Source: Alphaproteobacteria bacterium
GTDB taxonomy: Bacteria; Pseudomonadota; Alphaproteobacteria; Caulobacterales; Parvularculaceae
Length of the DNA: 64,000 nt
Direction: 5' to 3'
NCBI GenBank assembly: GCA_016125455.1
Contig: WGLS01000001.1
Span: 186,001 to 250,000, forward strand
Shown: in pieces, positions 1 to 64,000 of the stretch
Layout: the number at the start of each line of letters is the position of its first letter
How positions within the stretch are numbered: the stretch's first letter is position 1
The notes under the pieces: model-generated
Databases searched by the model: none
The model's input: the letters and a program-made list of their open reading frames with translations, nothing else
Told to the model about the DNA's origin: nothing
Program-made: the position numbers and the translations under genes

Positions 1-1
1 G

Positions 2-865
2 TTTAACCACAGGCACGGCATTACTGTCCGTGTATTGCCGGATGACGTCATGGTCGGCGCATATCGCCGGCTGAACCGGCATTCGGGCGAATTGCTGCTG
101 TCGGAACGACTCGATCTCGCAAGCCGGAATTTTCATCTTGCCTTGCAGCTTTGCCTCATTGAGATGAGCGCAACCCTCGACAGGGCGGCGAATGACGGCC
201 GCTTCTCAGGCGACGCCGGACGACGCCTCGCAAGGGCGGCCCTTGCCAACTACGCGGCGGCTGCGACCCTGATGCCGTACGGACGATTTCACGCTGCCGC
301 GAAGGAGCTTCGCTACGATATCGAGGCCATTGCGCGTCGACTGGGCGTCAGTTTCGAACAGACCGCCCATCGCCTTGCGACCTTGAGGCGTCCGGGACAG
401 GAAGGCGTTCCGTTTTTCTTTATACGCATTGATCCTGCTGGAAATGTCTCCAAGAGGTACTCGGGAGATGTTTTCCCATTTGCGCGATATGGCGGTTCGT
501 GTCCAATCTGGAACGTACACGATGCGTTTCGCAACCCACGCAGGTTGCTAACACAAATCATTCAATTGCCTGAAGGCTCAACTTATTTCTCAATCGCTAG
601 AACCGTCCGGGCTGAGGCTGGCGGTTACGCAAAACAGCCTGCGGAGCGCGTTGTCGCGCTTGGCTGCCGGATCGAAGACGCAACCGACCTCATCTACGCG
701 GACGGTATCGACCTCAACGCCGCCGAACCGACGCCAATTGGCATCACCTGCAGGCTTTGCGAACGACCGGACTGCGCCGCGCGGGCACATCCGCCGCTCC
801 GCCGCCGTCTGGTTGTCGATGAATATCGCCGCCTTTCAACGCCATTCAGCTTTGAATTCAACTAA
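2..865 (+). CDS. XRE/ImmA-type short-chain fatty acyl metabolism regulator, 5' partial
   Basis: The frame is open at the left edge and begins FNHRHGITVRV, so the start and the N-terminal HTH lie outside the window. The visible 288 residues match the C-terminal part of the RamB/PrpC/ScfR regulators: an ImmA/IrrE-like segment (LLSERLDLASRNFHLALQL), then the DUF2083 sensory region with the Cys-rich CRLCERPDC and a closing STPFSFEF. Known members bind DNA through an N-terminal XRE domain and sense acyl-CoA or related metabolites to control propionate, acetate or glyoxylate genes. No glyoxylate-cycle or methylcitrate gene is adjacent here, so its target is unknown. The family call is firm; the effector is inference. 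Confidence 0.85.
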   Translation, partial: FNHRHGITVRVLPDDVMVGAYRRLNRHSGELLLSERLDLASRNFHLALQLCLIEMSATLDRAANDGRFSGDAGRRLARAALANYAAAATLMPYGRFHAAAKELRYDIEAIARRLGVSFEQTAHRLATLRRPGQEGVPFFFIRIDPAGNVSKRYSGDVFPFARYGGSCPIWNVHDAFRNPRRLLTQIIQLPEGSTYFSIARTVRAEAGGYAKQPAERVVALGCRIEDATDLIYADGIDLNAAEPTPIGITCRLCERPDCAARAHPPLRRRLVVDEYRRLSTPFSFEFN

Positions 866-989
866 TGGCGCCTACGATCTTCGCCTGTTCTTGTCGACGT
901 TAGGTCAGGTCACAGCTCGCTTGCGCCGGTGCGTCGTCGTCCCTATCGTCCCACCTTAAGCTCAACGCGTTCAACGACAGGCGGAACTA

Positions 990-2861
990 ATGTTTAATGT
1001 TCGGAATTTCCTCCCCAGAGCCGCCGCCGTGGCACTCGCGATTTTGCTCGGCGCATGTGGCGCAGGCCAGTCCGAGGCGCCGACAAAAGGATCTGACAAA
1101 CCAGAGGCCGCTAGCGCCGCGTCGGAGGCGTCGGAATCCGCCAGACTCTACGAATGGTTTGAAAAGCAATTCGAAGCCGAGGTCGCGCGCTCGCCTATGT
1201 ATCAGACCTATCTCGGTCGCAAAACCAATTACGACAAGTGGGATGACGAAACCGATGCATTCGCAGTTGAAAGTTATGAACTCGCAATGGCGAGTTACAG
1301 GGAAATGCTCGATAGCTTCGATGTCGAAGACCTAAGCAACGAGGCGGCGCTTTCCTATCGTCTTTATGCGTATGATGCTGAACGGTCGCGCGAGAACTTC
1401 CCGTTTCGAAATCACAATTATGTCTTCAGCCAGTTCCGCGGTCCCCATTCATCCGTTCCGGCATTTCTGATAAATCAGCATGCCGTGGAGACGCTGGAGG
1501 ATGCATCCGCATATGTCCGGCGCCTCGAAGGCGTCGACCTTTACTTGCGGCAGCACCAGGAGCGGGCCGAAGCCCAATTTTCCGCCGGCATTGTCCCGCC
1601 CAAATGGGCCTATCCCCAGATGATTGCAACATCGAGAAACATCATCACCGGAGCGCCGTTCGACGACGGACCACCTTCTACGCTACTCTCCGATTTCACA
1701 AAGAAAATTGACGCCTTGAGCATCCCGGAAGCGGAAAAGGATGATCTCAAATCTCGGGCCGAGGCGGCGCTGCTCTCGTACGTCAAACCTGCCTACGAGA
1801 GACTTATCGCGATGTTTGAGACGCAAGTTGAAGACGCATCAATTGAGGACGGCGCATGGAAGCTGCCGAATGGGGCCGAATACTACGAGACGCGTCTCCG
1901 ACTCATGACAACGACCGACCTGACGGCTGACGAAATACACGAACTAGGCCTCAGGGAGACAGCGCGCATCCATAATGAAATGAATGCAATCAAGGAAAAT
2001 GTCGGTTTCGATGGCTCCCTCCAAGACTTCTTTGCGTACATGCGCGAAGACCCCGATGGCAAGTTTACTTATCCTGATACAGACGAAGGTCGCGAAAAGT
2101 ACCTTTCCGAAGCCACCGCGCTGATAGACACGATGCGTGGTCGTCTTGACGAGCTGTTCCTGACCACTCCAAAAGCGGATATTGTCGTCAAGCGGGTCGA
2201 GCCGTTTCGGGAGAAATCTGCGGGCAAGGCGTTTTATCAGCGTCCGGCAGCCGATGGGTCGCGCCCGGGCATATACTACGCGAACCTGGCCGACATGGCG
2301 AACATGCCGACCTACCAGATGGAGGCCCTTGCGTACCACGAGGGAATTCCAGGCCATCACATGCAGATCGCAATTTCGCAGGAGCTGGCGGACATACCGA
2401 ACTTCAGGAAGTTCGGCCGATTTACCGCCTATTCCGAAGGTTGGGGTCTCTATTCCGAGTTCATTCCAAAAGAGATGGGGTTTTACGATGACCCCTATCG
2501 TGACTTTGGCCGGCTCGCTATGGAACTCTGGCGCGCTGGACGCCTGGTTGTCGACACCGGCATTCACTCGAAAAAGTGGTCGCGCGAGGATGCGATGGCG
2601 TGGCTGCAGCAGAATACGCCAAATCCGCTGGGCGACATTCGTCGCTCGACCGAAAGATACGTCGTCATGCCTGGCCAGGCGACAGCCTACAAGATTGGTA
2701 TGCTGAAGATTCTTGAGCTGCGCGACCGTGCCGAGAATGCACTGGGCGAGGACTTCGACGTCCGGGAGTTTCACGACGTTATTCTGGCAAGCGGCCCGCT
2801 TCCGCTTGCAATACTCGAAGAGAACGTCGATAGCTGGATAGCTGCAAAGAAAGGCGCTTGA
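990..2861 (+). CDS. DUF885 family lipoprotein, putative zinc peptidase (copy 1)
   Basis: A 623-residue protein with a signal peptide ending in a lipobox (LLGAC, Cys about 23), so probably tethered to an outer or periplasmic membrane face. The C-terminal half carries the DUF885 hallmark HEGIPGHH near residue 450, followed by SEGWGLYSE about 40 residues on; HE...H plus a downstream Glu resembles a metallopeptidase site, but catalysis by the family is inferred. The region after the lipobox is a low-complexity Ala/Ser/Glu linker. Two other DUF885 genes lie in this window (minus strand 11824-13614 and plus strand 57312-59249). The next gene is a glycosyltransferase, with no obvious functional link. 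Confidence 0.9.
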   Translation: MFNVRNFLPRAAAVALAILLGACGAGQSEAPTKGSDKPEAASAASEASESARLYEWFEKQFEAEVARSPMYQTYLGRKTNYDKWDDETDAFAVESYELAMASYREMLDSFDVEDLSNEAALSYRLYAYDAERSRENFPFRNHNYVFSQFRGPHSSVPAFLINQHAVETLEDASAYVRRLEGVDLYLRQHQERAEAQFSAGIVPPKWAYPQMIATSRNIITGAPFDDGPPSTLLSDFTKKIDALSIPEAEKDDLKSRAEAALLSYVKPAYERLIAMFETQVEDASIEDGAWKLPNGAEYYETRLRLMTTTDLTADEIHELGLRETARIHNEMNAIKENVGFDGSLQDFFAYMREDPDGKFTYPDTDEGREKYLSEATALIDTMRGRLDELFLTTPKADIVVKRVEPFREKSAGKAFYQRPAADGSRPGIYYANLADMANMPTYQMEALAYHEGIPGHHMQIAISQELADIPNFRKFGRFTAYSEGWGLYSEFIPKEMGFYDDPYRDFGRLAMELWRAGRLVVDTGIHSKKWSREDAMAWLQQNTPNPLGDIRRSTERYVVMPGQATAYKIGMLKILELRDRAENALGEDFDVREFHDVILASGPLPLAILEENVDSWIAAKKGA

Positions 2862-2893
2862 AGAAGGCTCAGTTCGACGCTCCCACCAGGAAC

Positions 2894-3682
2894 ATGACCA
2901 ACAAAGCGCCGCTTACGGCTTATTTTCGCACCAAGAATGAAGAGGCGTCGCTGCAGCGCGCTATCAACGGAGCAGCTCTGGTTGCGGACGAAATCATTGT
3001 TGTAGATTCAGGATCAACCGACGAGACAGTTGCGCTCGCGCGCGAGGCCGGCGCGCGCGTTATTGAACGGGAGTGGCTTGGCTCGGGCCGGCAAAAACGC
3101 CTGGCGGAGGAGGCGGCGCAGAACGATTGGCTGCTCGACCTTGATGCTGATGAGGTCATTACGCCCGAACTCGCCTCGGAGATACTCAGCTTGTTCGCGA
3201 CCGGCGCGCCCGATGCCGGCATTTTTCGCACGCCGATGGCATATGTTCCGCCAATAGGCAAGCCATGGCTGGGGTTTGGCGGCGTCACGAGACACAAGCT
3301 CTATGACCGACGCGTCGTACGGCAACCTGATCATCAAGCGTGGGATCAATTTGATATTCCGCCCGGCGCGACCTTAGGCCGTCTTCAGCATCCGATCCTG
3401 CACTATGCATGGCGGGATACGGCTCATCTCGCCGACAAGGTCAACCGAAATTCCACAACCCGCGCTCGGCTCTTGCCACCCAAATCTGAACCAGCATTGT
3501 CAATTCGCATCATGTTTGGCCTCCCGATTTACGTTGGCAAACGTTTCGTCATTGATGGCCTTTTTCGCGCGGGCGTGGACGGATTTGCGTTTGCAATGAT
3601 ATCCGGATACGGACGATGGTTGAGAGACGTGAAAATGCGAGAGCGACTGCTGCGTGAGCGCCAGCCACAGGCCGATGCATGA
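2894..3682 (+). CDS. Family 2 glycosyltransferase (LPS core/WaaE-like)
   Basis: Predicted 262-residue GT-A glycosyltransferase. Visible motifs are an N-terminal nucleotide-binding strand, VVDSGSTDET for the first Asp cluster, and DLDADEV as the DXD metal/nucleotide-sugar motif. The GSGRQKR and FGGVTRHKLYDRR segments are characteristic of the WaaE/KdtX-like transferases that add a sugar to the LPS inner core. I chose ATG 2894, which gives the usual short N-terminus; a TTG at 2858 overlapping the previous stop would add 12 residues. The end overlaps the FkbM methyltransferase start by ATGA, so the two are translationally coupled. The exact sugar and acceptor are not known. Confidence 0.88.
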   Translation: MTNKAPLTAYFRTKNEEASLQRAINGAALVADEIIVVDSGSTDETVALAREAGARVIEREWLGSGRQKRLAEEAAQNDWLLDLDADEVITPELASEILSLFATGAPDAGIFRTPMAYVPPIGKPWLGFGGVTRHKLYDRRVVRQPDHQAWDQFDIPPGATLGRLQHPILHYAWRDTAHLADKVNRNSTTRARLLPPKSEPALSIRIMFGLPIYVGKRFVIDGLFRAGVDGFAFAMISGYGRWLRDVKMRERLLRERQPQADA

Positions 3683-4539
3683 ATGACGCCATAGAGCCCG
3701 CATTTGGCGCCCTGGCCCCAACAGCCGCACAGGAAGCATACCGAAAAATTGCCCATCATCTGCCAAGGAACTATTGGGGCCGAAAGTTCGCTTCTGTGTT
3801 GCTTTGGCTTTCCGGCGCTCGCGAGCGGCGAGGATTTGACGTAGAGATCTTCGGCGGCCTCAAGGCAAGGCTTCACCCCGCTGACAATATTTGTGAAAAG
3901 CGCATCTACCTAACGCCTCACCATTGGGATCCTGAAGAGCGACGTCTTCTTTCAGAAGCAATTAGGGGGCACAAAGGAGGGACCTACTACTTTGTCGATG
4001 TCGGCGCGAATGTAGGGCTCTATTTTTTGGCGGCGGTCGCCGCGGGCCGAGCAGCGGGCGTTTTGGTCCGCGGCATTTGCATCGAACCCGACGAAGAGGT
4101 CCGCGCTCGGCTCGAAACGAACTTGAAGGTTAACAGCCTCAAAGATGAGGTTTCCGTCGCAGCAGTTGCCGTTGGCGAGACGTGCGGCATCGCTTCATTT
4201 GACGTAAATTCAAGGAGCCGTGGCCAAAGCCGACTTCTGTCAGATGGCGATCAGGATGTTCAGGTATTTCCACTACTAGATGTGGTCAACGAGGCGGGCC
4301 TCAAGCGGATCGATGCAATGAAAGTAGACATCGAGGGGCATGAATTGCCGGCCCTTCGATCATTTTTCGGGAATGCGCCCGACTTTCTCAGGCCCCAGTT
4401 CCTGTTCGTCGAGGTATCGCATGACCCGACCCTGGCCAACTTCCTTCAATCGGTCGGCTATGAAGCAATATACGCCAACTCGTTGAACGCTGTCTTCGTT
4501 GACGCACGGCGTGGCGCCATTGCTAACCAAAAGGATTGA
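3679..4539 (+). CDS. FkbM family methyltransferase
   Basis: A 286-residue SAM-dependent methyltransferase. The SAM-binding motif I is FVDVGANVGLY (about residues 111-121), an acidic motif II follows (CIEPDEEV), and the FkbM-specific MKVDIEGHE lies near residue 215. Family members O-methylate sugars or small molecules, often in LPS, capsule or glycan clusters. The ATGA overlap with the upstream glycosyltransferase suggests it modifies the glycan made by that enzyme; this is inference. The 3' end overlaps the convergent oxygenase gene on the other strand by 17 bases. Confidence 0.88.
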   Translation: MNDAIEPAFGALAPTAAQEAYRKIAHHLPRNYWGRKFASVLLWLSGARERRGFDVEIFGGLKARLHPADNICEKRIYLTPHHWDPEERRLLSEAIRGHKGGTYYFVDVGANVGLYFLAAVAAGRAAGVLVRGICIEPDEEVRARLETNLKVNSLKDEVSVAAVAVGETCGIASFDVNSRSRGQSRLLSDGDQDVQVFPLLDVVNEAGLKRIDAMKVDIEGHELPALRSFFGNAPDFLRPQFLFVEVSHDPTLANFLQSVGYEAIYANSLNAVFVDARRGAIANQKD

Positions 4540-5143
4540 TCCGCTTCAGGATTATCTGCAAGCCGCCTCGGTTTTCCTTGCGGGCAAGATCTTCGCTAGA
4601 TGTGAGGAATGTCGTCTGGACGACGTATCGTTCACCCTCGAATGGCGGGTGCCCATGCCAGCTCGACTCGGAACGAGCGAACGCAAATACATTGCCGGCG
4701 ACCGGCGCTACTTCATGCGCAAAGTCATCCATGTCGTCGGGTCCGTTCAGAGCCCGGATCGCGCCTCCCGCGTCAGCCGGCCAATCCGCGTTCAGGTAGA
4801 TCAGCATCGTGCAAATCTTCGACGCAGAGTCGTTGTGTATTCTACCGTCGCCTAATTTCGACAATCGCCTTACTGTTATCATTCGGGGCTTGCCAAGAAG
4901 GTCAAGATCAAGGCGGTCCGACAGGATCGTTGCTAGCCGTTGAGATTGCAGATCGAAGATTAGTTCAGCAAACGCGCCACGCGAGGCAAGGCGCGTAAGT
5001 GGCAAATAGCCCGACCGCTCAATCTTTGGATAGTCTCGCCGGACATTCGCCGCATCGTCCTGAGTTACTACGCCTGCCGCCTCCATGAAGGTGAAAGGGG
5101 TCTTGTAGGTCCGGGCGTTGGCGAGGAGGTCAAAATTCAGCAT
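4523..5143 (-). CDS. 2-oxoglutarate/Fe(II)-dependent oxygenase
   Basis: A 206-residue protein of the prolyl-hydroxylase-like 2OG-Fe(II) oxygenase group. The iron triad is visible: H-x-D in RIHNDSASK and a distal His in SWHGHPPF, followed by an Arg (GERYVVQTTF) that would bind 2-oxoglutarate. The LIYLNADW segment is typical of the double-stranded beta-helix core. I chose ATG 5143 because GAGAAAG lies nine bases upstream; ATG 5152 directly abuts that motif. The start overlaps the PPK2 gene, so it is probably the last gene of the 7743-4523 operon. Substrate unknown; protein hydroxylation is one family option. Confidence 0.82.
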   Translation of the reverse strand: MLNFDLLANARTYKTPFTFMEAAGVVTQDDAANVRRDYPKIERSGYLPLTRLASRGAFAELIFDLQSQRLATILSDRLDLDLLGKPRMITVRRLSKLGDGRIHNDSASKICTMLIYLNADWPADAGGAIRALNGPDDMDDFAHEVAPVAGNVFAFARSESSWHGHPPFEGERYVVQTTFLTSSEDLARKENRGGLQIILKRINPFG

Positions 5144-5927
5144 CCGCACCATCTTTCTCGATGCGGCGTACCGCCAGCTTCCTTGTCTCCTTGTAGCCGA
5201 CAGCGCTCGCGGTCTGCCGCGGCGGCAGTTCAATCGGCATGAACGCGGCTTCATTGTACTCGTACGGGATGTTCTTCAGGAGCGACCGGATGCACGCCAG
5301 ACGCGCCTCTTCCTTGTCGTCAGCGTCGACCATGCGCCATGGAGCGTATTCCGTATGGGTGCGTTCAAACATTCGGTCCCGGGCGATCGTAAAATCCGCC
5401 CAGCGGCGGCGACCTTCCAGATCAATCGGCGACAGCTTCCATCGCTTTCGTGGATCGCTCGCTCGATCGAGGAATCGCTCTTCCTGTCGTTTAGCTGAGA
5501 CATTCAGCCAATACTTAAGAAGAATGAGTCCTGAGTCCGCGAGCATTTTTTCAAAAACCGGCGCCTCATCAAGGAAGCGATCGCATTCGTCATCGGAGCA
5601 AAACCCCATGACCGGCTCCACGACAGCCCGATTGTACCATGAGCGGTCGAAGAGAACGATTTCACCCGCTGCGGGCAACTGCGCCACATACCGCTGGAAG
5701 TACCACTCACCGCGCTCACGGTCAGAAGGCTTTGGCAGGGCGACCACGCGCCAGACCCGTGGATTCATCCGTCTCATGATTGTCTTGATGACGCCGCCCT
5801 TGCCGGCGGCGTCGCGGCCTTCAAAAATGACCGCAATTTTCATCCGTTTTCGGATGACCGTTTCCTGAAGCTTTGCAAGCTCAAACTCCAGATCTTCGAG
5901 TTGTTCTTCGAATTCGCGCTTCTTCAT
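5130..5927 (-). CDS. ppk2: Polyphosphate kinase 2 family protein
   Basis: A 265-residue PPK2, the usual length for a one-domain enzyme. The Walker A is GRDAAGKGG (residues 37-45) and the lid/Walker B region includes DRSWYNR (94-100). PPK2 enzymes transfer phosphate between polyphosphate and nucleoside di- or monophosphates, often making GTP or ATP from polyP. A short N-terminal helix, rich in Glu/Lys, precedes the kinase core. Its start shares ATGA with the end of the Hsp33 gene, and its end overlaps the oxygenase start. The substrate class (NMP or NDP) cannot be read from the motifs alone. Confidence 0.93.
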   Translation of the reverse strand: MKKREFEEQLEDLEFELAKLQETVIRKRMKIAVIFEGRDAAGKGGVIKTIMRRMNPRVWRVVALPKPSDRERGEWYFQRYVAQLPAAGEIVLFDRSWYNRAVVEPVMGFCSDDECDRFLDEAPVFEKMLADSGLILLKYWLNVSAKRQEERFLDRASDPRKRWKLSPIDLEGRRRWADFTIARDRMFERTHTEYAPWRMVDADDKEEARLACIRSLLKNIPYEYNEAAFMPIELPPRQTASAVGYKETRKLAVRRIEKDGADAEF

Positions 5928-6883
5928 TGGCCGATCTCCCGCCCATCGGCATCAAATCTATACGGCGTACGACAAAACTCGCATACAACCGAAATCGAAC
6001 CGTCCGCCTCTGTCATTTCCTGCAATTCCGAACGGCTATACCGTTTGAGCACAGCTTCAATCTTGCCGGCGTTGCAAGAGCAACTGGCCTTGATGGGCTT
6101 TGGATCAAAAACGCGAACGCCGTCTTCATGAAATAGGCGGAAAAGAAGATCGTTTACGGACAAATCTGGATCGATAAGCTCGTCCGACTGCGTCGATCTT
6201 ACGAACGCCTCCGCACGCGCCCAAATCTCGCGTTCAGCGTCGGATTGAAGCGTGGCAATGCCCCGATCTCTCACGCCGCCTTCGGAGGGGACGAATTGCG
6301 CGATGATCCCCCCGGCGCGCCAGACATCCGCCGCGCCTCGGCGGGAGAGTCGCCCGACAGCAAAGCGCGCAACCGTTGGGATCTGCTCTGATTGTCGGAA
6401 ATAGAATTCAGCGGCGGTCGCGAGATCGGCGCCTTCAAGTTGCGTTACGCCTTGGTAGCGCTCCATGTCGGTGCCCTGATCGACCGTTAGCATCATTCGC
6501 CCTTCGCCGATCAGCTCCGAAAGCCCGCGTCGCACGCCGATTTCGTCGCCACCCACGCCGGCCGTCGCCCTTAGCGCCCCATCCGCCGTCAGATCGGCAA
6601 GCACCATTCGTGCCGGACCGTCTCCATTTATCTGGAGGATCAGTTTGCCGTCGAACTTGAGGGAAGACCCCATGGCCGCGACGAAAACTGCGGCTTCGCC
6701 GACAAGTTCCGAGACGCCGTCCGGGAACGCGTGCGCCGAAAGAATTCGGTCAATCGCGCCAGCCAAACGAACGACGCGACCCCTTACTGCCGTGTCGGCC
6801 ACCTGAAACGGCGTGGCGAGGTCTTCCAGTGAATCCGTGCTTCCCACAGCGAGGTCGTTCGATCTTAATTCTTCAGCCGCCAT
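5924..6883 (-). CDS. hslO: Hsp33 family redox-regulated chaperone
   Basis: A 319-residue Hsp33 using ATG 6883; a TTG at 6907 would add eight residues. The C-terminal zinc redox switch is intact: C-S-C at about 268-270 and C-E-F-C at about 301-304, the CxC...CxxC pattern. In known Hsp33 proteins oxidation releases zinc, unfolds the linker and activates holdase function against bleach- or peroxide-damaged proteins. Its stop overlaps the PPK2 start by four bases, so levels of the two proteins are probably tied. Its start overlaps the end of the ABC permease gene. Cytoplasmic. Confidence 0.95.
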   Translation of the reverse strand: MAAEELRSNDLAVGSTDSLEDLATPFQVADTAVRGRVVRLAGAIDRILSAHAFPDGVSELVGEAAVFVAAMGSSLKFDGKLILQINGDGPARMVLADLTADGALRATAGVGGDEIGVRRGLSELIGEGRMMLTVDQGTDMERYQGVTQLEGADLATAAEFYFRQSEQIPTVARFAVGRLSRRGAADVWRAGGIIAQFVPSEGGVRDRGIATLQSDAEREIWARAEAFVRSTQSDELIDPDLSVNDLLFRLFHEDGVRVFDPKPIKASCSCNAGKIEAVLKRYSRSELQEMTEADGSISVVCEFCRTPYRFDADGREIGQ

Positions 6884-7743
6884 CCGGACTTGAACAACCG
6901 GTAGCAAATGAATGCGAGCGCCGCGTTCACGGCAAATGTCACAGTAAATCCAACCAAGAGGGAAGTTTCGGCAACGCCAATGAACCCAAATCTAAACCCA
7001 TCAATAAGGTAGAAGACGGGGTTCAGCCTGCTGAAGGCCACAAAACCGTCAGGCAGGCTGGAAATTGCATAAAATGTGCCTGACAGGAATGTTAGCGGCG
7101 TAATGACAAAATTCGTCATCGCGGCGAGCTGATCGAATTTCTCCGCCCAGATGCCGCCGATGACGCCAAGCATGGAAAACATCAAAGCCGCCGCCAGTCC
7201 AAAATACGCGACTGCCCAAAGATCAATCAGATGCATTGGCGTTTCGGCCATTTCCATGAACCCAGCGCTAGTGATGGCCGTCACGACGCCAACGAGCAGT
7301 CCGCGCGTCGCGGCCCCAAACACGAAAGCAATGGTCAGCTCGGAAGGCGACAAAGGCGGCGTCAGAACATCCACAATTGAGCCCTGAACCTTGCCGATGA
7401 TGAGCGACGACGAAGAGTTCGCAAATGCATTGGTCAAGATCGCCATCATGATGAGGCCAGGCGCAAGGAACTCAATGTACGGAACCCCGTTTACCGGCGG
7501 CCTGTCGGCGCCGAACGCCTGCATGAACACGAACAGGAACAGCAAGGTCGAGATGACCGGCGCGATGATGGTCTGGAACGCTACTTTCAAGAAGCGCCGG
7601 ACTTCTTTCTGGTAAAGAGTCCAGAGCCCCAGCCAATTGACCGCACCGAAGCGCCGCTCGCCGAAAGCTGGGGCGGCATGCCTTCCAGGGATAGCGCCCG
7701 TCAACCGGGTCTCCGTCGGCTGCCCGGCAATCGCCTGTTCCAT
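6865..7743 (-). CDS. ABC-2 type transporter permease
   Basis: A 292-residue integral membrane protein with about six hydrophobic segments and the ABC-2 signature region (PGLIMMAILTNAF and SLIIGKVQGSIVDVL). It resembles the YadH-type permeases. After a polar N-terminus of about 45 residues, the QKEVRRFLKVAFQT amphipathic stretch precedes the first membrane helix, as is usual. No ATPase partner gene is next to it, so the matching ATP-binding subunit must lie elsewhere or just outside this operon. It is the first gene of a tight minus-strand run with hslO, ppk2 and the oxygenase. Cargo unknown. Confidence 0.9.
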   Translation of the reverse strand: MEQAIAGQPTETRLTGAIPGRHAAPAFGERRFGAVNWLGLWTLYQKEVRRFLKVAFQTIIAPVISTLLFLFVFMQAFGADRPPVNGVPYIEFLAPGLIMMAILTNAFANSSSSLIIGKVQGSIVDVLTPPLSPSELTIAFVFGAATRGLLVGVVTAITSAGFMEMAETPMHLIDLWAVAYFGLAAALMFSMLGVIGGIWAEKFDQLAAMTNFVITPLTFLSGTFYAISSLPDGFVAFSRLNPVFYLIDGFRFGFIGVAETSLLVGFTVTFAVNAALAFICYRLFKSGWRLKN

Positions 7744-8061
7744 GCCAGTTTCCTCGTACCCTGACGGCCGCGTTGGGTGTGGGGAGCGACAATGCCGAGG
7801 TCAAGCCGATATCGAACATTCCTGCTCGTCCGCGATCTCCCTCACGAAAGCTTGACGCGCCGCATCGGATCAAGATGTAGTGTGCAAAACTAGGGCAACC
7901 GAATCTTCGGCATGTATCTTGAATTTCGTCGTTAACCAGATACCATATTTTGAGTGCCCGCTCGGCAATTGCCAATTGCGCACTAGATATTGATCGAAAG
8001 CAAGATTCAAACGCGGCGTCACGAGAAGCGATGAGCCGCGAAAACTGACGAGGAGGGCGTC
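7744..8061. other. Divergent intergenic region between ABC permease and gcrA
   Basis: No gene seen in these 318 bases. It holds the promoters of both flanking genes. Visible signs relevant to cell-cycle control are a CtrA-like half site TTAACCA at 7932-7938 and a GATTC (GANTC methylation) site at 8004-8008. A 10-base palindrome GGCAATTGCC lies at 7964-7973. None is proven functional. Confidence 0.4.
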
Positions 8062-8562
8062 ATGGCTTGGACAGACGAACGCGTCGAATTATTGAAGCGC
8101 TACTGGTCGGAAGGCCTTTCCGCGAGTCAGATCGCCGGGAAGATGGGAGGCGTAACGCGAAACGCGGTTATCGGGAAGGTGCACAGACTTGGCCTTTCGG
8201 GGCGCGCCACTCCCGCCCAACCCAAGCGCGGCTGCGACATCGGCGCAGCGCCTGCTGTCGTCAACGAACCCGCCGCGCCTCGCACCTTTGACCTTGAAGC
8301 GGCCGAAGCGGACTTTATTGCGCCGACATCGATTGATGACGGCGACTTCATGACCGTGGCGACCATGAAGCGAAACAGTTGCAAGTGGCCGGTCGGCGAT
8401 CCTGCCTCTGACGATTTTCATTTTTGCGGCGATAGCACCGGGCCTGGCAAGCCATATTGCGCATACCACGCAAGCCTTGCTTTCCAGCCATCGCAACGAA
8501 GAGTTGAGCAAGCATCCACAACGACAGCTCGCGTCCCTGGCCATCGACGCATCGCTGGTTAG
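8062..8562 (+). CDS. gcrA: GcrA cell cycle regulator
   Basis: A 166-residue GcrA. The N-terminus MAWTDERVELLKRYW and the following ASQIAGKMG...TRNAVIGKVHRLGL form the HTH that recognises methylated GANTC in Caulobacter. The middle is a variable Pro/Ala linker, and the C-terminal CKWPVGDP...FCG...YCAYH segment contacts sigma-70 in known GcrA. GcrA co-activates sigma-70 genes after replication. A strong GAGGAGG Shine-Dalgarno sits eight bases upstream. Its presence limits the organism to alphaproteobacteria with the CtrA-GcrA circuit or relatives. Confidence 0.95.
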   Translation: MAWTDERVELLKRYWSEGLSASQIAGKMGGVTRNAVIGKVHRLGLSGRATPAQPKRGCDIGAAPAVVNEPAAPRTFDLEAAEADFIAPTSIDDGDFMTVATMKRNSCKWPVGDPASDDFHFCGDSTGPGKPYCAYHASLAFQPSQRRVEQASTTTARVPGHRRIAG

Positions 8563-8619
8563 ATGGGTCAAAGGCGCGGCAAGAATCCGGACAAATGTGT
8601 GGATCAGAATGTTCTGCTT

Positions 8620-9324
8620 CTAGTTCGCAGGCTCCTTCGCGGTATCAAGTGCATAGCCTGCGGACCTGACAGTTCTGATCGGGTCCTTTGCGCCACTCGA
8701 CTTCAATGCCTTGCGCAGGCGTCCGATATGGACGTCAACGGTTCGCACCTCAACGAAAACGTCCGAACCCCATACGGCATTCAGCAGCTGCTCTCGGGAG
8801 AACACGCGCCCGGGATGCTGCATTAGATGATCGAGAAGGCGGAATTCTGTCGGGCCGAGATGAACCTCGTTTTCGTCACGCCATACTCGATGTGCGGTCC
8901 GATCAATTCGGATATCGCCGTGCTTGATCTGATTGTCCACCAGAGCAGGGCGAATGCGACGCAAGACCGCGCGCATTCGGGCGATCAGTTCGGCGGGCGA
9001 AAATGGCTTGGTCAGATAGTCGTCCGCACCAATCTCAAGGCCTCTAATTCGGTCGCTTTCCTCTGACCTCGCCGTCAGCATAATAACGGGAATATTGCCC
9101 GTATCAGGTCCCGACCGCAGCTGACGACAGACCTCGACACCGGACAATTTCGGCAACATCCAGTCGAGAATCACAATGTCGGGCTGCGCCTCTTCCACCT
9201 TGAGGAGTCCTTCTTCACCGTCTGAAGCAACTGTGACGTCGAAGTCTTCCTTGCCTAGATTGTATTCAAGCAGGGTGACAATCGCCTCTTCGTCTTCGAC
9301 GATCAGAACCTTCGTGCGGCTCAT
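8620..9324 (-). CDS. phoB: Phosphate regulon response regulator PhoB
   Basis: A 234-residue OmpR/PhoB-type regulator. The receiver domain has the acidic pair D11/E12, phosphoacceptor D54 (VILDWMLPK), T84 and K106. The C-terminal winged helix includes LGPTEFRLLDHL and DVFVEVRTVDVHIGRLRKAL, which is the PhoB-specific form. ATG 9324 is preferred over an upstream in-frame start because it fits the family N-terminus and has GGAG nine bases before it. It follows phoU by 82 bases and is last in a phoR-phoU-phoB run. It would bind pho boxes under phosphate starvation. Confidence 0.95.
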   Translation of the reverse strand: MSRTKVLIVEDEEAIVTLLEYNLGKEDFDVTVASDGEEGLLKVEEAQPDIVILDWMLPKLSGVEVCRQLRSGPDTGNIPVIMLTARSEESDRIRGLEIGADDYLTKPFSPAELIARMRAVLRRIRPALVDNQIKHGDIRIDRTAHRVWRDENEVHLGPTEFRLLDHLMQHPGRVFSREQLLNAVWGSDVFVEVRTVDVHIGRLRKALKSSGAKDPIRTVRSAGYALDTAKEPAN

Positions 9325-9406
9325 GCCGGCAGCTCCATATCCACCGCGAACGCGACGGCCAATTGCCCGGTCGACGACATCGAGGGAAACGGCAGATTGG
9401 CTCTGG

Positions 9407-10120
9407 TCAGTTCGCAATCGTCACCGAGGTCGTCGGCGTCTCATCACCCTTTGGCCGCACCGAAGTCAACGGTTCGCCTGTGACGAGGAAATGGAGGACT
9501 TCGGCGATATTGGTGGCATGGTCGCCGACTCGTTCAAAATTCTTGGAAATAAACACCAGATGGGTGCAGGCGCTAACCTGATCTGGCTCACGCATCATCG
9601 AAACAAGCGTTTCCTGAAACAAGGAATTATAGAGCTCGTCGATATTGCCGTCGCCACTCCAGACTGCCTGTGCGGCCGCCATATCCCGCCCGACATAGGC
9701 ATCAAGGACATCTGTCAACGCCCGCATGCTTTGTCGCCCCATCCGGCCAATTGCCGTCGCAATTGACATAGTCTTGAGTTCCTGACTGACCACAAGCGTG
9801 CGTTTCGCAACATTTTTGGCAAGATCGCCTACTCGCTCGAGCTCATTTGCAAGCTTAAACGAGGCAATGATTTCCCTTAACGCTGCACCGGATGGCTGCT
9901 CCGTTTCCAGGATCGCAATGGCGTCGCGTTCGATCCTATGATGGGCGGCGTCAATCTGGGCGTCCGCGGCGACGACCGCATCGGCAAGGGTCATGTCCCG
10001 GCGCTCGAATGCGGAAATCGCATCACCGAGCTGCTTCTCAGCCATAGCGCCCATTTGCGCGAGGTCGACCTCAAGAGCCCGTCGACGCGACAGTTCCGCT
10101 TTGCCGTGCAAGACGACCAC
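9407..10120 (-). CDS. phoU: Phosphate signalling complex protein PhoU
   Basis: A 237-residue all-helical protein with the two PhoU repeats. Key stretches are the first three-helix bundle around DAVVAADAQIDAAHHRIE and the second around GDGNIDELYNSLFQETL, each with the family E/D-x3-D metal-binding pattern. PhoU represses PhoR signalling when phosphate is plentiful, working with the Pst transporter. The start is GTG with AAAGGAG upstream. The Pst genes that normally precede phoU are absent here; 167 bases of non-coding sequence separate it from phoR. Confidence 0.95.
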   Translation of the reverse strand: MVVLHGKAELSRRRALEVDLAQMGAMAEKQLGDAISAFERRDMTLADAVVAADAQIDAAHHRIERDAIAILETEQPSGAALREIIASFKLANELERVGDLAKNVAKRTLVVSQELKTMSIATAIGRMGRQSMRALTDVLDAYVGRDMAAAQAVWSGDGNIDELYNSLFQETLVSMMREPDQVSACTHLVFISKNFERVGDHATNIAEVLHFLVTGEPLTSVRPKGDETPTTSVTIAN

Positions 10121-10165
10121 TGAGAGGCTCCTTTCCCAAAATCATGAAGGGACTAGTCTGATTGT

Positions 10166-10242
10166 GTGACAGTTCTTCGCGTGCAACCGCCACCGCAAAC
10201 GAATTGCATCTCCATTTCCTATTGTCGTCAGATGGCTGTCAC
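10166..10242. promoter_or_regulatory. Two CTGTCAC heptamers upstream of phoU (possible Pho box halves)
   Basis: CTGTCAC occurs on the minus strand at 10166-10172 and on the plus strand at 10236-10242, within the 167-base gap ahead of phoU. This heptamer matches the half-site of the PhoB box. The known box is two direct half-sites 11 bases apart, and I do not see a clean second half next to either copy, so the call is tentative. Confidence 0.3.
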
Positions 10243-10287
10243 CGCATCCGAGTCAGGAATTTAGGGGAGATCGTAGGCGCTGCGCAC

Positions 10288-11772
10288 CTAGTGCGCAAGT
10301 GTTGTGGGGGACGCGCCGGGCGGATTGGTTGTCTTCAACCGCGGGTCACGCGATTTCGGCGCATCATTCGATGACCGAAGCAGGTAACATGTGAAGGCTG
10401 TGCCTTCGCCGGCAGCGCTCTCGATCATCAAGCCGCCCTTATGGCGATTGATAATGTGTTTCACGATCGCAAGTCCAAGACCGGTTCCACCAGCCCGCTT
10501 ACTGTCCTCTATGTTCACCCGGTAGAAACGTTCCGTCAGACGCGGCAACGCCGCGCGCGGCACGCCCTTGCCAAAGTCTCGCACCTGAAAGAAAGCCGCA
10601 TTTTCCGTACTCGTTCGGTTGCGGGCGGCAAACTCCTGGGCGGCGTCGCCGACACGGAAGACTTCGACGCCAGGCTTCGTCGCCTTGAGCTGCGGCGCCT
10701 GGCCGACGCCAACCCGCACTTCGACCCGGGCCGGGTCGCCGCCATATTTCACGGCATTGTCAATCAGGTTCTGGATCGCCTGCAAGAGCTGGTCGCGATC
10801 ACCTTCGACGATCACGGCGCAGCCCTCATCGCAGACAAATTCAACGCTCGCGGAAGAAGCTGAATAGACAGGCTCGAGGCTTTCAATCAACTCAAGGGCA
10901 AGGGCGCAAAGATCGACCTGCTCGCGCGGGCGAACATGCTCGTTCAACTCGATGCGCGAAAGCGACATGAGATCGCTGACGAGGCGCTGCATTCGCTCCG
11001 CCTGCGCCTGCATGATTGAAAGAAATCGTTCCTGAGCTTGAGTATCTTCGCGGGCATGGCCGCGAAGGGTTTCAATAAAACCAAGCAAAGACGCGAGCGG
11101 CGTTCTGAGTTCATGGCTGGCCGATGCGATAAAGTCTACCCGCATCTGTTCGACTCTCTTTTCACCGGTCAGGTCGCGAACATAGACCAGTATTCTTTCA
11201 GGACCTTCCCCACCTTCCCGTCGATCGCCAAGCGGCGCGACAAAGGCGCGACAGTGGCGTTCGACGCCGCTGGCCAATGTAAAATCGACGATGCGGGCGT
11301 TCGCTCCATTGGCTATTTCCTGCACGGCCTCGTAGACAGTTGGCGCACGAAGGATAGATGTGAAATGTCGATCCTCAAGCTCGGACGCGCTGACAAATTC
11401 TTCACCAGCTGGATTTGCGAATTCAATCAGGCCGGCAGGATCGAGTACGAAGAGAGGCTCGGGAAGCGCCTGCGACAGGCCGCGGGCAAGCTGCAGGCTC
11501 TCGATCTCCGCGGCCTGGGACCTCATCTCCGCTTCGATCACTCGTTGGACGGGTTCCGCCCAAGTGCGGCCGGAGGAGAATCGGTACCGTACGTAAAGGG
11601 AGACGACAAACGCGATCCATGCCGCTGGCGCGAGCCACGGCGTTAGCGTAAGTCCCGAAAATTCAACAGCCAGCAATACCCCAGCTGAGATCGTAAGCGA
11701 CCAGATATAGTCGCGCGCGCGGACGCGCGCGGCTGTTGTCTGGATAAGAGTCGGCAGATCGTCCTTCTTCAT
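10288..11772 (-). CDS. phoR: Phosphate regulon sensor histidine kinase PhoR
   Basis: A 494-residue membrane histidine kinase. Two N-terminal hydrophobic segments (about 22-42 and 46-62) are followed by a PAS domain (about 100-160), the H-box SASHELRTPL with H220, and an HATPase domain with N-box LIDNAVKYGG, DFGKGVP and GTGLGLAIVKHI. The C-terminus adds about 20 Pro/Asn-rich residues. It would autophosphorylate and pass phosphate to PhoB, controlled by PhoU. It is the first gene of a minus-strand run with phoU and phoB. Assignment to PhoR over other kinases rests on the neighbours and PAS layout. Confidence 0.92.
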   Translation of the reverse strand: MKKDDLPTLIQTTAARVRARDYIWSLTISAGVLLAVEFSGLTLTPWLAPAAWIAFVVSLYVRYRFSSGRTWAEPVQRVIEAEMRSQAAEIESLQLARGLSQALPEPLFVLDPAGLIEFANPAGEEFVSASELEDRHFTSILRAPTVYEAVQEIANGANARIVDFTLASGVERHCRAFVAPLGDRREGGEGPERILVYVRDLTGEKRVEQMRVDFIASASHELRTPLASLLGFIETLRGHAREDTQAQERFLSIMQAQAERMQRLVSDLMSLSRIELNEHVRPREQVDLCALALELIESLEPVYSASSASVEFVCDEGCAVIVEGDRDQLLQAIQNLIDNAVKYGGDPARVEVRVGVGQAPQLKATKPGVEVFRVGDAAQEFAARNRTSTENAAFFQVRDFGKGVPRAALPRLTERFYRVNIEDSKRAGGTGLGLAIVKHIINRHKGGLMIESAAGEGTAFTCYLLRSSNDAPKSRDPRLKTTNPPGASPTTLAH

Positions 11773-11823
11773 CGGCTGCCTGTCGTTCGCGACGCTTGCT
11801 GGTTCAAGCCGAAAGGCAGTCTG

Positions 11824-13614
11824 TTAGCGAGTGTCGCGCTCTGCGTCGATCCAAGCGTCCATCTTTGCTTCAAGAACTGACAGCGGGACGGCCCCGTCCT
11901 TCAACGCTTCATCGTGGAAACGGCGCAAGTCGAACTTCGCCCCAAGCGCCTTCTGCGCCCGACCTCGCAGCTCACTGAACTTCAGCTGCCCAATTTTGTA
12001 GGCCAGCGCCTGGCCTGGATTGGAAATGTACCGGTCGACCTCAGCCGTCACATTGTGCTCGGATAGCGCGGTATTGGCGGCCATGAAGCCAATCGCCTGT
12101 TCTCGCGTCCACCCCATTGCATGTATGCCCGTGTCAACAACCAGCCTGCAAGCGCGCCACATCTCGTAAGACAATCTCCCGAAATTCGAATACGGATCCT
12201 GGTAGAAACCGATATCGAGGCCTAACTGCTCCGCGTACAGGCCCCATCCTTCGATAAAGGCGGTCTGGCCGGCGTACTTCCTGAAATCGGGCAGGTCGAG
12301 TTCCTGCATAAGCGCGATCTGAAAGTGATGTCCAGGCACCGCTTCATGCAGCGTCAGCGCTTCAATCTCGTAGATCGGGCGTGTTTCCAGTTTTGACGTA
12401 TTGACCCAGTAGACGCCCGGACGGGATCCATCGCCCGCCGGCCTCGAATAATATGCAGTCGTCGTACTCTCCGCGACGTCGGCGGGAATTTCCTTTATTG
12501 TGTACGGCATTCGCGGCAATCGCGTAAACAGGTTCGTAAGCTGCCCGTCGGCGCGTTTCGCCGCCCATGCGTTCTTTTCCAGAAGCTCTTCGGGCGACTT
12601 GGCGTAAAACTTTTCATTCGTACGAAGATATTCCTGAAACGCTTCAAAATCGCCTTCGAACTCGACCGCGTTGATAATTTTCTCCATTTCCGCTCGGATA
12701 CGCTTGACCTCAGACAGTCCAAGCGAATGAATTTCATCCGGCGTCATGCTTGTCGTCGTGTAGAATCTCGCTCGATGCGCATAGTAATCTTCGCCGCCCG
12801 GCAAAGCCGATACGCCGGCATCCTGTCGGCACGATGGCGCATAGGCGCCGTCATAGAAGTCTGCAAACGCACGGATGGCTGGAATAACGGCAGCTTCAAT
12901 TGCCTTCTCGCCCGCAGCCCGGAGGTTTCGCCAGTCGCGGTCAGAGATCGTCGTCGGCTTCTTTTCGAATGGCCGGAAAAAGACGCTATCCGAAACATTG
13001 TCGACCAGATGAAACCGGATCGACTTGCCGTACCCCGCCATTGGAACGCATGCTTGGGTCCAACCCGCGTCGACGCCGGCCTGCAGGCGGGAAATGGCGG
13101 CCGCCACAAACGCCGGAGCATCGTTCAGGCGCGCGACATAGCTTTCGTAGTCCGCCTTCGTGAAGAAGGGCAACGAAGTCGGCAGCCGCGCCAGAAATGT
13201 ATGCGGACCATTTCGATTGCTTATATAGAGGAACTTGCCCGGATGTTCCGCATCTTCGGCGCGGTTTAGCAGCGATAGGCGCAGGAGGTCATAGTTGAGC
13301 GTCTGATCGGCCGAGAGGCCGGAGCGGTTGATCGCCTCCAGTCGACCAAGAAAATCAGAGTTGGCCTTGGTTGCTTCATCGTAGGCGTCAAGAGAAGGAT
13401 CGCCGAGGTCATCGTCAAAGTCGCGAACGCCGATGCTCGTTGCAAAAGTCGGGGACCTCGAGAGCGAGTAATCCCATACCTCTTCCATCAAGGCTTTGAA
13501 ATCTGCGTCGGGTTCGCCGGCGATTGCCGATGTCGCCAATAGGCTTGCGATGCCGCACGCGGCAAAAGTCCTTGCACGAAGCACTACCCATGAATTTTGG
13601 ATACAAGACAGCAT
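11824..13614 (-). CDS. DUF885 family secreted protein, putative zinc peptidase (copy 2)
   Basis: A 596-residue DUF885 protein. The N-terminus has a hydrophobic stretch ending near ATSAIAGEPDAD, which looks like a Sec signal with a type I cleavage site, unlike the lipobox of the other two copies. The core motif is HEAVPGHH near residue 424, with IEGWGLYAE downstream. The tail (LSVLEAKMDAWI) lines up with copies 1 and 3. It has RRFHDEAL, which also aligns to the EFHDV motif of the paralogues. Function as a periplasmic peptidase is inferred from the HE...H plus Glu layout. Confidence 0.9.
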   Translation of the reverse strand: MLSCIQNSWVVLRARTFAACGIASLLATSAIAGEPDADFKALMEEVWDYSLSRSPTFATSIGVRDFDDDLGDPSLDAYDEATKANSDFLGRLEAINRSGLSADQTLNYDLLRLSLLNRAEDAEHPGKFLYISNRNGPHTFLARLPTSLPFFTKADYESYVARLNDAPAFVAAAISRLQAGVDAGWTQACVPMAGYGKSIRFHLVDNVSDSVFFRPFEKKPTTISDRDWRNLRAAGEKAIEAAVIPAIRAFADFYDGAYAPSCRQDAGVSALPGGEDYYAHRARFYTTTSMTPDEIHSLGLSEVKRIRAEMEKIINAVEFEGDFEAFQEYLRTNEKFYAKSPEELLEKNAWAAKRADGQLTNLFTRLPRMPYTIKEIPADVAESTTTAYYSRPAGDGSRPGVYWVNTSKLETRPIYEIEALTLHEAVPGHHFQIALMQELDLPDFRKYAGQTAFIEGWGLYAEQLGLDIGFYQDPYSNFGRLSYEMWRACRLVVDTGIHAMGWTREQAIGFMAANTALSEHNVTAEVDRYISNPGQALAYKIGQLKFSELRGRAQKALGAKFDLRRFHDEALKDGAVPLSVLEAKMDAWIDAERDTR

Positions 13615-13686
13615 TGTTGGCTCTCCCTTCTATAGGCTCGCCGAGGCACCTTCAGCGCTTGTCGATACCGCAATTGGAGTTGGCAA

Positions 13687-14160
13687 TCAGCCGCGAGGAC
13701 GGAGCAACGCGAACGCCAATCCGCCAAGGCCGCCGGCCAACGCCTGAAGCGCCATGCCGGCCGCGTCCCTGGCGCCGCCGATGGCGCCGGTGCCGCCACC
13801 TGCCACCACGTTGTTGATGAGATAGATTACGCCGGCCGTCGCCGCCGCACCGGCAAGCGGATAGGCAAGTGGTGCGAGTGGCCTGAGGACCCGCTTCAGG
13901 ACGAATGCAATCGCAAACCCAATCAGGAGTGCAACCGCAACAACGACGCCAAAAGAAGGCGCGCCCGCAAAGGCCAACCCGAAAAAATTGTCCAGATAGG
14001 TCGAGAGCTGTTGGGCTGGCGTGTACACCGCACCAATCGCAACCTGTTTCGCTATGACCTGTTGGGTGTAGAAGCTTGTCGACGCTAGGACCGTCAGGAC
14101 GCTGGCCAACAGGTATGCGAAAATTGCCCGCACGACAAACATGATTTCGGTCCCGGTCAT
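13687..14160 (-). CDS. Hypothetical multi-pass membrane protein
   Basis: I do not recognise a family. From ATG 14160 it has 157 residues with about four hydrophobic segments: an N-terminal helix (VVRAIFAYLLASVLTVLA), one around GVVVAVALLIGFAIAFVL, one around AYPLAGAAATAGVIYLI, and a Gly/Ala-rich C-terminal helix ending LRPRG. The 65 residues between the first two helices include YTPAQQLSTYLDNFFG and are probably periplasmic. An alternative ATG lies at 14142. It is divergent from the sugar dehydrogenase lipoprotein gene and sits 70 bases from the DUF885 gene start on the same strand. Confidence 0.7.
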   Translation of the reverse strand: MTGTEIMFVVRAIFAYLLASVLTVLASTSFYTQQVIAKQVAIGAVYTPAQQLSTYLDNFFGLAFAGAPSFGVVVAVALLIGFAIAFVLKRVLRPLAPLAYPLAGAAATAGVIYLINNVVAGGGTGAIGGARDAAGMALQALAGGLGGLAFALLRPRG

Positions 14161-14309
14161 TTGCTCTGCTGAGATTTGTTCCACCTGCAAGCGCGATCGT
14201 CCAGTAACCTGGCGACGAACCGCGATGGACAGACTTGCCCTTCGCTCATCACGATCCTACGCAGAGTGCGCCGCGCGGCGGAGGTCGCGCCAATCACGGG
14301 AATTCAGAC

Positions 14310-15521
14310 ATGACGCTCGCCAGCTTTCGCTTTACTGTCTCCGCCGCAGCCCTTGTGGCGATTGGGTGCTCCGGCGCAAGTGACGCTGCGTCGGATGCGA
14401 AGGCGCCCAAGGGCGGCGGAAACGCAGAGCTGCAGGAGACCCTCGCGGCGCCTGCGCCCCTAGGCGGCCTTGAGCTGAAAATCGACACGCTTGCGGAAGG
14501 TCTCGTTAATCCCTGGAGCATTGCCTTCCTGCCGGACGGTGATTTGCTAGTTGCCGAACGGCCGGGCCGAATTCGCATCATTCGAGATGGGCTCTTGCTC
14601 GATACGCCCGTCGAAGGCGCGCCGGAGGTCGTCGCCTGGAACCAGGGCGGCCTTTTTGACATTTTGCCGCACCCCGATTTCAGCGAGAACCGCATGCTTT
14701 TCCTCGCCTATGCCCACGGCGATGAAAAAGCGAACGGCACGCGCGTCGCCCGAGCGATTTTCAATGGGTCGGGTCTTACGAACCTGACGCCGATTTTCGA
14801 TGCGACGCCTCCTAAGGACACGGGCCATCACTTCGGCGGACGCCTCGTCTGGGGACCGGACGACAAGCTCTACCTGACGGTCGGCGAAGGCTCGAAATAC
14901 AAAGAGAAGGCTCAGGACATGACGACGAGCTACGGGGCGGTGATCCGCATTAACCCGGATGGCTCCATTCCGGCCGACAACCCGGATTTCGGTGAAAACG
15001 CTGCGCCCGGCCTTTGGACCAAGGGGCACCGCAATCCACAGGGGCTTGCATGGGACGCCGAGCGCGGCGTCCTTTGGGAGCACGAGCACGGCGCGCGCGG
15101 CGGCGATGAAATCAACGTAATCGAAGGCGGCGAGAACTATGGCTGGCCGCTCGCGTCCTACGGAATCGACTACAATGGCGCGAAAATAACACCGTTTACG
15201 GAGTATGAAGGAACGAAACAGCCGTTCAAGTACTGGACGCCATCAATCGCGCCTTCCGGACTGGCGGTCTATCGCGGGAACGTCTTTCCGGACGACTGGG
15301 ACGGCGATTTGCTTGTTGGCGCTCTCGCTGGCCTCGCCTTGCATAGAATAGACCTCGACGGGATGAAAATTGTCGGCGAAGAAACGTATATGACAGGGAA
15401 TCATCGCATTCGCGACGTGCGCGTCGGTCCGGATGGCGCAATCTATGTAACGACCGAAGAGCGCCGCGGCGCTCCCGTCGGCAGAGTGCTTCGACTTACC
15501 CCTGCCTCAGCGACCGAATAA
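14310..15521 (+). CDS. PQQ-dependent sugar dehydrogenase, lipoprotein (YliI-like)
   Basis: A 403-residue protein of the soluble aldose sugar dehydrogenase family, which use PQQ in a six-bladed beta propeller. Recognisable pieces are LVNPWSIAFLPDG near the mature N-terminus, GHHFGGRLVWGPDDKLYLTVGE, GHRNPQGLAWD and the HEHGARGGDEIN segment with the catalytic His. A signal peptide with LVAIGC at about residue 20 predicts a lipoprotein. I chose ATG 14310, preceded by GGGAA at a good distance. Sugar substrate unknown; PQQ must be made or imported. It convergently faces the BCCT transporter. Confidence 0.92.
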   Translation: MTLASFRFTVSAAALVAIGCSGASDAASDAKAPKGGGNAELQETLAAPAPLGGLELKIDTLAEGLVNPWSIAFLPDGDLLVAERPGRIRIIRDGLLLDTPVEGAPEVVAWNQGGLFDILPHPDFSENRMLFLAYAHGDEKANGTRVARAIFNGSGLTNLTPIFDATPPKDTGHHFGGRLVWGPDDKLYLTVGEGSKYKEKAQDMTTSYGAVIRINPDGSIPADNPDFGENAAPGLWTKGHRNPQGLAWDAERGVLWEHEHGARGGDEINVIEGGENYGWPLASYGIDYNGAKITPFTEYEGTKQPFKYWTPSIAPSGLAVYRGNVFPDDWDGDLLVGALAGLALHRIDLDGMKIVGEETYMTGNHRIRDVRVGPDGAIYVTTEERRGAPVGRVLRLTPASATE

Positions 15522-15536
15522 GTTGGTAGGCTCTCG

Positions 15537-17057
15537 CTAAGCCCCTTGCGCGCTCGCCGCGTCGCGAACGACCACACCATCATGGAGCGAAGAAGTCGGT
15601 TGCAGCATTAGCCGGACGAGTGCAACCAGCGAAGCAAGCACGATCAGCAAACCCGGAAGTCCGCCTAGGTTTGACAGCATCCTGACGCCGGCAATGCCGC
15701 TCGTTGCGGTCATGATCCACGCAACAGCGCCGATAAGAGCGCCCCAGAAAATCTTGACCCAAAGTACGCCGTCAGGCCCGCGATCGGCTTTATGCGAAGA
15801 TCCAACGCAAACATTGGAGATTGAATCTGTATTTGAGTCCATTGCCGTCACGAACGAGACAAATGTCGTAAAGAGAAATAATGGGACGATCACGGCCGTA
15901 AACGGCAGTTCTCCGAGTACGGCGTAAATTACGCCTTCAGGGCCACGCTCCCTAAGCGCTGCCGTCATTAGTCCGGACGTCATTTGATCCAGGCCGATGG
16001 TCGCGCCGCCGAAAATTGACATCCAGGCCATGCCAAACAGGGCCGGCACCACGAGCGTGAACACAAAGAACTCTCTGACCGTGTATCCGACGGCAATTCG
16101 CCCAAGGAACAGCGCGGTGATTGGCGCCCAAGCCGACCAGTTTGCGAAATTGAACATTGTCCACTCGCGACGCCATTGCTCCACGTCGCCGCCCGGCGCC
16201 GCAAGTGAACGCGGCACGAAAGTCGCAATGTATTCCCCGACCGCAAGGAACATGCCGCGCAAAATCGACACGGATGGCCCGGCGATGAAGATGAAAACGG
16301 CGAACGCGAAGAAGATTCGCACATTCAGGTCCGACAGAACTCGGATTCCACGTTGCAGCCCGCTGACCGAGGACGCGACGAACGAGAACACAATAAAGAT
16401 CCCCACGACGGCCCGGAAAGTCGGCCCGTCCGGCGCGCCGAATAATGCGCTAAGGCCATCGGCAAGCGTCAACATGCCTGCGCCAAGCGACGCGGCCACG
16501 CCGGCGACTAGTGCGAAGAGCGCAATGCCGTCGATTACCGCCGCACCAGCTCCTGTAGCAATTGATCCGACTGCAATTCGCAGGGGCGAACTTAGCGAAT
16601 ATGGCCGCCCAAGATTATGGTAAGCCAGCGCGAAAGCGAGCGCAGGCGCAGTATAGATCGCATACGGCGTGAATGACCAATGTAGATACAACGTTGCGAG
16701 CGCGAAGGTTTCAGCGCCGTTGGATCTTGGGGCGACGCCGGAGAAGCCGGCCGGCGCGTTGTAGTGCATGAGTGGTTCGGCGGTGCCCCAGAAAAGTATG
16801 CCGGTGGCGATCGTCGTACAGAGCGTGATGGCAAACCAGTTCCACCGGGACAATATCGGCTTCGCGTGAATGCCGCCAATCCGGACGCGGCCCAATGGCG
16901 AAAGCGCAGCCATTGGAACTATAATCACCGCTGCGAATGAACCTACGAGGAACAACCACCCGGCTTCGTCGAGAATGTACTCGTGCCCGAACGTGGCAGC
17001 CGAGAGCAACCCCTCGATATTGTATAGGCTGCCTGCGACGGTTGCTATCAGGATCAA
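15537..17057 (-). CDS. BCCT family transporter (betaine/choline/carnitine type), 5' end unresolved
   Basis: A 506-residue integral membrane protein from TTG 17057, with about 12 hydrophobic segments. BCCT signatures are the Trp-rich segment GILFWGTAEPLMHY, the LYLHWSFTPYAIY helix, and the closing MLSNLGGLPGLLIVLAS. The family imports compatible solutes such as glycine betaine. The TTG start would fall inside the first membrane helix, yet the frame stays open upstream to 17162 and encodes plausible N-terminal sequence (RNIRPLVFWPP). No ATG or GTG occurs there; an ATG at 17166 lies in another frame. So the true start is either non-canonical or the gene carries a one-base shift. Confidence 0.85.
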   Translation of the reverse strand: MILIATVAGSLYNIEGLLSAATFGHEYILDEAGWLFLVGSFAAVIIVPMAALSPLGRVRIGGIHAKPILSRWNWFAITLCTTIATGILFWGTAEPLMHYNAPAGFSGVAPRSNGAETFALATLYLHWSFTPYAIYTAPALAFALAYHNLGRPYSLSSPLRIAVGSIATGAGAAVIDGIALFALVAGVAASLGAGMLTLADGLSALFGAPDGPTFRAVVGIFIVFSFVASSVSGLQRGIRVLSDLNVRIFFAFAVFIFIAGPSVSILRGMFLAVGEYIATFVPRSLAAPGGDVEQWRREWTMFNFANWSAWAPITALFLGRIAVGYTVREFFVFTLVVPALFGMAWMSIFGGATIGLDQMTSGLMTAALRERGPEGVIYAVLGELPFTAVIVPLFLFTTFVSFVTAMDSNTDSISNVCVGSSHKADRGPDGVLWVKIFWGALIGAVAWIMTATSGIAGVRMLSNLGGLPGLLIVLASLVALVRLMLQPTSSLHDGVVVRDAASAQGA

Positions 17058-17210
17058 TGCTGGCGGCCAGAATACCAGCGGGCGGATATTGCGAAACGGT
17101 CCGTGCGGGATCGGTTTCGAGTCAATTTGGGATTTGGAGATCGATCTTGCTCCAGCGACTTTTCATCAATTCGAATGATGCGGATTACACCGCATCGCGC
17201 CGGAATAGGC

Positions 17211-17240
17211 AAAAACGGCGGATCGATTCCGATCCGCCGT
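17211..17240 (-). terminator. Intrinsic terminator after the first small lipoprotein
   Basis: On the minus strand a perfect 11-base stem (ACGGCGGATCG/CGATCCGCCGT, loop of four) is followed by TTTTT. It sits eight bases past the lipoprotein stop at 17248. Confidence 0.85.
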
Positions 17241-17247
17241 CCGCGCC

Positions 17248-17439
17248 TCAGTCTTCCTTCACAATCGGCGTCGTTTTCTTGTCGCCGTCATACGCTTCTT
17301 CGAGCGGGTCAAACCGGCCGTCCTTTTCGCCGATTTCATCCGCTACGATCGCGCCCGCTGCGGCGCCTGCAGCGAGTACGCAGCCATTGAGTGCAGCCAG
17401 AGCGGCCATAATCGCAAACGTTCCGAGAAGTTTCTTCAT
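17248..17439 (-). CDS. Small acidic lipoprotein A (63 aa), tandem paralogue
   Basis: Starts at ATG 17439 with AAGGAAG five bases upstream. The first 19 residues are a signal peptide with lipobox ALNGC. The mature part is only about 45 residues: an Ala/Gly-rich helix (VLAAGAAAGAIVADEI) and an acidic tail with FDPLEEAYDGD and TTPIVKED. Its neighbour at 17597-17788 has the same length and nearly the same mature pattern. I do not recognise a named family; the glycine-zipper-like stretch suggests membrane or peptidoglycan-side packing. Own terminator downstream. Confidence 0.8.
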   Translation of the reverse strand: MKKLLGTFAIMAALAALNGCVLAAGAAAGAIVADEIGEKDGRFDPLEEAYDGDKKTTPIVKED

Positions 17440-17596
17440 GACGCTTCCTTGGTCGAAACCATTACGCCACCAAGAAACCGTCGGATCTATTGCGCCACTC
17501 TGAATTTGCGCCATAAATTCCGGAAAGGTTCGCCAAAGACGCGTTTGCCGACCTGCACGCTCGCGATTTTCGCGAGCCGCCGGCCGACAGCATCAA

Positions 17597-17788
17597 TCAG
17601 TCTTCGTAAATGATTGGCGTCGTCTCATCGTCATCGTCATACGATTCTTCAAGCGGATCGAATTTGCCGTCGCCTTCGCTTATTTCGTCAGCGGCGATGC
17701 CGCCGGCAGCGGCGCCGGCGGCCAATGCACAGGCCCCAAGCAGTTGCATCGCACTGGCGAGGAACACAAGTCTCGATACATTTTTCAC
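17597..17788 (-). CDS. Small acidic lipoprotein B (63 aa), tandem paralogue
   Basis: A 63-residue precursor with lipobox LLGAC. The mature region shares LAAGAAAG-I-ADEI, then DG-FDPLEE-YD and TTPI--ED with lipoprotein A; the signal peptides differ much more, which points to selection on the mature peptide. Net charge of the tail is strongly negative, with four consecutive Asp in the middle. It lies 157 bases upstream of lipoprotein A and 84 bases downstream of rpsP on the same strand. Function unknown. Confidence 0.8.
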   Translation of the reverse strand: MKNVSRLVFLASAMQLLGACALAAGAAAGGIAADEISEGDGKFDPLEESYDDDDETTPIIYED

Positions 17789-17872
17789 AACGTCTCTCCA
17801 TTCATTCGTTCCAGGCGAACACCACGGAGCCGGCCGGGTTCCAAATGATTTTCAGCGGAGAGAAGATCCGAC

Positions 17873-18286
17873 CTATTCGGCGACGGCTTCCTCAGCAGGC
17901 GTCTCTTCAGCAGGTGCGGCGGCAGCCTCATCCGCAGCAGCCTTAAGGGCGGCGGCCTTTTCTTCCTTTTCGGCGGCGCGCGCCTTGGCTGCCTCGCCGG
18001 GTTCGGCTTTCTTGGGGTTGTTGCCGTTCGTCCACTTTACGAGGTCGTTTGCCGCCAGAAAACGGGCGACGCGGTCGGTCGGCTTCGCGCCGACGGAAAG
18101 CCAGTGCTTCGCGCGCTCGGCGTCGTACTGGACTCGCTTCTCGTCGTCCTTGGCAAGGAGCGGATTGTAGGTGCCGATCTTCTCAATGAAACGGCCGTCG
18201 CGAGGGTTTCGCGAGTCGGCGACGACGATCGAGTAGAACGGACGCTTCTTCGCTCCGCCCCGGGCCAGTCTGATCTTAAGTGACAT
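17873..18286 (-). CDS. rpsP: 30S ribosomal protein S16 with long C-terminal extension
   Basis: A 137-residue S16. The core ([34 protein letters not shown], and the [13 protein letters not shown] region) spans about 85 residues, which is the usual length. It is followed by about 50 Ala/Glu/Lys-rich residues ending EEAVAE, an extension common in alphaproteobacterial S16. In most bacteria rpsP is followed by rimM, trmD and rplS; here two small lipoproteins follow instead. Upstream on the same strand are a small membrane protein gene and ffh. Confidence 0.97.
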
Positions 18287-18340
18287 GTTCGTTTTTCCTT
18301 TTGGTTTTTTGTTTGCAGTTAGGTTTCAGTTTTTGCGCCA

Positions 18341-18430
18341 GCCTTCGAGACGCGAAGCGCACGCGTCGCTCCTCAGGATGAAGCTGGTGACTGTTGGAGA
18401 ACGCTCATCCTTAGGAGCGCCGAAAACGCG
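18341..18430. repeat. Inverted pair of a dispersed alphaproteobacterial palindromic repeat
   Basis: In the rpsP upstream gap, CCTTCGAGACGCG...CGTCGCTCCTCAGGATGA (18342-18381) is followed by an inverted partner TCATCCTTAGGAGCGCCGAAAACGCG (18405-18430). The wording resembles the widespread intergenic repeat of alphaproteobacteria that begins CCTTCGAGACGC and ends CTCAGGATGA. The two arms could pair into one long hairpin. I see no second locus of it in the window. Confidence 0.6.
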
Positions 18431-18539
18431 TATCGTCGGCGGCCGGGCCGCACAGAAAGTTCCGGCCAACGCCCGATCCGAGGCAAGCGCCAGATGGCGC
18501 TCCGACTAGAATGAGCTGGCAAAATCGGAAGGCTGAAAA

Positions 18540-18746
18540 TCATTCAGTTTTGATCTCCAGCCAAATAGTCAATCCGATTTCGATCAAAGCCGCATAGGCG
18601 AGATAATAAACGCCAGAAAAGGCGTTCAACACCTGCCTGGTCAGTCCATAAATGCTGAACTCGCCATCGCTGATCACCAGTAACGACACGAAAACGGCTG
18701 AAGCGATTTCGATGAAGAAGGCTTCCACGAACGCTGATTGAACCAT
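18540..18746 (-). CDS. Hypothetical small membrane protein between rpsP and ffh
   Basis: A 68-residue protein with two hydrophobic segments (about 6-27 and 45-63) and a short polar loop between them. It begins 24 bases after the ffh stop on the same strand, so it is likely co-transcribed. No clear Shine-Dalgarno is seen ahead of the ATG. I do not recognise a family. Support is the reading frame, its hydrophobic pattern and the operon position; it could be a chance frame. Confidence 0.5.
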   Translation of the reverse strand: MVQSAFVEAFFIEIASAVFVSLLVISDGEFSIYGLTRQVLNAFSGVYYLAYAALIEIGLTIWLEIKTE

Positions 18747-18770
18747 CCGGATTGGAAAACCGAAGCCTCA

Positions 18771-20330
18771 TCACTTCTTCTTCGCTCCAAGGCCCGGAAA
18801 GCCGCCCATCATGCCAGGCCCGCCGAGGCCCGGCGGCAGCGCGCCCTGCCCCTTCATCGCCTTTTCGAGGGCGTCGAAATCTATATCGTCAGGGCTCATC
18901 TCTTTCGCGCCCTTGCCCGCCCCCTGGCCGCCTCTTTGGCCGCCGGCCATGAGCGCCGCAGGGTTCATCCCTCCACCGCCCATGCCGGCCATCTGGGCCG
19001 CCATCTTCTGCATGCCGCCTTTACCCATCTTCTTCATCATATCCGCCATCTGGCGGTGCGCCTTGATGAGCTTATTCACTTCCTGTACGGACGTTCCCGA
19101 ACCCGCGGCGATGCGTTTCTTGCGCGACGAGTTCAGCAACGCTGGTTTAGAGCGCTCCTTTTTCGTCATGGAGCTGATGATCGCCTCCTGCCGGACGATC
19201 TCCCTGTCGTCGAGACCGCCGGCCTGATCGACCATCTTCTTCATCTTTCCCATGCCGGGCAGCATGCCGAGGATCGCGCCCATGCCGCCAAGCTTTCGCA
19301 TCTGACGGAACTGGTCGGCGAGGTCGTTCATGTCGAACTCGCCCTTGGCCATACGCTTGGCCTGTTTCTTTGCCTTCTCGAGGTCCATTTCCTCGGAGGC
19401 TTTCTCGACCAGCGAGACGATATCGCCCATGCCGAGGATGCGGCCGGCCATACGCTCCGGATCGAACGTATCAATGGCATCCGCTTTCTCGCCGACGCCG
19501 ACAAACTTAATCGGCGCGCCAGTCACGGCCCGCATGGACAGCGCTGCGCCGCCGCGGCCGTCGCCATCGAGACGGGTCAGAACGACGCCGGTGACAGGCA
19601 CCCGCGCCATGAACTTCTCCGCGGTCTGAACGGCGTCCTGACCTGTAAGGGCGTCAAGAACAAGAAGTGTCTCGATCGGCCTCGCGATCGCGTGCACGTC
19701 AGCGACTTCAGCCATCAGTTGTTCATCGATCGACAGCCGACCTGCCGTGTCGAGCATCACTACGTCGAAACCGCCAATCCGCGCCGCCTCCATCGCGCGC
19801 TTCGCGATCTGCGCCGGCGTCTGGCCGGCGACGATCGGCAGCGTCCTCACGTCCGTCTGCTCGCCGAGGATCTGGAGCTGCTCCATCGCGGCGGGCCGCC
19901 GTGTGTCGAGCGACGCCATGAGCACTTTCTTCTTCTCGCGCTTCTGCAGCCGCGCGGCGATCTTCGCCGTGGTCGTCGTCTTGCCGGAGCCTTGCAGACC
20001 GACCATCAGGATCGGTGCAGGTGGGCTCATCGCTAGATTGAGTTGGCCTTCCTCAGCGGCGTCAGGCCCGCCAAGCATGTCAACCAGCGCATCGTGTACA
20101 ATCTTGATGACCTGTTGGCCCGGCGTCACTGACCGCAGGACGTCTTGTCCGACCGCACGATCCTTGACCTTCGCGACAAAGTCTTTCGCGACGGGCAATG
20201 CAACGTCAGCTTCAAGTAGCGCGACCCGCACTTCGCGCAGCGCAGCGACAACGTCTCTTTCTTCGAGCGCCGCTTTGCCACGCAGCCCTTCAAAGATCCC
20301 ACCAAGTCGTTCGCTAAGGCTCTCGAACAT
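18771..20330 (-). CDS. ffh: Signal recognition particle protein Ffh (SRP54)
   Basis: A 519-residue SRP GTPase. The N-domain helical bundle (about 1-90) is followed by the G domain with P-loop GLQGSGKTTTT (111-121), LDTRRPAA, DTAGRL and TRLDGDGRGG. The Met-rich M domain starts near 330 and carries the GSGTSVQEVNKLIK RNA-binding motif; the tail is Gly/Met/Pro-rich (GLGGPGMMGG). Ffh targets membrane proteins to the translocon with 4.5S RNA and FtsY. The rimM-trmD-rplS genes usually near ffh-rpsP are absent here. Confidence 0.98.
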   Translation of the reverse strand: MFESLSERLGGIFEGLRGKAALEERDVVAALREVRVALLEADVALPVAKDFVAKVKDRAVGQDVLRSVTPGQQVIKIVHDALVDMLGGPDAAEEGQLNLAMSPPAPILMVGLQGSGKTTTTAKIAARLQKREKKKVLMASLDTRRPAAMEQLQILGEQTDVRTLPIVAGQTPAQIAKRAMEAARIGGFDVVMLDTAGRLSIDEQLMAEVADVHAIARPIETLLVLDALTGQDAVQTAEKFMARVPVTGVVLTRLDGDGRGGAALSMRAVTGAPIKFVGVGEKADAIDTFDPERMAGRILGMGDIVSLVEKASEEMDLEKAKKQAKRMAKGEFDMNDLADQFRQMRKLGGMGAILGMLPGMGKMKKMVDQAGGLDDREIVRQEAIISSMTKKERSKPALLNSSRKKRIAAGSGTSVQEVNKLIKAHRQMADMMKKMGKGGMQKMAAQMAGMGGGGMNPAALMAGGQRGGQGAGKGAKEMSPDDIDFDALEKAMKGQGALPPGLGGPGMMGGFPGLGAKKK

Positions 20331-20631
20331 TCGGTCCGCCCCTACTTCCAGTTAGCCGCCGACGTCACTGTCCCGTGCGACTTCGCCCAACCGGATGAAA
20401 CGCCAACGAACAATGCCGCCGTGAGGGCATTACCCCGACGGCGGGACATCCCCGGCCCCGTCTCCATTCAGGAGGGTCGTGCCGGCGGACGCGGGAAGGT
20501 TTGTTCCCGATTGTTTTCCAGCGCGGGGAGATACGCGCGCGAAGACGCGGCGTCAATCATCGCCGGAGGGGCGATGCTGCGGCACGGCAATTGCGTCGGG
20601 GTCGATTGAAGCAATTCCCAAGGACCATCCC
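20331..20631. other. Divergent intergenic region between ffh and VPLPA-CTERM gene 1
   Basis: No gene recognised in these 301 bases. An imperfect hairpin CCGCCG...CGGCGG spans about 20418-20446 and a sigma-54-like -24/-12 element lies at 20580-20595 (listed separately). The ffh promoter must also lie here but I cannot place it. Confidence 0.4.
20580..20595 (+). promoter_or_regulatory. Candidate sigma-54 promoter of VPLPA-CTERM gene 1
   Basis: CGGCACGGCAATTGCG: GG (20581-20582) and GC (20593-20594) are ten bases apart as required. It matches the TGGCAC-N5-TTGC consensus except for the first T. The start codon is 37 bases after the GC. Confidence 0.55.
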
Positions 20632-21303
20632 ATGAAATTCGCCGCGCCGGGCCTCGCAGCCGCAACCTTATTAATGTTCGACGCCCCACCGGCGACCGCT
20701 GGCGTCGTTTTCTTCGACAGCTTTGAGAGCCCGAATGTCTCATCCTGGTACGTTTACCAGACGGGGGTCGGCGATGGCGCAGACTGGAGCGCTGTTTCCG
20801 GTTCGGGAATCGAGATCCAGGACCAGAGCCTCGGCATCACGAACGCCTATCATGGATCGCAATACGTCGAGCTCGACAGCGACACGAGCCGCGGCGGCGT
20901 TTCCGCGCCAACCAATTCCGCAATGGCGGCCAATATCGGGCTGGAAGCCGGCAAGACGTATGAACTCTCGTTCGCCTACAAGCCGCGAACCAACACGCCA
21001 AACGACAACAAGATCGAAGCGCTCGCCGGCGAGCTTCACGGTCTCGGCTTTGCGCCAGGGGCTGTGCTCGCCACCGCCAATGAGACGACCTCCAGCCTTT
21101 CTGACTGGCTTGTCGTGACGACGATTTTCACCGCGCAGGCCGGCCAGAACGCCATCGCCTTCCGAGCTGCCGGCATCCAGAACACGCTTGGCGGGTTCAT
21201 CGACGCCGTCCAGGTGTCGGAAGTCCCGCTGCCAGCGGCGCTGCCGCTCTTCGGACTGGGCCTCGCCGGTTTCGCCAGCGTCCGCAGGCGCCGAACCGCC
21301 TAG
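20632..21303 (+). CDS. VPLPA-CTERM sorting domain protein
   Basis: A 223-residue exported protein. A Sec signal ends near PPATAG. The mature part has a jelly-roll-like beta pattern (FFDSFESPN, SQYVELDSDTS, SFAYKPRTN), as in carbohydrate-binding or DUF642-like modules. The C-terminal tail is VPLPAALPLFGLGLAGFAS followed by RRRR: the VPLPA motif, a membrane helix and a basic cluster. In known PEP-CTERM/VPLPA-CTERM systems such tails are processed by an exosortase and the protein appears at the surface or in the exopolysaccharide matrix. Exosortase genes are not in this window. Confidence 0.88.
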   Translation: MKFAAPGLAAATLLMFDAPPATAGVVFFDSFESPNVSSWYVYQTGVGDGADWSAVSGSGIEIQDQSLGITNAYHGSQYVELDSDTSRGGVSAPTNSAMAANIGLEAGKTYELSFAYKPRTNTPNDNKIEALAGELHGLGFAPGAVLATANETTSSLSDWLVVTTIFTAQAGQNAIAFRAAGIQNTLGGFIDAVQVSEVPLPAALPLFGLGLAGFASVRRRRTA

Positions 21304-21318
21304 GTCCGGGCGACTTTT

Positions 21319-21873
21319 CTAAGCGCTCGCATTCAAGGCCTTGACGCCAGCGGCAAGGGCGGCTGCCGCCGAATCGGCCCGTCCAACTGAATAGAGCAGC
21401 GCTGCGCCGTCGACGACCGAAAGAATAAGCGCGGCCGCAGCCGAGCGGTCGCCGTCGAAATCGTGCGAGAGGCGGCTGTCGATCCACACCAGGAACCCGT
21501 CGAGGATCGCGGCCGAAACGGACCTGTGCGGCTCCTCGCCTCGACCTGCCGCGCCGGCGAGCTCGATCCACAACTGCATCGCCGGGCGCATGTCGGGCTC
21601 CCGGATGGCTGCGCCCAGGCGCCCCAGAAGATCGCTGGGTGACGTAGTGACGCCGGACGGGAAGGCCGCTTCGAGCCGCATCAGCAGCCTGCCGGCGACA
21701 GCCTGAAACGCCGCCTCCAGCAATTCGTTCTTGTCCTTGAAGTAGTAGAGCAACATACGATCGCTGGTCCCCGCCGCCCGCGCAAGCGGCCGAAGACTTG
21801 CGCCCGCCAGCCCGTTCGACAGCAAGGCGTCAACGACCCGATCAAGCAATTCTTCACGAGAGTACTTGCGCAT
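21319..21873 (-). CDS. TetR family transcriptional regulator
   Basis: A 184-residue protein. The N-terminal HTH is visible: EELLDRVVDALLSNGLAGASLRPLARAAGTSDRMLLYYFKDK within residues 7-50 in two pieces, with the family LLYYFKDKNELLEAAF ending. The C-terminal ligand domain is Ala-rich and diverse, with FLVWIDSRLSHDF and DGAALLYSVGR. It convergently faces the VPLPA-CTERM gene and is divergent from nothing close, as 482 bases separate it from the S9 peptidase gene. Ligand and targets unknown; autoregulation is usual. Confidence 0.9.
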   Translation of the reverse strand: MRKYSREELLDRVVDALLSNGLAGASLRPLARAAGTSDRMLLYYFKDKNELLEAAFQAVAGRLLMRLEAAFPSGVTTSPSDLLGRLGAAIREPDMRPAMQLWIELAGAAGRGEEPHRSVSAAILDGFLVWIDSRLSHDFDGDRSAAAALILSVVDGAALLYSVGRADSAAAALAAGVKALNASA

Positions 21874-22355
21874 TGACGGTCCTTCAGGCCGTCTGGCTCA
21901 GATTCGCCGACGCCTTTGGCGATGACGTCGCTGACCCAACTGTCCGGCCCACGAGGCAGCTATCGCCGATCGAGGTGGTCGTCAAAGTTGAGTGCGACAG
22001 GCGGCGGAGAGAGCCTGCGCCGCCGCGCCGAGCGCGGCTCGCAGCGGTCGGGTACAGTTGATTAACCGCACTTCGCAGGGAGTCCGTGGCCGGAGGCCTA
22101 ACTCGACGACCGCATCGAAGATTGCTCGACCTTGTAAACACGCGATCTGACATTCGCAAAATAAATCATTCCGGGCACCGACATTCGACAATTAGATCGA
22201 AACGGAGGTTATCGCCAAATACGTGCAAGTTTGGGCTGGTTCAACACATTGAATGAGTTTCGTTGCATCGCAATCCGTCTTTCCCCTCTTGCGTCGACGG
22301 CGTCGAGGCGGTTCGTTACCAATCAGACAGGTAAGGCAGGAGCGACGGAGCAATC
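21874..22355. other. Divergent intergenic region between tetR-type gene and S9 peptidase
   Basis: 482 bases with no gene I can support. Short open frames here have low-complexity Arg/Ser translations typical of antisense in GC-rich DNA. An AT-richer stretch at about 22135-22260 probably holds the promoter of the peptidase gene. No clear TetR operator seen. Confidence 0.4.
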
Positions 22356-24434
22356 ATGAAAATTCAGGTCGGAATGGTCGCCATGGTTGGATGCAGCTTC
22401 TTGCTCGGCGGTGCGGTCGCGGCGGAAGAAGCAAGTGAAGCGCCATCGCGCAACCCGGCCTATCTCGCCCCGATGGATGCATTCAATCTTGAATTTGCAT
22501 CTGACCCCCGAATGTCCCCTGACGGTCGCCGCGTCGCTTACGTCCGGCGGTGGAACGACGTCATGACCGACAAGACTCGGAGCAATATCTGGATCGTCGA
22601 CAGCGATGGCGCGAATCATCGTCCGGTCGCGTCCGGTCGCGTTGACTACGGTTCTCCCCGGTGGTCGCCTGACGGATCGCGCCTAGCCTACGTGTCCAGC
22701 GAGGAGGGATCGCCCCAGATTTATGTACGCTGGATGGATACAGGCGATACTGCGTTGGTGACGAACCTCACCGCCGCGCCGCGCGATCTCGCCTGGTCGC
22801 CTGATGGACGGTCGATCGCCTTTGTTATGGACGTGCCGCTTACATCGAAGCCGCTTGTAAAGACCAAACTTGAAAAGCCTGAAAACGCTGAATGGAACGA
22901 ACCCTTCAAGGTGATCGAAGCTGCGCGCTTCCGCCAGGATGGCGAGGGATTCTACGATCCGCGGCGCGCGCACATTTTCATTGCGCCCGCCGATGGCGGC
23001 GCGCCGCGCCAGCTCACGTCAGGAGACTTCAATCACGACGGCCCGATTAGCTGGACGCCAGATGGCGCGGAGATCGTTTTTGCATCGAACCGTCACGAAA
23101 ACTGGGAGCTCGAAACCATCGAGTCCGACCTCTTTTCCGTCGCGATTAATGGCGCACTGAAACAGCTAACGGACGAGCCCGGAGCCGAAAGCGCGCCAGT
23201 TGTATCGCCGGACGGGACCCGGATCGCGTTCCTGAAAACGCCGAACAGACCGCTTGCATACCAGTTGAACCGTCTAATGACGATGCCGGTCGACGGCGGC
23301 AGCGCGACCCGCCTCTCAGCAGACTTCAATCGCGACGTCGAAGCGCCGCGCTGGGCGGCGGACGGATCTGGGATTTACTTCGCTTATGATGACCGCGGCG
23401 CTCGCCATGCTGGCTTCATGACGCTATCGGGCGAACGTCGACAGATTGCAAAAGGCCTTGGCGGCGAGAGCATCGGCCGGCCTTACGTTTCCGGCGAATT
23501 CTCGGTGAGCCGCGACGGCGCCGTCGTCTTCACAGGCGGCGCGCCGGACCGGCCGGCCGACCTTGTCATGCTCAGGAACGGCGCGACGAGCCGTCTGACC
23601 GATCTGAATTCAGATGCGCTTGGGCACAAGAAACTCGGCGAGGTGCATGAAATCGTCTATTCATCATCCGTAGACGGCACTGAAATCCAGGGCTGGTACA
23701 TCACGCCGCCCGATTTCGATCCGGCCAAGAAGTATCCTCTGGTGCTCGAAATTCATGGCGGTCCGCACGCCGCCTATTCATCCGACTTCTCCTTTGAACT
23801 CCAGCGTTATGCGGCGGAGGGCTATGTCGTCTTTTACGACAATCACCGAGGTTCATCGTCATATGGGGAAGAGTTCGGCCTATTGCTTCAACATAAATAT
23901 CCAAGCAAAGACGACTTCGGCGACCATATGTCCGGTGTTGACGCAATGATTGCCAAGGGCTTTGTAGACCCGGACAGGCTGTTCATCACCGGCGGCTCGG
24001 CCGGCGGGGTCGCGACCGCTTACATCGTTGGCTTGACTGACCGCTTCAAGGCCGCAGTCGCAGCCAAGCCCATCATCAACTGGACGTCCAAGCCTTTGAC
24101 CGCCGATAGCTATATCTACCAGACGCGCCATCAATTCCCGGGCATGCCCTGGGAAGCGTTTGATCATTACTGGGAACGTTCGCCCCTTTCACTTGTCGGC
24201 AATGTAACGACTCCGACGCTGCTCATGACTGGCGAAGAAGATTACAGAACGCCGATCACGGAGTCCGAGCAGTTTTACCAGGCTCTCACTCTGCGAGGCA
24301 TCGATACAGCCCTTGTGCGTGTTCCGGGATCGGGCCATGGCATCGCTGGCCGCCCGTCGCGCATGGCGAACAAGGTAGAACACATACTCGCCTGGTTTGA
24401 GCGCTACGATCCCGCGAAGCCCGAAGCCGAATAG
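22356..24434 (+). CDS. S9 family peptidase (acylaminoacyl/dipeptidyl peptidase type), secreted
   Basis: A 692-residue serine peptidase. A Sec signal (about 1-25) ends at GGAVAAEEA. Residues 40-400 are WD40-like PD40 repeats (DPRMSPDGRRVAY, SPRWSPDGSRLAY, APVVSPDGTRIAF) forming a propeller. The C-terminal alpha/beta hydrolase has GGSAGG with nucleophile S548, an Asp near residue 629 (TGEEDYRTP) and His 661 (GSGHG). Start supported by GGAG six bases upstream. It releases dipeptides or acyl residues from peptides in the periplasm. Another S9 peptidase of a different subfamily is at 28632-30776. Confidence 0.95.
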   Translation: MKIQVGMVAMVGCSFLLGGAVAAEEASEAPSRNPAYLAPMDAFNLEFASDPRMSPDGRRVAYVRRWNDVMTDKTRSNIWIVDSDGANHRPVASGRVDYGSPRWSPDGSRLAYVSSEEGSPQIYVRWMDTGDTALVTNLTAAPRDLAWSPDGRSIAFVMDVPLTSKPLVKTKLEKPENAEWNEPFKVIEAARFRQDGEGFYDPRRAHIFIAPADGGAPRQLTSGDFNHDGPISWTPDGAEIVFASNRHENWELETIESDLFSVAINGALKQLTDEPGAESAPVVSPDGTRIAFLKTPNRPLAYQLNRLMTMPVDGGSATRLSADFNRDVEAPRWAADGSGIYFAYDDRGARHAGFMTLSGERRQIAKGLGGESIGRPYVSGEFSVSRDGAVVFTGGAPDRPADLVMLRNGATSRLTDLNSDALGHKKLGEVHEIVYSSSVDGTEIQGWYITPPDFDPAKKYPLVLEIHGGPHAAYSSDFSFELQRYAAEGYVVFYDNHRGSSSYGEEFGLLLQHKYPSKDDFGDHMSGVDAMIAKGFVDPDRLFITGGSAGGVATAYIVGLTDRFKAAVAAKPIINWTSKPLTADSYIYQTRHQFPGMPWEAFDHYWERSPLSLVGNVTTPTLLMTGEEDYRTPITESEQFYQALTLRGIDTALVRVPGSGHGIAGRPSRMANKVEHILAWFERYDPAKPEAE

Positions 24435-24530
24435 GCCCGATGTCGCAGTTCGACTTCTCCTGTTTTCCCAAACTGACACACCTTTTGGCGTCAAACAGGG
24501 TCTTTTGCCGGCGCTAAACGCCTGCTACTT

Positions 24531-24546
24531 TGGCGCGAAGTGTGCG
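24531..24546 (+). promoter_or_regulatory. Candidate sigma-54 promoter of VPLPA-CTERM gene 2
   Basis: TGGCGCGAAGTGTGCG: GG (24532-24533) and GC (24544-24545) are ten bases apart and TGGCGC is close to TGGCAC; the -12 box is GTGC instead of TTGC. The start codon is about 167 bases downstream. A weaker alternative with GG at 24546-24547 overlaps it. Confidence 0.4.
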
Positions 24547-24711
24547 GCGCACCGCTCGCAATGCGCTAAGCTGCTGAATTCCAAGAGATTGCGAAGCGAC
24601 GAACGCCACGCCCTTGGCGGCGTGAGATTTGCTCCTGAAAGCCTCGCCGGGCGGCGCGAAAGCATTTCGTCCGCAGACCGGCGCAACGGGCATCAGGAGG
24701 AATTTGACGCC

Positions 24712-25404
24712 ATGAAACTGAAAACCTTACTGCTCGCCGTCGCGGCGAACTCATTCGCTGCAGGCGTGGCGAGCGCCGCGCCAGCAATCTATGACTTCAC
24801 AGGCGCCGGCGGAAACCTTGGAAAGACGGAAATCTTCACGTCGGGCATGTCGAGCATCACTGCAATCGCGATCAATACCGAAGAGCCGCCGACCGCGGAA
24901 CTCGATCAGTCGGGCCTTGGCCTCGGCGTTAGGCTCACGCGCAATGACGGCGGGTCTATCATCCCCCCGGTCGGCCCTTCTGAACTCGACAATGTCGGCG
25001 ACGACGAAGCCATCGTATTTGACGCGGGCATGGTCGTCAGCTTCGAGACTCTTACGCTTAAGGATGCCTCATTCTTCGACGACTATGAGATCTACGGCAC
25101 CAACAATTCCGCGATTGCATCCATCGTCTCGGGCGGACTGTCAGCGATCACATCGATTTCGACGTTGCTGGCGGCCGGATCAGGCAACGGCATCGGCGGC
25201 ACAGTGACAATCAATCTCGATCCCATGCTGGCGACCTTCCGCTATCTGGTCGCGACCCTTCCCGGCGGCAATGGAGACGGATTTCGGGTATCGGCATTGA
25301 CCGCATCAGAAGTGCCACTGCCTGGCGCTTTGCCGTTCATGGCGACTGCCCTGTTTGGTTACGCGGCGGCCGCACGCCGCAGACGCAGCGTTGAGGCAGT
25401 CTAG
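24712..25404 (+). CDS. VPLPA-CTERM-like sorting domain protein 2
   Basis: A 230-residue exported protein starting at ATG 24712 with CAGGAGG nine bases upstream. The Sec signal ends at GVASAAP. The mature part is a small beta-rich domain with repeated Thr/Ser/Gly and no Cys; I recognise no catalytic motif. The C-terminus has VPLPGALPFMATALFGYAA followed by RRRR, a variant of the VPLPA-CTERM signal (VPLPG in place of VPLPA). It is separated from the first VPLPA-CTERM gene by the TetR and peptidase genes. Surface or matrix role inferred. Confidence 0.85.
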   Translation: MKLKTLLLAVAANSFAAGVASAAPAIYDFTGAGGNLGKTEIFTSGMSSITAIAINTEEPPTAELDQSGLGLGVRLTRNDGGSIIPPVGPSELDNVGDDEAIVFDAGMVVSFETLTLKDASFFDDYEIYGTNNSAIASIVSGGLSAITSISTLLAAGSGNGIGGTVTINLDPMLATFRYLVATLPGGNGDGFRVSALTASEVPLPGALPFMATALFGYAAAARRRRSVEAV

Positions 25405-25489
25405 ATTCCGATTGGCGCCCTTTTTGCGCGGCCGGGTCCAGCGGCGCCTGCTGCGTTGCGTACGCTCTTGGGGGCCGGCGCTGCAATCG

Positions 25490-25531
25490 GGCCGCGTGGC
25501 GAATCTATCGCCGCGCGGCCTTCATCATTTT
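25490..25531 (+). terminator. Terminator after VPLPA-CTERM gene 2
   Basis: A 13-pair stem (GGCCGCGTGGCGA with TCGCCGCGCGGCC, one U-G pair, loop of five) at 25490-25520 followed by TTCATCATTTTT. It sits about 86 bases past the stop, facing the convergent small membrane protein gene. Confidence 0.75.
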
Positions 25532-25541
25532 TCAGAACCGC

Positions 25542-25853
25542 TCAGCCACGAAACCGGCGAACGATTTCCGGCAGGCGATAGGCGACCCACGCGGCAGTCC
25601 ACACGTTCCCAAGTACAAAAATAGGCAACGCCCAACATATCGTTACGAAGACATTGCGTTCGAATGCTGCAATCAGGATCGCTGCGATTAGAAATCCAAG
25701 ATAGAGATCCACCAAGGTCACGATCGACCAGGGTTCGGACAACATCTCGCCAAGGACTGGTCCCAGGCCGCGACCATCGGCGCCAGACGCCCAGATAATC
25801 GCGAATACGAGCGATGCGCCGCCTGCCGCCAGAATAATTCGGATCAGGTTCAT
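25542..25853 (-). CDS. DUF1475-like small membrane protein
   Basis: From ATG 25853 it encodes 103 residues with three hydrophobic segments: an N-terminal helix (NLIRIILAAGGASLVFAIIW), a middle helix (LVDLYLGFLIAAILIAAF), and one ending in TICWALPIFVLGNVWTAAWV, followed by a basic tail VRRFRG. The layout, including EPWSIVTLVDLYLGF, matches the DUF1475 group. An upstream in-frame start is unlikely since the extra residues are polar and poorly conserved in kind. Function unknown. Confidence 0.75.
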   Translation of the reverse strand: MNLIRIILAAGGASLVFAIIWASGADGRGLGPVLGEMLSEPWSIVTLVDLYLGFLIAAILIAAFERNVFVTICWALPIFVLGNVWTAAWVAYRLPEIVRRFRG

Positions 25854-26018
25854 GCAGCCTCTACGGTTGCCACGAGGAAACCCGATCACACGCATGGCCA
25901 ATGGCCTTTGGCAAGCAAAGCACCGCTCGCGACCCCCAAGCGCAGGCAATGCGACAGCTGTGGCGTCGCCGGCGCTATCGCGATACGCTTTTCCCAGCAC
26001 CGTAATAGGACAGAGGCC

Positions 26019-26919
26019 ATGCGACCGACCCGTCGCAGAGTGCTTGCCGGTATTGGCGCGTGCAGCGTTTCGTCACTTGCGCCGCTTAGGGAGACGCAAG
26101 CAAACTTGCGCAAGACCATCCCTGCGACCGGCGAGACTATATCTGCAATCGGCATGGGCTCATGGCTGACTTGTGACCTCGGCGATGTCGAAGCGCTGCG
26201 CCGTCAGCGAACGGAGGTATTGAGGACCTTCTTTGAACTTGGCGGTGAGCTGATCGATTCCTCGCCAATGTACGGCTCCTCACAAGCCGTGATCGGCGAC
26301 GCACCTACGCGGATCGGTCGCCCTGCACAAACATTTGCCGCGGACAAGGTCTGGATTCGGCATGCTGGACCCGCGCAGGCGCAAATTGCTGAAACGTCCC
26401 GGAGCTGGGGTGTTTAAAACTTCGATCTCGAGCAGGTTCACAATCTGCTTTCATGGGAGCGACACGTCGCTACCCTGCTCGCTATGAAGGCGGATGGCCT
26501 GGTAAGGTATGTCGGCGTCACTAGCTATGCAGGACGCCGCTACGCTGAAATTGAAAAAATCGCGTCCGCCTATCTCATCGATTTCATTCAGATAACGTAC
26601 AATTTTGTCGACCGCGAAGCCGAAACGAGGCTGTTGCCGATGACTCATGAAAGAGGAATTGCCGTTATCGCAAAACCGGCCGTTTCGCGAAGGCGCACTC
26701 ATCGACGCAGCGATGCGACTGATGCTGCCAGATTTGGCCCGGGAAATAGGCGTTGAGAACTGGGCCGCTTTCCTCTTGAAATTCGTCGTATCCCACCCTG
26801 CCATTACCGCAGCGATTCCGGCAACGAGGCGCGTCGATCACATGCGCAAGAATATGGGCGCTCTGGCCGGTCCGATGCCGGATGCCGAACTTCGACGACG
26901 GATGATCAAGTCGCTTTAA
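26019..26919 (+). pseudogene. Aldo/keto reductase with Tat signal, disrupted by a stop and a frameshift
   Basis: The N-terminus MRPTRRRVLAGIGA is a twin-arginine signal, and the catalytic pattern of aldo/keto reductases is present: D and Y in IDSSPMYGSS, K in ADKVW and H in QVHN. However, a TAA at 26415-26417 interrupts the same frame just before NFDLEQVHNLL, and the frame then shifts by one near 26675 (GIAVIAK to NRPFREGAL). After the shift the ending RVDHMRKNMGAL is normal for the family. With both lesions no full enzyme can be made. Sequencing error at both sites is possible but less likely. Confidence 0.82.
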
Positions 26920-26952
26920 TAACTACGGATGATCAAGTCGCTCGAATAACTA
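26899..26952. repeat. 27-base tandem duplication
   Basis: 26899-26925 and 26926-26952 are copies of CGGATGATCAAGTCGCT... with two mismatches. The first copy spans the stop of the aldo/keto reductase remnant; the second contains the stop codon of the convergent symporter. Confidence 0.9.
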
Positions 26953-28218
26953 TTGCGTCGGCTTGGCCCGGTAGACGTCTTCGTCCAGTTCTCCTTCCCA
27001 TTTGGCGACTACGGTCGCAACGGCGGCATCGCCCGTGACGTTGACGACCGTGCGCATCATGTCAAGCAAGCGGTCAAACGGAAAGATAAATCCGATAATG
27101 AGCGCCGTATGTTCGGGGCTGACTTCAAAGACGTCGAGAACGATCGACAATAAGAACAGCGAGGCGGAAGGTACGCCGGCAGTTCCGATTGAAACAAGCG
27201 CCGCTGTTATTGCGATCAGCGGGTAATGCTGCGGCTCCAGCTGGTAGCCGAAAGCCTGCGCCGTAAACAGCGCTACAATGCCAAGATACAGCGAAGTGCC
27301 ATCCATATTAATTGTGGCGCCAAGCGGGAGGACCGATCCGGCGACCGACTTTTTCACGCCAAGATTCTGGCTGACCGTCTTGATGGTGACAGGCAACGTC
27401 GCGGAGCTCGACGACGTCGAGTAGGCCACCATCTGCGCGTCGAGAATGTCCCTGAAAAACCGCCAAACCGGCAAATTGGCCAGAATACGGATCAGACCGC
27501 CATATACGATAATCATATGAAGGAATGCGCCGACATAGACGGCGAGCGTCAGGTTGAGGATCGCTGTGAAGGTTTCCACGCCTTTTGTGCCGGCCGTATA
27601 GGCGATAAGTCCGAACACGCCAAAAGGGGCAAGTTCCATGATGATGTAGGTCATCTTCAGGATGCCTTCAGACGCCGATTCAAAGAAACGTCCCGCCGGC
27701 TTGCCTTGATCATGAGCCATCAGAAGGCCAACGCCGAACAAAAGCGAAAAGAAAATCACGGCCAGCATGTCGCCCTGGACAAGAGCTGCGAAGGGATTTT
27801 CCGGAATGACCCCCATCAAGCGCTCACCGAGCGGCTGCGCGTCGCCCATCTGCCGTGGTTCAGCGCCGCCAAGGTCGACACCGACGCCGGGCCGGAACAC
27901 AACGCCCATGCCGAGGCCAATCAGGTTCGCAAAGAATGTTGTCGCGATATAGAGGATGAACGCCTTGACCCCGATCGTGCCAAGCTTTTTTGGGTCTCCC
28001 ATGGCGTAAATGCCGGCGACAAGGGTGAAGAAAACCAGTGGCACGACGATCATCCGTATCAGGCGGATAAATACGTCGCCGACAATCCTTACCCTGGCCA
28101 GCAACAACTCCGCCGCAACGGCGTCCATCGATTGCGAAACCGCAAGGCCAAACGCAGCACCCAACACAAGGCCGAGCATGACGCGTTGCCAAAGCTTGAT
28201 ACGGAACCACCACGTCAT
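26950..28218 (-). CDS. Dicarboxylate/amino acid:cation symporter (DAACS family)
   Basis: A 422-residue transporter with eight or more hydrophobic segments. Family signatures are YSTSSSSATLPVTI (serine-rich re-entrant loop), GATINMDGTSLY (HP1/TM7 NMDGT motif) and DRLLDMMRTVVNVTGDA in the substrate and sodium or proton site. It imports glutamate, aspartate or C4-dicarboxylates. ATG 28218 gives the standard N-terminus (WWFRIKLWQRV), with GAGAGG six bases upstream. Its end abuts a tandem duplication and a broken aldo/keto reductase. Exact substrate is not determinable. Confidence 0.95.
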   Translation of the reverse strand: MTWWFRIKLWQRVMLGLVLGAAFGLAVSQSMDAVAAELLLARVRIVGDVFIRLIRMIVVPLVFFTLVAGIYAMGDPKKLGTIGVKAFILYIATTFFANLIGLGMGVVFRPGVGVDLGGAEPRQMGDAQPLGERLMGVIPENPFAALVQGDMLAVIFFSLLFGVGLLMAHDQGKPAGRFFESASEGILKMTYIIMELAPFGVFGLIAYTAGTKGVETFTAILNLTLAVYVGAFLHMIIVYGGLIRILANLPVWRFFRDILDAQMVAYSTSSSSATLPVTIKTVSQNLGVKKSVAGSVLPLGATINMDGTSLYLGIVALFTAQAFGYQLEPQHYPLIAITAALVSIGTAGVPSASLFLLSIVLDVFEVSPEHTALIIGFIFPFDRLLDMMRTVVNVTGDAAVATVVAKWEGELDEDVYRAKPTQ

Positions 28219-28340
28219 AATGCGCCTCTCGCCCTTCAATCGTCGCGGTTCGCCAACCCTAGACCGGTTTCGCATGGCATTGGAACGATCCGCCAAGCGG
28301 CGTGTTTCAAATGCATCGTCAAGGTTCGAAAGGAAGCACC

Positions 28341-28532
28341 ATGAATTCAGATCAAATTCAAGGAAAATGGGAGCAGATCAAAGGCGCCGCACGCAAGCAG
28401 TGGGGTCGACTCACTGACGACGATATCGTGCAAATCGAAGGTGACCGTGAGCTACTTGTCGGCAAGATCCAGGAACGATATGGCATCGCTCGAGAAGAAG
28501 CCGAAAAACAGGTTTCGGACTGGGCAAACTAG
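28341..28532 (+). CDS. CsbD family stress protein
   Basis: A 63-residue protein starting at ATG 28341 with AAAGGAAG ahead. It reads MNSDQIQGKWEQIKG near the N-terminus and GDRELLVGKIQERYG in the middle, the CsbD pattern of a small helical, hydrophilic stress protein. Known members rise under general stress or stationary phase; their molecular role is not settled. It is divergent from the symporter gene (122 bases) and followed by a long GC hairpin. Confidence 0.92.
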   Translation: MNSDQIQGKWEQIKGAARKQWGRLTDDDIVQIEGDRELLVGKIQERYGIAREEAEKQVSDWAN

Positions 28533-28564
28533 TCGCCGTACAGCAATCGAAATCCCGCAAATAT

Positions 28565-28601
28565 GGATCGCGCCCCCGGGCGTTTCGTCGGGGCGCGATC
28601 C
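28565..28601. terminator. Long GC hairpin between convergent csbD-type and S9 genes
   Basis: A perfect 12-base stem (GGATCGCGCCCC/GGGGCGCGATCC, loop of 13). The minus-strand side is followed by ATATTT and the plus side by GTCCTC, so it could end transcription mainly for the minus-strand peptidase. Confidence 0.5.
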
Positions 28602-28631
28602 GTCCTCTGAAAATTGGACGTCATCCAACCG

Positions 28632-30776
28632 TCAGTCGCCTGAGGCTTCGCCCGCTGCCGGTGCATTGCCCATAAGCATAAAGGCAAAATACGCATATTC
28701 GAGAGCGGTGCGGTAGGCGAGCTGTTCCTGGTTCGCTGTGCCGCCATGGCCGCCTTCAATGTTCTCGTAGTAGAAAAGCTCATGCCCAAGGTCGCGCAGT
28801 TTCGCCGCGGCCTTGCGCGCGTGGCCCGGGTGCACGCGGTCATCCTTTGTCGACGTGTAGATCAACGTCTTTGGGTAGGGCTTGCCCTCTTCGAGATTCT
28901 GATACGGAGAATATTCGGCAATAAAGGCGCGTTCTTCCGGTACGTCGGGATTGCCATACTCGCCAATCCACGATGCGCCAGCGAGCAGCTTGTGATAGCG
29001 CAGCATGTCAAACAGCGGCACGCCGATGTCGATAGCAGCGTAGAGTTCAGGTCGCTGCGTGAGTATGGCCCCCATCAAAAGACCGCCATTCGAACGGCCC
29101 ACTGCCCCCAGCTTTTCTGCCGACGTCACGCCAGTGGCGATAAGGCTCTCTGATATTGCGATGAAATCGTCGAACGCCTTCTGTCGGTTCTCTCTTAGCG
29201 CCGCTTTATGCCATTTCGGGCCGTACTCCGAACCGCCGCGTATATTCGACAAAACGAGAACGCCGCCGCGATCAATCCACATCTTTCCAGCGAGCGCGCC
29301 ATGTTGAGGCCGTCCTGGGTCGGCGAAATATACCGGCAAGACCGGCGACAGAAAGCCGCCATATGCATACTGGACCGTTGGCGCATCCCCTGCTTCGAGC
29401 GTTTCCCTTTCCGCCATCACGAAATAAGGAATCGCAACGCCGTCACGCGACGTGGCGAAGCGCTGTTCGACGACTACGTCCGATGCATCGTACAGTTCAG
29501 GCAGCGACATCACTTTCGTCAACCGCGTCCCGGCATCCGCATAGTAGAGCGCGTCCGGCATTGTGAGACTCTCGAAGGAAAAGAAGGCCTCATCGGTCCC
29601 GCCGCCTGCCGAGACGATCGAAACGACGCCGTGTTCGGGAAGCGCAAACCCTTTGGCTTTCCAGCTTCCGTCAGCGGCGCGAATGATGCGGGCGGCCTTG
29701 CCAGCCACATCGTCAAGATACTGAATGACGACGCTAGACTTGCCTACTTCGATATCTTCGACTGATTGCCGATCGTTTGCGGAGAAAACACTTTCAACTG
29801 CGCCACTCGACAGATCGTATGCAACGACGTCGCCGGATGGATACAGGGCGCCGTCGTGCGCCCAATCTTCCCGAAGGTAAATGATCGCGCGACCGTCAAG
29901 CACCCCTTCATAGCTCATGTTCAGTGGCCATGGCAGCGGCGCAAATTCACCGTCCTTTGTCTGCAGGGAATAGATCCGCTCAAAGAATGACGGTGATCGA
30001 TAACCAAAAACATAGACCGCTTCGCCATCATGCTCGGCGAAGGCCCCGGCCCCGACGTCGCTTGCCTGCCCTGCGAGAATCACTTTTGCTTCACCGATCG
30101 TTTCTCCGCGCGACCAGAGAACCGATGTCCGCGGATAACCGGACGTCGTAAGCGAATTCTCGCCTCTGTCATGACCTACTAGGAGAGTGTTTTCATCCAG
30201 CCAAGAGACATTCGATTTGCCTTCAGGCAGTGAGAACCATCCGTTTACAAATGACTTTGTCTCGGTGTTGAATTCTCGCCAGTACCCGGCATCTTTGCCG
30301 CCGTCTGATAACTCTATCATGCAATGGACATAGCCGGGCGCCAGGCACGATACGGAACCGCGGACCCAGTTTCGCCCTTCTTCTTTCGCTAAGGCGTCGT
30401 AGTCGATCACCGTCTCCCATTCCGGCGCCCCGGCGCGGTAACTCTTGACGGTGGCGCGACGCCAGAGCCCGCGGACGTGGTTCGCATCCTGCCAGAAATT
30501 GTACACCTTGCCGGCATGCACCGCTCCGTAGGGGATGCGCGCTTCGGAAGTCAGGATGGCCTTCGCCTCGGAAAGCATTTTCGGAAACAGCGGTGTCGCC
30601 TCGAGCGCGGACTGACCCTCGGCGTTTCGGGCTCGAACCCATTCGAGAGCCCTTTCGCCCTCGACCTCCTCGAGCCAAAGATACGGATCGTCGTTCGAGG
30701 CGGCGTCAGCTGCTGACGCTATCACCGCAGCGCTAGCGCCCCCCAATACAATGCTTCTAAGCAAGTTGCGCAGCAT
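28632..30776 (-). CDS. Prolyl oligopeptidase family (S9A-like) serine peptidase, secreted
   Basis: A 714-residue protein. The signal peptide ends at ASAADAAS. The NDDPYLWLEEVEGERALEWV start of the mature part is the prolyl oligopeptidase N-terminus; a propeller follows, and the C-terminal hydrolase has GGSEYGPKWH and GRSNGG with nucleophile S562, then DDRVHPGHARK for the Asp loop and EGGHGG for His. The enzyme cuts after proline in short peptides. It is a different subfamily from the 22356-24434 gene. Followed by nothing on its strand except the GC hairpin. Confidence 0.95.
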   Translation of the reverse strand: MLRNLLRSIVLGGASAAVIASAADAASNDDPYLWLEEVEGERALEWVRARNAEGQSALEATPLFPKMLSEAKAILTSEARIPYGAVHAGKVYNFWQDANHVRGLWRRATVKSYRAGAPEWETVIDYDALAKEEGRNWVRGSVSCLAPGYVHCMIELSDGGKDAGYWREFNTETKSFVNGWFSLPEGKSNVSWLDENTLLVGHDRGENSLTTSGYPRTSVLWSRGETIGEAKVILAGQASDVGAGAFAEHDGEAVYVFGYRSPSFFERIYSLQTKDGEFAPLPWPLNMSYEGVLDGRAIIYLREDWAHDGALYPSGDVVAYDLSSGAVESVFSANDRQSVEDIEVGKSSVVIQYLDDVAGKAARIIRAADGSWKAKGFALPEHGVVSIVSAGGGTDEAFFSFESLTMPDALYYADAGTRLTKVMSLPELYDASDVVVEQRFATSRDGVAIPYFVMAERETLEAGDAPTVQYAYGGFLSPVLPVYFADPGRPQHGALAGKMWIDRGGVLVLSNIRGGSEYGPKWHKAALRENRQKAFDDFIAISESLIATGVTSAEKLGAVGRSNGGLLMGAILTQRPELYAAIDIGVPLFDMLRYHKLLAGASWIGEYGNPDVPEERAFIAEYSPYQNLEEGKPYPKTLIYTSTKDDRVHPGHARKAAAKLRDLGHELFYYENIEGGHGGTANQEQLAYRTALEYAYFAFMLMGNAPAAGEASGD

Positions 30777-30984
30777 GGCCCTTCGATGCTCCCAGTCAAT
30801 ATTTTACCCCGACCGGCCTCGACGGCCTTTCGAAACCATGACGATCCACTTCCGGCGCGATTTGTCAAAAGTTTCGGGCCGGACAGAAACAGGCGGTCGG
30901 TAAAAATCGATGCCGGTTTTAAGGGAACGTTTCAGGTCGGAAAGGTACGTTCACGCCTCGAAGTTGAAGGGGCCGAGGAGCGTT

Positions 30985-31608
30985 ATGGCGATCGGGATCG
31001 TTAACAAGTCGCCGTCGGAGTTGCGGCGGTATCGCCGCGTGCCGATCGACTTGCCGGCGCGAGTTATCATTAATGGCGTCAACGAGTGCCACGGTCGGCT
31101 GATCAACATGTCGCCTGGCGACCTCGCGATGAAGGCGGAAGTGCAGCCGCGTATCGGCGACGCAGCAGTGGTCTACGTCATCGGGCTCGACGTTTTTGAA
31201 GGCACGGTCGCACGTATCTTCCCCGACGGATTCGCGTTGTCGTTTCGTCTTTCGCGCGTGCGAAGAGCTCTCCTGACGGAGAGGTTGATGGAAATCGTCA
31301 ACCCAAAACTCGCGGAAGGCATGCGCGACAGGCGGATCGCGCCTCGACACCAGATGAAATCTCAGCGGATGGTCTGTCGCCTGCCAGACGGGGCGTCGAT
31401 GTTCGTGCGAGTAATCGACATGTCCGTCGACGGCGTGGCGCTGGAAGCGACAAAGAAACCGCCGGTTGGCAGCGATATCCATGTCGGCCGCATGCGGGGC
31501 GTCGTCATGCGTCATACCGCCCGTGGCTTTGTCGTAGTGTACGACCACTCCGCCCGAGAAGCCGGTCAGGACGCGCCAGTAATCGAATTCAAGCAGCGCG
31601 CTGGCTGA
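30985..31608 (+). CDS. Tandem PilZ domain protein
   Basis: A 207-residue protein with two PilZ domains. The first (about 15-100) has the Arg pair in RRYRRVPIDLP but its second motif is NMSPGD, lacking the final Gly of D/N-x-S-x-x-G. The second (about 115-200) has RRIAPRHQ and a full DMSVDG. In known PilZ proteins these residues bind cyclic di-GMP, so the second domain is the likelier sensor and the first may be structural. ATG 30985 has GAGGAG just upstream. No enzyme or output domain is attached. Confidence 0.85.
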   Translation: MAIGIVNKSPSELRRYRRVPIDLPARVIINGVNECHGRLINMSPGDLAMKAEVQPRIGDAAVVYVIGLDVFEGTVARIFPDGFALSFRLSRVRRALLTERLMEIVNPKLAEGMRDRRIAPRHQMKSQRMVCRLPDGASMFVRVIDMSVDGVALEATKKPPVGSDIHVGRMRGVVMRHTARGFVVVYDHSAREAGQDAPVIEFKQRAG

Positions 31609-31620
31609 TTTCGGACAAAC

Positions 31621-32232
31621 TTAGATGCTTTCGTCCGGCCGCTGAGCAGCCACGAAAGGCTGAAGGTTCTCAATTACGTCGCGCGCGGTGAACGCCCGCG
31701 GCTCGTTGTCCGGCTTGGGCCCTTTCTGCATCAATACGAACGCGACCGCTGAATAGCGCGTGTACTCCTGGGTGTAGGTGTCGGCAGGGAAGCCCCAGCC
31801 CCAGCCCCAAGCATAATATGGGAAGGCGTAGCCATACCGGTAACGCCCGTAGAATGCAGGCCCCCAGCCTGGTCCATAGCCAGCGCCGAAGCCAGTCGTT
31901 GTCGATCTGTAGGTGGTGTTTGCTTCGGTGTCGTTCTCGACGATCAAGAAGTGGTCATACCCGTTCGCGATCGTCAGTTCAGCCGCGCGATAGAGCAGAT
32001 AGTTCTCGACTGTCTCGCGGGTTGTTGAAGAATTGCCTCGAAACATCACGCGGTAGCGATTTGCTTCGATCCGTTGTTCGGAAAAGCCGTATCCACCGCC
32101 TCGGTCTGCTGGCGCGTAGGGCGTTGAAGTAGCGCATGCGGCAGCGAATAGCGCGATGGCGGTTGCGGCGAATGCCTTGAACGGATGGCGTGCAAAGCGA
32201 GCGGATGGGCGGGCGATACTCTTCGAAACCAT
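31621..32232 (-). CDS. CC0125/CC1285-like lipoprotein
   Basis: A 203-residue lipoprotein from ATG 32232 with GAGGAG nine bases upstream. The lipobox is FAAACA, Cys near residue 33. The core has FSEQRIEANRYRVMFRGN and TVENYLLYRAAELT, the conserved start of the group named for Caulobacter genes CC0125 and CC1285, then an aromatic Gly/Tyr/Trp-rich stretch (GYGPGWGPAFYGRYRYG). A short polar C-terminal region follows. Cell-envelope location is likely; the role is unknown. Confidence 0.85.
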   Translation of the reverse strand: MVSKSIARPSARFARHPFKAFAATAIALFAAACATSTPYAPADRGGGYGFSEQRIEANRYRVMFRGNSSTTRETVENYLLYRAAELTIANGYDHFLIVENDTEANTTYRSTTTGFGAGYGPGWGPAFYGRYRYGYAFPYYAWGWGWGFPADTYTQEYTRYSAVAFVLMQKGPKPDNEPRAFTARDVIENLQPFVAAQRPDESI

Positions 32233-32320
32233 CGGCTTAACTCCTCGATACCTCTCGATCTGATCGGGTATGGCCGTCAACCCTAGGCCAGCTGACGCAA
32301 TCGGCCAATCCAAACCATGT

Positions 32321-33919
32321 TCACGAACCGGTGGCGAGCCCAATTTCCACATTGTCTGACGGCGCCTCCACCATTGCGCCAAAAATTTCCGGCGGCGCGG
32401 ATTTGATATGGAGATCGCGCTGCGGAAATGGAATCTCAACGCCACGGTCATGCAGTGCGTCCCAGAGCGCCAGCATGACTGTGCTGCGAACATTAGCGAG
32501 CCCATTTCTGGGATCGTCAATCCAGAAGCGCAGGTCAAAGTTGACGGAACTGTCGCCGAATTCCACAAGATTGCAGACGGGGGCCGGCCGGTCGAGCACG
32601 CGATCGACCGTCAACGCCGTTGATTCCGCCATCTCCTTGATCGCCTTCAGATCTCGCGTCGAGTAGGCGACCCCAAATCCGGCGTGCAGGCGGACGACTT
32701 TGTCCGAATGGGACCAGTTGATGACCCCGTCTTCGATAAACTTGTCGTTTGGGATCAGGTGCGAAGTGCCGTCACGCGTCCGAACGCTAACGTATCGTGC
32801 GTTCATCTTAGTGACCCAACCGAAAGTATCGGCCACTTCGATAACATCGCCCGGCTTTATCGACTTGTCCGCGATCAACGTAAACCCGGCAAAGAAGTTT
32901 GAAATCGTTCGCTGAAGCCCAAGGCCAACGCCAAGGCCTATTGCGCCGCCAAAGACCGTCAATGTGGCCAGATTGAACCCAACGATCTGAAGCGCCATCA
33001 GAAACGCGAGGATCGGCATCAGGACATTCAGGATCTTGAAGACCAGCGCCCGAAGCGACGGCGTCAGCTCTTCCACCTGTTCTAAGCGGCCTTGAATGAA
33101 CCTGTTGAGCGTGCTCGCCAGCCAGAACAGAATGCCAAAGGTAATGAGGGTGCGCACAAAGTCGAGCGCGGAGAATGAAATTGGCTGCCCGGCCTCATTC
33201 TCGCCGAGCGGGAATGAAAATGCTTCGAGTTGATCGATGACATTGTCGAGAAGACCAAAGGCGTCGAGCGCAGCGAGCGGCCACGCGACGTAGAACGCCA
33301 CCCTTGACCAGAACTCGGATCTGATGACGAGCGTCACTAGGCGGATGACGATCCACGCGGACAACAGGCTGATGGCCGCCGCGACAATCGCAGAGGACCG
33401 ACCAAACGCGCCAAGAGCAATGGTCGACGCCTGCAGCACGATAAAGAGCGCAATCGGCGTCGCGATATTTCCGAAAGCGTTCGCCGCTCGCTTGAGCGAG
33501 CCGTAGGGCGCGCGCGGCGCGATCTGGGTCTGTATCAGTTTCTTGATCTGTGGCCCGAAAATGGCCGCCGGCACGAGCGCCGCAAAGAGAATTAGGAACT
33601 GAACCGCAATGTCGATCGACCAGAGGTTTTCTCGCGCCCATTCAAGAATGCTGCGCGCCTTTTCAAGGATCGCGTCTGTTCCGATCAGTTCTTCAATCGC
33701 CGATTCTTCACGTGGGGCCAGAACCGACTCAAGGCTGTCAGTCGCTGGCCTTTCAGCGCCCTCATCGCTTGCAGATTGTGCCTTCGCATCGAGATCAGCG
33801 GGCCCGCCATCCTCGACATCGGCTAGCGCCGGTGCGGCGGCGGCGTCGCTGGAATTCGGCGATGGTGCGGGGCCTTCATCGGCAGGCGAAGATATCGGTT
33901 TGTCGGGGTCTTCCTGCAT
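32321..33919 (-). CDS. Mechanosensitive ion channel (MscS family)
   Basis: A 532-residue membrane protein. An acidic, Ala/Ser/Pro-rich N-terminus of about 85 residues precedes four or five hydrophobic segments (from about residue 105). The MscS pore region and beta domain are visible: FGGAIGLGVGLGLQRTISNFFAG for the pore helix and KPGDVIEVADTFGWVTKMNARYVSVRT for the beta domain, with LIPNDKFIEDGVINWSHSD as a signature. It opens under hypo-osmotic shock. Divergent from pckA. The long N-terminal tail is larger than in E. coli MscS. Confidence 0.94.
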   Translation of the reverse strand: MQEDPDKPISSPADEGPAPSPNSSDAAAAPALADVEDGGPADLDAKAQSASDEGAERPATDSLESVLAPREESAIEELIGTDAILEKARSILEWARENLWSIDIAVQFLILFAALVPAAIFGPQIKKLIQTQIAPRAPYGSLKRAANAFGNIATPIALFIVLQASTIALGAFGRSSAIVAAAISLLSAWIVIRLVTLVIRSEFWSRVAFYVAWPLAALDAFGLLDNVIDQLEAFSFPLGENEAGQPISFSALDFVRTLITFGILFWLASTLNRFIQGRLEQVEELTPSLRALVFKILNVLMPILAFLMALQIVGFNLATLTVFGGAIGLGVGLGLQRTISNFFAGFTLIADKSIKPGDVIEVADTFGWVTKMNARYVSVRTRDGTSHLIPNDKFIEDGVINWSHSDKVVRLHAGFGVAYSTRDLKAIKEMAESTALTVDRVLDRPAPVCNLVEFGDSSVNFDLRFWIDDPRNGLANVRSTVMLALWDALHDRGVEIPFPQRDLHIKSAPPEIFGAMVEAPSDNVEIGLATGS

Positions 33920-34034
33920 TCGGGTAGTGGCCTCTCCCTTTCGAGTCCAAGGCCATAACGGACTCGCGTTGGCGCGACGAGCCTTTAGTGGCCCTACCTA
34001 GTTTGTTCGCTGGCATTGGAACGCGCCCTTTGAT

Positions 34035-34055
34035 CGGATGCAAATCTTGCATCCG
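34035..34055. promoter_or_regulatory. Perfect 9-base inverted repeat upstream of pckA, candidate operator
   Basis: CGGATGCAA ATC TTGCATCCG: arms of nine bases match exactly around a three-base spacer. It lies 109-129 bases before the chosen pckA start in the divergent mscS/pckA gap. The symmetry fits a dimeric repressor or activator; no U-tract follows, so it is not a terminator. Confidence 0.6.
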
Positions 34056-34163
34056 CGGCGGATTGTGTGGTGTAGCGAGATCACGAGGTCCGACGCCATG
34101 GGCCAAGGATTGCGGGCGCAGGCATCCGGCGCAGCGGCGTATGGTTTGGGAGATTCTACGATT

Positions 34164-35768
34164 ATGGTAATTTCCGTCGGCGCAGAGCGCCTTCGTATCG
34201 ATCGCTTCGAAGACGTAAGTCCTGAAACGCTCAGGAACCTGCCAGCAGCTGCGTTGTTCCAACTCGCCGTCGAACGAGGCGAAGGCAATATTTCGGCGAA
34301 AGGGCCAATTGTCGTCAGAACGGGCGAACATACCGGCCGGTCCGCGCAGGACAAGTTTATCGTTAGGCATCCAGAAGTAGCTGACAAGATCTGGTGGGAC
34401 AACAACAAGGAGATGTCGCCGGCGCAGTTCGACGCGCTGCATGCCGACATGCTGGCGTACGCCTCAGACCGGCAGTTGATTGCGCAGGATCTGAAAGGCG
34501 GCGCTGACAAGGACCACGCCATCAATGTGAGGGTGTTTACCGATTACGCTTGGCACGCCCTGTTCATTCAGCACCTTCTGGTCCGACCGCCGCTCTCCGA
34601 GCGTCAGTTTGTCACTGGCGGCGAACCGGACTTCACGATCGTCGATCTCCCCGGTTTCACCGCCGACCCGACCCGTCACGGTTGTCGAACCGGCACAGTG
34701 ATAGCTGTCGACTTCGTCAAGCGAATTGTCCTGATCGGCGGCACCTCCTATGCGGGGGAGATGAAAAAGTCTGTGTTCACGATACTGAATTTCCTGCTTC
34801 CCGAGAAAAGCGTGATGCCAATGCATTGTTCGGTAAACGTGGGCAGCAGGAATGATGCAACAATCTTCTTTGGGCTATCCGGCACCGGCAAAACCACGCT
34901 TTCCGCCGACAAGTCTCGGACGTTGATTGGCGATGATGAACACGGCTGGTCGGAGAACGGCCTGTTTAATTTTGAAGGCGGCTGCTACGCAAAGATGATC
35001 AGGCTGTCGCCAGAGGCCGAGCCTGAAATTTATTCTACGACTGAGCGATTCGCGACGGTGCTCGAGAACGTCGCCATGGACCCGTTGAACCGCGAGCTCG
35101 ATTTTGACGACGCATCCCTGACGGAGAATACCCGCGGCGCTTATCCGATCCACTATATCCCCAATGCAAGCCTCGATGGCCGCGCGCCCCACCCACGAAC
35201 GATCATTATGCTGACTTGCGACGCCTTTGGCGTAATGCCGCCGATCGCCAAACTGACCCCGGCGCAGGCCATGTATCAGTTCCTATCCGGATACACCGCC
35301 AAGGTCGCCGGCACGGAGAAAGGCGTCACGGAGCCGACTGCAACGTTTTCCACCTGTTTCGGCGCGCCATTCATGCCGAGGCACCCATCTGTGTACGGAA
35401 AGTTGCTAGGCGATTTGATTGATCAGCACGACGTTCAATGCTGGCTTGTCAATACAGGCTGGACCGGCGGACCACACGGCGTCGGCTCGAGAATGCCTAT
35501 CAAGGCAACGCGCGCCTTGCTCAACGCCGCGCTTGATGGCGCGCTTGGCGCGGCGAAGACCGTCGTTCATCCGGTCTTCGGCTTCGAAATGCCAGTCGCC
35601 GTCGAGGGGATCGACGCGGCGCTGCTCGATCCACGCGGGACGTGGGCCGACCCATCGGCCTATGACGCCCAGGCCCGTAAACTTGCTCAGATGTTCGTAG
35701 ACAATTTCCGGGTTTTTGAGGATCACGTTCCGGACGTCGTGATGGCAGCCGCGCCGAAAATCGAATAG
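34164..35768 (+). CDS. pckA: Phosphoenolpyruvate carboxykinase (ATP)
   Basis: A 534-residue ATP-dependent PEPCK that converts oxaloacetate to PEP in gluconeogenesis. Motifs are [14 protein letters not shown] near the N-terminus, the P-loop [11 protein letters not shown] (about 237-247), [10 protein letters not shown], and the SYAGEMKKS substrate loop. I chose ATG 34164 since it gives the usual N-terminal length; ATG 34098 with a GAGG nine bases ahead would add 22 residues and cannot be excluded. A perfect inverted repeat sits upstream. Cytoplasmic, monomeric in known cases. Divergent from an MscS channel gene. Confidence 0.97.
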
Positions 35769-35798
35769 GAAACTGATTTCTCTAACGAAAGGCGCCGT

Positions 35799-36185
35799 CT
35801 ACCCTCGCTCCGTGCGGAAAGGATTGCGTTCCTTCCAAGACGGACGGTCCTCACTCTCCAAGGCGCAAACGACCTTCGTTGTCGCCGATACGCGCGTTTC
35901 GGCCCAATCCACAGGGTCAGAATCGAAGTCGACACTTTCTATCGATCGATATTCCAGTCTTTGACGCTCGAGCCAGTGAACGGCGTCGACCAAATCTGCA
36001 ATTTTTCGTTCTTGTGCTCTTAGCCGATCGTGCACTTCACCAGCCAGCTGGATATGCGATAGCCGTCGCGCAATAGCGGCCAAAGCTCGCTCAATTCTGG
36101 CCAGACGCCGTCTCACTGAAGCGTCAAGGGGCGCAGCGTCTTTGCCTGGCCTGATAGCCGGGTGAGCCTCGTCATTGACCGACAT
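35799..36185 (-). CDS. Hypothetical coiled-coil protein
   Basis: A 128-residue protein from ATG 36185, with AAGGGAT ahead. The centre (about 22-80) is heptad-like and rich in Arg, Leu, Ala and Glu: VRRRLARIERALAAIARRL and RLRAQERKIADLVDAVHWL. The C-terminus is charged and ends in FRTERG. No family recognised. It is convergent with pckA (30 bases apart) and divergent from trmB. A role in assembling a complex is the most one can infer from the coiled coil. Confidence 0.65.
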   Translation of the reverse strand: MSVNDEAHPAIRPGKDAAPLDASVRRRLARIERALAAIARRLSHIQLAGEVHDRLRAQERKIADLVDAVHWLERQRLEYRSIESVDFDSDPVDWAETRVSATTKVVCALESEDRPSWKERNPFRTERG

Positions 36186-36316
36186 CTTACATCCCTTGGG
36201 TAGCGGGTGCGAATTAATGCCTACCTTAGGTTGCATCTTGTCCTCGAGCAACCGGCCAGCCCAACACTTCCAGGGCTCTATGTGGCGCAAGCTGAAAGGG
36301 CTCGATAAGGAGAGCT

Positions 36317-37051
36317 ATGCCGAGTCAGGAACGATACCTTCAGAAAATCTACGGTCGACGGCAGGCAAAAGGTCTGCGGCCGGAACGATCGCGCCTCTAC
36401 GAAACGCTTTTGCCTGATATTGCCGTTCCGGACAGCGCGAACAGCCCGTTAGACCTGCATGCGCTGTTTCCGCAGGATTCGATTCGGGAAATATGGCTCG
36501 AGATAGGCTTTGGTGGCGGCGAACACTTGGCCTGGCAGGCGGAGAGGCGTCCACAGGTCGGCTTTATTGGAGCCGAGCCCTTTCTTGATGGGGTCGGCAG
36601 ACTGTTGAAGCTGGTCCATGAAACACAGCTGACGAACGTCCGCATTCTGCACGGCGACGCCCGCCCATTGCTCGAGGCCCTCCCAACAGGATCGCTTGGG
36701 CGGATATTTCTGCTCCACCCTGACCCATGGCCAAAAAAGCGACACCACAAACGGCGAATGGCGTCACGCTGGTTCTTTCGCGAAGCTGCCCGGACAATGA
36801 ACCCAGGCGGCGTCTTGAGGATCGCGTCGGACATTCCCGATTATATCAGATGGACCCTCATGAATGCGAGAAGCGCGCTCGAGCTCGAATGGCTTGCTGA
36901 GAGCGCGCTGGATTGGCAACGGCGACCTGACGATTGGCCGCAAACACGCTACGAACGAAAGGCGCTTCTGGAAGGACGGCAGCCAACATACCTGCAGTTC
37001 CGTCGCAGGGGCGAATTGCTTGCCAACGCGACTCCGCAACGTGATTTGTAG
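36317..37051 (+). CDS. trmB: tRNA (guanine-N7-)-methyltransferase TrmB
   Basis: A 244-residue enzyme that methylates G46 of tRNA. The SAM motif is WLEIGFGGGEHLAWQA near residue 60. The catalytic and family motif LHPDPWPKKRHHKRR appears near residue 135, and an EARSALE-type region follows with RYERKALLEGRQ near the C-terminus. The N-terminal QAKGLRPERSRLYETLLP is typical of alphaproteobacterial TrmB. Next gene, a CE15 esterase, starts 64 bases later on the same strand. Cytoplasmic. Confidence 0.97.
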   Translation: MPSQERYLQKIYGRRQAKGLRPERSRLYETLLPDIAVPDSANSPLDLHALFPQDSIREIWLEIGFGGGEHLAWQAERRPQVGFIGAEPFLDGVGRLLKLVHETQLTNVRILHGDARPLLEALPTGSLGRIFLLHPDPWPKKRHHKRRMASRWFFREAARTMNPGGVLRIASDIPDYIRWTLMNARSALELEWLAESALDWQRRPDDWPQTRYERKALLEGRQPTYLQFRRRGELLANATPQRDL

Positions 37052-37115
37052 GCAGTCCAGGACCCCGCCATCCTGGGTCCGTGGAATTCCGGGACTAACC
37101 AGAGGTGTCATCGGC

Positions 37116-38453
37116 ATGACCAGATCGCAAGCGCGCTCTCAATTTGTCGCCATTGAACGGAGCGCCAAGCTTCTGGCGCCGCTCGCCATGGTCATTCTTG
37201 CGACAGCCTGCGCTGAAATCACCATGGCTTGGGCCCCAATGAAGCCGGGGAACGAGCCTGCGTTGCCGCAGATCGCCGCGCCGGCCTCAATCTTATCCTG
37301 GCAAGAGGAAACAGCACCTTTGTACAAGCGGCTGTTGGAGGAAAACGTCTACGGTCGAATGCCGGATGCTTCACGGATCGAAATCATTGATCGGCGCGTA
37401 GTAGCGAGCGACGCTTTTGAGGGTCTTGGCACATACGAAGAAATCCGCATACGGCCCTATGCCGCCTTCAACGGCATCGAAGCAACGGCGCCGGATGGCG
37501 AGTTTATTGTTGCGCTCGTAACGCCGAACGGCGCTTCCGGACCTTCGCCTGTCATCATGATGGAAACCTTCTGCGACCGTTGGAGCGCGGCGCCAAACGC
37601 GAAAGCGTCTCGGCCAGGGGACGCGCAAAGTATGGGCGGATTCGTTGGAGCGCTCGCGACTTATGTCTTCGGCAGGTACATCTGCACGCCGCCGTTCGAA
37701 AGTATTCTCGCGGAAGGATACGCCGTGGCAGTGATCCATCCCGGCGAACTAGTTCCGGATGTCGCACAGCCAGGCCGCACGGCGCTACAATCGCTTGCAG
37801 AGGGCATTGGAGATGATCGACATCGGTGGGGCGCGATTGCGGCCTGGGGCTGGATGTTCTCGCGCGTCGTCGACGTTCTGGAGGCGGACGTCCGCCTGGA
37901 CCAGAACGGCTTTATTGCTTGGGGACACTCTCGATACGGTAAGGCGGCGCTCGTCGCGGCAGCCTATGACGAGCGTATCGACGCCGTCATTTCGCACCAG
38001 TCCGGCACGGGCGGCGCATCGCTGAACTGGAACAAGCGTGGCGAAAGCATTGGTTCGATCGTTGACAACTACCCGCATTGGTTCAGCGCAACCTATGGCG
38101 GGCTTGACGCGGCCTCTGAGGGCGAAGGCGAGCGCCCGCCATTCGACCAGCACATGCTGTTGGCGCTGATCGCGCCGCGCCCAATACTCTTGGGCAACGC
38201 GCGACGTGACGTCTGGTCCGATCCCGAAGGGGCCTTCCGCGCCGCTCGCGGTGCCACGCCGGCGTACGCTGCGTTGGGGAGCGCCGGGATGCGCCAGACC
38301 CGTCTCGACGCTTTTGATCCCGCCGCCGACATCGCATTCTGGATGCGGCCCGGCACTCATGGCGTCGTCGAGGAAGACTGGCCGGCGTTCATGGAATTTC
38401 TGAATGCGCACTTTAAGACTTCGGCGAAACCGTCAATGCCGAAAGGCCGATGA
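37116..38453 (+). CDS. CE15 family glucuronyl esterase-like secreted hydrolase
   Basis: A 445-residue alpha/beta hydrolase. The nucleophile motif GHSRYGK (S272) matches the CE15 signature G-C/H-S-R-x-G-K, and HQSGTGGASL and H415 in GTHG complete the expected catalytic region. CE15 enzymes cleave ester links between glucuronic acid and lignin or related alcohols; bacterial members may act on other uronate esters. ATG 37116 has AGAGGTG eight bases upstream. The N-terminus has a hydrophobic helix then an Ala/Cys site (LATACAE) that may be a weak lipobox. It precedes a glycosyltransferase-like gene. Confidence 0.85.
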   Translation: MTRSQARSQFVAIERSAKLLAPLAMVILATACAEITMAWAPMKPGNEPALPQIAAPASILSWQEETAPLYKRLLEENVYGRMPDASRIEIIDRRVVASDAFEGLGTYEEIRIRPYAAFNGIEATAPDGEFIVALVTPNGASGPSPVIMMETFCDRWSAAPNAKASRPGDAQSMGGFVGALATYVFGRYICTPPFESILAEGYAVAVIHPGELVPDVAQPGRTALQSLAEGIGDDRHRWGAIAAWGWMFSRVVDVLEADVRLDQNGFIAWGHSRYGKAALVAAAYDERIDAVISHQSGTGGASLNWNKRGESIGSIVDNYPHWFSATYGGLDAASEGEGERPPFDQHMLLALIAPRPILLGNARRDVWSDPEGAFRAARGATPAYAALGSAGMRQTRLDAFDPAADIAFWMRPGTHGVVEEDWPAFMEFLNAHFKTSAKPSMPKGR

Positions 38454-38468
38454 CGATGGGCGAAGAAA

Positions 38469-39491
38469 ATGGCCAGTTTTGAAAGACGCAGCCGTCCGAC
38501 TGCGAACCAAGCGCCTGCTGAACCAGACGATTACGACCTGGATTTCCGCCCCCAGGTCGCCGCAAAGCTTGGGATCGTCGTCGTCAATCGAGACGAATTC
38601 GAAGAAGTGGAGGCCTGTCTCGCCTGCCTCGCGCCGCAGCTTGAGCTCAATGATGCGCGGGTTGTCGTGGTGGACGTTTCAGCTGAACCGACATCGGCAG
38701 ATCGGGTGGCGGCTCTCCTGGAAATGGATGCAAGCCGCGATGCTCCGCCAACAGACGCATGGAAGTCGCGCGCATCGTTGATCCGTGCCCGACCCTGCCG
38801 CAACAACTCGGCGGGCCTTGCGGTTGCTCTCGAATTCCTCCGCGCCGAAAACTACCTATTCTTGCACGCGTCGGCACGCCTACGTGCTGGCGCTGTGTCC
38901 GCTCTACTCGATGCGGCGAATGAAGTCGGCGTCGCCGCGGCTGCGCCACTTATCGCCGGCGGCCCCGACGCCGGCCTCGCCGTCGCTCGCTTTGGCGACT
39001 GGCCACTCGATTTTTGGACGGAATTTCAGGCTGCGGTGGGACGCCCTTTTCCAATGACCCCGCCAGACGCGGACTTCGCACGGCGCGCTACCCTCGATTG
39101 CCTTGTCGTAAGGGGCGATGCGCTTGAAGCAATTGGCGGTTTCGATTCAATGCTTGGCGAACCGTTCGCCGGGGCGGACCTTGTTCGGCGATTGCGCCGC
39201 AGCGGGAAAAGGGTCGCCTACGCCCCAACAGCGCATGTCGAATTCGCCGATGACATCGCCGCAATGGCCTCGCCTAGAGACGCCAAGGAAGCGCCGGCGT
39301 TTTTTGCAGACAGGGCGCGGTTCTATCGCAAGAGCGGGCCTCGCGCTCTCGCTATCGCGAATCTGGCCTGGCGCCTTGGCCGCGCGATCGCGCGGGTGAA
39401 GAATATGGCAGGGTTAAACGATAGGCACACGCACCATAAAGCCATGGATCGGGCGCGTGGCGGCGCCCTGCGCGGCCGTCGCAAGCGTTAG
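38469..39491 (+). CDS. Family 2 glycosyltransferase-like protein, degenerate
   Basis: A 340-residue protein with a GT2-like N-terminal strand (LGIVVVNRDEFEEVEACLACL) and an acceptor-side region GGFDSMLGEPFAGADLVRRLRRSG, the common GT2 signature. In place of the usual DXD, the matching segment reads YLFLHASARL, with no acidic residue. A 35-residue disordered N-terminus and a basic C-terminal tail with several Arg (GRRKR) flank the domain. It may be an inactive or unusually metal-independent transferase. It starts 16 bases after the CE15 gene and overlaps the convergent acetyltransferase by four bases. Confidence 0.75.
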   Translation: MASFERRSRPTANQAPAEPDDYDLDFRPQVAAKLGIVVVNRDEFEEVEACLACLAPQLELNDARVVVVDVSAEPTSADRVAALLEMDASRDAPPTDAWKSRASLIRARPCRNNSAGLAVALEFLRAENYLFLHASARLRAGAVSALLDAANEVGVAAAAPLIAGGPDAGLAVARFGDWPLDFWTEFQAAVGRPFPMTPPDADFARRATLDCLVVRGDALEAIGGFDSMLGEPFAGADLVRRLRRSGKRVAYAPTAHVEFADDIAAMASPRDAKEAPAFFADRARFYRKSGPRALAIANLAWRLGRAIARVKNMAGLNDRHTHHKAMDRARGGALRGRRKR

Positions 39492-40090
39492 GGAACGTCT
39501 GCGGTTACGCCATCGACAATGACTCGAGCCGGAACGCCGACGGCAAGGGCGCCGGCGGGCACATCGTTGATGACAACCGCATTCGCGCCAATTCTCGCCC
39601 CGTCCCCGATCGATACGCCGCCGATGATTACGGCGCCTGCGCCAACGTCGACGCGATTTCCGATGATCGGCCTACCTTTCAGATCATTTACGTCACGAAC
39701 GCCGAACGTGGTGTTTTGGCGAATTATGACGTCATCGCCAATTTCCCTCGCGACAAGGATCATGCCGCCGAAGTGCTCGAATTTTACGCGGCGGCCCAGC
39801 TTAGTCGTGTAAGGAACATCGATGCCCGCCAATATCTGGACAAGCTTCCTCCAGAAGAGATATACGAATGTCATCGGTGCACGAATGAGTTTCGACCGCA
39901 AGCCCATTCGCCAATTGCCAAACCTATGGTTGAAGATTGCCCAGAAACCCTGGGCGAAGAGGTTGCCCTCATGGGTGCGCAAATCTTCGCCAACCAGCGC
40001 CCAATAGCGAAGACCCACGGGATTCTGGTTCGTATCTCCCCGAAAGTAGTCGGTGTTGTCTTGTGTCGAGGTCACGGTCAGGTTGCTCAT
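39488..40090 (-). CDS. Hexapeptide-repeat acetyltransferase (serine/colanic acid type)
   Basis: A 200-residue left-handed beta-helix acyltransferase. Several hexapeptide turns are visible (IGNRVDVGAGAVIIGGVSIGDGARIGANAVV), ending with VPAGALAVGVPARVI. A helical N-terminal part of about 95 residues precedes them, as in serine acetyltransferase-like enzymes found in polysaccharide clusters. It transfers an acetyl group from acetyl-CoA to a hydroxyl or amino group of a sugar. Its start overlaps the end of the glycosyltransferase by four bases, so the two likely modify one glycan. Confidence 0.88.
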   Translation of the reverse strand: MSNLTVTSTQDNTDYFRGDTNQNPVGLRYWALVGEDLRTHEGNLFAQGFWAIFNHRFGNWRMGLRSKLIRAPMTFVYLFWRKLVQILAGIDVPYTTKLGRRVKFEHFGGMILVAREIGDDVIIRQNTTFGVRDVNDLKGRPIIGNRVDVGAGAVIIGGVSIGDGARIGANAVVINDVPAGALAVGVPARVIVDGVTADVP

Positions 40091-41145
40091 CGATTGTTGT
40101 CGCCTGTCCGCTTCATGTGTGCAAGGAAGCTTCTAACGTCTGCGCGCAGAGCGTTTGTCGGCTTGCCTGAAATTGCTTGCCGCGCAATGTGAAGACTTGC
40201 GCCCGCCAGCCAGCAAATGTCAGCAAGAAATGCTGTTGCAGGGCCATGGTTTCTGGAAAAGTATCTGCGCCGTGATGCAAACACATAGTCGGGCGTGAGC
40301 TGATCTTTTCCGCAGCGACCGCCGACGACCCCGGAAGATCTCCCCACCAGATGGACGAAGCGCGACTGGCCGACATAGTCGACGAACCAACCTGCCCGCT
40401 TCGCGCGCAACATGAGGTCCGTCTCCTCATAGTACATGAAGTAGCCGTCATCGAGGAGGCCGACGCCTTCAAAGACCTCACGCCGGATGAGCGCAGCAGC
40501 ACCGCACACCCAGTCCGCTGCGACAACGCCATCCGTTGGGGGAATGCTGGTCCGCCACTTCGAGAGAAGCCTCGAAAGCGGACCGAGGCGTGCCGCGCCA
40601 TCGAGCTCGCTCGCCGGCGTAAAGAACCTGAAAGCGGATACCTGCGCAACGCCATCCTCGCCCTCCAGACGCGCGCCCGCAACGCCAACGCCCGGACGAT
40701 CAATCATGTGATCAACCAGCTCGCGAAGCGCGCCTGGGCGCGGAAAAGCGTCGGGGTTCATTAGAAGAACAAAGTCCGGGCGATTGCCGGACGGCCCATT
40801 GAAGATCGGGCGAAGGGCAACATTATTGCCGGCAGCGAAGCCGCCATTGACCGGAGAGCAGTGCATTTGGACCTGGGTGACGAAGCCGGAAAAGTCCGCT
40901 AGCGCCTTATCAAGGACGCCGGCGTCCCCATTCGGCGAGGCATTGTCGACAACGTGAATGATAGAACCCGGATAGTTATCGGCTTCGGCGGCGATTAATG
41001 GCAGGTGCTTCAAGACCAAAGGCGCGGTGTTGTAATTGACGATGACGATATGAATTACAGGCAGCTCGGCGGCGGCCCGCGACTTCGCGACCGCCTCACG
41101 GCCGCTCTCCCGAAACATTGATGCAGGTTGCTTCGCGCCATCCAT
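40087..41145 (-). CDS. Family 2 glycosyltransferase (rhamnosyltransferase-like)
   Basis: A 352-residue GT2 from ATG 41145. Motifs are HIVIVNYNTAPLVLKHL, VVDNASPNGDAG and LLMNPDAFPRPGAL (the MNPD acidic motif), then GAAALIRREVFEGVGLLDD and YYEETDLMLRAKRAGW. That pattern is the one of rhamnosyl- and related transferases that add sugars to O-antigen or exopolysaccharide. A TTG at 41163 would add six residues. The ATGA-type overlap links it with the acetyltransferase gene downstream. Confidence 0.9.
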   Translation of the reverse strand: MDGAKQPASMFRESGREAVAKSRAAAELPVIHIVIVNYNTAPLVLKHLPLIAAEADNYPGSIIHVVDNASPNGDAGVLDKALADFSGFVTQVQMHCSPVNGGFAAGNNVALRPIFNGPSGNRPDFVLLMNPDAFPRPGALRELVDHMIDRPGVGVAGARLEGEDGVAQVSAFRFFTPASELDGAARLGPLSRLLSKWRTSIPPTDGVVAADWVCGAAALIRREVFEGVGLLDDGYFMYYEETDLMLRAKRAGWFVDYVGQSRFVHLVGRSSGVVGGRCGKDQLTPDYVFASRRRYFSRNHGPATAFLADICWLAGASLHIARQAISGKPTNALRADVRSFLAHMKRTGDNNR

Positions 41146-41221
41146 AGTGCGGCAGTCTCGCAAGGTTGGACTGACGCTGCGTTAACCCGGGACGGGGCGC
41201 CGGTCGAGCGCTCGCTGCGCC

Positions 41222-41725
41222 TCAAGCGTAGCGCGTACGCGACCCGAACATGCCCCCAAGCAGCGAAAAAAGTGCCGCAGGACCGCCCCACAAGGCCGCC
41301 CCGCCGCCAAGCGCATAAGCCGCGCCCTCAGGCGACAGGGGCAGAGTCAGGCTAAATTGCTCGAAGGTCGATTCAGCAATGCTGCGATCGACGGTCCGCG
41401 CGAGGACAATCGGGCGCATAAGTGGATCGGCATCCTGTAGCGCAATCAGATGGGCGGACAACCGCTCGTAACGGGCGAAAGAATCCGCAATGACGTCCGC
41501 TGTTTTGCTGGCGCTTTCACGACCGCTTTGCCTCAAGTCCTCTATATACTCGCCTCGGGAAAGGCCAAGGCTGTCGACGATGCCGTCGTACTGGGCGACG
41601 ATCATCCGCAATTCATCCACCCGCCCATTCAGGTTCTGGAGGTACTGAAGGGCGTACCCAGGTCCCTGGGAGCCTGCGAAAATGCCGACAAGGCCGAGAA
41701 TGCGCGCGAAAAACTGTCCGATCAT
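41222..41725 (-). CDS. DUF2937 family membrane protein
   Basis: A 167-residue protein from ATG 41725. One N-terminal hydrophobic segment (FFARILGLVGIFAG), a long central helical region (LQYLQNLNGRVDELRMIV, GREYIEDLRQS-like) and a C-terminal Gly/Ala/Leu hydrophobic segment (AALWGGPAALFSLLGGMF) match the DUF2937 layout. No motif suggests an activity. It lies next to the glycosyltransferase on the same strand, 77 bases apart, and is divergent from rimP. Confidence 0.8.
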   Translation of the reverse strand: MIGQFFARILGLVGIFAGSQGPGYALQYLQNLNGRVDELRMIVAQYDGIVDSLGLSRGEYIEDLRQSGRESASKTADVIADSFARYERLSAHLIALQDADPLMRPIVLARTVDRSIAESTFEQFSLTLPLSPEGAAYALGGGAALWGGPAALFSLLGGMFGSRTRYA

Positions 41726-41844
41726 GTCGTTTTTTCCCCAATCCCCCGCCTTCGCCGAAGGCCGAGAGCGGCACAATTAGTAGCCGCCGAAGGAACCATG
41801 CGCCAGAATTCCGCGCCAAAAAACACCGCAAGGCGTGGAAAAGG

Positions 41845-41873
41845 GTGACACGGGTGGAATAATCGCCTATCTA
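41845..41873 (+). promoter_or_regulatory. Candidate sigma-70 promoter of the rimP-nusA operon
   Basis: GTGACA (41845-41850), a 17-base spacer and TATCTA (41868-41873). Transcription would begin near 41880, 15-20 bases before the leader hairpin. Confidence 0.5.
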
Positions 41874-41895
41874 AACGTTGTTGGATGCGACGAAG

Positions 41896-41920
41896 GCGGG
41901 CCCGAGAGGCCCGCTTTTTT
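41896..41920 (+). terminator. Leader terminator upstream of rimP
   Basis: GCGGGCC-CGAGA-GGCCCGC then TTTTTT: a perfect seven-base stem, five-base loop and clear U-tract. No plus-strand gene ends here. It sits between the candidate promoter and the rimP start at 41993, so it could be an attenuator of the rimP-nusA operon or the end of a short leader RNA. Confidence 0.85.
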
Positions 41921-41992
41921 GTTCAGGCACCCCGACCGTCCGGCGATTTCGTAGCGCTTTTCGCCGGCGATTGCGGCGCCGAAGGGACAAAT

Positions 41993-42544
41993 TTGACCGG
42001 GCTAAATGAACGCTTGTGGGAGTTGATCGAGCCGACGGCTGGCGCCGAAGGCTTCGATCTTGTTCGCGTGCGCTTGAGCGGCGCCAAAGCAAAGGCCAAA
42101 ACACTCCAAATCATGGCCGAAAGGCCGGACAAGACAATGACGGCCGAAGACTGCGCCAGACTATCGAGAGCGGTGTCAGCCGTGCTGGACGAGAATGACC
42201 CGATCGAAGGGCAATATGTCCTTGAGGTTTCGTCGCCCGGTATAGATCGCCCCCTGACGCGGCTGAAGGATTTCGAGGATTGGCAAGGTTATCGCGCCAA
42301 AATTGAACTTGATCGCCTAGTGGAGGGACGCAAGCGCTTCTCCGGCGTGCTGGGCGGCCTCGACGGCGACGCCGTTGTGCTCGATATGGATGGCGAAGAA
42401 AGCGCTGTGCTCATCCCTTGTGAATGGATCTCGGACGCAAAGCTTGTCCTGACCGACGAGCTGATCGCGGAGAGCTTCAAGGCGGCGAAGGCCGCGCTCA
42501 AATCGTTAGATCTCGCCGACGCTGAAGCGTCGAGCGGCCAATAA
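41993..42544 (+). CDS. rimP: Ribosome maturation factor RimP
   Basis: A 183-residue protein for 30S assembly. The start is TTG 41993 with GAAGGGA five bases upstream; the family start region (LNERLWELIEPTAGAEGFDLVRVRLSG) follows at once. The core SPGIDRPLTRLKDFEDW and the C-terminal Sm-like barrel (VVLDMDGEESAVLIPCEWI) are clear. First gene of the rimP-nusA-ylxR-infB operon, 33 bases before nusA. A terminator-like hairpin lies in its leader. Confidence 0.95.
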   Translation: MTGLNERLWELIEPTAGAEGFDLVRVRLSGAKAKAKTLQIMAERPDKTMTAEDCARLSRAVSAVLDENDPIEGQYVLEVSSPGIDRPLTRLKDFEDWQGYRAKIELDRLVEGRKRFSGVLGGLDGDAVVLDMDGEESAVLIPCEWISDAKLVLTDELIAESFKAAKAALKSLDLADAEASSGQ

Positions 42545-42577
42545 CATCAGACCTGAAATGAAAGGCTCGAAACGCTC

Positions 42578-44239
42578 ATGAACGCCGTCAGCGCCAACCG
42601 GCAGGAACTCTTGCAGATCGCAGATGCGGTCGCCCGCGAGAAGTCGATTGAAAAAGCTGTCGTGATCGAAGCGATGGAAGACGCGCTCGCGCGCGCCGCC
42701 CGCTCCCGCTACGGCGCGGAAACGCTCGTCAAGGCTGAAATCAATCCAACGACCGGCGAGCCTCGCTTGTGGCGCCTCCTCGAGGTGGTCGAACTTGTCG
42801 AGAACGACGCTACCGAAGTGGCGCTTGTCGAAGCAAGACAGAAAAATCCGGCCGCGAATGTTGGGGACTTCATTTCGGAGCCGCTGCCGCCGATCGAATT
42901 CGGGCGCTCGTCAGCAATGGCTGCAAAACAAGTGATTACTCAAAAGGTTCGCGACGCAGAACGCGAACGTCAGCATGATGACTTCAAGGATCGCGTCGGC
43001 GAGATCATCAATGGTATAATCAAGCGAGTCGAGTACGGCCACGTGATCGTCGATCTTGGCAAGGCCGAGGCCGTCGTGCGGCGCGACCAGCAATTGCCGC
43101 GAGAGAACTACCGCACTGGCGACAGGATCCGGGCGTTGATCATGGATGTCCGCCGGGAACCGCGCGGGCCGCAGATCTTCCTGTCACGGGCGCATCCGCA
43201 GTTCATGGCCAAGCTTTTCGAACAGGAAGTGCCTGAAGTTTATGATGGCGTGATCGAAATCAAGGCGGTTGCGCGCGATCCAGGCAGTCGCGCCAAGATT
43301 GGCGTTTATTCAAATGACTCGTCAATCGACCCGGTCGGTGCATGCGTCGGCATGCGCGGCAGCAGGGTCCAGGCGGTCGTTAATGAACTTGGCGGCGAGA
43401 AGATCGATATCGTTCCCTGGGCGGAGGACGATGCGACATTCGTGGTCAATGCGCTTGCCCCGGCCGAGGTTACCAAGGTCGTATTGGACGAAGATCTAAA
43501 GCGTATCGAGGTTGTCGTGCCTGACGAGCAGCTCTCGCTGGCGATAGGACGTCGCGGGCAGAACGTCCGACTTGCTTCTCAGCTTTCCGGCTACGAAATC
43601 GATATCATGACCGAGGAGGAAGAATCCAAGAAACGTCAGGAAGAATTCCGTCAACGATCGGAGCTCTTCATGGCGGCGCTCGATGTCGATGACATTATGG
43701 CGGGTCTTCTTGTTTCCGAAGGCTTCGCCAAGATTGAGGAACTCGCCTATGTCGAGCTTGACGAGTTGATGGATATCGAAGGCATCGACGAGGAAACCGC
43801 GGAAGAACTTCAGGCCCGGGCCAACGAATGGCTCGACGAACAGGCGAAAATTCTTGATGCGCGACGATTGGAACTGGGCGTCGCTGACGATCTGGTCGCC
43901 CATAGCGGCCTTGATCTGAAGATGGTCGTCAAACTAGGCGAGAACGACGTAAAATCGGTTGAGGACCTGGCAGGATGCGCGACCGACGACCTAACCGGCT
44001 GGACCGAGCGGGTCGACGGCGAAAAAAAGCACTACGCTGGCTTCCTCGAAGAGTTCAATCTTGCGCCGGAAGAGGCGGAAGACCTTATCATGCGTGCGCG
44101 GCTTGCGGCCGGCTGGATTACCGAGGAGGACCTCGCGGCCATGAAAGCCGAAGCGACACCTGAAACAGAACCCTCGGCGGAAGCCGCGCCTGCGATGTCG
44201 CTAGCTGAACAGGCGGCTCGCGCTCAGTTCGCAGACTGA
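42578..44239 (+). CDS. nusA: Transcription termination/antitermination factor NusA
   Basis: A 553-residue NusA. Layout: N-terminal RNA polymerase binding domain (1-125), S1 domain (about 137-200, GEIINGIIKRVEYGHVIVDLG), KH1 (RDPGSRAKIGVYS), KH2 (AIGRRGQNVRLASQL) and two C-terminal acidic helix-hairpin-helix repeats (around 365-500, FAKIEELAYV and LKMVVKLGENDV). A 35-residue Ala/Glu/Thr tail ends the protein. NusA binds RNA polymerase and can favour or oppose termination. Overlap with a NusA-sensitive leader terminator would allow self-control. Confidence 0.98.
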   Translation: MNAVSANRQELLQIADAVAREKSIEKAVVIEAMEDALARAARSRYGAETLVKAEINPTTGEPRLWRLLEVVELVENDATEVALVEARQKNPAANVGDFISEPLPPIEFGRSSAMAAKQVITQKVRDAERERQHDDFKDRVGEIINGIIKRVEYGHVIVDLGKAEAVVRRDQQLPRENYRTGDRIRALIMDVRREPRGPQIFLSRAHPQFMAKLFEQEVPEVYDGVIEIKAVARDPGSRAKIGVYSNDSSIDPVGACVGMRGSRVQAVVNELGGEKIDIVPWAEDDATFVVNALAPAEVTKVVLDEDLKRIEVVVPDEQLSLAIGRRGQNVRLASQLSGYEIDIMTEEEESKKRQEEFRQRSELFMAALDVDDIMAGLLVSEGFAKIEELAYVELDELMDIEGIDEETAEELQARANEWLDEQAKILDARRLELGVADDLVAHSGLDLKMVVKLGENDVKSVEDLAGCATDDLTGWTERVDGEKKHYAGFLEEFNLAPEEAEDLIMRARLAAGWITEEDLAAMKAEATPETEPSAEAAPAMSLAEQAARAQFAD

Positions 44240-44269
44240 CGGTGACGACGCGAGGAGGAAGCACAAGTC

Positions 44270-45052
44270 TTGACGGCGCATTCGAATTCGACCCGCGGCA
44301 CGACCAGCGACGCTGGCTTGTCAACCCTTGCGCACGACGGCGACGGCCTGTCATCGGACAAGCCGCCGGCTGGCCAAGCGCACGTCGGCAAATCGCATCG
44401 CGCCAGAGAGCGCAGATGCATCGCAACGGGAATTTTCGAAAGCCCGGATCGACTGATCCGGTTTGTCGTCGGACCGGACAACGTTCTTGTCGCGGATATT
44501 GATCGAAAGCTGCCGGGACGCGGGGCATATATCGCGCCGGAAACGGCGGCCCTTGAACGGGCGCTGGCGCGAAACTTGTTCACGAAGGCATTTGGTTGCC
44601 CTGTGAAATTGCCGGAGGGCGTTGACGTCGTAAGCCTGGGCGCCGACCTCGAACAAGCGTTGCGTCGTCGCCTAGCCGCTGCGGCCGGTTTGGCTCGTCG
44701 TGCTGGCGATCTGGTCGTCGGCCTGGAAAAAATCGACAGGATGCCTCTTGGGCGTCTGGCCTTGATTTTCTCGGCTTCTGACGCCGGCGATCGCAGTCGT
44801 CGATTGGCCGAAAAGATCGCCGTCCGGCACGGGGCCTCCATCTCACGACAACTGCCTTCAGCGGCGCTTTCCGCAGCGATCGGCCTTGACGGCGTCAAAT
44901 ACGCAGGAGTGAAGCACGGGCACTGCGCGCCAGGCGCGATGTGCGACGCAGAAAGGCTGGGAAGGTTTGCGCCTTGTGCGCTCGAGATCGGCGATTTGGA
45001 CGTGGCGGCGCTTTCACCGACGATATTTGCGGTCGGTGGTGACGTTAATTGA
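44270..45052 (+). CDS. ylxR: YlxR (DUF448)/L7Ae-like RNA-binding protein
   Basis: A 260-residue two-domain protein. Starts at TTG 44270 with GAGGAGG ahead. Residues 1-48 are a polar extension rich in Ser/Asp/Ala. The YlxR domain follows: RERRCIATG...DRLIRFVVGPDN and GRGAYIAPETAALERAL. From about 160 a second domain resembles the ribosomal L7Ae-like fold (AAGLARRAGDLVVGLEKI, LIFSASDAGDRSRRLAEK). YlxR genes between nusA and infB are common; they likely bind RNA in ribosome or RNase P context. Extension and fusion are common in alphaproteobacteria. Confidence 0.9.
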   Translation: MTAHSNSTRGTTSDAGLSTLAHDGDGLSSDKPPAGQAHVGKSHRARERRCIATGIFESPDRLIRFVVGPDNVLVADIDRKLPGRGAYIAPETAALERALARNLFTKAFGCPVKLPEGVDVVSLGADLEQALRRRLAAAAGLARRAGDLVVGLEKIDRMPLGRLALIFSASDAGDRSRRLAEKIAVRHGASISRQLPSAALSAAIGLDGVKYAGVKHGHCAPGAMCDAERLGRFAPCALEIGDLDVAALSPTIFAVGGDVN

Positions 45053-45059
45053 TTACAGG

Positions 45060-45091
45060 CCGACGTCGGCGGTGGACCGACGTCGGGTTTT
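45060..45091 (+). terminator. Terminator-like hairpin between ylxR and infB
   Basis: CCGACGTCGG-CGGTGGA-CCGACGTCGG then GTTTTG: a ten-base stem starting eight bases past the ylxR stop. The U-tract is only four bases, so it would leak and could lower infB relative to nusA. The infB start is 160 bases on. Confidence 0.65.
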
Positions 45092-45250
45092 GGGAGTATG
45101 TCCTCCTCGGCTTCACGACAGGCGCGCACCCAGCGTTCGTTGCGCCATGCGTCGCCCGTCCGGTCGTGCCGGCTCGGCGGCGGGCCGGTTCGCCGAGGAA
45201 GACCAAGGAACCCCGCCCTGGAACGATCCGGGGCGGACTGCGGAGATTTG

Positions 45251-47911
45251 ATGAGCGACGACGTTGAGACGAAATCTGAGGCTGGCGAAAAGAAAGGCCG
45301 GCGGCCGCTGACGCTACGCCGAACCGAGACCGGTGCGGTGAAGCAAAGCTTTTCCCATGGCCGTTCGAAAACGGTCGTAGTGGAAACGAAGCGGCGGCGC
45401 GTGCTGACCCCTGGCAAGGCCGAGCCGGATGCCAAGCCAGCGCCGGCCAAGGCAGAAGCGCCCAACGTCGAAGTGCTAAAGGCCGCCCCTGCTGCGCCCG
45501 AAACGAAATCAGCGGCGCGCAAGAAACCGACTGTATTGCGGACGCTCTCCGAAGACGAAAAAAACGCCCGGGCGGCGGCGCTCGTCAAAGCTCGCCAGCA
45601 GGAAGAATCACGGCGGAAGATCGAAGAAGCGGAACGCATCGAGCGAGAAAAGCGCGAAACCGAAGAGCGCGCGCGGCTCGATGAGGAACGCAAGCGCCAG
45701 GCGGACGAAGAAGCTCGCCGCGCGAAGGAATCAGAAGAACGCCGGCGAAAGGAAGATGAGGCCCGCGCCGCGCTTGAAGCTGAAGAAGAAGAGCGCAAGA
45801 AGCGGCAATCCGCGAAACCTGGGACAAAGAAAAAGGGCGCCAAGGCCGACGAGCCAGAAGAGGCGGAAGACGATGACGATCGCCGGGGCGACATCGACCG
45901 TACCCAGGAAGGCGATAACCCGCTTGCGCAATTGGGCGGTCGCCTGAAAACGAAGCGTGGCGGGGATCGCGCGGTCGAGCGGGAATCGAAAACCAAGGAC
46001 GCGCCAAAGCGGCGCTCTGGCAAGCTGACGATCGCATCCGCTCTTGAATCCGACGAAGATCGACAGCGGTCGCTTGCCTCCGTTCGACGCGCTCGTGAGC
46101 GTGAAAAGCAAAGGCGCCAGCAGCGTGGGGGTGCGAACGCGCCGATCGTGCGCGAAGTCGTCATACCCGAGACAATCACAGTCCAGGAACTTGCCCAGCG
46201 CATGGCCATGCGGGCTGTCGAGCTTGTGCGCGAACTGATGAAGCAAGGGCAGATGGTGACGGCGAATGCAATGCTCGACGCTGACACGGCGGAACTGATT
46301 GCGACCGACCTTGGTCACACGGTAAAGCGCGTTGCCGAAGCGGATGTTGAGGAAGGCCTTGTCGGGCCTGACGACGACGACGCGGCAAAACTGCCGCGGC
46401 CGCCAGTCGTGACGATCATGGGCCACGTCGACCACGGCAAGACGTCGCTCCTCGACGCCTTGCGGAAAACCGACGTGGTCAAAGGAGAAGCCGGCGGCAT
46501 CACGCAGCACATCGGCGCTTATCAGGTGACGACGCAAATCGGCGGCGAGGAGAAGAAAATCACGTTCCTCGACACGCCTGGCCACGCCGCATTCACGCAA
46601 ATGCGCGCACGCGGCGCGAACGTCACAGACATTGTGATCCTCGTTGTGGCGGCGGACGATTCAATCATGCCGCAAACAGTCGAAGCTATTAACCACGCAC
46701 GCGCCGCAAACGTTCCGATCATTGTGGCGATCAACAAGATCGACAAGCCGCAGGCGAACCCTGACAAAGTCAGGACCGATCTCCTGCAGCACGAGATACA
46801 GGTCGAAAGCCTCGGCGGGGAAATCCAGGATGTCGAAGTCTCGGCGCTCGCCGGGACTAATCTCGATGGATTGCTCGAGGCGATTACGTTGCAGGCGGAA
46901 TTCCTGGAGCTCAAAGCCAACCCGAACCGGTCCGCCGAAGGCTCCGTCGTGGAGGCGCGGCTCGACAAAGGTCGCGGCCCCATTGCGACCTTGCTCGTGG
47001 AACGCGGCACGCTCAAACGCGGCGATATTCTGGTAGTCGGCGCCGAGTGGGGCAAAGTCCGTGCGCTGACCGACGACAAGAATCAACAGGTCCAGGAAGC
47101 GGGCCCCGCTTATCCGGTCGAAATTCTTGGCCTCAATAGCGTGCCGGCGCCAGGCGATAGTTTTGCCGTCGTCGAATCAGAAGCCCGTGCACGCGAAGTT
47201 TCCGAATTCAGAAGCCGCAAGAAACGAGAGCGCGCAAACGCTAGATCGTCCGGCACGTCGCTGGAACAGATGATGGCCCAACTGCAAGACGCGGAGTTGA
47301 AGGAGCTGCCGCTTGTCATCAAGGGCGACGTTCAGGGCTCGGTCGAGGCGATCATTGGCGCCCTTGAAAAAATGTCGACGAACGAAGTCCGCGTTCGCGT
47401 TCTTCACAATGGCGTCGGAGGCATTTCGGAAAGCGACGTAATTCTTGCCGGCGCATCGAAGGCGCCAGTCATCGGCTTCAACGTCCGCGCGAACAAACAG
47501 GCTCGTGATCAGGCCGAAGCGGACGGCGTCGAAATCCGCTACTATTCGGTCATCTACGACCTTATTGATGACATCAAGGGCGCCCTTTCCGGCATGCTCG
47601 ACCCGGAGCTCCGAGAGACCTTCTTGGGAAATGCGGAAATTCTGGAAGTCTTCAACATAACAAAGGTCGGTAAAGTGGCTGGTTGCCGCGTAACCGAAGG
47701 CCAGGTGAAGCGGGGCGCGAAAGTCCGGCTGATCCGCGACAACACCGTGATACACGAGGGCGAGCTTTCCCAGCTCAAGCGCTTCAAGGACGATGTGCAG
47801 GAAGTGCCCGTTGGCCAGGAATGCGGCATGAGCTTCGCCAACTATGACGACCTCAAGGCCGGTGACGTCATTGAGTGCTTCTCGATCGAGAAAATCACGA
47901 GAACGCTGTAG
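45251..47911 (+). CDS. infB: Translation initiation factor IF-2
   Basis: An 886-residue IF-2 from ATG 45251 with GGAG upstream. Residues 1-330 are a long charged region rich in Lys, Arg, Glu and Ala, with an IF2-associated segment near the start ([23 protein letters not shown] in part) and a heptad-like stretch around 120-210. The G domain has G1 [11 protein letters not shown] (about 391-401), DTPGHAAF and NKIDKP, then domains II, III and C2 that bind fMet-tRNA. It places the initiator tRNA on the ribosome. Followed by a GNAT gene and not directly by rbfA. Confidence 0.98.
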
Positions 47912-48090
47912 CGATACAATGCAGGCCGGGCGCCACCACGCCGGCCATGTATATGACAAGCGCTGGGGGCGCGGACAGCCGTCCGCAACCCTGGGCATAG
48001 TAAACACGGCGTTTGCCAACGTCGCTCGGCGCCAAATCGAGAGACCGTCAGCGCGCCCAAACGTCGAACGGACAGGGAGAATGGCGAGTC

Positions 48091-48600
48091 ATGTTCCTTC
48101 GCCCCCTGAATATTGAACGTGATAAAGATGCGCTGCATGCACTCTACAGCGACCCTAAATGTTGCGAATTCCTGCTCAATCCGGCCACGGAGAGCTTGCA
48201 CGATACGGTTTCAATTCTCCGAACCTACGATTCCGAAGAATCAGATACGAGCTGGGTCGTAGTAAACGATGATGACGGACCGGCGCTTGGCCAAGTGAAG
48301 ATGATTCCGCGCGGCTTCGACACATTTGAAGCGGCAATCATGCTGACGCCGGCGGCGCAGGGCAAAGGGTTAGCTGTCGAGGCTTTGGCAAAGGCGCTGG
48401 ATATCGTGTTCGATGAGCATGGCGCACGGCGGGTCTATGCGGATATTGATCCAGACAATGCACCAACCATCCGACTTTTCGAGAAGCTGGGGTTCATCTT
48501 GGAAGGTCGCCTGCGCGCGACATACGAGACGCATATTGGCGTCCGCGACTCAATCATTGTGAGTCTTCTCGAAAGCGACCGGAAGCCATGGCGCTCTTAA
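48091..48600 (+). CDS. GNAT family N-acetyltransferase (RimJ/RimL-like)
   Basis: A 169-residue acetyltransferase from ATG 48091 with GGGAG upstream. It has the RimJ/RimL-like layout: MFLRPLNIERDKDALHAL at the N-terminus, the acetyl-CoA site GKGLAVEALAKAL (R/Q-x-x-G-x-G/A), VYADIDPDNAPTIRLFEKLGF and LEGRLRATYE. Such enzymes acetylate N-termini of ribosomal proteins or small molecules. It begins 179 bases after infB on the same strand and lies within the usual infB-rbfA gap. Substrate unknown. Confidence 0.88.
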   Translation: MFLRPLNIERDKDALHALYSDPKCCEFLLNPATESLHDTVSILRTYDSEESDTSWVVVNDDDGPALGQVKMIPRGFDTFEAAIMLTPAAQGKGLAVEALAKALDIVFDEHGARRVYADIDPDNAPTIRLFEKLGFILEGRLRATYETHIGVRDSIIVSLLESDRKPWRS

Positions 48601-48631
48601 CGTGACGGCAATCAACTCCGGCCCGAAAGCT

Positions 48632-49735
48632 ATGCTCACTGGGGGAGAGTCCGAACGCAAGCAAGCGAAAATGCCACCGCTAGCGCTTATCTGGGCCTTT
48701 GCCTGGGCAACGGTTTCCGCGAACGTGAGCGCGGCGAATGAACTGGTGTCGGTGGGCGAGGTCATTGCGGAACGTGGGGAAACGGCGTCCGGATTTCTTT
48801 CGTTCGCCGGCTCCACTTCGCGCGGCGTCGATATTCCCGTGACCATTATCAACGGCGCGGGCAATGGGCCGCTGCTGGCCCTGATCGCGGGCGTCCATGG
48901 GATGGAGACAGCGCCACAGGCCGCCTTGCATCGGATCCGGCGCGAAATTGATCCCGCGGATATCTCCGGCGCAATTATTATCGTCCATCGGGTGAACGTT
49001 GAATCATTCCGGCAACGGACGGCCTACCTCAATCCCCTCGACGGAAAGAACATGAACCGCGTCTTCCCTGGGAACGTGCAGGGTTCGATGTCCGAGCGCG
49101 CGGCCGCGGCGATTACCCATCATGTGATCGATCAAGCAGATTATCTTGTCGATATGCATGCAGGCGACGCGAATGAAGATCTCGCGCCCTATGTTTACGT
49201 GCCGATGACGGGCGATCGCGAACAGGACGTTAGCACAATTGCCCTCGCGCGGGCGTTTGGAGTGGGCCGGTACTTGCCAATCGATATCTCAACAACTGAT
49301 TTCGAGGCGCCGATATTCTTGGATTTCACGGCCGCAGTCCGTGGCGTCACCACCATCACGACCGAAACAGGCAGCCGCGGCGAAGCGGCCTCGTGGGCGG
49401 TGGATCTCGCATCGAATGGCGTTCGCGGGGTCTTGGCGCATCTCGGGATGACGAACAAAGGCCCGTACCTTGAACAGACGGCAGAGGTGTGGCTTTCCGC
49501 AGCGGAGATATTTCCTGCGCCGAAGAACGGGTTCTTCGCGGCATCGGTTACGAGTGGTGCGGAGGTTCAAGAGGGCGACGAAATCGGGCGACTGTTCGAT
49601 CCGTTCGGCGATGTGATAGCGATAGTCTCTGCACCATTTGACGGCTGGGTGAACTACGTCATAGCAACGCCGCCAGCAAATGAAGGAGATCCTCTCGCTA
49701 TGATAAGCCGGTTCGGCACGCCGCCGCTGGATTGA
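48632..49735 (+). CDS. Succinylglutamate desuccinylase/aspartoacylase (M14) family secreted protein
   Basis: A 367-residue protein from ATG 48632; ATG 48671 would shorten it by 13. An N-terminal hydrophobic stretch (LALIWAFAWATVSA, ending VSAAN) looks like a signal peptide. The zinc site of the aspartoacylase/M14 group is visible: GVHGMETAPQ (H89, E92) and DMHAG (H176), with NMNRVFPG in between. A C-terminal beta region with GWVNYVIA follows. Such enzymes hydrolyse N-acyl amino acids or peptides, here likely in the periplasm. It overlaps neither neighbour and is 31 bases past the GNAT gene. Confidence 0.88.
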   Translation: MLTGGESERKQAKMPPLALIWAFAWATVSANVSAANELVSVGEVIAERGETASGFLSFAGSTSRGVDIPVTIINGAGNGPLLALIAGVHGMETAPQAALHRIRREIDPADISGAIIIVHRVNVESFRQRTAYLNPLDGKNMNRVFPGNVQGSMSERAAAAITHHVIDQADYLVDMHAGDANEDLAPYVYVPMTGDREQDVSTIALARAFGVGRYLPIDISTTDFEAPIFLDFTAAVRGVTTITTETGSRGEAASWAVDLASNGVRGVLAHLGMTNKGPYLEQTAEVWLSAAEIFPAPKNGFFAASVTSGAEVQEGDEIGRLFDPFGDVIAIVSAPFDGWVNYVIATPPANEGDPLAMISRFGTPPLD

Positions 49736-49911
49736 TACACGAGTCGAACAGATCTTCACGACAGCATTCAACGGGCGCCGGGCGCAAACTTGGATTATTC
49801 TTCTTGCAGGCGTCGCTCAGGCGGCGACAATTCAGCACGCGTCCCATCAAATCCGGAGGCCAGTGGCCGGACGTAACTGCGGCGATTTGCTTGTTATCGC
49901 GCGGAGCTACC

Positions 49912-50685
49912 ATGATAGATCGGCAGGAAATTGATCCGAGACGTCCGCTGCCCGGCGTTATGGTTACGGATGTTGCAACTGAGGCCGACGCTGATTCCGC
50001 GATCGCGGCAGGCGCATTTGCCATTTCTTTTGCGACATCAGACGCTCTCACCAATCACAATGCGGCAGAAATGGCGGGCCAGCATCCAATGCGACGCCTT
50101 TCGGCGTATGTAGCCGCAATAGCGCCTCGAGGCTTGTGGCGCGTGCTCTGCACGACGCGCCAGGCAGGGGAGATAGCCGACGAAATTCATGCCGCCGGCG
50201 CTACTGCCGTTCACTTGCCTTCAACTGCCGGCGACCGAGACAGGACAATTGTTCGCGCCGCCCATCCAAGCGTAAAGATCATCCAGGCGCTCGACGCCCG
50301 CAACAATCGCGCAATCGAGTTCGCTCAAAGCATAGACCGCCAGGTCGACGCGTTCCTCGTCGACTGTGCGCCTCGCCCCGCGCCGACTGCCGACCCATCG
50401 ACATCCCTGGGCGCCAGGCTCGCCGAAGCCTGGGCGCGCGCGAAGGAGATTTCGGATAGCTGCGCTTCGGTGACTATTCTCGCGGGCGAACTGTCGCGAA
50501 ACAATCTCGAGGCGGCGCTATTGGCGGCTACGCCAGCGGGGGCGGCTATTTCGATCCGAACGACGCCAGACATGCCGTCAATCGAACGCATCCAACGGCC
50601 ATCGACAAGAGCTGTCGGTTCACCGACCCGGCATGTCCTTGTTCGCTCAACGGCGCATCCGGCACGGCAGAGAAGCAATGCCTAG
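49912..50685 (+). CDS. TrpF-like (phosphoribosylanthranilate isomerase fold) protein lacking the catalytic Cys
   Basis: A 257-residue protein from ATG 49912 with GGAG seven bases ahead. Its N-terminal strand LPGVMVTDVATEADADSAIAAGAFAISF and central FLVDCAPRPAP resemble TrpF barrel strands, as do TAVHLPS and VTILAGELSRNN. The catalytic Cys found as KICG in true TrpF is replaced (MVTDV), while an Asp in FLVD is kept. It is not in a trp operon; it lies between a deacylase and rbfA. So isomerase activity is doubtful. The family assignment is by pattern only and should be treated as moderate. Confidence 0.6.
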   Translation: MIDRQEIDPRRPLPGVMVTDVATEADADSAIAAGAFAISFATSDALTNHNAAEMAGQHPMRRLSAYVAAIAPRGLWRVLCTTRQAGEIADEIHAAGATAVHLPSTAGDRDRTIVRAAHPSVKIIQALDARNNRAIEFAQSIDRQVDAFLVDCAPRPAPTADPSTSLGARLAEAWARAKEISDSCASVTILAGELSRNNLEAALLAATPAGAAISIRTTPDMPSIERIQRPSTRAVGSPTRHVLVRSTAHPARQRSNA

Positions 50686-50717
50686 CGTTCACGTACATCA
50701 CCGACTATGTGCATTTG

Positions 50718-51143
50718 ATGCGACGGCATTCAACACAAGGGCCTGGCCGGCCCTCGAAAGGTCCATCACAGCGGCAACTCCGGGCCGGCGAGCTCATTCG
50801 GCACGCAATAGTCGAAATCCTTCAACGCGAAGATCTTCGGGACCCTGCGCTGTCCGGCGTCGCGGTAACCGTTAGCGAAGTTCGAATGACGCCCGACCTG
50901 AAGCAGGCGACAGTGTTCTGCGCACGGCTCGGCGCGTCGGCCGGCGAGGGCGACCAAGACTCGGCAATGATACTTGCGCTGAATCGCGTCGCGCCAAAGA
51001 TTCGCGGCCTCCTAGGCAAGAAGATCGACCTGAAATTTACCCCTTCGCTTGAGTTCAAGCGTGACGAAACGTTCGACGAAGCGGAGCGAATACGCCGATT
51101 GCTCGCGCGGCCAGATGTGTCGCGCGACTTGGCGGGCGATTGA
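50718..51143 (+). CDS. rbfA: Ribosome-binding factor A
   Basis: A 141-residue RbfA. The KH-like domain spans about 25-120: RAGELIRHAIVEILQREDLRDP, VSEVRMTPDLKQATVFCARLG and DLKFTPSLEFKRDETFDEA. The N-terminus is basic (MRRHSTQGPGRPSKGPS). I chose ATG 50718; a GTG three codons earlier is possible. It binds the 30S subunit during late maturation. Normally next to infB; here four genes intervene in part (a GNAT, an M14 enzyme and a TrpF-like protein). 3' end is convergent with the small membrane protein gene. Confidence 0.95.
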   Translation: MRRHSTQGPGRPSKGPSQRQLRAGELIRHAIVEILQREDLRDPALSGVAVTVSEVRMTPDLKQATVFCARLGASAGEGDQDSAMILALNRVAPKIRGLLGKKIDLKFTPSLEFKRDETFDEAERIRRLLARPDVSRDLAGD

Positions 51144-51156
51144 CCATTGCCAGTTG

Positions 51157-51558
51157 TTACGGCCCCAGAACGCGCACAGCGGCGATTGCAAGAATGCCTA
51201 CCGCGAAGATGCCGGCGAGCGCATTTCGGGCTAGCTTTGAGGGCGTCGCCCCGCATTCAAGGTGATCCGCTATTCCGAGAAGTGTCGCGAACGACGTAAC
51301 GAATGCCATGCCGCCGTATGCAAGCGTCAACCCAAATGCAATTGGCTCGATCTGAACATTGGATCGGCTCATTGGCAAACCGGTCAATAGCTCGAACACG
51401 CTAGGGCAGAACAAGGTCAGCAGTAATGGCGCAGCCACGGCGGCGCCGGCAAGTGCGATCAATTCAACATCCCACATCGCGGTGACATCAGCATTGGACT
51501 GGTTTTGTGAAGGGTGATTGATCGATTTCAATCGAGCGAAAAACGGCAAGTTCGGCAT
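51157..51558 (-). CDS. Hypothetical four-helix membrane protein
   Basis: A 133-residue protein with GAGGAA six bases upstream of its ATG. A 28-residue polar N-terminus precedes about three hydrophobic segments (ELIALAGAAVAAPLLLTLF, AFGLTLAYGGMAFVTSFATLL and ALAGIFAVGILAIAAVRVL). No family recognised. It sits on the minus strand between rbfA and truB, 13 bases from the rbfA stop, splitting the usual rbfA-truB pair. Confidence 0.65.
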   Translation of the reverse strand: MPNLPFFARLKSINHPSQNQSNADVTAMWDVELIALAGAAVAAPLLLTLFCPSVFELLTGLPMSRSNVQIEPIAFGLTLAYGGMAFVTSFATLLGIADHLECGATPSKLARNALAGIFAVGILAIAAVRVLGP

Positions 51559-51785
51559 TGCAATTCCTCATGCATCCTCTCCCCGTTTGCTTTCGACCTC
51601 CCCGAAAGGTCGCCTTAGAAGGCCTCCCTGACCCTCGGAGAAATCAATAAATCGCAGTTTTGGCGAAAAAATGATGGATCGCATCAAGAAGGCCACTTTT
51701 TGGACATCCGACCAAATAACTTGCGAAACGCCTAGTTGACCCCGGTCTTAATCCCTGTTGAAAGCCAGCGCTTCTCAACCCTGCG

Positions 51786-52739
51786 GTGAACGAAATGGGT
51801 CGTCGGCGAAAAAAGGGCCGCCCGGTCAATGGCTGGATCGTCCTCGACAAGGACTATGATTTCGGGTCGACCGATGCCGTTTCGAAGCTGAAATGGCTGC
51901 TAAAGGCACAAAAGGCCGGCCACGCTGGAACACTCGATCCGCTTGCAACTGGCATTTTGCCAATCGCCTTTGGCGAAGCGACCAAGACGGTCCCGTATGT
52001 GACAGAATCCCGAAAGACTTATCGCTTTACGGCGCGCTGGGGCATTTCGACCACCACGGACGATGCTGAGGGCGAAGAACTCGCCACATCGCAGATCCGA
52101 CCGGATCGCGAGCAGATCCTCTCTAGATTGCCAGCATTTACCGGCGCAATCAAACAAACACCGCCCAAATTTTCGGCAATCAAGATCGACGGCGCGAGAG
52201 CCTACGACCTCGCCCGTGATGGGGAAGATGTATCACCGGCCGCTCGGACAATTCAGGTTCATCGGCTTGAACTGATCAACACCCCCGACGCGGATCATGC
52301 GTCTTTCGAAGCGGTCACGGGTAAGGGGGCATATGTTCGTGCTCTTGTACGTGATTTGGCGAAGGCTCTGGGTACGGAGGGGCACGTCAGCGAACTTCGC
52401 CGAACCGCGGTTGGCCCCTTCACAGAAGCGAACGCCGTCAAATTGTCGATGCTCGAACAACTGGAAACGCCGGAAGAGCGCGATGAGGAACTCCTGCCCG
52501 TCGAAGCGGCGCTGGCGCATCTGCCCCAGGCCGACATCGGGGAATCCGAAGCGGGACGCCTTCGCTGCGGCCAGCCTGCGGTTCTGTCGCCGGCGACTGC
52601 CCGCGGGATCCGGGCTGGCGAGTCCGGCCTGGTCGCCTCGGTCCTGGCGCTCAGAAACGGCGGTCCTGTCGCTATTTGCGAGTTGGACGGCCTGAAACTA
52701 CATCCTTTGCGGGTTTTCAACCTCGCCAACCCGGAGTGA
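51786..52739 (+). CDS. truB: tRNA pseudouridine(55) synthase TruB
   Basis: A 317-residue enzyme that makes pseudouridine 55 in the T-arm of tRNA. The catalytic motif GHAGTLDPLATG carries the nucleophile Asp (D51 from GTG). The KTYRFTARWG, FTGAIKQTPPKFSAIKIDG and RALVRDLAKALGT motifs follow in family order. GTG 51786 and ATG 51795 are both in frame; no strong Shine-Dalgarno decides between them. It needs its own promoter, because rbfA and truB are separated by an opposing gene. A clear terminator follows at 52885. Confidence 0.97.
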   Translation: MNEMGRRRKKGRPVNGWIVLDKDYDFGSTDAVSKLKWLLKAQKAGHAGTLDPLATGILPIAFGEATKTVPYVTESRKTYRFTARWGISTTTDDAEGEELATSQIRPDREQILSRLPAFTGAIKQTPPKFSAIKIDGARAYDLARDGEDVSPAARTIQVHRLELINTPDADHASFEAVTGKGAYVRALVRDLAKALGTEGHVSELRRTAVGPFTEANAVKLSMLEQLETPEERDEELLPVEAALAHLPQADIGESEAGRLRCGQPAVLSPATARGIRAGESGLVASVLALRNGGPVAICELDGLKLHPLRVFNLANPE

Positions 52740-52884
52740 ATTTACCCGTTCAGGCGTTTACCATTGGCCTGATTTCCTTCATTTTTTGGCGAGATTTCGG
52801 CTTCACCCTTTCAACTGTCGGCCGAGCCCCCTCTGAAACACGGTCCGACACGTCGCGAATGGACGCCCTTCCATTTGCCCATTA

Positions 52885-52925
52885 GAGGCCGCCGCCGGAC
52901 CCCTCCAGGGCGGCGGCCTCGTTTT
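52885..52925 (+). terminator. Terminator downstream of truB
   Basis: A perfect 12-base stem GAGGCCGCCGCC/GGCGGCGGCCTC with a 12-base loop, followed by GTTTTCC. It lies about 145 bases past the truB stop; the stretch between holds no gene I can support. Confidence 0.75.
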
Positions 52926-53021
52926 CCCAAACAGCCAGAAACCTGACTTGACGGTCATGGGCGACAGGGCCGCTGCCATCGCTTATATTCGAATGGTGGG
53001 CAGGCAATGGAGGGGTCAGAA

Positions 53022-53690
53022 ATGGTGAACAGCAAATGCGGCGCGCTTGCAGCCCGGGCGATGCTTGCTATCGCTTCGCTGGGCGTTGCGTCAGGCGCGC
53101 ATGCGCAGGTTCGAAAAGGCACCATCGACGAACGCGTTGTCAGCTCCATGAGCGGTTATGAAGTAATCGCCCTGATGCGGAGCATTTCCGCGCCAACCCG
53201 CCTTACCGACGAGAATCCGAATGACAATGAAAAAACGCTCGAAGCGCGAACTGGTGAAGGGACCGTCTACGTCTTTCTGGCGGGGTGCAACGGCCCAGGT
53301 GCGTATGCCCAATGTTCGGAAATCCAACCAACGATTTATTTCAAAGGGGAAGGCGTGACCCTGGCGCAATTGAATCGCTTCAATCTCGACGACACGACGA
53401 TTTCGATTGCCGGACTCCTCGATGACGGCCGCGGCGTCGTCTTTGTCCGCCGGCAACTTGAGGGCGGCGTCACGGCAAGCCACGTGCGCTGGACAATTGG
53501 TCAGTTTTTGAAGGATGCCGAAGCGCTCCTGAAATCCATCGATCCGAGCGGCGCGCCAGCGATATCGCTCCCGGCGGCCGTCACCAGCGAAACGGTCTCT
53601 TCAGCGATCCGGGTAAACGGCGTCGGCGTAAATGCGCCGTCCTTGACCGCCCCTGAAGACGCCGGGCCGGGCAAAGTCGCGAACGACTGA
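53022..53690 (+). CDS. YbjN-like domain secreted protein
   Basis: A 222-residue protein from ATG 53022 with GGAGGGG six bases ahead. A Sec signal ends at SGAHAQ. The mature domain (about 30-160) has the YbjN pattern: RSISAPTRLTDENPNDNEKT, VYVFLAGCNGPGAYAQCSEI, LAQLNRFNLDDTTISIAGLL and VRWTIGQFLKDAEAL, with two Cys that may form a disulfide. The C-terminal 50 residues are low in charge and likely flexible. YbjN proteins have been linked to sensing and stress, but their mechanism is unknown. Confidence 0.75.
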   Translation: MVNSKCGALAARAMLAIASLGVASGAHAQVRKGTIDERVVSSMSGYEVIALMRSISAPTRLTDENPNDNEKTLEARTGEGTVYVFLAGCNGPGAYAQCSEIQPTIYFKGEGVTLAQLNRFNLDDTTISIAGLLDDGRGVVFVRRQLEGGVTASHVRWTIGQFLKDAEALLKSIDPSGAPAISLPAAVTSETVSSAIRVNGVGVNAPSLTAPEDAGPGKVAND

Positions 53691-53814
53691 TTGACCACTC
53701 GCGGCGGACGGCGTCTTGCGCCGCCACCGTGCGTCATCTAAGGACTTTTTTTTTGACCGCGCTGGACGGCGTCCCGGCGCGGCCATTCCATTTACGGCGC
53801 CGCGGAGAACTTCA

Positions 53815-54084
53815 ATGTCCATAACAGCAGCGCGTAAGGCGCAACTGATCAAGGAATACGCCCTCGAAGCGGGGGACACAGGCTCGCCGGAAGTTCAGGT
53901 TGCAATCCTGTCAGAGCGGATCACAAACCTCACCGAGCACTTCAAAGACCACAAGAAGGATAACCATTCCCGTCGCGGGCTCCTGAAGATGGTGTCACAG
54001 CGCCGCCGGTTGCTCGACTACGTGAAGAGCAAGGACGAAGAACGCTACAAGGCGCTTATCGAGCGGCTTGGCCTGCGCCGATAG
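53815..54084 (+). CDS. rpsO: 30S ribosomal protein S15
   Basis: An 89-residue S15, the usual size. Helices read [34 protein letters not shown] (in two pieces, about 20-55) and [23 protein letters not shown], and the protein ends IERLGLRR. Start ATG 53815 has GGAGA seven bases upstream. S15 binds 16S rRNA and often its own mRNA leader. A run of nine T at 53745-53753 lies upstream in the leader. An SDR gene follows, then pnp; a hairpin without U-tract (CTTCGGC/GCCGAAG at 54097-54116) is in the rpsO-SDR gap. Confidence 0.98.
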
Positions 54085-54162
54085 AGTGTCCTTTGGCTTC
54101 GGCGGACGAGCCGAAGTCGCAAGGCGCGCTCTGTAAGAGCGATACTGGATGGAGATCCCTGC

Positions 54163-54924
54163 ATGGAGTTGAACGGCGTATCGGCGATCGTCACCGGCGG
54201 CGCGTCAGGCCTTGGCGGCGCAACGGCCGAAGCCCTCGCGGCTGCTGGTGCAAAGGTCGCCATTTGGGACATGAACGAAGAAAAAGGCGCCGCTCACGCG
54301 GAAAAGATCGGTGGAACTTTCACACTGACGAACGTTACGTCCGAGGAGAGCGTCGGCACGGCGTTGAAGGCGGCCATTGCAGCGCATGGGCTGCCGCGCG
54401 TCTTGGTGAATTGCGCTGGCGTAGCAATCGGCGAAAAGACAGTCGGCAAGAATGGTCCGCATGCTCTCGACAATTACAAGCGCGTCATCGACATCAATCT
54501 GACCGGTACATTCAACTGCATCAGGCTTGTTGCAGCAGAAATGGAGAAGGCCGAACCACTGATTGACGGAGAGCGGGGCGTCATCGTCAACACCGCATCC
54601 GTCGCCGCGTTCGACGGACAGATCGGCCAGGCGGCGTACTCGGCCTCAAAAGGCGGCGTTGTCGGCATGACGCTACCGATTGCCCGGGACCTTATGTCAA
54701 TCGGCGTCCGCTGCAATACGATTGCGCCGGGCATATTCTGGACCCCAATGATGGCAGGGATGGACCAGAAGATTCAGGACGCGCTCGCCGCCATGGTGCC
54801 GTTTCCGAAGCGACTCGGCAGCCCGAATGAATATGCCTCGCTCGCTCTTGAAATTTGCCGGAACGGGTATCTAAACGGCGAGACGATCCGGCTCGATGGA
54901 GCCATAAGAATGCAGCCGCGCTAG
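54163..54924 (+). CDS. Short-chain dehydrogenase (3-hydroxyacyl-CoA dehydrogenase type II-like)
   Basis: A 253-residue SDR. The Rossmann motif is [10 protein letters not shown] (11-20), the NAG motif NCAG (83-86) and the catalytic Ser146, Tyr159 and Lys163 (YSASK). The overall order, with [23 protein letters not shown] in parts and [11 protein letters not shown], resembles the HSD17B10-like 3-hydroxyacyl-CoA dehydrogenases. GGAGA sits nine bases upstream. It is inserted between rpsO and pnp, which are adjacent in many bacteria, and it is followed by a strong terminator-like hairpin. Confidence 0.9.
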
Positions 54925-54940
54925 AGCGCGCTTGCAATGG

Positions 54941-54976
54941 AACGCCGCCGGGAGGTCCCCTGCGGCGTTTCTTTTT
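54941..54976 (+). terminator. Terminator or leader hairpin between SDR gene and pnp
   Basis: AACGCCGC and GCGGCGTT form an eight-base stem (loop of 13) followed by TCTTTTTG. It lies 16 bases past the SDR stop and 85 bases before pnp. It may end SDR transcription or serve as a processing site in the pnp leader. Confidence 0.7.
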
Positions 54977-55060
54977 GCGGCGAAACGGACAGGGGTCCGC
55001 TTGCCGCGCCGGGCGCGGCGCGATCCGCGCGCCAAGCCCATACGATGGAAAGAAGAAAGC

Positions 55061-57181
55061 ATGTTCGATATCACCAAAAAGTCGATGGAATGGGGCGGCA
55101 GAACGCTGACGCTCGAAACCGGCCGCATGGCGCGCCAGGCGGATGGCGCAGTTTTGGCCACCTATGGCGACACGACCGTCCTCGCAGCGGTCGTTGGCCA
55201 AAAAGAACCTAACCCCGCTTTTGATTTCTTCCCGCTGACCGTTCATTATCAGGAGAAATTCTACGCGTCCGGCCGCATTCCGGGCGGCTTCTTCAAGCGC
55301 GAAGGTCGGCCTACAGAGAAAGAAACGCTTACGTCGCGACTAATCGACAGGCCGATCCGGCCGCTCTTCGCAAAAGGCTTCAAGAACGAAGTCCAGGTTA
55401 TCGCCACCGTCCTCTCCCACGACCTCGAAAACGACCCGGACATTGTTGCGATGATCGCAACATCCGCAGCGCTCACGATATCCGGCATCCCCTTTCTCGG
55501 GCCGATTGGCGCCGCGCGGGTCGGCTACGCGAATGGAGAGTATGTTCTGAACCCGCCGCTTGATCAGATGCCGGAAACCCAGCTTGACCTGGTCATGGCC
55601 GGTACGGCGGATGCAGTCATGATGGTGGAGTCCGAGGCCAAGGAACTGTCCGAAGACGTTATGCTAGGGGCAGTCGTATTCGGCCACAGGGCCGCCAAGG
55701 ACGCAATCAACCTCATCATCGACTTTGCGGAAGACGCGGCGAAGGAACCCTGGGCCTTCCAAGTGCCGGACAATGGCGATTGGCCTGCCAAGATCCGCAA
55801 CCTTGTCGAGGCTGACCTCCGCGCCGCCTACAAGGAAACAGTGAAACAGACACGCCAGGAGAAGATCGTGGCGGCGAAAGCCAAGGCGGTAGAAGCCTTC
55901 GTCGACGACTCGGACGAAACGAAGCTTTCAAAGAACAAGCTCAGCAGCATGTTCAAAGAGATCGAGGCCGACATCGTTCGCAACGGCATCCTTGACACCG
56001 GCGAGCGGATCGACGGCCGTGACACCAAGACCGTTCGCCCGATTGTCGCCGAAGCCGGCGTCCTCCCCCGCACTCATGGGTCGGCCCTTTTCACCCGCGG
56101 CGAGACGCAAGCTTTGGTCGTTGCGACGCTCGGCACCGGTGAAGACGAACAGTTCATCGATGCGCTTGAAGGTACCTACAAGTCGCCATTCATGCTGCAC
56201 TACAATTTCCCGCCATACTCGGTCGGGGAGACCGGTCGCATGGGCGGCGCCGGACGGCGGGAAATCGGCCATGGCAAACTTGCCTGGCGAGCGCTGCGCG
56301 CCGTTCTCCCAAGTCAAGAAGAGTTTCCTTACGTAATTCGTCTCGTTTCGGAAATTACCGAATCGAACGGGTCTTCCTCAATGGCTACCGTGTGCGGATC
56401 GTCACTTGCCATGATGGACGCCGGCATTCCGGTGAAGCGTCCGGTCGCAGGCATCGCCATGGGCCTGATCCTTGAAGGCGAAAGTTTTGCCGTTCTCTCG
56501 GACATTCTTGGCGATGAAGACCATCTCGGCGACATGGACTTCAAGGTCGCCGGTTCCGACGCCGGCGTGACATCGCTTCAGATGGACATCAAGATTGCGG
56601 GCATCACGGAAGAAATCATGCGTCAGGCGCTTGCCCAAGCAAAGGATGGCCGCCTGCACATTCTTGGCGAAATGGCAAAAGCGCTCGATCACGCCCGCGC
56701 CGATCTCGGGGAAACTGCGCCACGCATTGAAACCATGCAGATCCCGACCGACAAGATCCGCGAAGTAATCGGATCGGGCGGCAAGGTTATCCGCGAGATT
56801 GTGGAAAAAACCGGCGCAAAGGTCGACATCAACGACGAAGGCCTGATCAAAATCGCATCGAGCGACAAGGAAAAGATCGACGCCGCTTACAAGTGGATCC
56901 ACTCGATTGTCGCAGAACCGGAGCTTGGCCAGATCTACAAGGGCAAGATCGTCAAGATCATGGATTTCGGCGCGTTCGTGAACTTTTTCGGCGCGCGCGA
57001 TGGGCTCGTTCATATCTCCCAACTCACCAATGGCCGCCCCGAGAAAACGTCGGATGTGGTTTCGGAAGGCCAGGAGGTGTACGTGAAGCTCTTGGGCTTC
57101 GATGATCGCGGCAAGGTCCGGCTGTCGATGAAGGTGGTAAATCAGGAGACTGGCGAGGAAATCGGCGACGACGACACCTGA
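55061..57181 (+). CDS. pnp: Polyribonucleotide nucleotidyltransferase (PNPase)
   Basis: A 706-residue PNPase. The two RNase PH-like domains have [14 protein letters not shown] and [14 protein letters not shown] in the first, and [28 protein letters not shown] in the second; an alpha-helical linker joins them. KH ([16 protein letters not shown], about 566-582) and S1 ([15 protein letters not shown], about 627-692) follow. ATG 55061 has AAAGAAG ahead. It degrades or tails RNA and is part of the degradosome. The DDDT tail is acidic. Confidence 0.98.
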
Positions 57182-57206
57182 TCCCCCCTTTCTCCGCGTT
57201 CACAAT

Positions 57207-57240
57207 ATGCAAGACCCCGCTGCGGCGGGGTCTTTTGCAT
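57207..57240 (+). terminator. Terminator after pnp
   Basis: GACCCCGC-TGCG-GCGGGGTC then TTTTGCAT, 32 bases past the pnp stop. Outer flanks ATGCAA and TTGCAT can extend the stem, so it may work in both directions. Confidence 0.85.
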
Positions 57241-57311
57241 TTCAGCGGCACTTAACAACCGTGCGCGTGGCGAGTTAAACCCTCATCAGGGTTCCAGAAG
57301 AGGAGGGGGAA

Positions 57312-59249
57312 ATGGGTTCCGTCACGAAGTTGGCGCTGTTCGGCGCCGCGGCGTTCACCCTTGTGGCCTGCGGCGAGCAGGCGTCACAACACCAGCAAAC
57401 GACGGACGCCTCTGCCAGTTCGGATGCGGCGCCGATCGCGCGCGACGACAATCAAGCGTTCCTAGACCTTGTCCGGCGCCAAGGCGAAGCCATTCTTGGC
57501 GTTTCGCCAATTCTGGCGACGGAACTCGGCATCGGGGAAGACGTTGCGGGCCAGGCTTATCTTGCAACCCTTGGCGGATACGGATTCGACGCACACGAGG
57601 CGGCGCGGCGAATGAACGAGGACTTCCTTCTCGATCTGCAGTCCATCGATCGATCATCGCTCTCTGGACTCGCAGCCGTCACCTACGACGTTCTCGACAG
57701 CGCCTATCGGTCGGCTGCCCGCCGGAACCAGTTCCAGTTCGGGGGCGCAACGCCGATTGGCTTTTCCTTGCCTGACTCCGGCGATTCTTGGGCAGTTACG
57801 CCCTATTTCGTTACGCAATTGACAGGGCCGCACCTTGCATTGCCTAGAATGCTCCAGACGCAGCACCCTTTTTCATCCGTGCACGATGTTGAAGCTTACC
57901 TGAGCCGGCTTGGCGACTTCGGCCGGGCGTTCGAAGAAGTTATCGAGACGGTTGGGTCCGATGCAGCGGTCGGCGTGACGCCGCCGACATTCGTCATTGA
58001 TGGCGCGCTGAATTCAATTAGCGGCCTGATTAGCGTCGCCCCGGCTGATCACCCTCTGATCGAAACGATCCGGTTAAAGGCGGCAGCCATTGAGGGCCTC
58101 GACCCTGCTGCCATCGACGCATTCGCGGCGCGGGGCGCGGAACTATTGGAAACCACCGTCTACCCTGCCTACGCGGCCCTCGCCGACGAGCTGAAACGGG
58201 TGCGCGAACAGTCGACGCCAGACGCGGGCGTCTGGAGCCTCGGCGACGAAGGCGTCGCTTATTACCAGATGGCGCTGCAGGCATATGGCGCACGGAACCG
58301 GGATGCGGACGAGGTCCACGAGCTCGGCCTTTCGGAGGTCGCGCGCATATCGGCGGAAATGGACTCCATTCTCAATGGTATTGGCCTTGCCGACGGATCC
58401 GTCGGACGACGGATGATCGCGCTTGGGCAGCGCCCCGACAACAGCTTTCCAAATACAGACGAAGGCCGCGAGGACTTGCTGAACTACCTGCGGGCGGCTG
58501 TCGATCGAGTGCAGGCGGTAACCCCCCAGTGGTTTGCGCGATTGCCCCGGCAGCCGCTCGAAGTTCGACGAATTCCCGTGCACGAACAGGATTCCTCGCC
58601 AGGCGGCTACTATACAGGCCCCTCGCTGGATGGTTCGAGACCAGGCGTTTACTGGATCAATCTGAAGAATACGGCCGACAATCCCAAGCACGGCCTCAAA
58701 ACGCTCACCTATCATGAAGGCGTCCCGGGGCACCACTTCTCCATCTCTTTCAATCGAATGATCGAAGATATGCCGCTGCTTCGCACGGTCCTCAGTTATT
58801 CGGAGTACGAAGAGGGCTGGGCGCTTTATGGCGAGGCGCTCGCCAACGAAATGGGCATGTACGCCGACGATCCGGAAGGGGATCTGGGCCGTCTGCAAGC
58901 GGAGCTATTTCGGGCGGCGCGACTTGTCGTGGACACTGGTCTTCACCACAAGCAATGGACGCGTGAGCAAGCAATCGAATGGATGGTCGAAGCAACCGGG
59001 GAAAGCCGCGCCAGCGTCACGCGCGAGGTTGAACGTTACGCTGCGATTCCTGGCCAGGCGTGCGCCTACAAACTTGGGATGATCGCCATCGAGGAAATGC
59101 GAGCCAAAGCCGAAGCAGAACTTGGCGACAGGTTCGACATCAAAGAATTCCATGATGTCGTGTTGTCGGTAGGTTCGGCGCCAATCGGCATTGTCGGGCG
59201 TCAGGTCGACCTTTGGATCCTGTCAAAGAAGGCCGAAAGCGGGCAATAG
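57312..59249 (+). CDS. DUF885 family lipoprotein, putative zinc peptidase (copy 3)
   Basis: A 645-residue lipoprotein; lipobox LVAC at about residues 17-20, then a Gln/Ser/Ala-rich linker. The family motif is HEGVPGHH near residue 468, with YEEGWALYGE downstream, and IPGQACAYKLG near the C-terminus (matching MPGQATAYKIG of copy 1). The N-terminal half is more divergent from the other two than the C-terminal half. GAGGAGGGG sits before the ATG. A 6-base inverted repeat AACCCT/AGGGTT (57278-57293) lies 18 bases upstream. Convergent with fabI, three bases apart. Confidence 0.9.
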   Translation: MGSVTKLALFGAAAFTLVACGEQASQHQQTTDASASSDAAPIARDDNQAFLDLVRRQGEAILGVSPILATELGIGEDVAGQAYLATLGGYGFDAHEAARRMNEDFLLDLQSIDRSSLSGLAAVTYDVLDSAYRSAARRNQFQFGGATPIGFSLPDSGDSWAVTPYFVTQLTGPHLALPRMLQTQHPFSSVHDVEAYLSRLGDFGRAFEEVIETVGSDAAVGVTPPTFVIDGALNSISGLISVAPADHPLIETIRLKAAAIEGLDPAAIDAFAARGAELLETTVYPAYAALADELKRVREQSTPDAGVWSLGDEGVAYYQMALQAYGARNRDADEVHELGLSEVARISAEMDSILNGIGLADGSVGRRMIALGQRPDNSFPNTDEGREDLLNYLRAAVDRVQAVTPQWFARLPRQPLEVRRIPVHEQDSSPGGYYTGPSLDGSRPGVYWINLKNTADNPKHGLKTLTYHEGVPGHHFSISFNRMIEDMPLLRTVLSYSEYEEGWALYGEALANEMGMYADDPEGDLGRLQAELFRAARLVVDTGLHHKQWTREQAIEWMVEATGESRASVTREVERYAAIPGQACAYKLGMIAIEEMRAKAEAELGDRFDIKEFHDVVLSVGSAPIGIVGRQVDLWILSKKAESGQ

Positions 59250-59251
59250 GA

Positions 59252-60082
59252 TCAAGCCAGCTCGGCCGACTCATCGGGCATGCCGACTATGTGGAAGCCT
59301 GCATCAACGTGCAGGGTTTCCCCGGTGCAGGAAAGGCCTAGATCCGACAGAAGGTACAACGCCGCGCCAGCAACGCCACGCACATCCGTATCGTCGCGCA
59401 AGGGCGCAGCGCGTCGATTGAATGTAAACATGTGTCGTCCGGAGGAAATCCCGGCAGCTGCAAGAGTCTTGATCGGGCCGGCCGAAATCGCGTTTACCCG
59501 AATTTGCTTCGGTCCGAGGTCTCTGGCGATATAGCGTGTCGAGGCCTCAAGCGCCGCCTTTGCGACTCCCATAACGTTGTAGTTAGGCACGGTCCGTTCG
59601 CTGCCGAGATATGTCAATGTAATCATCGATCCGCCCTTCGGCATCAATCTCGCTGCGCGATTGGCTGCATCCACAAACGAGAATGCCGAGACGTCCATAG
59701 TATCCTTGAAGATCTGTCGCGTGGTGTTCTCGACGAACGAGCCTTCGAGCGCTGTCTTGTCTGTGAAGGCGATCGCGTGAACCAGAAAGTCGATCGAGCC
59801 CCACTCTTTTTCAAGCGTTGCGAAGGTCGATTCCATATGATCGTCCTTCAGGACATCGCACTCGACGATAATTTTTGCGCCAAGGCTTTCCGCAAGCGGG
59901 CGAACGCGACGTTCCATCGCCTCGTTGACAAAGGTGAAGGCGATTTCGGCGCCTTGGGCGTTCAGTTGCTGGGCAATCGACCAGGCGATCGAGTTCTTGT
60001 TCGCGACACCCATGATCAGGCCGCGCTTGCCCTTCATGATGTCGCCTGTTGGGAAAGTTGCCTCGTTCGCCATGCCAGCCAT
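59252..60082 (-). CDS. fabI: Enoyl-[acyl-carrier-protein] reductase FabI
   Basis: A 276-residue NADH enoyl-ACP reductase from ATG 60082 with AGGAG four bases ahead; ATG 60073 is also possible. The FabI form of the cofactor motif is GVANKNSIAWSIA, and the catalytic Tyr-x6-Lys is Y168-NVMGVA-K175 with the extra Tyr158. QIRVNAISAGPIKTLAAAGI is the family substrate loop and start of the mobile helix. It reduces the double bond in the last step of each fatty acid elongation cycle. It is the target of triclosan in other bacteria. Last gene of the fabA-fabB-small protein-fabI run. Confidence 0.96.
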   Translation of the reverse strand: MAGMANEATFPTGDIMKGKRGLIMGVANKNSIAWSIAQQLNAQGAEIAFTFVNEAMERRVRPLAESLGAKIIVECDVLKDDHMESTFATLEKEWGSIDFLVHAIAFTDKTALEGSFVENTTRQIFKDTMDVSAFSFVDAANRAARLMPKGGSMITLTYLGSERTVPNYNVMGVAKAALEASTRYIARDLGPKQIRVNAISAGPIKTLAAAGISSGRHMFTFNRRAAPLRDDTDVRGVAGAALYLLSDLGLSCTGETLHVDAGFHIVGMPDESAELA

Positions 60083-60116
60083 CCGTCTCCTGTTGTTGTC
60101 GCCGTGCAAAGATCAA

Positions 60117-60302
60117 TCAGTCGCCAAGTCGCGATAAAAGCGTTAAGGTCAGAAAAAAGTATGCCAGCCAGATAGCCCCGTAAATGGCGTTACGCGGCGG
60201 CGGCGCAATGCCTTTCAATCCTTTGAGTACATACGCGAACCAGAGCAGGCCCATCGTCGCGACCGCAAACGCGATTGCAAAGTCGAGGGAAGTCATCGCC
60301 AT
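60117..60302 (-). CDS. Small two-helix membrane protein between fabB and fabI
   Basis: A 61-residue protein with GGAG nine bases upstream of its ATG. Two hydrophobic segments (AIAFAVATMGLLWFAYVL and AIYGAIWLAYFFLTLTLL) flank a short loop with KGIAPPPRN. It starts 33 bases after the fabB stop and ends 34 bases before fabI, all on the same strand. No family recognised. Its place in a fatty-acid operon hints at a link to membrane lipid synthesis, but that is inference. Confidence 0.65.
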   Translation of the reverse strand: MAMTSLDFAIAFAVATMGLLWFAYVLKGLKGIAPPPRNAIYGAIWLAYFFLTLTLLSRLGD

Positions 60303-60335
60303 CGACGCCAGCTCCAGCGCAAGGGACGCAAAATA

Positions 60336-61553
60336 TCAGTCTGCCCTGGCGATCACGAGACAGCCATTTGTTCCGCCAAAGCCGAACGAATTTGTCAGAA
60401 AACTGTCTATTTTAGCGTTGTCCACGCGTTCCCGAACGATCGGGAGACCTGCGAATTCAGGGTCAAGCTCCTCGATGTGCGCGCTCTCGCAAAGAAACTT
60501 GTCGCGCATCATGATCAGGCAGCACACCGCCTCTTGCGCACCTACTGCGCCGAGCGAGTGCCCGGTGAGCGACTTTGTAGAGCTGAAGGGCGGCAATTCT
60601 CGGCCGAACACTTCGCGAATCGCCGCCGTCTCCTTTGAATCGCCGACAGGCGTCGAGGTGCCGTGCGTATTGACATAGTCGATCGGCATGCGAACGGTTT
60701 CAAGAGCGCCGCGCATGCAGCGCACTGCTCCTTCGCCATTCAATTGCACCATATCCTCGCCATCTGAGTTCGCGTAATAGCCAACGATCTCACCGAGCAT
60801 CTGAGCGCCACGCGACCTTGCGCGCGCCATTTCCTCGAGCACGACGACGCCTGCGCCGCCGGCAATGACGAACCCGTCCCTGTTTTTGTCGTACGCGCGG
60901 CTGGCGACGTCCGGACGGTCGTTATAGTCCGTTGACATTGCGCCCATGGCGTCAAAGAGATTGGCCATCGTCCAGTCGAGATCTTCGCCGCCGCCGGCGA
61001 ACATGACATCTTGCTTGCCCCACATTATCTGTTCGGCAGCAGCGCCAATACAATGAACTGACGTAGCGCATGCGGATGAGATTGAGTAATTGATGCCTTT
61101 TATACGAAAGGCCGTTGCGAGAGTCGCGGAATTGGTCGAGGACATCGCCTTCGGCACGATTGTCGGCCCGATCTTCCGTGTGTTCCCGGTCGCGCGATTC
61201 TTGTCCGCCGCTTCGACGATGTCTCGGGTCGACGGACCGCCGGATCCCATGATGATGCCCGTCATCGGGTGACTGACTTCGTCCGGCGCAAGGCCGGACA
61301 TGTCGAGCGCCTCTGCCATGGCAAGGTAATTCCAGGCGGCGCCTTCGGCCATGAAACGCCTGGTCCGGCGGTCGATCAGCTCGGCGACGTCCAGCTGTGG
61401 TCGCGCCTCGACCTGGCACCTGAAACCCATTTCAGCAAACTTTTCGGAGCGACGAACGCCTGAGCGCGCATTCTTCATGGCGTCTGCAACGCTTTCAACG
61501 TTCCCGCCTATGGATGAAACAATGCCCATGCCGGTAATAGCTACGCGCCGCAT
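60336..61553 (-). CDS. fabB: 3-oxoacyl-[acyl-carrier-protein] synthase I FabB
   Basis: A 405-residue condensing enzyme. The catalytic triad is C162 (SSACATSVHC), H297 (NTHGTSTPVGD) and H332 (SLTGHSLGAVG), with K327 nearby. N-terminal RRVAITGMGIVSSIG and the C-terminal NSFGFGGTN are as expected. FabB extends cis-unsaturated acyl chains made by FabA. It lies 62 bases after fabA on the same strand, which is the usual pair in alphaproteobacteria. Homodimer, cytoplasm. Confidence 0.97.
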   Translation of the reverse strand: MRRVAITGMGIVSSIGGNVESVADAMKNARSGVRRSEKFAEMGFRCQVEARPQLDVAELIDRRTRRFMAEGAAWNYLAMAEALDMSGLAPDEVSHPMTGIIMGSGGPSTRDIVEAADKNRATGNTRKIGPTIVPKAMSSTNSATLATAFRIKGINYSISSACATSVHCIGAAAEQIMWGKQDVMFAGGGEDLDWTMANLFDAMGAMSTDYNDRPDVASRAYDKNRDGFVIAGGAGVVVLEEMARARSRGAQMLGEIVGYYANSDGEDMVQLNGEGAVRCMRGALETVRMPIDYVNTHGTSTPVGDSKETAAIREVFGRELPPFSSTKSLTGHSLGAVGAQEAVCCLIMMRDKFLCESAHIEELDPEFAGLPIVRERVDNAKIDSFLTNSFGFGGTNGCLVIARAD

Positions 61554-61615
61554 GCGGTCCTACCTCCCATATTCTCGCGCCGCCCTTGGGACAGGCGCGT
61601 CGCCGAAGCGTCGGA

Positions 61616-62140
61616 TCACATGCCTGCGGCCAACTGTTCGTCGGTAAACAGCCCGACGCGCAAGTCGTTCGCGACGTAGATTAGCCTGTCGTCCGCGAAC
61701 AGGCGGCCATTGCCGATGCCGAGAATCATCGGCCGAGTCATGACTCGCCGCATGTCGATATGGTATCGCACTTTCTTGACGGAAGGCGTGACCTGTCCGC
61801 TGAACTTGACTTCCTTCGCGCCAAGCGCCCGCCCCCTACCAGGATGGTCAGCCCAGGTCAGATAAAACCCGATTAGCTGCCAAAGGGCGTCAACGCCAAG
61901 ACTTCCCGGCATTACAGGGTCGCCGGGGAAATGGCATTCGAAGAACCAGAGGTCAGGATGGATGTCGAGCTCCGCGACGACCTGCCCTTTGCCGAATTCT
62001 CCACCGCTCGTGTCGATCGTCGCGATGCGGTCGAACATGAGCATTGGCGGGACTGGCAACTGAGCCGAGCCGCGGCCTCGAAGGCCATTATAGCCACACT
62101 CAAGCAGCTCGTCCCGCGAATATGAAGGCTTGCCTGGCAT
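61616..62140 (-). CDS. fabA: 3-hydroxydecanoyl-ACP dehydratase/isomerase FabA
   Basis: A 174-residue hot-dog fold enzyme. The catalytic pair is H70 (FFECHFPGDPVMPG) and D84 (LGVDALWQL). It dehydrates 3-hydroxydecanoyl-ACP and isomerises the trans-2 to the cis-3 product, the branch point to unsaturated fatty acids. The N-terminus MPGKPSYSRDELL is typical. First gene of the fab run. In many alphaproteobacteria the iron regulator Irr is encoded next to fabA; here the neighbour is an SH3-domain protein. Confidence 0.97.
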   Translation of the reverse strand: MPGKPSYSRDELLECGYNGLRGRGSAQLPVPPMLMFDRIATIDTSGGEFGKGQVVAELDIHPDLWFFECHFPGDPVMPGSLGVDALWQLIGFYLTWADHPGRGRALGAKEVKFSGQVTPSVKKVRYHIDMRRVMTRPMILGIGNGRLFADDRLIYVANDLRVGLFTDEQLAAGM

Positions 62141-62352
62141 GTCGTCGAAACCTCGTACGCGGCATCAATAATCCAAACGGCCGCCCCGTCCCGGGCGGCG
62201 CCCGCAGCGACTGCGCCTCGCGAAAACGCCATCGATGCTCGGAAACGCAGCCTGGCAGGAAGCCGACCTTCACGTCGGCGCGCCACGCCTGGCGATCCGC
62301 GCAGCGTCGGATGCGAAGTAGGACCGGGTCTAGCCGCCCTAGGCGTAAGGGG

Positions 62353-63006
62353 TCAATTGGGCGCAGCAGCAATGGCGGAGGTCACGAGGGCGTTGCGCCG
62401 GCGTTCCGACGCAATGTTCGCGCCCCAGAGATCGATCGCCGGTGTCCAGCCGCGCAGCGCCCCGTTATTGACGTGGACCCAAAAGCGGCCGGCATCGTCT
62501 TCGGCGACACGTGAGATCCGAACCAGCGCCCCTTCTTCGAGGCGGCCCCTGAGGAACGACCCTTCGTCGCGCCGCGCCAGAACCCTTGTTTGCCTCAGCG
62601 CAAGCGCATGATTGCGTTCGGTCAGAGTGGTATGGAAGGCCCAGCATTCATCGCCATTTACATCACGAATTTTACGCCATTTGTCGATTGTTTCCGCGAC
62701 CACCATGACGGGCAGGCCCTTTCGCCGAAACTCGTAGCGAACGGGATGGGCCCGGCTCGGTCCAATCCGGCAGTTGGCGAAATCGCCTTTGAAGCTGACG
62801 AACCTTGGCACCGCATAACCAGACCATGGGCTGATCCTGGTCGGCGGCAATTCGGAGGCCGGCCGCAACAACGGGTATGGGTCCGGCTTTCGCGTCGGGG
62901 CGGTTGGCCCGGACGAAGCTTTGGTGGGCGCCAAGCCCGATAACATCAACATGGACGCGACCGAAACGATTGCGATCAAGCATCGCGCATGCACCCCGAA
63001 ATTCAT
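62353..63006 (-). CDS. SH3-domain secreted protein
   Basis: A 217-residue protein with a signal peptide (LIAIVSVASMLMLSGLA) and a Pro/Ser-rich linker (about 28-65). The mature region has FVSFKGDFANCRIGPSRAHPVRYEFRRKGLPV and IDKWRKIRDVNGDECWAFHTTL in two stretches, the bacterial SH3 group (DUF1058 type) with a pair of Cys. A second SH3-like half runs to the end (GRLEEGALVRISRVAEDDAGRFWVHVNN). Such proteins bind peptidoglycan or regulate cell-wall enzymes. A candidate CtrA site lies between it and the divergent dehydrogenase gene. Confidence 0.85.
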   Translation of the reverse strand: MNFGVHARCLIAIVSVASMLMLSGLAPTKASSGPTAPTRKPDPYPLLRPASELPPTRISPWSGYAVPRFVSFKGDFANCRIGPSRAHPVRYEFRRKGLPVMVVAETIDKWRKIRDVNGDECWAFHTTLTERNHALALRQTRVLARRDEGSFLRGRLEEGALVRISRVAEDDAGRFWVHVNNGALRGWTPAIDLWGANIASERRRNALVTSAIAAAPN

Positions 63007-63098
63007 TTATGACCCGTTTGCCCCGGTTGATCGCGCCCTTGGGTTCCGGCCGTAGGGAAAGAGCCGCCGAACCGGACTGTTTTCTGGGTCTGGGCGTG

Positions 63099-63114
63099 TT
63101 AACACGCGGTTAAC
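63099..63114. promoter_or_regulatory. Candidate CtrA binding site (TTAA-N7-TTAAC)
   Basis: TTAACACGCGGTTAAC: TTAA, seven bases, TTAAC, exactly the Caulobacter CtrA consensus. It lies 92 bases upstream of the SH3 gene start and 44 bases upstream of the dehydrogenase start, so it could control either or both. It is also a symmetric GTTAAC/GTTAAC pair, so another dimeric factor is possible. Confidence 0.55.
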
Positions 63115-63157
63115 TAACCTGAACAAAGCCAGAAGTGCGGAGACGGGAGGAGGCATC

Positions 63158-64000
63158 ATGCGCGAGACGACAATGCGGGTTGCCGTCACCCGCAAGCTTC
63201 CCGATCCCATCGAAGCGCGATTGAAGTCGCTTTTCGACGCCACACTCTCAGAGGCGGAGACGCCGCTGCCGCAGCCGGCGCTGATCGATCTTGCACGCGA
63301 CCATCAGATCCTCGCCGCCACGCTTGGGGACGCTCTTGACGCTGACTTTTTTCGCAAGGCCGGCGACAAGCTGAAGCTCATCGCCAACTTCGGAGCCGGC
63401 GTTGACCATATCGATATCGCCGCGGCCGCGGCCCATGGCGTCACTGTCACGAACACCCCATCTGTCTTGGCCGAAGACGCCGCCGACATGGCGATGGCTT
63501 TGATGCTCGCCGTACCCAGACGGCTCGTCTCCGGCGTGCGCGCTCTTGAGGACGGTGAGTTCAAGGGCTGGTCGCCGAACTGGATGCTCGGGCGCCGGGT
63601 TCGGGGCAAGCGGCTTGGAATTGTCGGGCTGGGCCGCGTCGGCCAGGCGATTGCCACGCGGGCGCGCGGATTCGGCCTAGCGATACATTATCACAACCGC
63701 CAACCGATAAATCCGCACATAGAAGAAGCCCTGCAAGCGACGTACTGGCCGACGTTTGATGCAATGTTGCCGAACATCGACATTCTTTCCATCAGTTGCC
63801 CGTCGACACCGGAAACTCGTCACCTTCTGTCAGCAGGACGAATTAGCCGGCTCTCGCGAGACGCTTATGTGGTCAATGTCTCACGCGGCGACATTATCGA
63901 CGAGGATGCGCTTGCCGCGGCAATTGAAAGCGGCAGGCTCGCCGGCGCCGGCCTCGACGTCTTTGAGCGTGAACCAGAGCCGCATGCGAAACTTCTCGCC
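63158..64000 (+). CDS. 2-hydroxyacid dehydrogenase (glyoxylate/hydroxypyruvate reductase type), 3' partial
   Basis: Runs off the right edge; 281 residues visible of a likely 320-330. Starts at ATG 63158 with GGGAGGAGG upstream. The NAD-binding motif is GIVGLGRVGQAIA, and SRGDIIDEDAL gives the catalytic Arg. The FGAGVDHIDIAAAAAHGV segment in the substrate domain is typical of glyoxylate/hydroxypyruvate/D-3-phosphoglycerate-like members. The catalytic Glu and His are near or beyond the end. Divergent from the SH3-domain gene. Confidence 0.93.
   Translation, partial: MRETTMRVAVTRKLPDPIEARLKSLFDATLSEAETPLPQPALIDLARDHQILAATLGDALDADFFRKAGDKLKLIANFGAGVDHIDIAAAAAHGVTVTNTPSVLAEDAADMAMALMLAVPRRLVSGVRALEDGEFKGWSPNWMLGRRVRGKRLGIVGLGRVGQAIATRARGFGLAIHYHNRQPINPHIEEALQATYWPTFDAMLPNIDILSISCPSTPETRHLLSAGRISRLSRDAYVVNVSRGDIIDEDALAAAIESGRLAGAGLDVFEREPEPHAKLLA

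Follow-up and report, generated by a model that had tools for sequence, protein, structure and literature searches.

The leader of the rimP-nusA operon in this genome raises the question of whether a hairpin between a promoter-like site and rimP can stop transcription early, and whether NusA itself governs the stop. The window (the whole stretch of DNA that was analysed, 64,000 nucleotides of an alphaproteobacterial contig of the family Parvularculaceae) carries rimP, nusA, ylxR and infB, then rbfA and truB; such a nusA gene cluster is widespread, and in the window further ORFs separate infB from rbfA. In model bacteria, nusA and infB are essential. It is quite probable that the leader of rimP-nusA-ylxR-infB contains a partial intrinsic terminator, an alphaproteobacterial form of the rimP-leader attenuator, with feedback by NusA. 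The predicted start is near 41880, some 16 nt ahead of the stem; some of the polymerases would stop at 41915-41920 and release a short RNA, and the remainder would read through into the operon. NusA, encoded on the same transcript, would raise termination and thereby limit its own level.

Anatomy of the leader

The terminator stem reads as a perfect 7 bp, all G-C, and the fold can extend it to 10-11 bp by pairing with the T-run (Table 1). The segment 41893-41920 folds at -17.6 kcal/mol (z -3.1), and the predicted leader RNA at -22.6 kcal/mol (z -3.8; 1 of 200 shuffles is as good). The small stem immediately upstream shares no bases with the terminator in the fold; its 5' arm possibly precedes the transcription start. 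An earlier note, made from the letters alone, had described a candidate promoter, a perfect seven-base stem, T6 and then rimP, and all of these are present as described between 41845 and 41993. The start of rimP is the TTG, placed by comparison, and it lies 72 nt after the T-run. The reading frame is open back to an ATG at 41885, and a gene caller could thus add a false 36-residue extension to RimP through the terminator; the longer ORF from this ATG would cross the hairpin, and the ATG is an unlikely start.

No gene ends on the plus strand near the hairpin, as the earlier note had also said; the upstream neighbours (39488-41776) are all on the minus strand. The orientation of these neighbours bears on the idea that the hairpin merely guards against read-through from upstream and has nothing to do with regulation. 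An intergenic position would suit a guard, but the neighbours run on the opposite strand and a conserved promoter stands upstream of the hairpin, so that a guard would block the operon itself; this explanation is scarcely credible.

The pattern GCGGGCCN3-8GGCCCGCTTTT occurs once in the 3.6-Mb assembly, at rimP. A simple terminator scanner does not include the hairpin among its calls in the window, apparently because it lets the stem extend into the T-run, and a purpose-written scorer was therefore used. When the 250 nt preceding the rimP match are shuffled with dinucleotides preserved, this scorer finds a terminator at least as good in 2 of 1000 shuffles. The sequence is G+C-rich, which would favour the accidental formation of a hairpin; given the shuffles and the single occurrence in the genome, the probability of such an accident is close to nil, and conservation across the class (below) refutes it.

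Table 1. Features of the rimP-nusA leader and its surroundings (positions in the window)
Feature	Position	Strand	Basis
Hexapeptide transferase	39488-40090	-	
Glycosyltransferase	40087-41163	-	
DUF2937 ORF, divergent from rimP	41222-41776	-	
Promoter-like site GTGACA (41845-41850), N17, TATCTA (41868-41873)	41845-41873	+	8/12 consensus matches, weak alone
Small stem CGTTGT/GCGACG, immediately 5' of terminator	41876-41892	+	Fold
Predicted terminated leader RNA, ~41 nt	41880-41920	+	Start inferred 6-7 nt after -10 TATCTA
Terminator hairpin GCGGGCC-CGAGA-GGCCCGC, with GGGC..GCCC core	41896-41914	+	Sequence, shuffles, conservation
Stem arm GCGGGCC	41896-41902	+	
Loop CGAGA	41903-41907	+	
Stem arm GGCCCGC	41908-41914	+	
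T6 tract, then GTT	41915-41920	+	
Shine-Dalgarno GAAGGGA of rimP	41981-41987	+	Sequence
rimP, TTG start, 183 aa	41993-42544	+	Pfam RimP_N 1.4e-22, RimP C-terminal domain 4.8e-13
nusA, 553 aa	42578-44239	+	Pfam NusA_N 1.8e-36, KH_5 1.3e-30, S1 8.1e-07
Rest of gene cluster	44270-52739	+	ORF list, Pfam
ylxR	44270-45052	+	
infB	ends 47911	+	
rbfA	50709-51143	+	
truB	51786-52739	+	

Conservation of the hairpin and its motif

Leaders were read in three samples. In the family, 60 genomes were searched, 56 have rimP and 55 were read (G059 was dropped; contig start). The search of the order Caulobacterales covered 150 genomes, 119 of them outside the family, from which 47 hand-picked over genera were read. 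For the class, 192 were searched; 171 have rimP, 168 of these lie outside the order, and 68 loci were read (28 best matches and 40 hand-picked). RimP is 60-67% identical to that of the named relatives Marinicaulis, Aquisalinus and Parvularcula. There is one readable congener, G002; the other, G001, has no rimP match.

In the 250 nt before the rimP match, a hairpin with a T-run is present in 46 of 53 family leaders, 36 of 47 from other families of the order and 38 of 67 from other orders of the class (scorer threshold 17; G027, G040 and G187 are left out as having less than 250 nt upstream), counts that are not independent because the sampled genomes are related. The same scan finds 3, 1 and 1 on the opposite strand, and 0.9, 0.35 and 0.75 in dinucleotide shuffles. 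This conservation upstream of rimP makes the hairpin more than a product of chance. At threshold 16 the counts are 47/55, 32/47 and 38/68 with stricter pairing, and 47/55, 39/47 and 44/68 if slightly interrupted T-runs are allowed. The scorer at threshold 17 finds no hairpin in 7/53, 11/47 and 29/67 leaders; by eye, several of these misses are imperfect forms of hairpin and T-run (e.g. G224, G331, G005) and others are without any. Of 80 named loci, 77 have enough upstream sequence, and 66 of the 77 have the hairpin, 44 of these 66 with GGGC..GCCC. In an alignment of 46 family leaders, which were chosen for having the hairpin, the invariant columns lie in the stem and the T-run; 5' of the stem, conservation breaks down between the window's genus and the other Parvularculaceae.

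The counts that follow, for motif, promoter and the hairpin called P1, refer only to the 130 of 170 leaders with a hairpin (47 family, 39 order, 44 class). GGGC..GCCC is present in 34/47 family and 35/44 class hairpins. In the order sample it is kept in 4/39 and absent in 35/39; in the other Caulobacterales families the stem has mostly changed (GCGGCGG.., GCGGCTC..). The motif is thus not needed for the arrangement, and position and form outlast it. A looser pattern, GGGCCN3-7GGCCCNCTTTTT, has 41 matches in 34 of the 192 class genomes searched; 19 lie on the proper strand no more than 200 nt before rimP and 22 are elsewhere, although five of the latter (four in G292, one in G342, all with C or T at N) were counted so without a listed rimP place. 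In a split by N made after seeing the matches, A or G accounts for 24, including all 19 at rimP (the other five lie at a distance from rimP or on a different contig), and C or T accounts for 17, all counted as elsewhere. The GGGc..gCCC terminator is therefore strongly enriched at rimP in Alphaproteobacteria; it is no absolute rule.

Several other features were seen among these leaders. The T-run is followed, after at most one other base, by GTT, ATT or CTT in 43/47 family, 33/39 order and 32/44 class leaders (41921-41923 in the window). Most Rhodobacterales loci among L215-L257 have a distinct leader type, rather uniform across genera, in which CCACCGG.. precedes CGGGCCGCGCGCCCG or a variant of it; a T-run follows, and often GTG. 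Five loci (L087, L137, L263, L265, L267) have a leader type without hairpin and T-run by the scorer; immediately ahead of rimP they resemble one another around TGTTGTGTGGCGGTCC..GATCGCCGC, which may be a further leader element. One record, L205, is titled 'Oceanobacillus sp. HTM 045', a Firmicutes name; its RimP is 56% identical to that of the window, its leader hairpin is CGGGCCGCGAGGCCCG with T6, and it is probably misnamed.

Promoter, probable passage of the operon transcripts and P1

The promoter-like site of the window aligns with CTGACA-N17-TATATA of its relatives. Such a site lies upstream of the hairpin in 41/47 family and 29/39 order leaders (1.4 and 2.2 in shuffles), and more weakly in the rest of the class (16/44 versus 4.6 in shuffles). 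From the end of the -10 to the stem there are 27-30 nt in 38 of the 41 family cases (family range 22-33), with 22 nt in the window and 23 nt in its congener G002. The start site is uncertain, since the -10 of the window, TATCTA, is weak and the promoter scanner prefers another site, TGGAAA-N16-AATAAT at 41836-41863. The length predicted for the terminated RNA, about 41 nt, is near the 40 bases or so that the earlier note had suggested.

The gap between the T-run and the rimP match is at most 40 nt in 32/47 family leaders (minimum 20); this is mainly a family trait, found in 7/39 order and 10/44 class leaders. In short-gap leaders a second promoter could fit only by overlapping the hairpin, and operon transcripts therefore very probably pass the terminator. 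From this it would follow that the terminator is partial or regulated. The view that a leader terminator stands downstream of the operon's visible promoter, already put forward from the window alone, is strongly supported by conservation across family, order and class.

The same gap speaks against the idea that promoter and terminator belong to a separate small RNA gene, about 41 nt long, and that rimP is expressed from a promoter of its own. Promoter and terminator do frame a short RNA, a ProQ-associated sRNA derived from the rimP leader is described in PMC5391140, and the window has its longer gap in front of rimP. Yet the gap is short in most family leaders, the promoter scan lists no site between hairpin and rimP within the 72 nt of the window, and the sequence 5' of the stem differs between the window's genus and other Parvularculaceae. 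A separate small RNA gene is accordingly most improbable.

NusA feedback is the leading explanation in the literature for the rimP-leader element, and for Alphaproteobacteria the NusA step would be carried over from other bacteria. NusA-dependent terminators are usually weak; as the stem in the window is strong, the terminator there might work without NusA. The main influence on it could instead be something else: a fixed read-through fraction, or RimP, an r-protein, NusG/Rho or growth rate. A strong stem with T6 may terminate unaided, PMC2965389 mentions RimP feedback as possible, and E. coli fusions of the rimP 5' UTR and ORF fell in a rho mutant (PMC7815308); the literature search found no effector test in Alphaproteobacteria. 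Against this, PMC12288461 reports that NusA acts back through the leader in B. subtilis, and PMC4448216 discusses such feedback for E. coli and S. agalactiae. A leader terminator with a main regulator other than NusA is rather unlikely, and feedback by NusA is the preferred reading.

How termination could be modulated is suggested by a second hairpin, P1. In other Parvularculaceae it forms from bases between the start site and the terminator (e.g. CGCT.TCGA/TCGA.AGCG), and it overlaps the terminator: its final three bases are also the three that begin the terminator stem (the foot). The foot is taken by a helix of 7 bp or more in 44/47 family leaders and 28/39 from the rest of the order (5.4 and 9.9 in shuffles); in the rest of the class, helix length gives no signal (9/44 versus 7.8). 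The pairing probability of the foot reaches p <=0.05 (60 shuffles each) in 36/47 family, 6/39 order and 12/44 class leaders. The evidence for P1 is thus weaker outside the family. Its sequence is diverse, with 28 distinct helices in 45 family leaders and 25 in 36 order leaders (lists at a 5-bp threshold that include a spurious case from the window itself); variation is given as lists of distinct helices, and sequence alignment slips register in the GATAAGCG group. In five selected leaders the P1 fold and the terminator fold are 1.4-4.3 kcal/mol apart, and in two of them, G086 and G113, some of the foot already pairs within P1 in the best fold. Among the numbered loci, P1 is seen upstream of rimP in many of L003-L031, L051-L061, L091-L130 and L171-L190. 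The leader of Parvularcula lutaonensis (L202) likewise shows a P1-like stretch, then the hairpin and a T-run, ahead of rimP.

P1 is absent from the folds of the window and of G002. Forcing the alternative fold costs about 13 kcal/mol in the window (-24.3 versus -11.5), and again about 13 in G002, so the window's genus works, if at all, without P1. The pairing of the foot in the window is 0.92 (p 0.12) but uses bases upstream of the start site. A P1-type pairing of CGCCT with AGGCG was rejected, its bases lying upstream of either candidate start site. Nor does the fold of the window offer a viable alternative pairing of a terminator arm, as a terminator/antiterminator switch would have.

According to a rule cited in PMC8060035, the distance from the hairpin to the RNA 3' end is 7-9 nt for terminators and 11-12 nt for pauses. 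P1 could turn the terminator into a pause, because with P1 formed the stem would be up to three pairs shorter and its distance from the T-run three bases greater. It is conceivable, though on balance doubtful, that the rimP leader of Caulobacterales is a two-state RNA switch, of which the window's genus has lost P1 and kept the plain terminator. P1 would form first and take the first three bases of the terminator stem; the later hairpin, three pairs shorter and three bases further from the T-run, would become a pause or read-through site; and the choice between the two states would be set by NusA or some other operon product. The overlap offers a testable answer to how the rimP terminator could be modulated, given that the first survey of these leaders saw no antiterminator in the general rimP-leader.

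Comparison with known leaders

Naville & Gautheret (2010, PMC2965389) ranked rimP first among genes with predicted attenuators. Their text describes a general rimP-leader without a visible antiterminator (one is placed in an extra upstream hairpin of some Gammaproteobacteria), names NusA as the best candidate effector and calls the GGGc..gCCC terminator special to rimP leaders. The window agrees with their rimP-leader in its GGGc..gCCC hairpin and T-run, 4-130 nt before rimP in the survey and 72 nt here. The text names Firmicutes and Gammaproteobacteria, whereas the window is alphaproteobacterial; the window also has a promoter-like site, with a -10 that ends 22 nt before the stem. The specificity of their motif appears here as enrichment, and in the window's own genome the only match is the one at rimP.

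The Rfam family RF01770 (rimP) is a leader with terminator at the same gene, in a model of 102 positions, and PMC5471319 lists it for Gammaproteobacteria. It finds E. coli, the sole positive among 14 control genomes. At its gathering cut-off of 47 bits it has no match in the window's genome, and 0/57 class genomes exceed the cut-off (three have weak matches); in 41700-42100 it has no match at E up to 10. Rfam as a whole has no match over the 64-kb window, and in 41700-42100 at E up to 10 it yields only IMES-5 and a group II intron domain, both far below cut-off. Among the matches listed in a search of open-licence literature there is no paper on an alphaproteobacterial rimP leader; as evidence that none exists this is weak, the survey's own lists of species lying outside the search.

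In the metY-rimP-nusA leader of E. coli, PMC6511841 places terminators t1 and t2 upstream of rimP; the hairpin just before rimP reads, in our own inspection of the sequence, GGGC-TTTA-GGCCC-T7. The window resembles this leader in having a terminator between promoter and rimP. The E. coli leader contains the tRNA gene metY and tandem hairpins, while that of the window is without a tRNA; a leader of the metY type was rejected because ARAGORN finds no tRNA in the window.

In B. subtilis, the review PMC12288461 reports termination stimulated by NusA in the nusA leader. As in the window, an intrinsic terminator lies upstream of nusA; dependence on NusA is reported there and would apply here by analogy. 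The gbs0413-gbs0418 operon of S. agalactiae gives a short and a long RNA from one start, with termination 31 nt downstream by RNA-seq, and feedback by NusA is proposed (PMC4448216). That leader also precedes rimP-nusA-infB, and its 31 nt may be set beside the 41 nt or so predicted here. The leader RNA of rimP has moreover been placed among the ProQ-associated sRNAs (PMC5391140).

The hairpin of the window is a Parvularculaceae, and thus alphaproteobacterial, rimP-leader of an already known type that RF01770 misses. The rimP-leader terminator is widespread in Alphaproteobacteria, where RF01770 is blind to it in the genomes tested, and in Caulobacterales it comes with its promoter. Early termination as a feedback on the nusA operon may be very widespread. 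The principle is established; the reach across the class and the overlap with P1 are useful additions to it.
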